From NCBI GenBank assembly GCA_003228095.2, contig QGNM01000015.1:1-35200 (forward strand): a stretch of 35,200 nt of DNA, given 5' to 3'. The translations under genes and the position numbers were made by a program. The first letter of the stretch is position 1. Every line of letters begins with the position of its first letter. This stretch comes from Chloroflexota bacterium. Lineage in GTDB: Bacteria; Chloroflexota; Dehalococcoidia; Lucifugimonadales; UBA2962. The notes under the pieces were generated by a model. The model did no database searches and was not told the DNA's origin. It was given only the letters and a program-made list of their open reading frames with translations. Shown here piece by piece: positions 1-35,200 of this stretch.

Positions 1-629
1 ATGGGTTCAGTTATTACGGCAGCTATTTCACTGCCCTGCTTTGTGATCACTTCCTCTAAAGCCTTAGGATCATTCCATGGCAAAATTATGATTTCTTCTT
101 TTGAACCTAGCGATAATCCCTGCGAACCCGGCACAGCGGTTCCAAGCTGATCTGTATTTGGTGCGATACCGTAAAGTACAGAATCTATCCATCCATGGTA
201 ATGCCCCTCGAATTTTATGAACTTGTTTTTCCCTGTATAAGCACGAGCAAGCCGAATAGCGGCTTGAGTCACCTCGGATCCTGAGCTAGCAAATCTTACC
301 AATTCAGCGCAAGGGACAATTTCTTTAATTGAGTCAGCAACATCGATTTCTAACTGGTGTTGTCCAGCAAAAATAATCCCCTGTTTTATGTCTTCGGTTA
401 CCCGCTTGTGTAAAAACTCAGGTGCATGCCCGAAAATATTAGGTCCTTGGCCAAGGACATAATCAATGTATTCGTTACCATCGACGTCCCAGAGTTTGGA
501 TCCGGATCCGTTTTCAAAGAATAAAGGAGTAGGCATATCACTCAATCGAATCTGACTGCTAACGCCACCAGCTAGTGCCTTAGATGCCTTTTTATATAAC
601 GATTTGCTTTTTCTGTATGAGTTACTCAT
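1..629 (-). CDS. Glutamate-1-semialdehyde aminomutase-like class III aminotransferase (5' part, cut by window edge)
   Basis: This reading frame starts at the ATG at 629-627 on the minus strand, preceded by GAGAG, and runs off the left end, so only about 209 N-terminal residues are visible. The protein belongs to the PLP-dependent class III aminotransferases of the HemL branch. Visible signatures are LWDVDGNEYIDYV (substrate-domain strand), FASSGSEVTQAAIRLARAYTG (PLP phosphate-binding region), KFEGHYHGW, and AAVITEP near the cut. The catalytic lysine lies outside the window. It need not be the heme-pathway enzyme: relatives of this subfamily in catabolic clusters act on diverse amino acids or amines, and a second HemL-like gene sits at 19726-21003. 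It is divergent from the phosphotriesterase-like gene at 778, with about 150 bases between them. Family assignment is firm; the substrate is unknown. Confidence 0.88.
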   Translation of the reverse strand, partial: MSNSYRKSKSLYKKASKALAGGVSSQIRLSDMPTPLFFENGSGSKLWDVDGNEYIDYVLGQGPNIFGHAPEFLHKRVTEDIKQGIIFAGQHQLEIDVADSIKEIVPCAELVRFASSGSEVTQAAIRLARAYTGKNKFIKFEGHYHGWIDSVLYGIAPNTDQLGTAVPGSQGLSLGSKEEIIILPWNDPKALEEVITKQGSEIAAVITEP

Positions 630-689
630 GCTCTCTCAGCTTAGTTATATCATGTAATTACTAGTAAATTACAACTGAATGATAAATTA

Positions 690-728
690 CTTTGTTGATT
701 TAGTTAAATACATATGTAAACTACAAAG
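690..728. promoter_or_regulatory. Multi-part inverted repeat in a divergent promoter region, possible operator
   Basis: The 630-777 gap separates two divergent genes. It contains CTTTGT (690-695), TAGTT (701-705), the perfect 10-base palindrome TACATATGTA (709-718), then AACTA (719-723) and CAAAG (724-728). The arms pair in order around the central palindrome, with small unequal spacers. The position between divergent genes fits a repressor or activator site, but no regulator gene is nearby and AT-rich DNA produces such symmetry by chance. Confidence 0.3.
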
Positions 729-777
729 CTAAATAGTAACAAAATCTGTCAAAAGAAAAGTAAGGAAAGACATAAAT

Positions 778-1872
778 ATGGAAAATGTACCATCTGGGCT
801 AGTTCAAACTGTATTGGGGCCAGTAGATCCTTCGACTTTAGGTATTACATTAACGCATGAACACCTGATCATAGATTTAACGCAGGTGTTGCCTCATATG
901 TTTAAAGTCCCAGGGGTAAAAAATGTACCTGATATATATTCTGAAAAGTTATCCCAGGAAAATATAGGACTGGCTAGGTATCACTTTGCTCCTAATGAAG
1001 ATAATTATCTAATATCTGATGTGGATAATGCGGTTGTTGAAGCCAACCTTTATAAGGACTTCGGAGGCGGAACCTTAGTAGACGTTACTATCCCAGATAT
1101 AGGTAGGGACCCATCTGGCCTCGCAACAATATCCCAAAAGACTGGATTGAATATAGTTATGGGTTCCGGACATTATGTTGATGTAGCCCATCCAGAGGAG
1201 ATGAATACAAAAAATGAAGAGGATATTGAGTCTAAAATCGTATCAGATCTGACGTATGGATTGGATGCTTTGTCAGATAACGAGCAATTTGAAGGTCCAG
1301 ACCGAATAAAAGCGGGCATTATAGGTGAAATAGGATGTTCTTGGCCTCTAACTGCTAACGAACGTAAAGTGCTACGAGCGGCCGGTAGGGCTCAAAGTAT
1401 TACCGGCTTCCCCCTGCTGATACATCCAGGTCGTGATGAGACCGCTCCACTTGAGATCCTGGAGGTATTGGATGAGGTTGGGGCGGATTTATCCCATACA
1501 ATTATGGGGCACCTAGATAGGACAGTGTTCAAAAAAGAAACATTAGTTGAAATAGCTAAAGCTGGGGCGTATATGGAGTGGGACCTATTTGGTAGGGAGC
1601 AACACTACTATAACGGGAATGTCGACATCGACATGCCAAGCGACGCTAAGCGGATAGAAGATATCGCTTGGATAATGGGCCAGGGTTATCAAAACAAAGT
1701 AGTAGTAGCTCAGGATATATGCACTAAAGACAGGTTATTTAAATATGGTGGCCATGGATATTTCTACATACTGTCACAAATAATACCAAGAATGAAATAT
1801 AAGGGTTATTCTGATGAGCAAATCAACCTACTTTTTGTTAAAAACCCCGCTGAAGTATTGACCATTAAATAA
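778..1872 (+). CDS. Phosphotriesterase-homology (Php-like) amidohydrolase-superfamily hydrolase
   Basis: This 364-residue TIM-barrel metal hydrolase belongs to the phosphotriesterase family; members act as lactonases, carboxylesterases or phosphotriesterases in the cytosol. Visible metal-ligand motifs are THEH (H27, H29), GIIGEIG (E184 at the bridging position), LLIHPGR (H216), MGHLDR (H245) and AQDI (D313). A glutamate at the bridging site is what E. coli Php/YhfV has, whereas true phosphotriesterases carry a carboxylated lysine there. So this is a Php-type enzyme rather than a pesticide-type phosphotriesterase. The length is normal for the family, and there is no signal peptide. The start is supported by AAGGAAAG about eight bases upstream. 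A YhfX homologue lies about 5 kb away (6724-7920), as in the E. coli yhf cluster. The substrate is unknown. Confidence 0.9.
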   Translation: MENVPSGLVQTVLGPVDPSTLGITLTHEHLIIDLTQVLPHMFKVPGVKNVPDIYSEKLSQENIGLARYHFAPNEDNYLISDVDNAVVEANLYKDFGGGTLVDVTIPDIGRDPSGLATISQKTGLNIVMGSGHYVDVAHPEEMNTKNEEDIESKIVSDLTYGLDALSDNEQFEGPDRIKAGIIGEIGCSWPLTANERKVLRAAGRAQSITGFPLLIHPGRDETAPLEILEVLDEVGADLSHTIMGHLDRTVFKKETLVEIAKAGAYMEWDLFGREQHYYNGNVDIDMPSDAKRIEDIAWIMGQGYQNKVVVAQDICTKDRLFKYGGHGYFYILSQIIPRMKYKGYSDEQINLLFVKNPAEVLTIK

Positions 1873-1891
1873 CTTTTTAAAGTCAGTATTG

Positions 1892-1938
1892 TAACTTAAA
1901 ATTAACTAAATTTGCGTTTAAGTTAGGTGGCACAGGAG
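1892..1938 (+). promoter_or_regulatory. Hairpin plus Shine-Dalgarno element, copy 1
   Basis: TAACTTAAA (1892-1900) pairs perfectly with TTTAAGTTA (1917-1925). The 3' arm is followed by GGTG and GGAG at 1934-1937. The 15-base string CGTTTAAGTTAGGTG (1915-1929) is repeated exactly at 14216-14230, where it also forms the 3' arm of a hairpin and is also followed by GGAG and TAT. No T-run follows, so it is not a classic terminator. A cis-acting mRNA leader element is inferred. Confidence 0.4.
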
Positions 1939-1940
1939 TT

Positions 1941-1958
1941 ATGCTTGTTAGTATTTAG
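1941..1958 (+). other. Possible five-codon leader ORF before the methyltransferase
   Basis: ATG CTT GTT AGT ATT TAG (Met-Leu-Val-Ser-Ile) begins three bases after a good Shine-Dalgarno sequence (AGGAG at 1933-1937). It ends two bases before the ATG of the methyltransferase at 1961, which has no Shine-Dalgarno of its own. The two are in different frames. Translation of this micro-ORF followed by reinitiation would explain how the downstream gene is started. This is inferred from layout only. Confidence 0.3.
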
Positions 1959-1960
1959 CT

Positions 1961-2572
1961 ATGAGTGATTCAAAAAGTAAACAGGTGAACTTTTTCCAAC
2001 GAATTTACCTGGAAGAAACCCCTGTTTGGGAAATTAACAGGCCTCAAAAAGCTGTCATATCTCTAGTAGAATCCGGTTTGTTTAAAGGGAAGGTTCTAGA
2101 GTTGGGGTGTGGAACTGCTGAGAACGCGATACATTTAAACAAGAAAGGCTTTGATGTTGTTGGGATCGACCTCTCTCAGTATGCAATTGATATTGCAGAG
2201 CAAAAAGCCAAGGCTAAACACGCCTCAGTCGAGTTGATTTGCGGTGATATCTTTAAACATGACTTTGGAGGAGCAGAATTCGACACTATTCTTGATTCTG
2301 GCCTGTTTCATGCTTTCAGTGATAACGCTAGAAAGAAGTATTTAAAAGTTTTGCGTAATTTAGCGAAACCTTCAGCGCAGCTACATTTAATTGCTTGGAG
2401 TGAACTTGAACCTGGGCAGAATGGACCTCGCCGCCTTACTCGAGATGAAATAAAAAAGGTTTTTGAAACTGAATGGACTGACATAAATATTGTTAAATCA
2501 ATATATGAGACAAACTCACATACAGGTGGAGCAGCAGCATGGTTAGCCAGCATGACCAAGATGAGTAAGTAA
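1961..2572 (+). CDS. Class I SAM-dependent methyltransferase
   Basis: The 203-residue protein has a Rossmann-fold methyltransferase core. Motif I is VLELGCGTAENAIHL (about 45-59), with an acidic residue ending strand 2 in VVGIDLS (D70), CGDIF (D96) for the adenine side, and the strand-4 motif FDTILDSGLFHAF (107-119). The N-terminal stretch with ETPVWEINRPQ resembles TehB/thiopurine-methyltransferase-like small-molecule methylases. The methyl acceptor cannot be told from sequence. Its stop codon overlaps the ATG of the EamA transporter by one base (TAATG), which implies translational coupling, so methylation and export of the same compound is a reasonable guess. It is preceded by a hairpin element and a possible leader peptide. 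Confidence 0.88.
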   Translation: MSDSKSKQVNFFQRIYLEETPVWEINRPQKAVISLVESGLFKGKVLELGCGTAENAIHLNKKGFDVVGIDLSQYAIDIAEQKAKAKHASVELICGDIFKHDFGGAEFDTILDSGLFHAFSDNARKKYLKVLRNLAKPSAQLHLIAWSELEPGQNGPRRLTRDEIKKVFETEWTDINIVKSIYETNSHTGGAAAWLASMTKMSK

Positions 2573-3471
2573 TGGACTGGATTCTTGCTTCTATTGCTTC
2601 TGCAATTGGTTTTGCTGGTGTAGGGATACTAGACAAAATTGTTATAGAAAAGCACTCCCCTAGCCCGCGCACTTTTATGATATTTGCAGGTGCATTGCAG
2701 CTACCAGGTTCGCTTATACCCATGGCTTTTGTTGGTTTTGAATCGTATTCAGCAATCAATCTCTTAATAGCTTGCGGATCGGGGTTATTGATCGGAGTCT
2801 CACTCCTTTTGATGTTTATGGCATTAAGGAAACAAGATGCTTCTGTGGTGGCAGCGGTATATCAAACAGCTCCCGTTTTTGTTGCTATTATCGCGGTGAT
2901 ATTCTTAAAGGAATACCTTACTATTTTTCAATGGTTAGCGATTTTGTTGACTGTTGCTGGAGCTGTATTGATATCCCTAAAAAGAACTGGAGTTGGGTTT
3001 GGAAGCCTGGGAATTTGGTTTTTCGTTATGATTGCAGCTAGTCTGTTTTTTGGTGCAGGATTAACATTAACCAAAGTCGCACTAAATGAAATGTCATTTT
3101 GGAATGTATTTGCTTACCGAGGTATAGGTACGGCGATTCCATTAATGCTCTTGCCTGCTACCCGAAATACTGTTAAAGAAAGCCTGTTATTTATAAAGAA
3201 CTTAAAGGGATTATCTATAGTCGTTTTTAGTGAGGCAATTCTGGCGTTTGCTGCATTATGGCTTGCTACTATTGCAATTGATAATAGTCCCGTTTCACTT
3301 GCTACAGCTATTATGTCAACACGACCACTGTTTGCAGTAATATTTGGAGCCGTGCTGAGCCTAAGCTATTTGAAAGTACTAGAGGAGCCTTTAGACAGAG
3401 GCTCAATCACACAAAGGTCATTTGCTGTAGTTATGATAGTTGTAGGAGTTTCCGGCATTTTACTTCTTTAG
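2572..3471 (+). CDS. EamA/DMT-family transporter
   Basis: This 299-residue, strongly hydrophobic protein has about ten predicted membrane segments arranged as two EamA repeats. Repeat 1 runs from the N-terminal ASAIGFAGVGI segment to VAGAVLISL near residue 140. Repeat 2 runs from IWFFVMIAASLFFGAGL to the C-terminal VGVSGILLL. The drug/metabolite transporter superfamily exports amino acids, nucleosides, sugars or toxic compounds across the inner membrane. The ATG overlaps the methyltransferase stop by one base, so the two genes form a coupled pair. It converges on the SDR at 3486, 14 bases away. Family assignment is good; the substrate is unknown. Confidence 0.88.
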   Translation: MDWILASIASAIGFAGVGILDKIVIEKHSPSPRTFMIFAGALQLPGSLIPMAFVGFESYSAINLLIACGSGLLIGVSLLLMFMALRKQDASVVAAVYQTAPVFVAIIAVIFLKEYLTIFQWLAILLTVAGAVLISLKRTGVGFGSLGIWFFVMIAASLFFGAGLTLTKVALNEMSFWNVFAYRGIGTAIPLMLLPATRNTVKESLLFIKNLKGLSIVVFSEAILAFAALWLATIAIDNSPVSLATAIMSTRPLFAVIFGAVLSLSYLKVLEEPLDRGSITQRSFAVVMIVVGVSGILLL

Positions 3472-3485
3472 GTGCTTAATAAACT

Positions 3486-4268
3486 TTATACCACCGGTAG
3501 AGGCGCCAACATTCCACCGTCAACAATTAGGGATATTCCCGTTATCCACTCGGCGTCATCCGACGCGAGAAATAAAGCCGCAAGTCCGATATCTTTTGGA
3601 AGCCCTAGTCTTGGTAAAGGGGTTTTTTCAATTGAATCTTTTATATTTTGCTCCGTAAGTTCATCCTGGATTGCAGTTTCAATGTAGCCTGGGCATATTG
3701 CGTTCACTGTTCCCCCATTAGGGGCTAATTCAATTGCGGTATCTTTAGTTAGATTCACAACTCCTGCTTTGCTTGCTGCATATGCAGGGCCACCACCTCC
3801 ATTAAAAGCATGAACAGAAGCTATATTTATGATCCTGCCAGCCTTAGATTTCTTAATGTGTGGTAGAGCATATTTAGTGGCCAGAAATACGCCTCGTAAG
3901 TTTATGCCCACAAGGTTATCAAAAGCCTGTGTTGTAGTCTCTTGACTATTGCTAGTAAAACATATGCCAGCATTATTAACTAATATGTCTATGCGACCAT
4001 GTTCCTTGATAGTTTTACTGATCAGGTTTTTTATGCCGTGCTCATCAGACATGTCACATTGTACAAATGTTCCCTGCCCTCCTAATTTTGATATTTCATC
4101 AACAGTTGGGGTTATTGTATTTCTTTCGTGATATTTACCGCGCTTAGGAGTTTTATCAATATCAGACACGATAACATTAGCTCCTTCATTACTTAGAGTT
4201 AACGCTATCGATCGTCCTATTCCGGAGCTCGCGCCAGTTACTATAGCTATCCTATTCTTTAATCGCAT
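3486..4268 (-). CDS. Short-chain dehydrogenase/reductase (SDR)
   Basis: This classical SDR is 260 residues long from the chosen start. The reading frame is open upstream to 4331. The internal ATG at 4268-4266 is preferred because AGGGG precedes it and because the Rossmann core then begins at residue 6, as usual. Visible features are TGASSGIG (11-18), an acidic D36 after strand 2 that favours NAD over NADP, NNAG (98-101), catalytic S151, Y163 and K167 (YAASK), and a C-terminal VDGG. An unusual basic insert of roughly 15 residues (KTPKRGKYHERNTITP) sits after strand 2. The gene is divergent from the D-2-hydroxyacid dehydrogenase at 4451, which fits a shared control region. The substrate is unknown. 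Confidence 0.9.
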   Translation of the reverse strand: MRLKNRIAIVTGASSGIGRSIALTLSNEGANVIVSDIDKTPKRGKYHERNTITPTVDEISKLGGQGTFVQCDMSDEHGIKNLISKTIKEHGRIDILVNNAGICFTSNSQETTTQAFDNLVGINLRGVFLATKYALPHIKKSKAGRIINIASVHAFNGGGGPAYAASKAGVVNLTKDTAIELAPNGGTVNAICPGYIETAIQDELTEQNIKDSIEKTPLPRLGLPKDIGLAALFLASDDAEWITGISLIVDGGMLAPLPVV

Positions 4269-4450
4269 TTTAACCCCTTGTCTGTTATTAAGAGCAGATT
4301 TCGTACTTATCGGACACATTTCTGGTGTCATACATTATAAATAATAATATTTAAGTTGATTATTCCTCTAAATTTGCTAATTTACAAATACCGACCCCTA
4401 CTTCTTTTATTTACAATAGAGGATATCAATTCTCTAAGGAAAGTATTTTT

Positions 4451-5428
4451 ATGTACAAATTAATTTTTATGCCCACACTTTCTAACTTACAAAAGGACTG
4501 GGCAGCAAAATTAAATAATGAATTGCCTGGATTTGAAATTGTCATATCAAATGATGAAGAAGAAGCCATGAATGAGATTAAAGATTCAGATGCAGCTTTT
4601 GGGTATGTTTCTAATAAATTGCTAAAACGAGCAACTAAACTTAGATGGATACAGGCTCATCACGCAGCTCCACCGCCGGGTTTTTATTATGAAGAACTGA
4701 CGCAAAGCCCAGTTACCGTAACAAATTTTCGAGGAGTTTATAACGACCATATAAGTGCTCACATAATGATGTATGTTTTAGGTCTGTCACGTGGCATAAC
4801 TGGATATTTCAGAGCTCAAAATGAACGATCGTACGATGTTAATGCCAATGACCAACCATTTGTTTTTTTGCCGGATTCAACAGCGATCATATTTGGTATA
4901 GGTGGTATAGGAACTGAAACATCTAAACATTGTAAAAGTTTTGGAATGAATGTTATTGGCATTGATCCTAGGGTGTCACAGGCACCCGATACGGTAGATC
5001 GACTTGTTACCCCCGATGACTATCAAAAGGTTATTGGAAAAGCCGATTTTGTTATTGTCACTATGCCACTCACCCCGGAAAACGAGTTCTTTTTCAATTC
5101 TGAAGTTTTCTCAATGATGAAATCATCCGCTTATTTCATTAACATCGGCAGAGGTAAAACCACAAATCTCAATGATTTAGTTATGGCTATAAAATCAAAT
5201 GAGATTGCAGGTGCAGGGCTCGATGTTTATGATACAGAACCTTTACCTAAAGACCACGAATTGTGGAGTCTACAAAACGTTATTTTGACACCTCATGTTG
5301 CTGCTAAAGAGGATGGTCCAGGGGGGGATGTTAACGAAAGAAAATTTAAAGTATTACTCGAAAACGCACAACGTTTTGAAAAAGGCGAACAGCTCTTGAA
5401 TATTGTTGACAAAAATCTATGGTTCTAA
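4451..5428 (+). CDS. D-isomer-specific 2-hydroxyacid dehydrogenase
   Basis: This 325-residue NAD(P)-dependent dehydrogenase is related to glyoxylate/hydroxypyruvate reductases. The nucleotide-binding motif FGIGGIG has glycines at 149, 151 and 154, and D172 follows strand 2 (VIGIDPR). The catalytic triad is in place: R234 (NIGRG), E263 (DTEPLP) and H282 (TPHVAA). The N-terminal catalytic lobe is diverged and carries HHAAPPPGFYY where substrate-loop residues normally lie, so the 2-oxoacid substrate is uncertain. TAAGGA lies upstream of the ATG. The gene is followed 12 bases later by a major facilitator transporter, suggesting uptake and oxidation or reduction of the same organic acid. Confidence 0.92.
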   Translation: MYKLIFMPTLSNLQKDWAAKLNNELPGFEIVISNDEEEAMNEIKDSDAAFGYVSNKLLKRATKLRWIQAHHAAPPPGFYYEELTQSPVTVTNFRGVYNDHISAHIMMYVLGLSRGITGYFRAQNERSYDVNANDQPFVFLPDSTAIIFGIGGIGTETSKHCKSFGMNVIGIDPRVSQAPDTVDRLVTPDDYQKVIGKADFVIVTMPLTPENEFFFNSEVFSMMKSSAYFINIGRGKTTNLNDLVMAIKSNEIAGAGLDVYDTEPLPKDHELWSLQNVILTPHVAAKEDGPGGDVNERKFKVLLENAQRFEKGEQLLNIVDKNLWF

Positions 5429-5440
5429 ATAGATATCAAT

Positions 5441-6727
5441 TTGATTCCCCTCAAGAATAACTCTGAAGATAAACCCTCGTGGATTAATTCGATTCCATTC
5501 AATTATGGATGGGTTATTGTTGTAGTTGCTTGGATTGGCATGTTCATGTCAGGCCCTGGACAAACTTTTGTTGTAGCAATTTTTGTTGACCCCATAATTG
5601 AAGACACTGGTTGGTCTCGCACCACTGTTTCTGCCGTTTATAGTGCAGGATCAATATGTGCATTCGTGGGAGCAGTTATTGCTGGTCGTGCTTTTGATAA
5701 GCTTGGAGCTCGGATCGTTTTAACGGCAGTTGCAGCACTTTTTGGATTGGCAACTGTGTTGATGAGTCAAGTAACTCACCCGGTACATCTATTTTTGGGT
5801 TTTTGGGGCATACGAAGTTTGGGGCAGACGGCCCTTTCTATGGTTTCTACAAGTACAGTAAATATTTGGTTTATTCGTCTTCGAGGTAAAGCGACCGCTA
5901 TCACTTCTTTAGCTGCACCTATTTCAGAGATAGCACTGCCTCCATTAGTGTATCTGCTAATTGTCAACAACGGCTGGCGAAGCACATGGGTGATCCTGGG
6001 GATAGCAATTTGGGTCATACTACTACCGCCTGCTATATTGTTGGTCAGACGCACGCCTGAATCTATTGGCTTAAAGCCTGATATGGGACGTAAGGATGTG
6101 TTGGGATTAAATGACTCTCAGGCGGCTGATGTGCAAGAGGAAAATTGGACTTCAAAGGAAGCGATGAAGACCAAATCATTTTGGCTAATAATTTTTGCTG
6201 GTACAGCTGGGTCATTAATTGGTACGGCTATGACTTTCCATCATATGTCAATTATGAATTCCAGAGGTATTGAGGATACACAGGCCACTTTAATACTAAG
6301 CTTGACCGCAGCAGTGGGAGTGTTTAGTACGATACTAGCTGGATACTTACTTGATAAAATACCAAATCGTTTCATACTTGTTGCAGGTCAAGTAGCATTA
6401 ATGGCTTCTATGGGTTGGACATTCTTTATACAAGACACTTGGCATGCCATAGTTTATGGAATTTTTACTGGAATGGCACAAGGTTTGATTTATACAACTA
6501 TGATCGTAATTTTTCCGAACTATTTTGGGAGAAAGCACCTAGGAACAATTATGGGTGTTGCAACCATTGGTATGGTTGTTTCCAGCGGGTTAGGTCCTTT
6601 ACCTTTTGGAGCGCTTTATGAAATATCTAACAACTATGATTTAGCAATAATTAGTTTCTTGCCATTACCGGCTTTGTGCGCGCTATCTGCTTTGTTTGCT
6701 CCCCCACCTAAGCATAAATCTGATTAA
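5441..6727 (+). CDS. Major facilitator superfamily transporter (organic-acid type)
   Basis: This 428-residue membrane protein has about twelve hydrophobic segments in two halves, separated by a polar loop near residues 210-240. The loop between segments 2 and 3 carries the MFS signature GRAFDKLGAR. The N-terminal FNYGWVIVVVAW and GPGQTF motifs are typical of monocarboxylate/oxalate:formate-type MFS carriers. The start is a TTG 12 bases after the dehydrogenase stop, with no clear Shine-Dalgarno. No better ATG precedes the first membrane segment, so coupling to the upstream gene is likely. The stop overlaps the stop of the convergent YhfX-like gene by four bases. It probably imports the substrate of the neighbouring dehydrogenase. 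Confidence 0.88.
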   Translation: MIPLKNNSEDKPSWINSIPFNYGWVIVVVAWIGMFMSGPGQTFVVAIFVDPIIEDTGWSRTTVSAVYSAGSICAFVGAVIAGRAFDKLGARIVLTAVAALFGLATVLMSQVTHPVHLFLGFWGIRSLGQTALSMVSTSTVNIWFIRLRGKATAITSLAAPISEIALPPLVYLLIVNNGWRSTWVILGIAIWVILLPPAILLVRRTPESIGLKPDMGRKDVLGLNDSQAADVQEENWTSKEAMKTKSFWLIIFAGTAGSLIGTAMTFHHMSIMNSRGIEDTQATLILSLTAAVGVFSTILAGYLLDKIPNRFILVAGQVALMASMGWTFFIQDTWHAIVYGIFTGMAQGLIYTTMIVIFPNYFGRKHLGTIMGVATIGMVVSSGLGPLPFGALYEISNNYDLAIISFLPLPALCALSALFAPPPKHKSD

Positions 6728-7920
6728 CTCAACATTGAGTTGCTGCTTCTATCATAGATTGCTTCAACCTGAGGTCTCCCATTTTGAATACCAGATAAAG
6801 TCGCCACATTGGCGGATCTAGTTTTAAAGACTTGAGGTCTAAAAAAGTAAATGACAGTGTCACCTGATTTGGCTCGATTTTTTGATTCTGGATATAGCCA
6901 GGAGTAGTAATCGATCCAACTCTGGGATGGAATTTCTGCCTTTACCGGATCTGTAAAAATTTTATCTGCACTATTCCCTACAAATGCTTGGGTGACCGTC
7001 ATTGAAGCAGACGCCACATCCGGATAGAACCCGCCTCCTATTACCTGAGCTGTATCTTCCGAATAGTGAGAAATTTCTGAAACGTAAACCTGGGCTGGTT
7101 CACCAACATCGGATCCGAAAAGTTGCTGTGGACACATTCCCCAAAGTGCACTACCAGGTTCAGTGTCAGTTGCTCCCATCTGTGAAGTAACACGCATACT
7201 TTCTATAGATGAATTTCCCGGAGCGTTTATGTGCTTAATATCTAAACCGAGTTTTGTTTTAAACATATCCGCTGCTTCTTTAATCGACGTCATATTCGGT
7301 GTAGGCACAACCCTCCTTTTATTGAAGTCATAGGTTGTACAGTAAAACCCAGTTACACCTACGATAGTAAGGTTAGGCAATGAAGCAACCCTTTCCGCAA
7401 CTTCAAGAGCCCTATTCAACGGTATGCCACCCTCCTGCGCAGTGTATACGGCGTCTTTATCTCCAATAACCTTCAATAAAACATTCTGGTTAACTCCCGA
7501 ACTCTGCGCCGCCGCACTTATGGAAACTGCATTCTCGTATCCATACACAGTCCAAATTTCAGGACTCATTTCTAGGATATCCATTGTTCTGTGTCGAGGT
7601 ATTTGAACTAAATGTCCAACGTGACTTACGTTTGCTCTTTGTTTATTCAATAAATAGGCACACTCATAATCTACAGCCACAAATTTATCTAAGCCTTCTT
7701 CTATAAAAAGTGAGATCATCGATGGATTACGATTAAATTGCTTCGTCATTACAAAACAGTTTAACCCCAATTCGTCAACAGAACCTTTAATTCTTTTCAC
7801 GTTCTTACGGAGCATGTCCAGATCGACTACATAGCAATCTGGAGGAATAGCACCAGATTGATGGAGCTCAACGGATGCTTCAACAAGTTTAGGATTGCGT
7901 TTTTCGATTATTTCTAACAT
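6724..7920 (-). CDS. yhfX: YhfX-family PLP-dependent alanine-racemase-fold enzyme
   Basis: This 398-residue protein resembles E. coli YhfX along its length. Recognisable blocks include MTKQFNRNP with the presumed PLP lysine K60, VAVDYECA, VGHLVQIPRH, VLLKV, INAPGNSS, TEPGSALWG, SEISHYSED and GGGFYPD. The fold is the alanine-racemase N-terminal barrel followed by a beta domain. The family is thought to act on D- or L-amino acids, but its reaction is not established. The start aligns with the E. coli protein even though no Shine-Dalgarno is evident. It is divergent from the SDR array at 8053 across 132 bases. A Php homologue at 778-1872 recreates the pairing known from the yhf cluster. Confidence 0.87.
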   Translation of the reverse strand: MLEIIEKRNPKLVEASVELHQSGAIPPDCYVVDLDMLRKNVKRIKGSVDELGLNCFVMTKQFNRNPSMISLFIEEGLDKFVAVDYECAYLLNKQRANVSHVGHLVQIPRHRTMDILEMSPEIWTVYGYENAVSISAAAQSSGVNQNVLLKVIGDKDAVYTAQEGGIPLNRALEVAERVASLPNLTIVGVTGFYCTTYDFNKRRVVPTPNMTSIKEAADMFKTKLGLDIKHINAPGNSSIESMRVTSQMGATDTEPGSALWGMCPQQLFGSDVGEPAQVYVSEISHYSEDTAQVIGGGFYPDVASASMTVTQAFVGNSADKIFTDPVKAEIPSQSWIDYYSWLYPESKNRAKSGDTVIYFFRPQVFKTRSANVATLSGIQNGRPQVEAIYDRSSNSMLS

Positions 7921-8052
7921 TAGAATTAAACTGGTATTTCTCTAAATTCTTGATTTTAGGTATATTAATACAAATAATAAATCTACTCTCTTAAGTTATG
8001 TGATTACTTAGAGAATATTGGCGAGCAATATAATTACACCGCAGGAGTATAT
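7921..8052. promoter_or_regulatory. Divergent promoter region between yhfX and the SDR array
   Basis: This is an AT-rich, non-coding 132-base region. It contains the matched arms TTCTCTAA (7938-7945) and TTAGAGAA (8008-8015), 62 bases apart, which could be two operator half-sites or chance. A clear GCAGGAG lies just before the SDR1 ATG. No confident -35/-10 pair was found. Confidence 0.35.
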
Positions 8053-8817
8053 ATGAGATTACATGAAAAGGTGTCGGTAGTAACTGGAGGAGGGTCTGGG
8101 ATTGGCAGAGCAATATGTCAAAGATTCAGCAAAGAAGGATCTTCAGTAATCGTTGCGGAAATAAATGAAGAAACTGGACAGGAAACTGTTGACCTAATCA
8201 ATAAAGATGGTGGATCAGCAGCCCTGGTTTTACTTGACGTCACTGATATTAATTCTGTTAATGAAATGGTCTCTGAAACATGTGAACGTTTTAAAACAAT
8301 AGATGTGTTGGTAAATAACGCAGTCGCATTTGTTATGGGCACCGTGGAAGATGCGAGTGAAGAAGACTGGATTAGAGTTTTTAAGACAAATGTGATTGGT
8401 TACGCGAATTGTATAAAAACAGTTACGCCAGTCTTTCGTAAAACTGGAGGAGGATCGATTGTAAATATAGCTTCGGTCAGTGCATTTATAGCACAGCCGA
8501 AATTCGTTCCTTACAACGCCTCTAAAGGAGCTATATCCCAGTTAACAAGATGTACTGCACTAGATCTGGCTAGCGATAATATTAGAGTAAATGCTATATG
8601 CCCAGGGTCAATAGAAACTGCAGGCGCTACTCAAGTTAATATCGATTTAGGGCTTGATCCTGTTGCAGCCAATAAGGCATTAGCCGAAGAAGCCTTAATG
8701 AAGAGAATGGGTAAACCTGAGGAAATAGCTTCTGTGGCATTATTTCTTGCTTCGGAAGATGCATCATTTATGACTGGCACTCATATTGTTGTAGACGGCG
8801 GTGCAACTATAGATTAG
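8053..8817 (+). CDS. Short-chain dehydrogenase/reductase, tandem copy 1
   Basis: This 254-residue classical SDR is the first of three tandem paralogues and the most divergent of them. The cofactor motif is TGGGSGIG (11-18), with E36 after strand 2, which indicates an NAD preference. Catalytic residues are S141, Y154 and K158 (YNASK), followed by ICPGSIET and a C-terminal VVDGGATID. The usual NNAG is NNAV here and NNAA in the other two copies, a shared oddity. The start has GCAGGAG eight bases upstream. It is likely the first gene of an operon with the two copies and tenA. The substrate is unknown; relatives oxidise hydroxyacids, sugars or alcohols. Confidence 0.92.
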   Translation: MRLHEKVSVVTGGGSGIGRAICQRFSKEGSSVIVAEINEETGQETVDLINKDGGSAALVLLDVTDINSVNEMVSETCERFKTIDVLVNNAVAFVMGTVEDASEEDWIRVFKTNVIGYANCIKTVTPVFRKTGGGSIVNIASVSAFIAQPKFVPYNASKGAISQLTRCTALDLASDNIRVNAICPGSIETAGATQVNIDLGLDPVAANKALAEEALMKRMGKPEEIASVALFLASEDASFMTGTHIVVDGGATID

Positions 8818-8872
8818 TGCCAAAGTCAGAATTCATAATTGGATTGGGAAATGTAATTAAAAGAGGTGAAAC

Positions 8873-9637
8873 ATGAGGTTGCAAGAGAAAGTTTCGATAA
8901 TAACTGGAGGAGGTTCTGGAATTGGACGGGCTACATGTCAGCGGTTTGCTAAAGAAGGATCTTATGTTGTTGTTGCAGAAATAAAAGAGACTGCAGGGCA
9001 AGAAACAGTAGATCTTATTACTGACTCTGGAGGAAGATCTAATTTTTTGCCACTTGATGTAACCGATATAAATTCCGTAAAAGCAATGGTGGACGATACG
9101 GTTAAGAGATACGGAACAATCGATGTTTTAGTTAACAACGCAGCTATATTTCCGATGCTTTCAGTAGAAGATGCAACGGAAGACGATTGGATTAATGCGA
9201 TGCGAACAAATGTGATTGGTTATGCAAATTGTATAAAAGAAGTGGCTCCAATATTCCGCAAGTCTGGAGGAGGGTCAATCATAAATATTGCCTCTGTCAG
9301 TGGGTTTATAGCTGAGCCGAAAGTTGTGCCATATAACGCGTCAAAAGGAGCTGTAATGCAACTAACCAGGTGCACGGCAATGGATCTAGCAGATGACCAT
9401 ATACGTGTGAATGGTATTTGCCCTGGGCTAATAGATACTGCTGGAGCTACACAAATTATTATTGACCGTGGGCTAGACCTTATCGAAGCCGATAAAGAGA
9501 GAGCAGCAATGGGTTTAATGCAGAGAACAGGCAGGCCAGAGGAAATTGCTTCAGTGGCATTATTTCTTGCTTCGGAAGACGCATCATTTATGACCGGCAC
9601 TCATATTGTTGTGGATGGCGGGCAAACCATAGATTAG
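8873..9637 (+). CDS. Short-chain dehydrogenase/reductase, tandem copy 2
   Basis: This 254-residue copy keeps the same landmarks as copy 1: TGGGSGIG (11-18), E36, S141, Y154, K158 and a C-terminal VVDGGQTID. It differs from copy 1 mainly around the substrate side: NNAAIFPMLSVEDA after strand 4, and the segment around IIDRGLDLIEADKERAAMGLMQRTG before the last helix, where a substrate loop usually sits. Retention of every catalytic residue with changed loops suggests related but different substrates. It is preceded by AGAGGTGAAAC-ATG, a good Shine-Dalgarno that is conserved at copy 3. No sign of decay is visible. Confidence 0.92.
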   Translation: MRLQEKVSIITGGGSGIGRATCQRFAKEGSYVVVAEIKETAGQETVDLITDSGGRSNFLPLDVTDINSVKAMVDDTVKRYGTIDVLVNNAAIFPMLSVEDATEDDWINAMRTNVIGYANCIKEVAPIFRKSGGGSIINIASVSGFIAEPKVVPYNASKGAVMQLTRCTAMDLADDHIRVNGICPGLIDTAGATQIIIDRGLDLIEADKERAAMGLMQRTGRPEEIASVALFLASEDASFMTGTHIVVDGGQTID

Positions 9638-9693
9638 TAGCAACTCCGCAATTCATAATTGGACTGGGAAATATAATTAAAAGAGGTGAAAAC

Positions 9694-10452
9694 ATGAGGT
9701 TAGCAGAAAAGATATCCATAGTAACTGGAGGAGGTTCTGGAATTGGTAGAGCTACATGTGAGCGGTTCGCTAAAGAAGGATCTTCCGTTGTTGTTGCAGA
9801 AATAAATGAGGTTGCAGGACAAGAAACGGTGGATCTCATTACTGATGCTGGGGGAATATCTAACTTTTTGCCGCTCGATGTAACTGATATACATTCTGTA
9901 AAAGCCATGGTAGAGCATACGGTAAACAGGTATGGGACTATCGATATTTTAGTTAACAATGCAGCCGCTTTCCCGATGGGTTCAGTGGAAGATGCAACGG
10001 AAGACGAATGGATTCATGTGATGCGCACAAACGTGATTGGTTCTGCGAATTGTATAAAAGAAGTGGCTCCAATATTCCGTAAGTCTGGAGGCGGATCAAT
10101 AATAAATATAGCTTCAGTCAGTGGTTTTATGGCTGAACCGGAAGCTGTGCCCTATAACGCTTCTAAGGGAGCTGTTATGCAACTAACGAGATGTACTGCA
10201 ATGGATCTAGCTGATGATCATATACGTGTGAACGGGGTTTGCCCTGGACAGATAGACACTGCTGGAGCGACACAAGTTATTATTGACCGCGGACTCGACG
10301 TTGTTGAAGCAGATAAGGAGAGAGCAGCAGAGGCATTAATGAAGAGGATGGGCAGGCCCGAGGAAATTGCTTCTGTAGTATTATTTCTTGCCTCAGAAGA
10401 TGCGTCTTTTATGACCGGTGCTCATATTGTTGTAGATGGCGGTCAACTATAG
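9694..10452 (+). CDS. Short-chain dehydrogenase/reductase, tandem copy 3 with frameshifted C-terminus
   Basis: This 252-residue protein is very similar to copy 2 and has all SDR catalytic residues (S141, Y154, K158; E36 for NAD). Its 3' end reads GGC GGT CAA CTA TAG, where copy 1 reads GGC GGT GCA ACT ATA GAT TAG. Loss of one G has changed the last codons and created an early stop at 10450-10452; the ancestral stop survives at 10455-10457. The protein therefore ends VVDGGQL instead of VVDGG-x-T/A-I-D. The change is at the extreme C-terminus, so activity may be retained, although SDR C-termini often line the subunit interface. The downstream sequence resembles that of copy 1, which suggests recombination between copies. 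Confidence 0.92.
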   Translation: MRLAEKISIVTGGGSGIGRATCERFAKEGSSVVVAEINEVAGQETVDLITDAGGISNFLPLDVTDIHSVKAMVEHTVNRYGTIDILVNNAAAFPMGSVEDATEDEWIHVMRTNVIGSANCIKEVAPIFRKSGGGSIINIASVSGFMAEPEAVPYNASKGAVMQLTRCTAMDLADDHIRVNGVCPGQIDTAGATQVIIDRGLDVVEADKERAAEALMKRMGRPEEIASVVLFLASEDASFMTGAHIVVDGGQL

Positions 10453-10478
10453 ATTAGTGGCAAAGTTAGAATTCATTG

Positions 10479-10488
10479 AGACGCGTCT
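10479..10488. promoter_or_regulatory. GC-rich palindrome AGACGCGTCT at the end of the SDR repeat
   Basis: This perfect 10-base palindrome sits one base beyond the end of the repeated SDR spacer and about 45 bases before tenA. It stands out as GC-rich in AT-rich surroundings. It could be a protein-binding site for tenA or a mark of the duplication junction. No further support is visible. Confidence 0.25.
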
Positions 10489-10532
10489 GTTGGAACGTTA
10501 ATTGAAATAGTAGCGGTGGAATAAAATTTAAA

Positions 10533-11192
10533 ATGAGCTTTACAAAAGATATACATGATTCAGCCAATGAAATATGGCTAAAAGAACAAAACCATCCTTT
10601 CGTTGTGGAGCTTGGAACCGGCGAATTAAAGTTAGAGATATTTCAACATTACATGAAACAGGATTACCAATACCTGATTGAGTTCTCAAAAGTGATAGCT
10701 TTAGCTGTTGCAAAATGTGACCGCCTTTCAGACATGGAATGGTTCGCAAAATTACTTAATGACACTTTGAATGTCGAAATGTCACTTCATGTCAGTTTCT
10801 GCAAAGATTTTGGGATTACGTTGTCTGATCTAATTGAAACTAAGATGTCTCCAACTGTACGCGATTACACTAGATATATGCTTGAAATCGCATATTCAAA
10901 ATCTGCTGTTCATATTGCTACTGCTATTCTCCCCTGCTCTTGGGGTTATTCGGAACTAGGTAAGAAGTTATATCTAGAAGGGATGCCTAATGACGCACCG
11001 CTATATTGTCGATGGATTGAAATGTACAACTCTGAAGAGTTTGCAGAACTTGCGCAGTGGATACGTGACTTTATAGATAGAGAAATCTTAAATATGAGTA
11101 AGGATTCATTAAGTGATCTGAGGGACATTTTTATCCAGAGTAGCCATCATGAGTATTCATTTTGGGATGCTGCCTACCGTATGGAAGAGTGA
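10533..11192 (+). CDS. tenA: TenA-family thiaminase II (aminopyrimidine aminohydrolase)
   Basis: The 219-residue all-helical protein belongs to the TenA/PqqC superfamily. TenA hydrolyses 4-amino-5-aminomethyl-2-methylpyrimidine to recover the thiamin pyrimidine from degraded thiamin. Active-site residues of Bacillus TenA are found at matching positions: D44 and Y47 (KQDYQY), Y112, C135 (ILPCSWGY), Y139, and E207 in SSHHEYSFWDAAY near the C-terminus. The catalytic cysteine and glutamate both remain, so true TenA activity is more likely than one of the cysteine-less TenA_E-type variants. It follows the SDR array by 80 bases in the same direction and ends 18 bases from the convergent glycosylase gene. 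No thiamin (THI) element was recognised upstream. Confidence 0.9.
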   Translation: MSFTKDIHDSANEIWLKEQNHPFVVELGTGELKLEIFQHYMKQDYQYLIEFSKVIALAVAKCDRLSDMEWFAKLLNDTLNVEMSLHVSFCKDFGITLSDLIETKMSPTVRDYTRYMLEIAYSKSAVHIATAILPCSWGYSELGKKLYLEGMPNDAPLYCRWIEMYNSEEFAELAQWIRDFIDREILNMSKDSLSDLRDIFIQSSHHEYSFWDAAYRMEE

Positions 11193-11197
11193 CAACC

Positions 11198-11221
11198 TCT
11201 AATTGAATTATTAGATTATTT
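11198..11221. terminator. Weak hairpin with T-rich tail between convergent genes
   Basis: TCTAAT (11198-11203) pairs with ATTAGA (11210-11215) across a six-base loop and is followed by TTATTTT. It lies between the stop of tenA and the stop of the oppositely oriented glycosylase, where a terminator is expected. The stem is short and AT-only apart from one pair, so efficiency is doubtful. Confidence 0.35.
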
Positions 11222-11789
11222 TAAAGTTCCAAAGCTTCGAGAGCCATGGCTCAGGAGTTCGATTGATACCAATGCGCGGAGACTTGGCAAATACTGGAGT
11301 TTGATGACCAAGGTCATTCAGGTATATATCGGATTTAGGGTCGCATAGATTGATATTGTTCCAGTCTCGATTAATTCCAAAGGCTTGTGTGAGTTTAGCT
11401 GGGCCATCTGATAACTCTTTTTGATTGGATTCGCGTCGTTGCTTCATTACTTGTATACCATCCACTGGATTCACCCCTCTAATTAATACTGCTGCTGGGA
11501 AGCCATCCTTTTCGGTAACTATATTTAACATCCAGTGAATTCCATAGGTGAGATAAACGTATGATCTACCAGCAGGTCCGAACATAACTTGATTTCGTTT
11601 AGTAGGACCATTTCTGGCGTGACAAGCCAGATCTTCCGTTCCTATGTAAGATTCGACCTCAGTTATTAGGCCTGACAGAATTGATCCATCCTCTTCCGTT
11701 TTAACTAACTGTTTGCCCAATAAAGCCGTAGCCACAATAAGTGTAGGTTGAGAATAAAACGCATAATCAAGCCTGCTAAATCGATCCAT
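11211..11789 (-). CDS. 3-methyladenine DNA glycosylase (AAG/MPG family)
   Basis: This 192-residue monofunctional base-excision glycosylase of the mammalian AAG type removes alkylated and deaminated purines. Visible blocks are LLGKQLVK, ITEVESYIG with the water-activating glutamate (E46, matching human E125) and tyrosine Y48, ACHARNGPTKRNQVMFGPAG, and YVYLTYGIHWMLN with the intercalating/wall tyrosine region. The length matches bacterial members. It is the second gene of a two-gene unit with the SIMPL-domain protein: only seven bases separate the upstream stop from this ATG. There is no obvious functional link between the two. Confidence 0.93.
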   Translation of the reverse strand: MDRFSRLDYAFYSQPTLIVATALLGKQLVKTEEDGSILSGLITEVESYIGTEDLACHARNGPTKRNQVMFGPAGRSYVYLTYGIHWMLNIVTEKDGFPAAVLIRGVNPVDGIQVMKQRRESNQKELSDGPAKLTQAFGINRDWNNINLCDPKSDIYLNDLGHQTPVFAKSPRIGINRTPEPWLSKLWNFKII

Positions 11790-11796
11790 TGATAAA

Positions 11797-12618
11797 TTAG
11801 TTTTCTATTTCAAAAACCATGTCGATTTGCATCGATAGACTTAAAGACCCTGGGTTAATGCTGGTTGAAGGTATTGCCATTGCCCTTTCTGCATACATAT
11901 GTGTATCTGTGGCAATGCTAGCTTGGGATGAGGAATCAGTAATCATTGTTATTGCTCCCAATTTAACTCCTGAATATTCTGCCAACTGAGATGCTTTAGT
12001 TACACCATCCTCTACGGCTAATTTTCGTAATTCAGATTGATATGGGACAGGGTCAAGTATGTCGAAATTTATGCTGTTAAAACGTACATCGTTTCCTCCA
12101 GCGTCGGTTATTTTATCTATGATCACAGCAATGTCATCTAGGTTTTTAACCACCACCAAAAGCATATTCGAAACCGTAAAACCTATGAGTTCCTGTACAC
12201 CTCTGACATGTCCATCCTCCATTACTTCTATATATTCATACTTAGGGTATATGTTGAAAGCTGTGGTCTGAATATCGTTATCATCAATCCCTGCATTTTT
12301 CATAACATCAACCATTTTATTAATTGATATAGCGGCGTTATTGCGGGCTTCAGAAACGTTGCTTGCGTGTGATTCAACCCCTAAGCGTAATGTTGCTACA
12401 TCAGGCTTAAGCTCTATTAATGAAGTTCCAGTTACTATAATTTTACCCGTGCCGTATACAGAGCCTTTTTCAGCGAATGCGGCACGCATCTTTGGGTTTT
12501 TGTCATATACGACCTTATCTGAACCTGAATCGCAATTAATTGCGATTAAACTAGACAAAAATAACGTAAATAATATTATAAATTTTGACACATTCATGTT
12601 TTTCTGTATTAATATCAT
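11797..12618 (-). CDS. SIMPL-domain (DUF541) periplasmic protein, possibly a lipoprotein
   Basis: This 273-residue protein has an N-terminal export signal (hydrophobic run at about 13-27, then AINC). The cysteine at 29 could be lipidated, although asparagine before it is not a canonical lipobox residue. The mature part matches the SIMPL fold: ITVTGTS-like start (IIVTGTSLIELKPDVATLRLGVE), ARNNAAISINKMVDVMKNAGIDDNDIQTTAFNIYP, a central FTVSNMLLV strand, and RKLAVEDGVTKASQLAEYSGVKLGAI. DUF541 proteins are often linked to oxidative stress, but their biochemistry is unclear. The ATG at 12618 is favoured over the ATG at 12597 because AGGATT lies six bases upstream. It is divergent from the peroxiredoxin with only 27 bases between the start codons, which fits a stress link. 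Confidence 0.85.
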   Translation of the reverse strand: MILIQKNMNVSKFIILFTLFLSSLIAINCDSGSDKVVYDKNPKMRAAFAEKGSVYGTGKIIVTGTSLIELKPDVATLRLGVESHASNVSEARNNAAISINKMVDVMKNAGIDDNDIQTTAFNIYPKYEYIEVMEDGHVRGVQELIGFTVSNMLLVVVKNLDDIAVIIDKITDAGGNDVRFNSINFDILDPVPYQSELRKLAVEDGVTKASQLAEYSGVKLGAITMITDSSSQASIATDTHMYAERAMAIPSTSINPGSLSLSMQIDMVFEIEN

Positions 12619-12624
12619 AACTAG

Positions 12625-12638
12625 AATCCTGGAGGATT
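12625..12638. promoter_or_regulatory. Palindromic Shine-Dalgarno shared by two divergent genes
   Basis: AATCC-TGGA-GGATT is an inverted repeat in the 27-base gap between the SIMPL gene and the peroxiredoxin. Read on the plus strand it supplies GGAGGA nine bases before the ATG at 12646. Read on the minus strand it supplies AGGA eight bases before the ATG at 12618. One sequence thus serves as ribosome-binding site in both directions. Confidence 0.6.
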
Positions 12639-12645
12639 GATATAA

Positions 12646-13308
12646 ATGTCTTTAAGAATAAACTCTGATTGTCCAAATTTTGTTACTGATACAACCCAAG
12701 GAAAAATCAATTTTCATGATTGGATCGGCGATAACTGGGCAATCCTATTTTCCCATCCAAAAAATTTCACGCCGGTTTGCACTACCGAACTAGGTTATGT
12801 AGCGAAACTTAAACCTGAATTTGATAAAAGAAGCTGCAAAGTAATTGGGCTAAGCGTAGATTCGGTTGATGACCATAAATCGTGGTCTGCCGATATTGAG
12901 CAAACACAAGGATATGCAGTTACTTATCCCCTTATTGGTGACACTCAATTAAAGGTCGCAAAACTTTATGACATGTTGCCTGAAGAGGATGGAGATACAT
13001 CTGAAGGCCGCACGGCTGCTGATAATGCTACGGTTAGGTCTGTATTTATTATCGGTCCTGATAAGAAAATAAAAGCAACACTGACTTATCCAATGACTAC
13101 AGGAAGGAATTTTGATGAAGTATTAAGATTACTTGACTCCTGTCAGTTAACGTCTAAACACATGGTAGCTACTCCAGCAAATTGGCAGAACGGAGATGAT
13201 GTAATAATCCCCCCTTCTGTAAGTGACGAAGCAGCTAAAGAGAAATTCCCCGATGGTTGGAAGTCTCCTAAGCCCTATTTAAGAATTACTAAACAGCCTA
13301 CTAACTAA
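12646..13308 (+). CDS. 1-Cys peroxiredoxin (Prx6 group)
   Basis: The 220-residue thioredoxin-fold peroxidase reduces hydrogen peroxide and organic hydroperoxides in the cytosol. The peroxidatic motif is HPKNFTPVCTTELG with C45. A long C-terminal domain with WQNGDDVIIPPSVSDE is diagnostic of the Prx6 subgroup. Another cysteine (C147-region DSCQLT) occurs late, but no canonical resolving Cys-Pro motif is seen, so the 1-Cys mechanism is likely. The GGAGGA ribosome-binding site is strong. It lies head-to-head with the SIMPL-domain gene, and the promoter for either gene must lie inside the other's coding start. Confidence 0.93.
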   Translation: MSLRINSDCPNFVTDTTQGKINFHDWIGDNWAILFSHPKNFTPVCTTELGYVAKLKPEFDKRSCKVIGLSVDSVDDHKSWSADIEQTQGYAVTYPLIGDTQLKVAKLYDMLPEEDGDTSEGRTAADNATVRSVFIIGPDKKIKATLTYPMTTGRNFDEVLRLLDSCQLTSKHMVATPANWQNGDDVIIPPSVSDEAAKEKFPDGWKSPKPYLRITKQPTN

Positions 13309-13318
13309 AAATCTTTTT

Positions 13319-13358
13319 ATTACAGTCCTTAGGTGGCTAATATACTTTGGACTGTAAT
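13319..13358 (+). promoter_or_regulatory. 10-base perfect inverted repeat around the aldolase start
   Basis: ATTACAGTCC (13319-13328) and GGACTGTAAT (13349-13358) are exact inverted copies. They are separated by a 20-base loop that contains AGGTGG, the likely ribosome-binding site of the aldolase. The aldolase TTG start ends on the first base of the 3' arm. Folding of the mRNA would place the start at the stem-loop boundary, or the DNA symmetry could be an operator. No T-run follows, so a terminator for the peroxiredoxin is less likely. Confidence 0.5.
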
Positions 13359-14150
13359 GAACTAAACATTACATTAATGACTTTCTATCCCAGCAACATA
13401 AATTCTAGAATTAAACAACAAGATTTACTTTTAAGTACATTGTTTTTTAGTCGTGAATTCCACATTGCTTCAGCAATATATCAAACGAAACCCGATTGGG
13501 TATGGATTGATCAAGAACATGCCCCATGGGGAACAGAGTCTATAGGGCCAATTTGTATTATGGCTAGGCAGGCTGGAGTGGCAGGGGTAATCAGGGTTCC
13601 TTGGAATAGCGCTTCGGACATTAAGAAAGCATATGATATCGGAGCAGTAGGGGTCATGGTTCCTCAAGTAGATAATTTACCAGAGGTAGAACAAGCCATA
13701 AACTATGCAAAATACCCGCCCCTAGGTGAGCGAGGGATAGCTCCTTGGTTTGCCGCCCCAATGGGAATTGATGTTTCAGAAGTAATTGAGAAAGCCAATC
13801 AGGATACTTTTCTTGTGCTTCAAATGGAAAGTGTTGAGGCTTATGAGAACATAGATGAAATACTAGCAGTCGAAAACTTTGAAGTTTTATTGATCGGACC
13901 CTTGGACTTATCTGCATCGCTTGGGGTACCAGGGCAAATACATCATCCTAAAGTGGAATCTATTATGCGAAATGTTGCAGAAAAAATGAAAGGACGAGAT
14001 AAATCTTTAGCTACTACGTTTTTCGACCCACAAGATGCTCGGCGTTGGATAGCAGAAGGTTACAGGATGATGAATGTTGGGACAGTATTGCAATTAGGAA
14101 CTGATCAAACTAAAGAGATATTCTCTGATTTACGTGCTGAATTTGCGTAA
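13347..14150 (+). CDS. HpcH/HpaI-type class II aldolase
   Basis: This 267-residue TIM-barrel aldolase or lyase belongs to the HpcH/HpaI/citrate-lyase superfamily, which cleaves 2-oxo-3-deoxy acids into pyruvate and an aldehyde using a divalent metal. Family blocks present are PDWVWIDQEHAPWG, VIRVPWNSASDIKKAYDIGAVGVMVPQV, YPPLGERGIAPW, LQMESVEAYENIDEI (metal glutamate) and LIGPLDLSASLG (metal aspartate). The assigned start is TTG at 13347 with AGGTGG ten bases upstream. An ATG at 13377 is possible but lacks a ribosome-binding site. The start lies within a strong inverted repeat. The substrate is not determinable; sugar-acid or aromatic catabolism is usual. Confidence 0.9.
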   Translation: MDCNELNITLMTFYPSNINSRIKQQDLLLSTLFFSREFHIASAIYQTKPDWVWIDQEHAPWGTESIGPICIMARQAGVAGVIRVPWNSASDIKKAYDIGAVGVMVPQVDNLPEVEQAINYAKYPPLGERGIAPWFAAPMGIDVSEVIEKANQDTFLVLQMESVEAYENIDEILAVENFEVLLIGPLDLSASLGVPGQIHHPKVESIMRNVAEKMKGRDKSLATTFFDPQDARRWIAEGYRMMNVGTVLQLGTDQTKEIFSDLRAEFA

Positions 14151-14198
14151 GACTCAATTGCAAAGTAAAAACAGATAAATTGTATTCTAAGCAGTTCA

Positions 14199-14240
14199 AC
14201 ACCCTGCTAACTTCACGTTTAAGTTAGGTGTGGGGGAGCT
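14199..14240 (+). promoter_or_regulatory. Hairpin plus Shine-Dalgarno element, copy 2
   Basis: CTAACTT (14207-14213) pairs with AAGTTAG (14221-14227). The stem may extend beyond a bulge by ACAC (14199-14202) with GTGT (14228-14231). The string CGTTTAAGTTAGGTG (14216-14230) is identical to 1915-1929, and GGAG follows in both copies. The 5' arms differ in sequence but both can pair with the same 3' arm, which is a sign of selection for structure. The GGGGGAG here ends about 20 bases before the next ATG, too far to be its ordinary ribosome-binding site. Confidence 0.4.
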
Positions 14241-14257
14241 ATTTTACCTAAAACCTT

Positions 14258-16189
14258 ATGATTATATTAAGAAGGATTATGGTAATACCATTTGTCGTTG
14301 TTGTTTTGACTTCTATTTTGTTAAGTTCCCTACTTATTGTAATAAATTTTCAATTAATGCGGCCCTCGTTTTATGGTGATACGTTAAATAAAGTTCATTT
14401 TTACAATTTATTGATGGGCCCAACGCTTGATCAATATTTAGAAGATTTGTATCAAATCCCTTATCAAGATTTACCCCTTGAGTTTTCCAAGCCTCTTCAG
14501 GAAACACTTAACTTGTCATCCGATCAATTGGCTGCTTCAATTCGACGGGCGGTGCCAGCTGCTTGGCTACAAAGTTCAACTGATAAGTTGTTAACTGGCT
14601 TAGAAGCCTATTTAAGTGAAAGCAACTCGGTAATTGAGGTGGATTTAGATACTGGTACCCAGATTAAACTTATAGTTAGCGAGTCTAAATATTTATTATC
14701 CACAACAAATGCCTATAATCTTGCGTATCAGAAATTCCTAGACCCTTCTTTGAGTATTATCTCAAAACAACCTTTACCGTTAAACGTTAGGATTCCTACT
14801 TCCAGGATAATTCAGGCATCCAGAGCTGTAATGCCGCCCGAATGGATTCAGGGCCAACTTGAATCAGCATTAGATGAAGTTACTCCGTATCTTGTAGGCG
14901 ATGCCGACGAGTTCACGGTGCATATAGGTTTTAAAGATCGAACAGCAATCGCTTCTGAGGAACTTAAATTGATGCTATTAGAGGCGAATATGGGAGATAT
15001 TCTATACGAAGGAGTAATTCAACCTGCCATTAAAGACCTGATTTCTAAAAAGATCATCCTTCCATATGACTTTGTGTTAACGGACGAAGAGATTGTAGAG
15101 ATTATGCGTACGGTTGCACCAACAATATGGGTTGAAGAACAGACTTCTATTGCAATAGATGAGGTTACAAAATACATACTCGGAGAAACTGATGAAATCA
15201 GCATACTGATAGACATTACGTCAAACAAACTTGCGGCTCAAAATAAAATACAGGAATCTGTTAATGAATATGTTACTAAACAATTAAACCTACCTATGTG
15301 TGACTCCGAGCAGCAAGACTCGTTATCGAAGGCAAAATCATATCTAGATTTCCCCTTATGCATACCTGAGGATTCTGAAATATACTTACAAACCCAATCT
15401 AAGATCTCAGATGCAATTAAGTATGTAGCATTTGACTCAATTCCAGATGTAATCGATATGGATCAAGACATACTGAGATCACAATTAATGGATCTAGGGG
15501 GCCCTGATAGCAGAGAATTACTGGATAAAATTCGTAAATTAATATCTGAAGGATTCACATATACTCACGCGGATTTAGAAGCAGATATAGCGTCATCGCC
15601 TTGGATTAAATTAGAGGATTTCAATGAAACTAGACAATTCATCAAAAATGGATGGATTGGAGATCAAAAAACTTTAGATGCTACACTTTGGGGTGAAGAA
15701 AATACTGATTTCATTTCTAACTTAAGATCTGGAATTAATAATGTAAAACGGTATGGTTGGATCGCATACCTAATAATTATTTTAATGCTTGTCCCAATAG
15801 CTTTTCTAGGAGGTAGAAACACTCGACAGAGACTTTTATGGGGAATAGGAGCACTTGTAATCAGTTCTATAATAGCACTTATATTGTTTGGCCCTATCTA
15901 TAGTCAATATATCGACAAATTATCCTTAAACCTGAGTGTTGGAACTATAGATGATAGTTATTTTTCACAAGCCGATAGCTTGCTGATGGATCTGGGAGTC
16001 ACCTATTGGCGACAGATCCTCAGTGATATCCAAAGAAATTTGTTAATTGGGCCACTGATTATGTTTGTTGTGAGCCTATTAGCAATTCTGTTGGTAATAT
16101 TCTGGGATAAAGTAAAGCCGATTGTTGAAGGCCGAGATGCTCCAAAACTTCAAACGGGCTATATATCAGATAACAGTTTAGGCAAGTAG
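14258..16189 (+). CDS. Unknown 643-residue membrane protein with threefold internal repeat
   Basis: I do not recognise this protein. It has an N-terminal membrane helix (about 9-30), a large domain probably outside the membrane (about 31-498), and three C-terminal helices (about 501-518, 527-546, 595-615), ending in a short polar tail. The outer domain contains three diverged repeats spaced about 92-95 residues apart. They begin RAVPAAWLQ (97), RAVMPPEWIQ (189) and RTVAPTIWVEE (284), each followed by a helix with ALDEVTPYL-like sequence and a strand of the type DEFTVHIGF. Two cysteines (348, 368) could form a disulfide. It is preceded by the hairpin element at 14199-14240. Its ATG lacks a close Shine-Dalgarno, so the start is somewhat uncertain. 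A surface or envelope role is plausible but unproven. Confidence 0.85.
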   Translation: MIILRRIMVIPFVVVVLTSILLSSLLIVINFQLMRPSFYGDTLNKVHFYNLLMGPTLDQYLEDLYQIPYQDLPLEFSKPLQETLNLSSDQLAASIRRAVPAAWLQSSTDKLLTGLEAYLSESNSVIEVDLDTGTQIKLIVSESKYLLSTTNAYNLAYQKFLDPSLSIISKQPLPLNVRIPTSRIIQASRAVMPPEWIQGQLESALDEVTPYLVGDADEFTVHIGFKDRTAIASEELKLMLLEANMGDILYEGVIQPAIKDLISKKIILPYDFVLTDEEIVEIMRTVAPTIWVEEQTSIAIDEVTKYILGETDEISILIDITSNKLAAQNKIQESVNEYVTKQLNLPMCDSEQQDSLSKAKSYLDFPLCIPEDSEIYLQTQSKISDAIKYVAFDSIPDVIDMDQDILRSQLMDLGGPDSRELLDKIRKLISEGFTYTHADLEADIASSPWIKLEDFNETRQFIKNGWIGDQKTLDATLWGEENTDFISNLRSGINNVKRYGWIAYLIIILMLVPIAFLGGRNTRQRLLWGIGALVISSIIALILFGPIYSQYIDKLSLNLSVGTIDDSYFSQADSLLMDLGVTYWRQILSDIQRNLLIGPLIMFVVSLLAILLVIFWDKVKPIVEGRDAPKLQTGYISDNSLGK

Positions 16190-16216
16190 CGCTAAATATA
16201 AAGTTTCAGAGGTCCC

Positions 16217-17317
16217 CTACCGGTTGAATGCCCCTTTTGTGAATTCCGAATACTCTTTCTGCCATTTAAGACATAGTTCAATTTCCATGTCACGTTTTTC
16301 GTATCCGTTTGAATCAGGTATGTCATTGCTGCTATACCATTCAACAGTTGTTTTTACCCAATTTGCCAAAGGTGTTGTTTTAATACCAAAATCCGTTTTT
16401 GCTCTCAATATTGATGGGACATATAAAAGAGGCCTGGAGAAGAAATCATAAAACCAATCATCCCAAGGTAAATCAGATTCACCTTCGGCAATGTTCCCAG
16501 GAATATCAACTCCGTTTAAAGGCATATCTAATGCATCTGCTATAGTTTGCATGAATGTTTTTAAACTGACTATTTCAAGCCCAGATATGTTGTAGGTGTT
16601 GTTAATAGTTACTGGTTCATCTATTACATCTACAAATGATTGAGCCACATCATCTCGAAATCCAGGTCGAAAAATGGCGGACCCACCATCTCGCATAATG
16701 ATCTCTTTTCCATCTGCAATTCGTTGCATATAGAACCAAAATCTATTTCCATTTTCATCGGGTCCTAGCACGGAAGGAATGCGCATGACGGTTGACGGGA
16801 AGTCTTTGTTCTCAAATAACAAACGTTCTATTTGCCTTTTACCTTCTGCATATTCATGCACGCTATCGTCTCTTGCCCAAGATACCGTGCTAAGGTCGAG
16901 ATCATTTTCCATTAAAGGGCAATGCCTTGATAAATCAATAAATTCATCGACTTTAGAGCCTGGAGATTTTGAGGTTTCAGCCTTCCCGCTAATGGCATGG
17001 CCAGGACCTCCATAAACAGAGACTGTTGATGAAACAATATATCTACCAATATTCCCTGAGAAAGCTGATATTGCAGCTTGAACATCCTTGAACGTATATG
17101 CAACATTATCTATTACTGCATCATAATGCTTCTTACTTAGCTGATCTATAAATTTAGTGTGATCAGTCCTGTCGCCTGCAATATGTTCCACATCGTTCCA
17201 AAATTCCGGCCTTACGTTCCCACGAGAATAAACCGTTACGTTGTCTCCACGTTCTAAAAGCTTACGAACGGTAACTTTCCCGAAATCACGGGTCCCACCT
17301 ATAACAAGAATATTCAT
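16217..17317 (-). CDS. NAD-dependent epimerase/dehydratase-like extended SDR
   Basis: The 366-residue protein starts directly with the Rossmann motif ILVIGGTRDFGK, typical of extended or atypical SDRs related to nucleotide-sugar epimerases and the CSP41-like group. The YxxxK pair is present as Y156-AEG-K160, and SSTVSVYGG (96-104) marks the strand-5 serine region. Later blocks (MRIPSVLGPDENGNRFWFYMQRI, FRPGFRDDVAQSFVDVID, YNISG) fit the epimerase C-terminal domain. The substrate could be a nucleotide sugar or another hydroxyl compound. AAAGG precedes the ATG. It lies 42 bases downstream of the coiled-coil lipoprotein in the same direction, and its 3' end faces the 643-residue membrane protein. 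Confidence 0.86.
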   Translation of the reverse strand: MNILVIGGTRDFGKVTVRKLLERGDNVTVYSRGNVRPEFWNDVEHIAGDRTDHTKFIDQLSKKHYDAVIDNVAYTFKDVQAAISAFSGNIGRYIVSSTVSVYGGPGHAISGKAETSKSPGSKVDEFIDLSRHCPLMENDLDLSTVSWARDDSVHEYAEGKRQIERLLFENKDFPSTVMRIPSVLGPDENGNRFWFYMQRIADGKEIIMRDGGSAIFRPGFRDDVAQSFVDVIDEPVTINNTYNISGLEIVSLKTFMQTIADALDMPLNGVDIPGNIAEGESDLPWDDWFYDFFSRPLLYVPSILRAKTDFGIKTTPLANWVKTTVEWYSSNDIPDSNGYEKRDMEIELCLKWQKEYSEFTKGAFNR

Positions 17318-17359
17318 ATTTATTTACGCCTTTAGCAAAGAAAGATTAGGCATTGAAGG

Positions 17360-17851
17360 TTACTCTAAAAGTCTATCGACCTCATCGAGCCATGCCAGAA
17401 TCATTGTGTCAGCTGATTCATCATTCATAATTTGTCCACTTTGCATCATTTTAATTAAACCATCTTTGACTATTCTACTGTCGATCTTCTGTGCATTTCC
17501 GATGGTTGACATCAATTCCATCTCGCTTGCCATATCCATGCGATAGGCTGAACTTACGTTAATCAACTTAATTATTAATCTAGCTTGTTCCACACGCCTA
17601 AGTAAATTTGGATAATCAGCATCAACGGTCTTGGTGTATTGTGCGAGTTTAACTTCATACTGCGCAACTTTGAACTCAGCATCAACCAGTTTGGTTTGTA
17701 ACTCTTTTAACTGGGTTTGGGTTTTGCTTAATTCATTTGATATTTCAACAAAGTCCTCTATGGAATTCTCATTTGTAGAACATGAAATCAATACAAAACC
17801 TAGGAGAGTACATAATAAAACGAGGATCGTAGACTTAAATAAATAGGTCAT
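17360..17851 (-). CDS. Small coiled-coil lipoprotein, function unknown
   Basis: This 163-residue protein has a lipoprotein signal peptide: hydrophobic residues 8-23, then the lipobox LISC with the lipidated cysteine at 24. The segment about 30-85 is rich in heptad-like Leu/Val/Ile with Gln, Lys and Glu (QTQLKELQTKLVDAEFKVAQYEVKL), a likely coiled coil. The remainder is helical (YPNLLRRVEQARLIIKLINV, then about 60 residues ending DEVDRLLE). I do not recognise a family. Lgt, needed for its lipidation, is encoded at 27537-28427. AAAGGAAA precedes the ATG. It lies just downstream of two tRNA genes on the same strand. Confidence 0.82.
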   Translation of the reverse strand: MTYLFKSTILVLLCTLLGFVLISCSTNENSIEDFVEISNELSKTQTQLKELQTKLVDAEFKVAQYEVKLAQYTKTVDADYPNLLRRVEQARLIIKLINVSSAYRMDMASEMELMSTIGNAQKIDSRIVKDGLIKMMQSGQIMNDESADTMILAWLDEVDRLLE

Positions 17852-17881
17852 CGTTAAAGTTTCCTTTATATAATTGATTTA

Positions 17882-17957
17882 TGGTACGCCCGGCAGGAGT
17901 TGAACCCGCAACCTCTTGGTTCGAAGCCAAGCGCTCTATCCATTGAGCTACGGGCGC
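17882..17957 (-). tRNA. tRNA-Arg (anticodon TCG)
   Basis: Read on the minus strand, the acceptor stem GCGCCCG pairs with CGGGCGT (one G-U end pair). The D stem is GCTC/GAGC, the anticodon stem CTTGG/CCAAG with loop CTTCGAA gives anticodon TCG, and the T arm is GCGGG-TTCAACT-CCTGC. The discriminator A and an encoded CCA follow. It decodes CGA (and CGN by wobble), so it is tRNA-Arg. It lies 19 bases after tRNA-His and both are probably cotranscribed. Confidence 0.96.
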
Positions 17958-17976
17958 ATTATGGTAATCAAATAAA

Positions 17977-18054
17977 TGGGGTGGGCGATGGGATTCGAAC
18001 CCACGATCTCCAGGACCACAACCTGGCGCCTTAACCAACTTGGCCACGCCCACC
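17977..18054 (-). tRNA. tRNA-His (anticodon GTG)
   Basis: On the minus strand the acceptor stem is GTGGGCG/CGCCCAC, preceded by an encoded extra G (G-1) that can pair with discriminator C73, the identity mark of tRNA-His. The anticodon stem CCAGG/CCTGG encloses TTGTGGT, anticodon GTG. The T arm is GTGGG-TTCGAAT-CCCAT. CCA is encoded at the 3' end. Confidence 0.96.
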
Positions 18055-18104
18055 ACAATATAAATTAATACATCAGATATTTTATAGTGACTTCAGAGGG
18101 AATA

Positions 18105-19607
18105 CTAACCCTTAGACAGTGCTAATACTAAATATATTAACGTTCGAACAGGAATTCCAGTCGCACCTTTGGTTAACATGCCAGTAGTTTTAGACGAAGT
18201 AGATGTAGCTGCAATGTCTAGGTGGACCCATGCTACGTCTTTTGCAAATTCACCTATGAACATGGCCCCAGTTATTGATCCTGCCTGTCTTCCTCCTACA
18301 TTTTTTAAATCAGCGATTTCACTTTTATATAATTCTCTATACTCCTCAAAGGTAGGCAATTCCCAAATTTTTTCTCCAGCTTCATTTCCTGCTTCTATGA
18401 CTTGATTAACTAATTTGGGATCATTGCTGAATGCGCCAGTAGTAACCTTGCCTAAGGCTATTTCTATCGCTCCGGTCAAGGTTGCTACATCGACTATGCG
18501 TTTAAGCCCCAACTGCACTCCATATGAAACTGCATCAGACAAAACAAGCCTTCCTTCAGCATCAGTATTATCTACTTCAATTGTAGTACCGTTCATAGCC
18601 ACTACCACATCTCCAGGTTTTTGAGCATTTCCACCTGGCATATTTTCTGTCGCTGCAGCGATAACTGTCACATTAATTTTTGGTTTTAGCTCTGCGATGG
18701 CTTTCATTGTGCTTATTACTGAAGCCGCTCCAGCCATATCTCCCTTCATAGCAGCCATACCTCCTGAAGGCTTAATAGATATTCCTCCTGAGTCGAAAGT
18801 GATGCCTTTACCAATCAGCCCCAGGTTATTATTTGGGTTTTCAGGATCTCCTGAATATTTGATGATTATCATTTTTGGAGGAACAATACTTCCTTTGGCT
18901 ACTCCAAGTAACGCTCCCATTTTTAATTGTCTCATTCGGTTTTCATCGAAGACTTCTAGTTCCAGATCAGTTCCATCACAGATGTCCGTGGCAATGTCTA
19001 CCAAATCTGAAGGCGTCATGTAGTTTGCAGGTTGATTAACCAAATCGCGCGCTAAAGCCACAGAAGAGGCGATTGGTATTCCTTGGGAAAGACCATGTTG
19101 AATTGCATCAATTTTGGAATTGTCTGACTCTATGATAGTTACCTGTTTTATGTTTTGTTTTTGTTTTTTAGACTTATGTTCACCAAATTTATACGAACCT
19201 AAAATAGTCCCTTCAGCAATTGAACGAGCAGCAATAGCTGGTTCAATTACACCAATTTCATCTCCATGCAACACCGTTGCATATGTTTTGATTTGCTTGG
19301 AGTTTAGAAATCTAACAATTAACCCAGAGGTCGACCTAATCACATCTTGATCAAATTTCTCTTTACGGCCTAACCCGACAACTAAAACACGTTTAGGTTT
19401 AATCGAACCTTGAGTATGTATTAATGTTAATTCACCAGCTTTGCCTCTAATTTCACCAACTTCAATTAAGTTGGAGATGGTGTCGTTAAGGTATTCATTT
19501 ACTAAACCAACTACCCCATCCGGTTTTGAAATTCCTTCAAATAAATTAACTACAATTGCATCTGCATCTTGTTTGGTTATGTCACCGATTTCTACGTTTA
19601 ATTTCAT
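18105..19607 (-). CDS. pepA: Leucyl aminopeptidase (M17 family)
   Basis: The 500-residue cytosolic metallo-aminopeptidase of the M17 family releases N-terminal residues during peptide turnover; PepA also binds DNA in some bacteria. The metal and catalytic residues of E. coli PepA are present at nearly the same numbering: K267, D272 (KGITFDSGG), K279, D290 (MKGDMAG), D349 and E351 with R353 in the signature NTDAEGRL. The N-terminal alpha/beta domain (about 1-165) and the catalytic domain are both complete. The gene is on the minus strand just upstream of the two tRNAs and divergent from the aminotransferase at 19726. Confidence 0.96.
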   Translation of the reverse strand: MKLNVEIGDITKQDADAIVVNLFEGISKPDGVVGLVNEYLNDTISNLIEVGEIRGKAGELTLIHTQGSIKPKRVLVVGLGRKEKFDQDVIRSTSGLIVRFLNSKQIKTYATVLHGDEIGVIEPAIAARSIAEGTILGSYKFGEHKSKKQKQNIKQVTIIESDNSKIDAIQHGLSQGIPIASSVALARDLVNQPANYMTPSDLVDIATDICDGTDLELEVFDENRMRQLKMGALLGVAKGSIVPPKMIIIKYSGDPENPNNNLGLIGKGITFDSGGISIKPSGGMAAMKGDMAGAASVISTMKAIAELKPKINVTVIAAATENMPGGNAQKPGDVVVAMNGTTIEVDNTDAEGRLVLSDAVSYGVQLGLKRIVDVATLTGAIEIALGKVTTGAFSNDPKLVNQVIEAGNEAGEKIWELPTFEEYRELYKSEIADLKNVGGRQAGSITGAMFIGEFAKDVAWVHLDIAATSTSSKTTGMLTKGATGIPVRTLIYLVLALSKG

Positions 19608-19676
19608 ATTTGATTAATATCCTGTTACCCTATTTTAGCGAAAATTAATTTTAAATCACGACTATGAGTCTACCTT

Positions 19677-19685
19677 TGCTATAAT
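19677..19685 (+). promoter_or_regulatory. Extended -10 promoter, TGCTATAAT
   Basis: TGCTATAAT is a perfect extended -10 element 41 bases before the TTG start of the aminotransferase gene, in the 118-base gap between divergent genes. No convincing -35 lies at the usual distance, which is typical for extended -10 promoters. Transcription would begin near 19691. Confidence 0.5.
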
Positions 19686-19725
19686 CGGGTTATCAAGTAT
19701 TACAAAAACAGAGAATGGAATTAAG

Positions 19726-21003
19726 TTGAATAAACATAATAATAAAGATTTAGATCTAGTAGCTAAAGCGCATAGGTTTTTACCAGGTGGCTCTCTTGGA
19801 AATTTAACTTCAGACGTTATTATAGACAAGGGGTTAGGTAGTAAAATAACTGATGTGCAAGGTAACGAATATATAGATTACCTATTGGGCTCTGGACCTA
19901 TGATAACGGGACACGCACATCCAGAGGTAATGGAAGCTGTAAAGAATCAATTAGAAAATGGGACTACATTCTTTGCAAATAATGAACCAGCAATTTTGCT
20001 TGCTGAAGAAATTTCAAACGCTATGGAGTGCGTAGATAAAGTAAGATTTTCGAGTACTGGAACAGAAGCAACAATGTACGCGATGAGAGCTGCTAGAGCA
20101 TTTACTAAGAAAGATAAGATATTAAAATTTGAAGGCGGATTTCATGGAATGAATGATTATGCACTTCAAAGCATGATGCCAGTTGACCCTCATCAATTCC
20201 CTATCCCAAAATCAGACTCTGGAGGGATACCGGCAGCAGTATCAGAAACGATGCTTATAGCGCCATTTAATGATATTGAGGTCACGCAATCCATAATTGA
20301 AGAGCATAAGAATGAATTAGGAGGTGTCATTGTTGAGCCTTTTCAAAGACTATTGCCTCCAAAACCAGGATTCCTTGAAATGTTAAGGCAAATTACATTA
20401 GAACACGAAATCCCTTTGATATTTGATGAAGTAGTTACGTCTTTTAGATTTGCTTTAGGTGGAGCACAAGAATTCTATGGAATAACCCCTGATATCTGCT
20501 CACTAGGCAAAGCTGTCGCAGGAGGATTTCCACTTACTGCTGTCGGTGGCCGTGAAGATATTATGTCTCATTTTGACGCTTCTGCAGTGGATGCTGAAGA
20601 ATGGTTGCCTCAAATTGGAACACTTAGTGGCAACCCAATTGCAGCAGTAGCTGGGCTTGCTACTGTTAAAATTCTAAAAAAACCAGGCACATATGAGCGG
20701 ATGCATGAAATTGGCAATATAATAAAGACAGGACTTGAGAACACTCTTAAGGACGCGTCAATAAAATCTAAAGTAGTTGGTGTTGGGGTATTGTTTGATG
20801 TTTTTTTTACTGATGAGGAGATTGTCGATTATCGTTCAACTTTGAAAGCAGATAAGTCTAAATTAATGAAATTCAATCGTTTGTTAAGAGAAAATGGTAT
20901 CTTTAAAGGAGACAGTAAATTTTACCTTTCAACGGAACACGATGAATCAGATGCTCAAGAAACAATTGAAGCTTTTAAGACAATTGTTGATAAACTAAGT
21001 TAA
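19726..21003 (+). CDS. HemL-like class III aminotransferase
   Basis: This 425-residue PLP enzyme resembles glutamate-1-semialdehyde aminomutase. Landmarks are ITDVQGNEYIDYLLGSGP, FSSTGTEATMYAMRAARAFT (phosphate loop), KFEGGFHGMNDY, IVEP, IFDEVVTSFR with D234 against the pyridine nitrogen, and the Schiff-base lysine K262 in SLGKAVAGGFP. The start is TTG at 19726; the ATG at 19715 is out of frame and ends at once. No other heme gene is nearby. The context (an MBL-fold protein and a class V aminotransferase directly downstream, same strand) suggests an amino-acid or amine catabolic role rather than heme synthesis. It is similar to the truncated gene at 1-629. Confidence 0.9.
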   Translation: MNKHNNKDLDLVAKAHRFLPGGSLGNLTSDVIIDKGLGSKITDVQGNEYIDYLLGSGPMITGHAHPEVMEAVKNQLENGTTFFANNEPAILLAEEISNAMECVDKVRFSSTGTEATMYAMRAARAFTKKDKILKFEGGFHGMNDYALQSMMPVDPHQFPIPKSDSGGIPAAVSETMLIAPFNDIEVTQSIIEEHKNELGGVIVEPFQRLLPPKPGFLEMLRQITLEHEIPLIFDEVVTSFRFALGGAQEFYGITPDICSLGKAVAGGFPLTAVGGREDIMSHFDASAVDAEEWLPQIGTLSGNPIAAVAGLATVKILKKPGTYERMHEIGNIIKTGLENTLKDASIKSKVVGVGVLFDVFFTDEEIVDYRSTLKADKSKLMKFNRLLRENGIFKGDSKFYLSTEHDESDAQETIEAFKTIVDKLS

Positions 21004-21025
21004 ATAATTTTGTAATGGAGAATGT

Positions 21026-21862
21026 ATGAAGGTCGGTGACATATCAATAAATGTGGTTACAGATGGAACTTTACTTTTGGATGGAGGAGCCCTTTTTGGG
21101 CCTGTTCCAAAGATCCAATGGGAAAAGAATCTAAAACCAGACAGAAGTAATAGGGTTAGAATTTCTTTAAATTGTATATTGATTCAATTAGGGTCTCAAA
21201 ACATTTTAATAGATACCGGAATTGGAGCTAAACGTATGGAGAAACTCAAGGAGTCATACGCTGCTGCTGGTAATAAATTAATAAAAAATTTAAAGAGAGG
21301 GGGCTTAACCGCGAGAGACATAGATATAGTTGTCTTGACTGATTTGCGGTTTCATAGGGCTGGAGGGTGCACAAAAGTTGATAGGGTTGGCCAGACTCTT
21401 CCAGCTTTCCCAAAGGCAAAATATTTAGTTCAAAAAACAGCCTTAGAACAGGTAATTAATCCTAGCGAGCGTGGCGCCCCGCTATATCATAAAGATGACA
21501 TTCTTCCCTTAATGGAAAAGGATTTGGTCGAAGTTATTGATGGTGACTACAAAATTGCACCTGGTATAACAACTTTTATGACAGATGGCCCTAGTGTCGG
21601 TCACCAGGTAGTGTTAATTGAGTCTGGTAGCGAGCGGATTGCATATGCAGGTGACTTGATGCCAACTTCATATCATTTGGCTCCAGGATGTATAAGCTCT
21701 TTAGATTACTCTCCCAATAAAACTTTAATTGCAAAACGCGAGGTTTTATCAATGGCAACAGATAAAGGTTGGTTGTTGGTATTTGGGAATGCTCAGGAAA
21801 ACTATGCAGGATATGTTGAACAACGTGGCGGAAAGTATGGGTTACGAGCTATAGATATTTAA
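21026..21862 (+). CDS. Metallo-beta-lactamase-fold protein with most metal ligands lost
   Basis: This 278-residue protein follows the MBL fold of lactonase-like hydrolases: an N-terminal beta sheet, ILIDTGIG (60-67), VVLTDLRFHRAGG (102-114), VGHQ (H193) and YAGDLMP (D210). In active members the central motif is HxHxDH (as in THLHFDHAGG). Here those positions are D106, R108, H110 and R111, so none of the canonical identities is kept. The last ligand region reads VFGNAQ where FxHD is expected. Only H193 and D210 remain. The reading frame is intact and the spacing is conserved, so this looks like a pseudoenzyme or an enzyme with a remodelled site rather than a decaying gene. It lies 22 bases after the aminotransferase and 38 before the class V aminotransferase. 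Confidence 0.88.
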   Translation: MKVGDISINVVTDGTLLLDGGALFGPVPKIQWEKNLKPDRSNRVRISLNCILIQLGSQNILIDTGIGAKRMEKLKESYAAAGNKLIKNLKRGGLTARDIDIVVLTDLRFHRAGGCTKVDRVGQTLPAFPKAKYLVQKTALEQVINPSERGAPLYHKDDILPLMEKDLVEVIDGDYKIAPGITTFMTDGPSVGHQVVLIESGSERIAYAGDLMPTSYHLAPGCISSLDYSPNKTLIAKREVLSMATDKGWLLVFGNAQENYAGYVEQRGGKYGLRAIDI

Positions 21863-21900
21863 TTATTGGATTATTTTACATTTTTTGAGTGGAGTTCATG

Positions 21901-23028
21901 ATGGCAGGCTTATTAGCAAATATTGATCCTGATGGGTTATTAGAGTACTCGGTTGTTTATACAGACAGGTCTCTTAACCACATGTCGCAATCATTCCAAG
22001 GCATTATGAACGACGTGTCGAGATCACTTAAAAGTGTCTATAGCGCACAAGCAGCTATCGTTGTGCCTGGTGGCGGAACCTATGCAATGGAAGCTGTTGC
22101 TCGTCAATTTGCAACCAATCAAAATTGCTTAGTATTACGAAACGGTTGGTTTAGTTTTCGTTGGTCTCAAATCTTTGAAATGGGGAATATTTCATCTGAG
22201 GAGACAGTAATGAAAGCTTGCCGTGTCAGTAAAGGCGCTCAAGCACCATTTGCCCCAGCAGACATTAATGAAGTGGTAGACATGATTAAAACGCAAAAAC
22301 CTAATCTGGTTTTCGCTCCTCATGTTGAAACATCATCTGGCATCATACTGCCTGATGACTATATCCGTTCTGTTGCCGAAGCTGTTCACTCAGTTGGCGG
22401 TATGTTTGTATTGGATTGTATTGCTTCAGGAGCTATCTGGGTTGACATGGAAGATAGTGGTGTAGATATATTAATCAGTGCTCCTCAAAAGGGATGGAGT
22501 TCCTCCCCTGCATTTGGGTTAGTGATGCTTTCAGCTAAAGCGAACGAGGCGATTAATAAAACTCAAAGCACAAGTTTTTCTTGTGACTTGCTTAAATGGC
22601 TGCAAATTATGCAAGCTTATGAAAATGGAACACATGCCTATCATGCCACAATGCCCACAGATGCAATTAAACGTTTTCGAGATACAATTATTGAAACGGC
22701 AGAGTTCGGTTTTGACAATGCTCGCAAAAAACAACAAGAGTTAGGTGATAAAGTTAGATTGTTACTTGAGAGTCACAATATCAATAGTGTTTCTGAAAAA
22801 GGTTATCAAGCACCAGGTGTTGTTGTTAGTTACACCAATGATAAAGAAATTCATAATGGTTCAAAATTCTCAAACGTTGGTATGCAAATTGCTGCAGGTG
22901 TCCCGCTTAAATGTGATGAAGGGGATGATTATCGAGCCTTCCGCCTTGGATTATTTGGCTTGGACAAGCTAAAAGATGTTGATGCTGCGGTTAAAAGACT
23001 TGAAGATGCTCTCAAACAAGTTGTTTAA
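21901..23028 (+). CDS. Class V aminotransferase (alanine-glyoxylate aminotransferase-like)
   Basis: The 375-residue fold-type I PLP enzyme is related to alanine/serine-glyoxylate aminotransferases. Visible blocks are VVPGGGTYAMEAVARQF (cofactor phosphate region), LRNGWFSFRW, HVETSSGIILP, VLDCIASGAIWVDMEDSGVD (the aspartate facing PLP) and SAPQKGW with the Schiff-base lysine at K197. The reading frame extends to a GTG at 21889, but GGAG (21891-21894) is best spaced for the ATG at 21901; 21898 is an alternative. The sequence strongly recalls proteins from marine Proteobacteria, so exchange between plankton lineages is possible. The gene ends seven bases from the convergent mtaB. Confidence 0.88.
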   Translation: MAGLLANIDPDGLLEYSVVYTDRSLNHMSQSFQGIMNDVSRSLKSVYSAQAAIVVPGGGTYAMEAVARQFATNQNCLVLRNGWFSFRWSQIFEMGNISSEETVMKACRVSKGAQAPFAPADINEVVDMIKTQKPNLVFAPHVETSSGIILPDDYIRSVAEAVHSVGGMFVLDCIASGAIWVDMEDSGVDILISAPQKGWSSSPAFGLVMLSAKANEAINKTQSTSFSCDLLKWLQIMQAYENGTHAYHATMPTDAIKRFRDTIIETAEFGFDNARKKQQELGDKVRLLLESHNINSVSEKGYQAPGVVVSYTNDKEIHNGSKFSNVGMQIAAGVPLKCDEGDDYRAFRLGLFGLDKLKDVDAAVKRLEDALKQVV

Positions 23029-23035
23029 TCATCTG

Positions 23036-24328
23036 TTACTCTGCAAGCAAACAATTTAAATAACCGTTGGATTCTTCCTCAATCAGTACTCGGCTTATTG
23101 TGTTATACAGATCTCTTTCATCGCTTAGGCATACTCGAACATAGGTATCAGTAAGGCCTATCCATTTCCTATTCTTACGCCCTTCCCACAATACAGGTCT
23201 AATCTTGCCTATCAACTGTTTTTGATGAGCTCTACTTTTCTCATCGCCTAAACGAATTAACTCATTAACTCTAACTGATTTAACTGATGAAGCAATCTGG
23301 TCAGTTAAATGAGCAGCAGTAGTGCCAGGGCGAACTGAAAATGGGAAAACATGTAACTTCGAGAAACCAACCCTATTAACCACATCTACCGTATCTTCAT
23401 AATCCTGTTCACTTTCTTCAGGGAACCCGACAATGATGTCAGTAGTAATTGAAAACTCCGAGAATTTAGACATCACAATTTCAACAGATGATAGGTATTC
23501 ATCTCTCGTGTACCGCCTACGCATAAGTTTAAGAATTCTGTTACTTCCTGATTGCAAAGGTATATGCATGTGTGGACAGACTCTCGGGTTTTCCCATACT
23601 CTCAGTAGTTCAGAGTTAATTTCCTGGGGTTGAATAGAGGACACCCTTAGTCTTGCTAGAGTTGTGTTTTCTAATATGTGTTCTATAAGAAGATGTAATT
23701 TATTAGGTCCACCAGTTATATCAAACCCATAGGTGCCTAGTTGAGTACCTGTTAGTACAATTTCTTTATACCCAATTGTTTCCAATTTATTAATATTCGC
23801 AACTATCTCGTTTGCGGGAATACTACGCTCTCTTCCTCTCACCTTCGGAACTATGCAGTAAGCGCAGACCTGATCACACCCTTCTTGTATCTTTATGGAT
23901 GCCCTGGTCTTAATTGTATTTAGATTAATAGGAATCTGATCGGTGCCCAAAGTACAGCTAACAAAGCCATCTCCTTGGCTTGCTATTATCTCGCTCACCA
24001 GGGTAGCTTTATTGGCATTGTTGGCAATAATATCTATTTCCGGGATTGCCGATAAAGCTTTAGCATCTCTGTCAACATAGCATCCAGTTGCAACTATAGT
24101 AGCTTTAGGGTTCTGCCTGCGAGCAGACCTGAGGCTCCGCCTTGCTTTACGATCTGCTATATGGGTGACTGTACAGGTATTTACTATATAAATATCTGTT
24201 GGTTGACCAATTTCCACAAGCTTAAATCCAGCTTCTATAAACTGTAAAGCTAATTTTCCTGAATCAGCTTGATTCAATTTACACCCATGGGTTTCAATTG
24301 ATACTTTAGTTTCTAGTGTGGTATTCAT
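23036..24328 (-). CDS. mtaB: tRNA t6A37 methylthiotransferase
   Basis: This 430-residue radical-SAM methylthiotransferase converts N6-threonylcarbamoyladenosine at tRNA position 37 into the 2-methylthio form. The N-terminal UPF0004 domain has its three cluster cysteines: C16 (HGCKLNQADS), C52 (NTCTVT) and C83 (ATGCYV). The radical-SAM motif is C151-x3-C155-x2-C158 (CDQVCAYC), followed by VRGRERS. A C-terminal TRAM-like segment (RPVLWEGRKNRKWIGLTDTYVRV) completes it. HGCKLNQ rather than HGCQMN separates it from MiaB. It is divergent from fabF across 224 bases. Confidence 0.93.
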   Translation of the reverse strand: MNTTLETKVSIETHGCKLNQADSGKLALQFIEAGFKLVEIGQPTDIYIVNTCTVTHIADRKARRSLRSARRQNPKATIVATGCYVDRDAKALSAIPEIDIIANNANKATLVSEIIASQGDGFVSCTLGTDQIPINLNTIKTRASIKIQEGCDQVCAYCIVPKVRGRERSIPANEIVANINKLETIGYKEIVLTGTQLGTYGFDITGGPNKLHLLIEHILENTTLARLRVSSIQPQEINSELLRVWENPRVCPHMHIPLQSGSNRILKLMRRRYTRDEYLSSVEIVMSKFSEFSITTDIIVGFPEESEQDYEDTVDVVNRVGFSKLHVFPFSVRPGTTAAHLTDQIASSVKSVRVNELIRLGDEKSRAHQKQLIGKIRPVLWEGRKNRKWIGLTDTYVRVCLSDERDLYNTISRVLIEEESNGYLNCLLAE

Positions 24329-24402
24329 TTTATTTTAATTAAAAGCGCTAAACCAGAATAATAACTCCGTATAATTATAACTGGGTTATATTTTTACAAG
24401 AC

Positions 24403-24411
24403 TGTTATAAT
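24403..24411 (+). promoter_or_regulatory. Extended -10 promoter, TGTTATAAT
   Basis: TGTTATAAT is an extended -10 match 141 bases before the fabF ATG, in the 224-base gap between mtaB and fabF. No good -35 is visible. The rest of the gap shows no gene or RNA structure that I can support; a leader of about 130 bases would result. Confidence 0.42.
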
Positions 24412-24552
24412 CCTCATCTACGCCTTTACCTGTTTAGTTTGTGAATAATAACGCAATAACAGTAAATAGTAATTAAGGTGAAATCCTTTATTAGTTAGAA
24501 TCGGTTGTGTTTGTAAACATGCTTACTAATAAGTTTGGAGATATTAATAATT

Positions 24553-25794
24553 ATGTCAAACCGTGTATTCGTCACAGGTTTGGGAGCAATAAGCCCCGTT
24601 GGATTGAATGTAACAGATACCTGGAAATCATTGATTTCTGGAAAGTCTGGCATCGGAAAAATAACATCATTCGATACGGAAAATTTTAAAACCAAGATAG
24701 CAGCAGAGGTGTCTGGCTTTGAACCTGCAGATTATATTGAAAAGAAACAAATTCGACGTTTAGATCGGTTTGTTCAATTTTCAATAGCAGCTGCTTTACA
24801 AGCTGTGAACCATGCTAATCTAGAAATAAACTCGAACAACTCAATTAGAATTGGAGTAATGATTGCTAGTGGGATAGGCGGCATAATAACTATTTCAAAT
24901 CAACTTCAAGTACTCAATGAAAAAGGACCAAATCGCGTTTCTCCATTTTTCGTTCCAATGATGCTTCCTGATATGGCATCTGGACAAGTATCTATGACAA
25001 TTGGTGCTCGTGGGCCTAGTATAGCCACGGTTTCGGCATGCGCCAGTGGAGCTGATTCAATCGGTGCAGCATTTAATCAATTACAGATAGGAGATTTAGA
25101 TATCATAATTGCAGGTGGTACAGAAGCATCCATTTGTCCAATTGGAATAGCTGGTTTCAATGCATGCCATGCTCTTTCAACTAATAATGATAATCCTGAA
25201 CTGGCATCTCGTCCATTTGATGCGAAGCGGGACGGGTTCGTCTGTGGAGAGGGATCAGGAGTACTAGTACTAGAAACTTTAAACAGTATGGAAAAACGAT
25301 CTGCTGAACCCATAGCAGAGTTAGTGGGTTATGGAGCATCTGCAGATGCTCACCATGTAACTCAGCCCGCCCCAGGGGGCGAGGGTGGTGCCAGAGCAAT
25401 GAAAACTGCTTTAGGCAAGGCAAAAATTGATCCCAGTGAAATTGATTACATTAATGCTCATGGAACTTCAACACCTGTTAACGACAAATATGAAACGCTG
25501 GCTATGAAAGCGGTATTTGAAGATTATGCATACAAAATCCCGATAAGTTCCACAAAATCTATGACAGGGCATCTTTTAGGTGCATCAGGGGCTCTAGAAG
25601 CAGTTATTTCAGTTCAAGCCATAAAAAATAACATTATTCCACCAACAATAAATTTACAAAACCCAGATCCTGAATGCGATCTTGATTACACTCCAAATAA
25701 GGCTAAGAAAACTGACGTTGATTCAGTAATAACTAATTCATTTGGATTCGGAGGGCATAATAGCTCTCTTGTTTTTAAAGGTATTGATTCCTAG
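24553..25794 (+). CDS. fabF: Beta-ketoacyl-ACP synthase II
   Basis: This 413-residue condensing enzyme of type II fatty-acid synthesis elongates acyl-ACP with malonyl-ACP. From the chosen ATG the catalytic triad falls exactly at the E. coli FabF positions: C163 (VSACASG), H303 (INAHGTSTP) and H340 (SMTGHLLGASGA). The glycine-rich NSFGFGGHN lies near the C-terminus. This numbering match supports ATG 24553 over the upstream in-frame TTG at 24535; GGAG lies 13 bases upstream. No acpP or other fab gene is in the window. The downstream recJ starts about 10 bases after or slightly within its end. Confidence 0.96.
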   Translation: MSNRVFVTGLGAISPVGLNVTDTWKSLISGKSGIGKITSFDTENFKTKIAAEVSGFEPADYIEKKQIRRLDRFVQFSIAAALQAVNHANLEINSNNSIRIGVMIASGIGGIITISNQLQVLNEKGPNRVSPFFVPMMLPDMASGQVSMTIGARGPSIATVSACASGADSIGAAFNQLQIGDLDIIIAGGTEASICPIGIAGFNACHALSTNNDNPELASRPFDAKRDGFVCGEGSGVLVLETLNSMEKRSAEPIAELVGYGASADAHHVTQPAPGGEGGARAMKTALGKAKIDPSEIDYINAHGTSTPVNDKYETLAMKAVFEDYAYKIPISSTKSMTGHLLGASGALEAVISVQAIKNNIIPPTINLQNPDPECDLDYTPNKAKKTDVDSVITNSFGFGGHNSSLVFKGIDS

Positions 25795-25804
25795 AAACCT
25801 TATT

Positions 25805-27532
25805 TTGAAAATTATAGATCAAACAATATCATTTGATGAAAAGAATAATCCTGTAGATTCAGAACCATGGCGCATTAAACAGGTATACCCTGACGACCTT
25901 GAACGTACTTTTGGTCGTCCAAAATTACAAGCTGTGTTGCTATTAAATAGACAAATCAAATCATCCTTTGACGCTGAGTCATATCTGGCTTCAGATGAAC
26001 GATTAAGTTGCGATTGGAAATTACTACCAAATATAGATAATGCTATCAAACTAGTAGCCGATGCAATAAGTTCAGGAGATTTGATTGCTATATATGGTGA
26101 TTTTGACGTTGACGGAATATCGGCCACTGCTGTTTTAAGTGAAATATTGACTTGTATCGGTGCTTCCGTTACTACATATATACCTCACAGGGTCACCGAG
26201 GGGCACAGTTTAAACACGGAAGCCATCACTCATCTCGCTTCACAAAACGTGAAACTTATCATCACAGTAGACTGTGGAACCACAGCGTATAAAGAGGTGA
26301 GTTTCGCCAAAAGTCTTGGCATGAAAGTGGTAGTAACTGATCATCACATTGGAAATGAACCTATGCCTGATGATGTCCCGGTTGTTAACCCTGGGTTGCC
26401 CGAATCGATATATCCATTTAAAGACCTGACTGGAGCAGGTGTCGCATTAAAATTTAGCGAAGCATTATGTGTGAAATATGATATAGAAATGCCGAAACAT
26501 CTTTACACATTAGCTGCACTTGGAACAATTGCAGACATAGGTCCATTAACTGGTGAAAATCGATTTATTGTGAAAAATGGTCTTTTAAATCTTGGTGACA
26601 CTGACCATATTGGTCTCAAAGCCCTTGCTCGAAAGGCTAACTGTAATTTAAAAACTATTACTGCAAGAGACCTCTCATTCACATTAATACCTAGACTTAA
26701 TGCCGCTGGACGGCTTGGCAGCGCCGACACTAGTTTAGAAATTTTAATTACAAAAGATATTGATAAAGCAGAGGCATTATCTGAGCAGCTAGAACAAATT
26801 AACGTTGTTCGCAGAAACTTGTCCACTAAAGCAATTAAACTGGCTAAAGATTTGGTTAGAGATAATAAATTATCTGATGACCCCGCTCTTTTTCTATGCA
26901 CCCCTGACTGGCATCCAGGTGTTTTAGGATTGATTGCGGGCAAACTAAGTGAGGAATATCGGAGACCGGTTGTGGCTGCATGCGTAGAAGGTGAGAATGT
27001 AAGGGCTAGTATTAGAAGCCCAAAAGGGTATGAAGTATTGCAGGGTTTACTAGACACAAACATAAATTTTTTAAAAATCGGAGGCCATAGCCAGGCAGCT
27101 GGCTTTACTTTGCAATGTTCAGAAATTGATTCTTTTAAGGCTAGATTTTTAGATGCCATAAAAAAACAAGTAGTAGATTCTTCCACCAGTAAACCAATTG
27201 AATATGAATCTGAAGTAATGCTTGCTGAAATTGACAAGGTGAATTTAAAATTTTTTAAATCTTTGGAACCATTTGGAAAAGCGAACCCACAACCAGTCTT
27301 TTTAAGTCGTGGATTAAATGTTTATCAATCAAGGACTGTAGGTAAAACAGATGCACATATAAAACTTATCGTGGGAGAGGGTTCAATACGATTTGACGCT
27401 ATTGGTTTCGGTTTAGGGTTAAAATACCACGATCTTGGCAATAAAATAGATGCCATTTATAAGCTTAGTGAGAACCACTGGGCCGGTAAAACAACAATTC
27501 AGCTACACCTGATAGATTTTATTTCTGTATAG
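25805..27532 (+). CDS. recJ: Single-stranded-DNA-specific exonuclease RecJ
   Basis: This 5'-3' single-strand exonuclease acts in recombination and mismatch and excision repair. From TTG 25805 it is 575 residues, a normal length. DHH-family motifs are present: YGDFDVDGISA (motif I), TVDCGTT, VTDHHIG (the DHH motif), PRLNAAGRLGSA, and IGGHSQAAGF (the DHHA1 signature). The C-terminal OB-like domain includes LEPFGKANPQPVF. The start is uncertain: the frame is open back to 25742 inside fabF, only TTG codons (25742, 25784, 25805) are available, and none has a well-spaced Shine-Dalgarno. Coupling to fabF translation is likely. It converges on lgt with four bases between stops. Confidence 0.94.
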   Translation: MKIIDQTISFDEKNNPVDSEPWRIKQVYPDDLERTFGRPKLQAVLLLNRQIKSSFDAESYLASDERLSCDWKLLPNIDNAIKLVADAISSGDLIAIYGDFDVDGISATAVLSEILTCIGASVTTYIPHRVTEGHSLNTEAITHLASQNVKLIITVDCGTTAYKEVSFAKSLGMKVVVTDHHIGNEPMPDDVPVVNPGLPESIYPFKDLTGAGVALKFSEALCVKYDIEMPKHLYTLAALGTIADIGPLTGENRFIVKNGLLNLGDTDHIGLKALARKANCNLKTITARDLSFTLIPRLNAAGRLGSADTSLEILITKDIDKAEALSEQLEQINVVRRNLSTKAIKLAKDLVRDNKLSDDPALFLCTPDWHPGVLGLIAGKLSEEYRRPVVAACVEGENVRASIRSPKGYEVLQGLLDTNINFLKIGGHSQAAGFTLQCSEIDSFKARFLDAIKKQVVDSSTSKPIEYESEVMLAEIDKVNLKFFKSLEPFGKANPQPVFLSRGLNVYQSRTVGKTDAHIKLIVGEGSIRFDAIGFGLGLKYHDLGNKIDAIYKLSENHWAGKTTIQLHLIDFISV

Positions 27533-27536
27533 TTCC

Positions 27537-28427
27537 CTAACTATCATTTCTTCTGCGCTTAGCTCTAGTTGATCTAGAGTCCGCGTTCAATATGGATGTT
27601 ATTGGAATATTTTCTATAATAGCCGGAGGCGAAACAAACCTTGCTTTGTACGCTAGGATAGGAATAGTAACCGCTAGGCATACTAGTGCTATATAGTGAG
27701 CTTCTTGCATACCAAAGGCCCAAATGCGATCTTCCCTGGCAAATGTAATTGCAAACCTTGAAATAGAGTAAAGTGAGAGATAGATACACCACAACATTCC
27801 TGAAGGTTTCACGCGATTTCGAAGTGTCCATAAAATAGCAATGATAATTGTGTTGCCGAGAATCTCGTAGAATATTACTGGCTCTGAGCCAGTGCCAAAT
27901 CCCGAAGCACAGTTTTGAGCTAAACTTTGCGGGTGAGTCCAAGCAAAGCTTAGGAAATGACTAGCGGACCTTGCACAGTGTTCACCATTTGCTATATCAC
28001 CCAACCTTCCAATAGTTTGTGCTAGAAGAAGAGCCGGTGCTGTTAGATCCATAAGGACGCCCCAATGGGCTTTTGGTACTCTTTGTATAGCCAGATAGGC
28101 TACCCCACCCAAAAATCCACCTAAAATACCGCCCCATACTCCAATACCTCCACTCCAAATCGCTATTATACGTTCAGGGTTACTTCCGTAAAAATCCCAA
28201 TAATCAATGACATGAACTATTCTTGCGCCTATAAAACCACCTAAAACACACCAGATTGCAAGCGAGTACACATCGTCTGATGAAATTCCTTTCATCGGAG
28301 CCCATCGTGCTACCAAATATACAGCTGTTATTACCCCAACTAAACTAAAGATACCATGCCAAGCTAAAGCTAAGTTAAGTCCATTTTGGATAGTGAACAG
28401 ATTTGGTCCAACCGATATTTCTATCAT
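27537..28427 (-). CDS. lgt: Prolipoprotein diacylglyceryl transferase
   Basis: This 296-residue, seven-helix inner-membrane enzyme transfers diacylglycerol from phosphatidylglycerol to the lipobox cysteine of prolipoproteins. Family motifs are FIGARIVHVIDYWDFY, WSGGIGVWGGILGG (93-104) and the signature GRLGDIANGEH (R141, N147, E149), where the more common GN is GD. RFAITFAREDR lies in the C-terminal part. A basic tail (TRAKRRRND) ends the protein. Likely clients in this window are the lipoprotein at 17360-17851 and perhaps the SIMPL protein. It is divergent from xerD across about 200 bases. Confidence 0.94.
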   Translation of the reverse strand: MIEISVGPNLFTIQNGLNLALAWHGIFSLVGVITAVYLVARWAPMKGISSDDVYSLAIWCVLGGFIGARIVHVIDYWDFYGSNPERIIAIWSGGIGVWGGILGGFLGGVAYLAIQRVPKAHWGVLMDLTAPALLLAQTIGRLGDIANGEHCARSASHFLSFAWTHPQSLAQNCASGFGTGSEPVIFYEILGNTIIIAILWTLRNRVKPSGMLWCIYLSLYSISRFAITFAREDRIWAFGMQEAHYIALVCLAVTIPILAYKARFVSPPAIIENIPITSILNADSRSTRAKRRRNDS

Positions 28428-28524
28428 AAATTAATTTTAAGGGCCTTTTTAATTTGAGATTTTCCTAAATGTCTTCCAGATACTTTGAGTAATCATATCA
28501 ATGTATCATTATTTTAAAAGTAGA

Positions 28525-28538
28525 AATCGATCTCGATT
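28525..28538. promoter_or_regulatory. Palindrome AATCGATCTCGATT between lgt and xerD
   Basis: AATCGA-TC-TCGATT is a perfect inverted repeat (six-base arms, two-base spacer) near the middle of the 204-base gap between divergent lgt and xerD. It could be an operator. The remainder of the gap is AT-rich with no recognisable gene or RNA. Confidence 0.25.
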
Positions 28539-28631
28539 CCATGGCTATTGAATAGATTAAGCTAAAAACGTTCGATTTGTGAACCTGAGCGTCATAGGTT
28601 TTTATATATCTAATAAACGAAAATATATGTC

Positions 28632-29564
28632 GTGAATTCACAAAACATCAGAGGGAAAGCTTTCATTGGGTTAACTTTGTTTTTGTCCTATCTCAAGGTA
28701 GAACGAGGGGTTTCAACTAATACATTAGACGCATATAGATCAGACATATCTCAATTAATAACTTTTTATTCTAAAACAATCCCTGATTTTTCTGAAAAAG
28801 ATTGGGACTGGTCTGAAATAGGTCCGAAAGACATAAAGGACTACATATTTAATTTGAACCAAAATCAGTACAGCGTATCAACAAAGGCTAGAAAGATAGC
28901 ATCCACGAATTCGTTGTTTAAATTTTTGTTTGATGAGAACGAAATACAAACTGACCCTTGTGAGCATATCTCCACACCTAAATTACCAAGAACTCTCCCG
29001 TCTATATTGTCTGAGGACGAGATAAATACATTATTTGATTCTATAAAAGGAACTAAAATTGATGATTTACGGGATAGAGCAATGTTTGAATTGATGTACG
29101 CTTCCGGAATTAGGGTGAGCGAATTAATATCATGCGACACAGACAGTATTGATATTGACCAAAATTCCATAAGAGTTATAGGTAAGGGCTCTAAAGAAAG
29201 AATGTTGCCAATTCATTCCGGGGCTACAAATTTAGTTGCTGAATACATCACAGATGGCCGGCCAGCCAGATTAAATGGATCTTCAGAGAAGGCCTTGTTC
29301 TTAAACAAGAATGGTAAACGCCTGACGCGGCAAGGATTTTGGCTTATACTCAATAGAAGGAGTTCTAAAGCGGGATTAACAAGGGAAGTTAACCCACATT
29401 TGCTAAGACATAGTTTTGCAACTCATTTACTAAAAGGTGGTGCTCCCTTGAGACATGTGCAAGAGTTGTTGGGGCACTCGGATATATCAACGACTCAGAT
29501 CTACACTCATTTAAGTAATGATCATCTTAGACAGGAATATAATAAGGCACACCCGAGATCTTGA
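28632..29564 (+). CDS. xerD: Tyrosine recombinase XerC/XerD
   Basis: This 310-residue site-specific recombinase of the type that resolves chromosome dimers at dif has an N-terminal SAM-like core-binding domain (about 10-105) and a catalytic domain with all six active residues: R161 (ASGIRVSEL), K185 (GKGSKER), H256 and R259 (HLLRHSF), H282 (LGHSDIS) and nucleophile Y291 (IYTHL). The start is GTG; an ATG at 28627 is out of frame and stops at once. No mobile-element genes or att-like repeats flank it, and its neighbours are core genes, so a housekeeping Xer protein is much likelier than a phage or transposon integrase. XerC versus XerD cannot be settled here. Confidence 0.92.
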   Translation: MNSQNIRGKAFIGLTLFLSYLKVERGVSTNTLDAYRSDISQLITFYSKTIPDFSEKDWDWSEIGPKDIKDYIFNLNQNQYSVSTKARKIASTNSLFKFLFDENEIQTDPCEHISTPKLPRTLPSILSEDEINTLFDSIKGTKIDDLRDRAMFELMYASGIRVSELISCDTDSIDIDQNSIRVIGKGSKERMLPIHSGATNLVAEYITDGRPARLNGSSEKALFLNKNGKRLTRQGFWLILNRRSSKAGLTREVNPHLLRHSFATHLLKGGAPLRHVQELLGHSDISTTQIYTHLSNDHLRQEYNKAHPRS

Positions 29565-29585
29565 AATTAACAAGGAATTATATAA

Positions 29586-29918
29586 ATGGCAAAAAAAGGT
29601 AAAAAAGTAGCTTCGAAGCAAGCAGGTATGAAAGCTCGTAAAAAAAACAGAGATGTTTCAACTCGTTTGACAGAAGCACAAACTTCATCTCCATTCATTA
29701 GTGAAAAAGAAACCAAGTCGACTGATAACAATCAGTCGGTTAACGAGTCGCATAAAGTTCCGATAACCCGCTCACCGAAACTTGAAGTCCAACCTAAAAC
29801 AAGTGGAGTTATCCAATCGGTCGCATTCTCACATTTACGAGTTGAGTTACTTCATATAACTTGTATCACTGTAGTTCTGGCTGCTGTTTTAGCAGCTTTA
29901 ACCATAGTTTTAAATTAA
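29586..29918 (+). CDS. Small tail-anchored basic protein, function unknown
   Basis: This 110-residue protein has three parts: a very lysine-rich start (MAKKGKKVASKQAGMKARKKNR), a polar, low-complexity middle (about 25-80), and a C-terminal hydrophobic helix (about 89-108, ITCITVVLAAVLAALTIVL) that ends the protein. This is a tail-anchor layout with the basic part in the cytoplasm, where it could contact nucleic acid or ribosomes. AAGGA precedes the ATG. It lies 21 bases after xerD and 59 before uvrC on the same strand, so it is probably cotranscribed with them. I do not recognise a family. Confidence 0.75.
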   Translation: MAKKGKKVASKQAGMKARKKNRDVSTRLTEAQTSSPFISEKETKSTDNNQSVNESHKVPITRSPKLEVQPKTSGVIQSVAFSHLRVELLHITCITVVLAAVLAALTIVLN

Positions 29919-29977
29919 TACTGTATTATTCAAAAAATCCATTTATGTTTTAACGCTCAGTATTAAAGTTAATTTGT

Positions 29978-31795
29978 ATGAGTAATTTCTCGGAAAGATT
30001 GACTCGTTTACCAGTACAGCCTGGCGTATATCTAATGAAAGACATTTCAGGCAAAGTGCTTTATATTGGCAAAGCATCTGCTCTTCGTAATCGAGTGCGT
30101 TCATATTTCCAGAAAAAAGCAAATTTACCACCTAAAATTAAACGTATGGTGTCAATGATTAATGATTTCGAATTCATTGTTACCGAATCAGAGTTAGAGG
30201 CTTTTTTACTAGAAAGCAACTTAATTAAACAGTACCAACCTAGGTTTAACGCGCGTCTTAAAGATGGAAAGTCATATCCATTTATAAAAATAGATACATC
30301 AGAAGCATTCCCTCAAGTATATATAACAAGAAAGCCAAATGATGATGGTTCGAGGTATTTTGGACCTTTTGCAAATGCGGGAAGCGTTCGTAGAACGTTA
30401 GGGTTATTGAAAAAGTTATTCCCATATCGGTCCTGTACCAAACATATTTCTGGCACTGATGAACGACCTTGCCTTGATTTTCATATTAATCGCTGTGTAG
30501 GCCCATGTATAGGTGCAGTAGATGTTGACGGATACGATGACATCATTCAACAAGTAATTTTGTTTATGGAAGGCAAAACAGCTGATGTAACAAAAAAAAT
30601 ACGGGAAAATATGTTATATGCATCAGAGCAACTTGATTACGAAAAAGCTACGGTATTAAGAGACCAATTAACTGCAATTGAACAAATACATGAAAAGCAA
30701 AAAGTAATCAATATTTCAACGGAAAACATCGATGTTATAGGTGGAGCAAAATATCGTGATCAGTGCAGGATTGAGGTTTTCTTTATAAGAAAAGGAAAAT
30801 TAATTGGAAGAGATCAGTTTATTATGCAAGGGACTAGCGAAGATTCCGAAAGTGAAATATTGTCTGCATTTATAACACAATTTTACTCTCATGCTCATTA
30901 CATACCATCAAAAATTTTAATACCTGAAAAAGTAGCGAATATCGATTCGATAGAATCTTGGCTAACTACTAAAAAATCTTCAAAAGTTAAAGTAACTGTT
31001 CCCTACCGTGGGGAAAAGAAAAGATTGCTTGAGATGGTGAAGGAAAACGCGGAACGTGGTCTTGAGCAATTAAAGCTTAAAGAAATTGAAGAAGGTTCAA
31101 CCGATGAAGCTTTATCTCAATTACAGGAGGCTCTAAACCTGCCGAAGCTACCATGGAGAATTGAAACCTATGACATATCTAACATACAGGGTTCAAATTC
31201 AGTCGGTTCAATGGTGGTTTTTGAAAATGGTAAACCTTTTAAAAGTGACTACCGTAGATTCATAATAAGAAATGTTGAAGGTATTGATGATTATTCTATG
31301 ATGAAAGAAGTTCTTACACGAAGATTTAAAAAACTAAAAGATAATTCTACCCAAAGTAATGCGTGGGTAAAAAGTCCGGATCTTGTTTTGATAGACGGAG
31401 GCAAAGGTCATTTAAGCGCAGCTTTACAGGTATTCCTTGAGCTTGGGATAAAAGATATCTCTTTAGCTAGTATTGCAAAACAACAGGAAGAAATATTTGT
31501 GCCAGAAACACCTGAGCCAATTATTTTAGATCGTAGGTCACAAGCTCTATATTTACTTCAGCGTTCCCGCGATGAAGCTCATCGGTTTGCGATTACCTTT
31601 CACAGAAAAAGACGCTCTAAATCATCAACTACATCAAAATTAGATTCGATTCCCGGGATAGGTGTTGAAAGACGAAAACAATTATTACGTAAGTTCGGAT
31701 CAACGAAGATGATTGAAGAGGCCCATATAGATGATATTGCATCCTTACCAGGGTTTAATATATCGTTAGCGGGTCGCATAAAAGATAGACTTTAA
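29978..31795 (+). CDS. uvrC: Excinuclease ABC subunit C
   Basis: The 605-residue dual-incision nuclease of nucleotide excision repair works with UvrA and UvrB. The N-terminal GIY-YIG nuclease domain shows GVYLMKD and VLYIGKA (about 16-32) with a downstream TESELEAFLLE glutamate. The cysteine-containing region follows (SCTKHISGTDERPCLDFHINRCVGPCIG, four cysteines). Then come a UVR motif (about 200-235, LDYEKATVLRDQL) for UvrB contact, the RNase H-like nuclease domain (ETYDISNIQGSNSVGSMVVF, DLVLIDGGKGH), and C-terminal helix-hairpin-helix motifs (SIPGIGVERRKQLL; SLPGFN). All domains are complete. Confidence 0.96.
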   Translation: MSNFSERLTRLPVQPGVYLMKDISGKVLYIGKASALRNRVRSYFQKKANLPPKIKRMVSMINDFEFIVTESELEAFLLESNLIKQYQPRFNARLKDGKSYPFIKIDTSEAFPQVYITRKPNDDGSRYFGPFANAGSVRRTLGLLKKLFPYRSCTKHISGTDERPCLDFHINRCVGPCIGAVDVDGYDDIIQQVILFMEGKTADVTKKIRENMLYASEQLDYEKATVLRDQLTAIEQIHEKQKVINISTENIDVIGGAKYRDQCRIEVFFIRKGKLIGRDQFIMQGTSEDSESEILSAFITQFYSHAHYIPSKILIPEKVANIDSIESWLTTKKSSKVKVTVPYRGEKKRLLEMVKENAERGLEQLKLKEIEEGSTDEALSQLQEALNLPKLPWRIETYDISNIQGSNSVGSMVVFENGKPFKSDYRRFIIRNVEGIDDYSMMKEVLTRRFKKLKDNSTQSNAWVKSPDLVLIDGGKGHLSAALQVFLELGIKDISLASIAKQQEEIFVPETPEPIILDRRSQALYLLQRSRDEAHRFAITFHRKRRSKSSTTSKLDSIPGIGVERRKQLLRKFGSTKMIEEAHIDDIASLPGFNISLAGRIKDRL

Positions 31796-31818
31796 AATAT
31801 TTAATAGGATAAACCACC

Positions 31819-32112
31819 ATGGAAACTCACGTAATAATAGGTTTTAAAATAAAACCTGATCAAGTAGATAAATTCACAACACACATCAAGAAGATTATCC
31901 CTGACACACGTTCTTTTGAAGGTTGTATAGATGTTGGGTTTTACTTTAATTCAGACGACGAAAACGACCTAGTGGTATTCGAAAGCTGGGAATCCAGAGC
32001 TCACTACGAGAAATACTTCGCATGGCGAACTGAGACTGGTGCACTGGGTGCAATAGCCAGTTATTTGGATGACGAGCCTTCCATTAGGTACCTAACTAAA
32101 TCAGATATATAA
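31819..32112 (+). CDS. Antibiotic biosynthesis monooxygenase (ABM)-domain protein
   Basis: The 97-residue dimeric alpha+beta-barrel protein shows the ABM pattern: IIGFKIKPDQVDKFTTHIKKIIPDTRSFEGCIDVGFYF, then NDLVVFESWESRAHYEKYFAWR. Small proteins of this fold include quinol monooxygenases (YgiN), heme-degrading enzymes and many of unknown role. No heme-specific Asn-Trp-His set can be assigned with confidence. It starts 23 bases after uvrC and may be cotranscribed. It converges on the slipin gene with 14 bases between stops. Confidence 0.82.
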   Translation: METHVIIGFKIKPDQVDKFTTHIKKIIPDTRSFEGCIDVGFYFNSDDENDLVVFESWESRAHYEKYFAWRTETGALGAIASYLDDEPSIRYLTKSDI

Positions 32113-32134
32113 GCTATAAAGCCGGTTTAGTTAG
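32092..32134. terminator. Inverted repeat spanning two convergent stops, possible two-way terminator
   Basis: CTAACTAAA (32092-32100) and TTTAGTTAG (32126-32134) are exact inverted copies, separated by 25 bases that hold the ABM-gene stop. The slipin stop lies in the right arm. The position suits a bidirectional terminator, but the loop is long, the stem is AT-rich and there is no clear T-run. Confidence 0.3.
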
Positions 32135-32975
32135 ATTTTGAGTCGTCTTTACCCATTCCTAGGAATGGCTTAAGCATCTCGGTGAATTCCATCGGGAATA
32201 TGAATTTACTCGATGCACTCGCACCCAACTCACTAAGTGTTTCGAAATATTTGAGGCTCATTGTTTTGCTATCTATGCCTTTAGCAATCTTCGAAACATT
32301 ACTCAACTCATCAGCTAAACCTTGCCCTCTTAGCTTCATTGCCTGTTGATCGCCTTCGGCAGTTAATATTTCGCTTTGCCTGACTCCCTCTGCTTTAAGA
32401 ATAGCTGATTGCTTTTCACCTTCTGCTGTCGTTATAGCAGCCTTTTTAATTCCTTCAGCCTCGATAATCGCAGCTCTTCTTACGCGTTCCGCTGACATCT
32501 GCCGATTCATTGCTTCCTGAATATCTGGAGGAGGTTCGATTTCTCGAATTTCAACCTGCGTAACTTTAATTCCCCACCTGTCAGTGACCTCATCCAATCT
32601 AGCTCTTAAAGAGCTGTTGATATGTTCTCTCTTGGCCAAAACGTCATCAAGGCTCATCTCTCCGATCACCGCCCTAAGAGTAGTTGTAGCCATTCCTACA
32701 ACAGCTGATCGAAAATCCATTACTTCTAGGATCGATTTCTCCGCTGCCACAACCCTCATATATAACAGAAAGTCTATATCAATCGGTGCATTGTCTTCCG
32801 TAATAGCAGTTTGCCTCGGGATATCAATGACAATTTCCCTCATGTCCAACCTTGCTGTGGAATGGAAAGGCCAAATTAGTAGATGAAGTCCACCAGGTTT
32901 AAGGCCTCTAAATTTGCCCAGCCAGAAAACCCCTAAGCTTTCGTATTGTTGTACAACTGTCAAATATGGAATCAT
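32127..32975 (-). CDS. Slipin-type SPFH (band 7) protein lacking the N-terminal membrane helix
   Basis: This 282-residue stomatin/slipin homologue carries the SPFH core: VVQQYESLGVFWLGKF, GLKPGGLHLLIWPFH, TARLDMREIVIDIPRQTAITEDNAPIDIDFLLYMRV, TLRAVIGEMSLDDVLAKREHIN and WGIKVTQVEIREIEPP. A long charged helix with repeated AEG units (about 168-215) follows for oligomerisation. Slipins normally begin with a hydrophobic anchor of roughly 25-30 residues before the QxYExGV motif; here that motif begins at residue 8. The start is solid: GGAGG stands just before the ATG, and a TAA in the same frame lies about 13 codons upstream. Slipins normally pair with NfeD, and a decayed NfeD piece lies immediately upstream (33089-33297). 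Confidence 0.9.
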   Translation of the reverse strand: MIPYLTVVQQYESLGVFWLGKFRGLKPGGLHLLIWPFHSTARLDMREIVIDIPRQTAITEDNAPIDIDFLLYMRVVAAEKSILEVMDFRSAVVGMATTTLRAVIGEMSLDDVLAKREHINSSLRARLDEVTDRWGIKVTQVEIREIEPPPDIQEAMNRQMSAERVRRAAIIEAEGIKKAAITTAEGEKQSAILKAEGVRQSEILTAEGDQQAMKLRGQGLADELSNVSKIAKGIDSKTMSLKYFETLSELGASASSKFIFPMEFTEMLKPFLGMGKDDSKSN

Positions 32976-33088
32976 AAATCCTCCGTCAGTTTGTAATTTA
33001 TTACCAAGTTAAGTTCAAAACTATCATATAAGGCATGCCGAAATCTACGGACTTAGTGAAATTTAGGTGTCGAGCTTTACAATTACGC

Positions 33089-33297
33089 CTAATCATAAAC
33101 CTTTACTTTCAAAATTAGTTTATCTTTGTTAGTAACGACTACCAAAGAGCTGGACTTTATCAAGACCCTACCTATGCTATCAGCGAACCATTCTTCACTC
33201 GACAAATAAATGGAACCGGTCGGATTTAAATCTGTAATTACTTTGGCGTGTTGTTTATTAGCAACTTTTTTGTAAGAGCTATATCGGCATTTAGAAC
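33089..33297 (-). pseudogene. Remnant of NfeD (C-terminal OB-fold domain)
   Basis: The 352-base gap between the aminotransferase and the slipin is not empty. On the minus strand a frame runs from just after a TAA (33300-33298) to TAG at 33091-33089, without any ATG, GTG or TTG before its conserved part. It reads ANKQHAKVITDLNPTGSIYL, then SSEEWFADSIGRVLIKSSSL and VVVTNKDKLILKVKVYD. This matches the NfeD C-terminal OB domain pattern (a-TDL-PsG-v, GE-W-A-S, V-Vv--d-L-L-V). The N-terminal protease or membrane part is absent, and the fragment abuts the aminotransferase gene. NfeD and slipin are a standard operon pair, which supports the identification. Initiation at a non-standard codon (for example ATA 33285) cannot be excluded, but a relic is simpler. 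Confidence 0.7.
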
Positions 33298-33327
33298 TTA
33301 GCTGTTGTAATAGTTCTTAGAGTTTTA

Positions 33328-34725
33328 TTAAACCATACCAAGTTCTGATTCGACTTCCCCTAGAACTTCATCTACAGCCTGCATAAATTGGTCTATTTCA
33401 GATCTTGTTACACAGAGTGGCGGACTAAAGCAAAGCAATCCACGGGGACGTATTATCATTTTACGTTCAGCAAATTTATTAGCCATTATTTTCTCGACGT
33501 TAACTTCTTTAGGAAAGCGTTCTTTTGTCACTTGGTCCTTTACAAGATCCATTGCTGTCATTAAACCAAGGCCCCTAACATTCCCTACCATCTTATGTTT
33601 AGATCCAATACTCAACATCTGCTCCATAAGATATTCTCCGAGTTCAGCTGCTCTGTCTACTAGATTTTCTTTTTCAATAATATCGATGTTTGCAAGGGCC
33701 GCAGCCGCTAGTACAGGGTGACCGCCAAATGTTAACGTTTGAGCGAACACGTTATTCTCTCCAGCAAAGGCATTTGCGATTTTTGGAGTGACTATCGTTG
33801 CAGCCAGCGGCACATATGCACTGACAATTCCCTTAGCCATGGTCATAATATCAGGTACTGTATTCCAGTGGTTGATACCAAACCATTTTCCTGTTCTGCC
33901 AAAACCCGTAATAACCTCATCAACTATCATTAATACGCCGTATTTATCACAGATCTCCCTAACCATTGGCCAGTATTCAGGACTAGGTACTGCGCAGGCA
34001 TCATAGGCAGTATCTGCGCAAAATGCTTCCCCAATAAATGCTGCTACAGTATCTTCTCCATGAAAAAGTATCAGGTCTTCAACTGACTTTGCAGCATTTA
34101 TAGCGATTTCAGATGGACTATTACCCGGAACCTCTGGGCGATATGAATTTGGCTGTGCTGCGTATAACATCCCTGGCACAGCTGGCTCATAATCAACTCT
34201 ACTTCCCAGGCCTCCATATCCTCCAAGCCACTGTGTAACGCCTAAAGCACCATGATATGATCCACGACGAGATATTATTTTATATTTGGTATGATTTCCA
34301 TTCCGTTTATGATAAGCCCTAGCGATTTTTACAGCAGTTTCATTTGCTTCAGAACCTCCTGTTGACAACCATGATCTTTCCAATTCCCCAGGCGTAAGTT
34401 CGGCAAGTTTTTTGCTTAATCTTGCAACAGGCTCAGTGGTTGTACCTCGAGGCGTGAAGCTAATTTTATTGATCTGGTCTCTAACTGCATCGGCTATTTC
34501 TGTGCGACCATACCCCACGTTCACGCATAAGTATCCGCCGTTTACATCCATCCATTCATTGCCATCTGTATCAACAACAGTAAGTCCCTTGCCTTCTTTG
34601 ATAATAATTGGATCGCCTTCTTCTGCCATCTCAATCCAACTCCTAACATGCATCCAATTATGCTTTAGAGAGGACTTCCTTAATGCTTGGGTTTCTGGTG
34701 TTTGTGGATTAGTGTTAGAAATCAT
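33328..34725 (-). CDS. Class III (omega) aminotransferase
   Basis: The 465-residue PLP-dependent aminotransferase of the omega-amino-acid/beta-alanine:pyruvate type has VVDTDGNEWMDVNGGYLCVNVGYGR, SWLSTGGSEANETAVKIARAYH (phosphate loop), RRGSYHGALG, IVDEVITGFGRTG with D269, and the lysine K298 in MAKGIVSAYVPL. The segment IGEAFCADTAYDACAVPSPEYW replaces the usual AEPxxGxGG loop, so substrate choice may differ from the family norm. Its ATG overlaps the stop of the upstream aminotransferase by one base (TAATG), with AGGAG inside that gene's end. The two are therefore translationally coupled and may form a heterodimer or handle related amines. Confidence 0.92.
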   Translation of the reverse strand: MISNTNPQTPETQALRKSSLKHNWMHVRSWIEMAEEGDPIIIKEGKGLTVVDTDGNEWMDVNGGYLCVNVGYGRTEIADAVRDQINKISFTPRGTTTEPVARLSKKLAELTPGELERSWLSTGGSEANETAVKIARAYHKRNGNHTKYKIISRRGSYHGALGVTQWLGGYGGLGSRVDYEPAVPGMLYAAQPNSYRPEVPGNSPSEIAINAAKSVEDLILFHGEDTVAAFIGEAFCADTAYDACAVPSPEYWPMVREICDKYGVLMIVDEVITGFGRTGKWFGINHWNTVPDIMTMAKGIVSAYVPLAATIVTPKIANAFAGENNVFAQTLTFGGHPVLAAAALANIDIIEKENLVDRAAELGEYLMEQMLSIGSKHKMVGNVRGLGLMTAMDLVKDQVTKERFPKEVNVEKIMANKFAERKMIIRPRGLLCFSPPLCVTRSEIDQFMQAVDEVLGEVESELGMV

Positions 34726-35200
34726 TATTTAACTCCTAGCTGTTGTTCTATAGCTTCTAAAGACGCATCTATTCCGTCAACGATTTCATCGCAGTCAGAC
34801 TGAGTAACACAAAGAGGAGGGCCAACCGTTACAACGTTTCCATCACTTTGTAATATTAGGCCGTTTCTTCGAAATTCCTTGTTGATTCTGCCTGCAACAT
34901 CGACATCTTTAGGGAATTTTGCTTTTGTGTCACGATCAGCAACTAATTCGACACCAATCAACAATCCTATCCCTCTTACATCTCCAATTACGGGATGTTT
35001 TTTCATCAAACCGGTCAGACCTTTTTTAAGATACTCGCCTTGTATCCTTGAATTTTCTACCATATTTTCTGATTCTATTATTTCGATTGTTTTTAAAGCG
35101 GCTGCCGCGGAGACTGGATTACCAGCTGAAGTTACAGCATGCCAGATGGGCTCACTGCCGAATTGATCTGCTATGCGTTCGCTAACTGAGGTTACTGCTA
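34725..35200 (-). CDS. Class III aminotransferase, C-terminal part (cut by window edge)
   Basis: About 158 C-terminal residues are visible. The frame enters from the right edge without a start, reading VTSVSERIADQFGSEPIW, then HAVTSAGNPVSAAAALKTIEIIE (the loop and helix that follow the PLP lysine in class III enzymes), IGDVRGIGLLIGVELV, and a tail DSLEAIEQQLGVK-like ending at 34725. The C-terminal ten or so residues and the GxxLCVTQSD block resemble the end of its downstream neighbour (GLLCFSPPLCVTRSE), so the two genes are paralogues. The lysine and start are outside the window. The stop overlaps the next ATG by one base. Confidence 0.9.
   Translation of the reverse strand, partial: AVTSVSERIADQFGSEPIWHAVTSAGNPVSAAAALKTIEIIESENMVENSRIQGEYLKKGLTGLMKKHPVIGDVRGIGLLIGVELVADRDTKAKFPKDVDVAGRINKEFRRNGLILQSDGNVVTVGPPLCVTQSDCDEIVDGIDASLEAIEQQLGVK

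Follow-up and report, generated by a model that had tools for sequence, protein, structure and literature searches.

Repeated loss of the metal site in an MBL-fold protein conserved across the SAR202 order

The window analysed here, a stretch of 35,200 nucleotides from a Chloroflexota contig, carries an open frame at 21026..21862 (+ strand) that encodes a 278-aa MBL-fold (YtnP-like) protein whose metal-site motif has been lost. A sequence-only reading of this DNA had delimited the gene more narrowly, and its interval covers only the C-terminal part of the full frame. Upstream, across a 22-nt gap, lies a co-directional gene for a HemL-like class-III aminotransferase (19726..21003, + strand; PF00202, 8.9e-63), which scores below the hemL equivalog cut-off (TIGR00713, 371.9 versus 527.3 bits) and whose translation contains an LGK motif, as is typical around the catalytic lysine. 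Downstream lies a class-V aminotransferase gene (21898..23028, + strand; PF00266), whose best PDB match is 3ke3 (8.3e-151), named as a putative serine-pyruvate aminotransferase; this gene lies outside the conserved locus. The syntenic markers of that locus are a divergent leucyl aminopeptidase gene, pepA (18105..19607, − strand; NF002083, 543 bits, and synteny), and a convergent tRNA methylthiotransferase gene, mtaB (23036..24328, − strand; TIGR01579, 413.8 bits). A 163-aa lipoprotein-like coiled protein with no Pfam match is encoded at 17360-17851 and is found beside pepA across the genus (52-54%).

Residues 102-116 of the MBL-fold protein read VVLTDLRFHRAGGCT. They include the degenerate HxHxDH motif TDLRFHRAGG (residues 105-114, that is, T105-D106-L107-R108-F109-H110-R111-A112-G113-G114; 21338..21367, + strand), which was identified from the sequence and its alignment with intact orthologs and stands where the intact form has THLHFDHAGG. 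All four ligands of this motif are changed, just as the sequence-only reading had stated; its further statements, that VGHQ and AGD are kept and that the terminal block is VFGN, were borne out at residues 191-194, 208-210 and 252-255, respectively, the last ending at residue 255, where the family shows FGH or FSH. Alignment with intact orthologs indicates that five of the seven expected ligands are replaced (D106, R108, H110, R111 and N255) and that only H193 and D210 are left. The retained H193 of VGHQ (21602..21604, + strand) is H in 131 of 136 aligned orthologs and N in 5, and the retained bridging ligand D210 of AGD (21653..21655, + strand) is D in 107 of them. The position of the lost ligand, N255 (21788..21790, + strand), is H in 117 orthologs and N in 11. 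An invariant N-terminal block, D13...D19GG..FG..PK..W......DR.NR (residues 13-43; 21062..21154, + strand), occurs in both intact and site-less orthologs. Contig 10 of the same genome encodes a further MBL-fold protein, whose site is ordinary (HLHPDH, GHTPGH, LGD and SGH).

Membership of the MBL-fold superfamily is indicated by the match to Pfam PF00753 (1.3e-12; 48.5 bits against a cut-off of 22.7), by full-length sequence similarity to PDB 3esh from S. aureus (1e-32) and by an AlphaFold2 model (pLDDT 96.1) that superposes on 3esh with a TM score of 0.89. The nearest named family is YtnP (NCBIfam NF047919), for which the window protein scores 157 bits, below the equivalog cut-off of 425 bits; intact SAR202 orthologs, at 193 and 187 bits, also fall below it. 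The YtnP lactonases, including 3ESH, share with the window protein the fold, the N-terminal DGG.xFG..PK..W block and PTxxH, but differ in possessing the HxHxDH motif, which is described as required for AHL hydrolysis (PMC9201388). A canonical site combines HxHxDH with a distal H, D and H, whereas the window protein has DxRxHR, keeps H193 and D210, and carries N255 in place of H. On these comparisons it is an MBL-fold homolog and not a canonical metallo-hydrolase. With its catalytic residues lost, its predicted fold kept and its sequence under purifying selection (see below), it is classed here as a putative pseudoenzyme.

Of 250 genomes in the order, 211 carry the gene, which has been inherited vertically in SAR202. 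The best-named relatives are SAR202 or Chloroflexi MAGs, among them SAR202 cluster bacterium OSU_TB35 (L032) at 92%. TDLRFHRAGG is common to three congeneric genomes (91-93% identity), which are all the congeners that hold the locus, and a single damaged allele is thereby ruled out. The MBL gene occupies a conserved place between divergent pepA and convergent mtaB, with fabF beyond; mtaB is convergent with it in 101 of 137 scored rows (64 of 80 degenerate and 37 of 57 intact). Because pepA, the class-III aminotransferase gene, the MBL gene and mtaB are all missing together from a fourth congener (G001), true gene loss was rejected there, and the absence most likely reflects an assembly gap. 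The main texts of a SAR202 pangenome paper and of a SAR202 cultivation paper mention neither a lactamase nor a lactonase, and a search for literature on SAR202 together with metallo-beta-lactamases returned a sole match, which concerned S. aureus.

To describe the state of the site, we defined two tripods, Zn1 (H106, H108 and H193) and Zn2 (D/E110, H111 and H255), in a set of 136 orthologs from about 40 family codes, mostly MAG sequences. Both tripods are present in 55 orthologs and exactly one in another 55 (Zn2 only in 40, Zn1 only in 15); 26 have neither. The four HxHxDH columns rank only 148th, 114th, 144th and 93rd of 278 in conservation. On a gene tree built without the ligand columns, in which many forks are weakly supported and 36 of 136 are open, the integrity of HxHx[D/E]H requires at least 20 parsimony changes or 27 irreversible losses, and on a second, larger tree 20 changes or 30 irreversible losses. 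The loss of both tripods requires at least seven changes, or nine irreversible losses, by parsimony. The case for recurrence goes beyond the gene tree, because members without either tripod occur in 8 family codes and nine families mix intact and degenerate members; a single family (f28) contains THLHFDH, TQLHFDH, TCLHFDH, THLHFEK and THLAFSH. As to whether D-x-R-x-H-R forms a clade, it is a genus-level variant, and site loss itself recurs across the whole order; by these reconstructions, the window's genus is one case of that recurrent loss.

Constraint in the wider family was gauged with 44 YtnP-like paralogs, mostly class-wide, which serve as a control for family constraint and not as a strict outgroup. 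All 44 have His at 106, 108, 111 and 193 and either D or E at 110, and against this background the ligand replacements in the window protein go far beyond what chance would give. The motif is likewise intact in the six orthologs found elsewhere in the class, outside the order. These observations argue that the erosion is special to this ortholog in the SAR202 order and that the dinuclear metal site was most likely still intact in its ancestor. Rooting with the paralogs was rejected, as the automatic root placed some of them among the orthologs, probably an effect of long branches (L062 and L069-L071); therefore, we relied on unordered parsimony and on the mixtures within families.

The remainder of the protein has not relaxed along with its ligands. 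Pairwise Nei-Gojobori estimates put dN/dS at about 0.02 within the window's genus, a rough bound only, as dS is saturated (at least 2.5); in other degenerate clades with measurable dS it is 0.02-0.07, similar to the 0.05-0.10 of intact pairs. The mean top frequency of the non-ligand columns is practically the same, 0.637 in the 26 site-less orthologs and 0.627 in the intact set, whereas that of the ligand columns falls from 0.984 in the intact set to 0.473 in the site-less one. All 26 site-less orthologs share D13, D19, G21, F24, G25, W32, D39, N42, R43, Q136, Q194, P213, T214, H217, K237 and F253, and the alignment-wide invariants are D13, G21, G25, W32, D39, A131, Q136, P213 and H217. Three of these residues, Q194, P213 and H217, differ in most paralogs. 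We infer that the conserved property is something other than metal-dependent catalysis.

We consider it rather probable that a metal-independent role, in binding or as a scaffold, has been selected across the order while catalysis was repeatedly lost. The gene encodes a YtnP/MPH-like MBL-fold protein, passed on vertically in SAR202, and comparison shows that the dinuclear metal site was intact in its ancestor. Selection would now act chiefly on some property of the folded protein that needs no metal. The most likely one is the binding of a small ligand or a partner, through an outer pocket or interface to which the invariant non-ligand residues would contribute. Because such a role needs no metal, the hydrolytic site would have become free to go, and the sequence pattern shows its loss many times over, often with one tripod going first and in some lineages with both gone. 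The window's genus is an end state, with both tripods gone, D106, R108, H110, R111 and N255 fixed, and metal binding and catalysis presumably lost. By analogy with fungal Dis3L2/Ssd1, the second, non-catalytic role may predate the losses. A more specific formulation, to which we give somewhat less than even credence, is that an order-wide metal-independent function, the sensing of a ligand or catalysis at a new metal-free active site with residues such as N42, R43, Q136, Q194 and H217, came before the losses. The classical metal centre would thereby have become dispensable, and some twenty or more lineages would have discarded it independently, wholly or in part. No conserved operon partner that might hint at a binding target was found among the scored loci, and the invariant residues may only hold the fold.

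Among the alternatives, a new catalytic site that is metal-independent or binds metal differently, built on N42, R43, Q136, Q194 and H217, is unlikely but has the most to recommend it. All 136 orthologs have H217, P213, Q136, W32 and D39, and at least about 98% of them, with every site-less one among these, have Q194, N42 and R43; the departure of Q194, P213 and H217 from most paralogs would also fit; however, such a site occurs in no solved relative, and the invariants could equally be structural or binding residues. We regard as slightly less probable again a stepwise reduction to mononuclear enzymes, in which the demand for a second metal was relaxed and the tripod-less members mark a rare last stage before loss. 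The 55 orthologs with exactly one tripod speak for it, as do the NxHxDH and QxHxDH forms of active MBLs (Asn116 in B2 and His/Gln116 in B3 enzymes; PMC2422870), and these one-tripod members (55 of the 81 degenerate orthologs) could indeed be mononuclear enzymes. For members without either tripod, including that of the window, this is unlikely: the site-less set is under equal purifying selection, spans 8 families with all non-ligand invariants kept, and includes large genomes (f31, f37 and f6; 2.1-3.9 Mb), so streamlining alone does not account for it.

The two remaining explanations carry much less weight. The sequence-only reading had proposed a partnership with the two flanking aminotransferases, and the position of the class-III gene, 22 nt upstream in the window and in the same place in several families, would suit a subunit or regulator of such an enzyme. 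Of 133 scored rows, however, 40 have the two genes side by side: 47 of 78 degenerate rows lack this neighbour (31 have it), and it is present in 9 of 55 intact ones. An independent-pairs test that takes relatedness into account found no association between class-III adjacency and metal-site loss, so the two do not track each other. Both aminotransferases do flank the gene in the window, but the class-V gene is at this site in only two of the four species that carry the MBL gene, the window's and G002; G004 has it at another position, and no copy was found in G003. Because of its very strong match to 3ke3, its patchiness and its changing position, the class-V gene was probably acquired horizontally and recently. 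The proposed partnership is thus mostly without support, and we hold it to be highly improbable. A decaying pseudogene or an assembly artefact has only the odd motif in its favour and is next to impossible given intact frames in independent MAGs, the low dN/dS and the confident structure model (pLDDT 96). Decay is refuted by dN/dS and the model. The core view of the sequence-only reading, that selection and not decay produced a pseudoenzyme or a changed active site here, is supported by these results, by the motif being fixed in four species and by the kept synteny.

Pseudoenzymes are typically known as fixed paralogs. In the MBL fold, CPSF100 and INTS9 are pseudoenzymes, paralogs of eukaryotic nucleases, that form heterodimers with an active sister protein (PMC4819959). 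They resemble the SAR202 protein in keeping the MBL architecture, losing the metal site and having a non-catalytic role, which for SAR202 is a proposed one; they differ in that in SAR202 one and the same gene has its site intact or disarmed depending on the species. A CPSF100-like heterodimer with an active close paralog was rejected as a general solution, as no second homolog of the query was found in three genomes (G019, G021 and G055); other PF00753 (MBL-fold) proteins are present in each of them. The nearest evolutionary precedent is fungal Dis3L2/Ssd1, in which the active site was lost independently at least four times and a non-catalytic role is proposed to have come first (PMC8097288). 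Both are single gene lineages with repeated loss of the catalytic site and conserved non-catalytic features, although the fungal proteins have another fold and function, and the SAR202 case involves a bacterial order and about 20 inferred motif changes. At the level of single ligands, B2 and some B3 metallo-beta-lactamases carry N or Q in place of the first His (PMC2422870), as do some partial SAR202 members (SNLHFDH and TQLHFDH); B2 enzymes, however, keep the Zn2 ligands and are active (PMC2422870), whereas the window's genus lacks ligands of both sites.

In one gene and one bacterial order, every stage can be seen: an intact dinuclear site, a single remaining tripod and no tripod at all. With intact and disarmed alleles side by side in the same families, this is a natural experiment in the loss of catalysis by an enzyme. 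Recurrent ligand loss under strong selection suggests an important job that no longer depends on metal, and the pattern points to a novel conserved function in the abundant SAR202 bacteria of the ocean. Annotation of this SAR202 gene by homology as a quorum-quenching lactonase would be wrong for many species.

Several minor observations concern the long-branched sequences and the aminotransferases. The most divergent ortholog (L062, 2782-3627; branch 1.9) has SNLQKDT and abuts the class-III aminotransferase gene with a gap of 0 nt between stop-to-stop frames. The genus members G001-G004 (1.5-1.9 Mb) each have six to ten matches to HemL-like class-III aminotransferases, a notable paralog expansion. 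A second, longer-branched YtnP-like protein occurs in families f19 and f8 (L069, 2869-3816; L070, 2716-3645; L071, 2645-3643); it keeps HxHxEH, but S or T replaces the bridging D and G replaces the last H, which makes it another case of a partially altered metal site.
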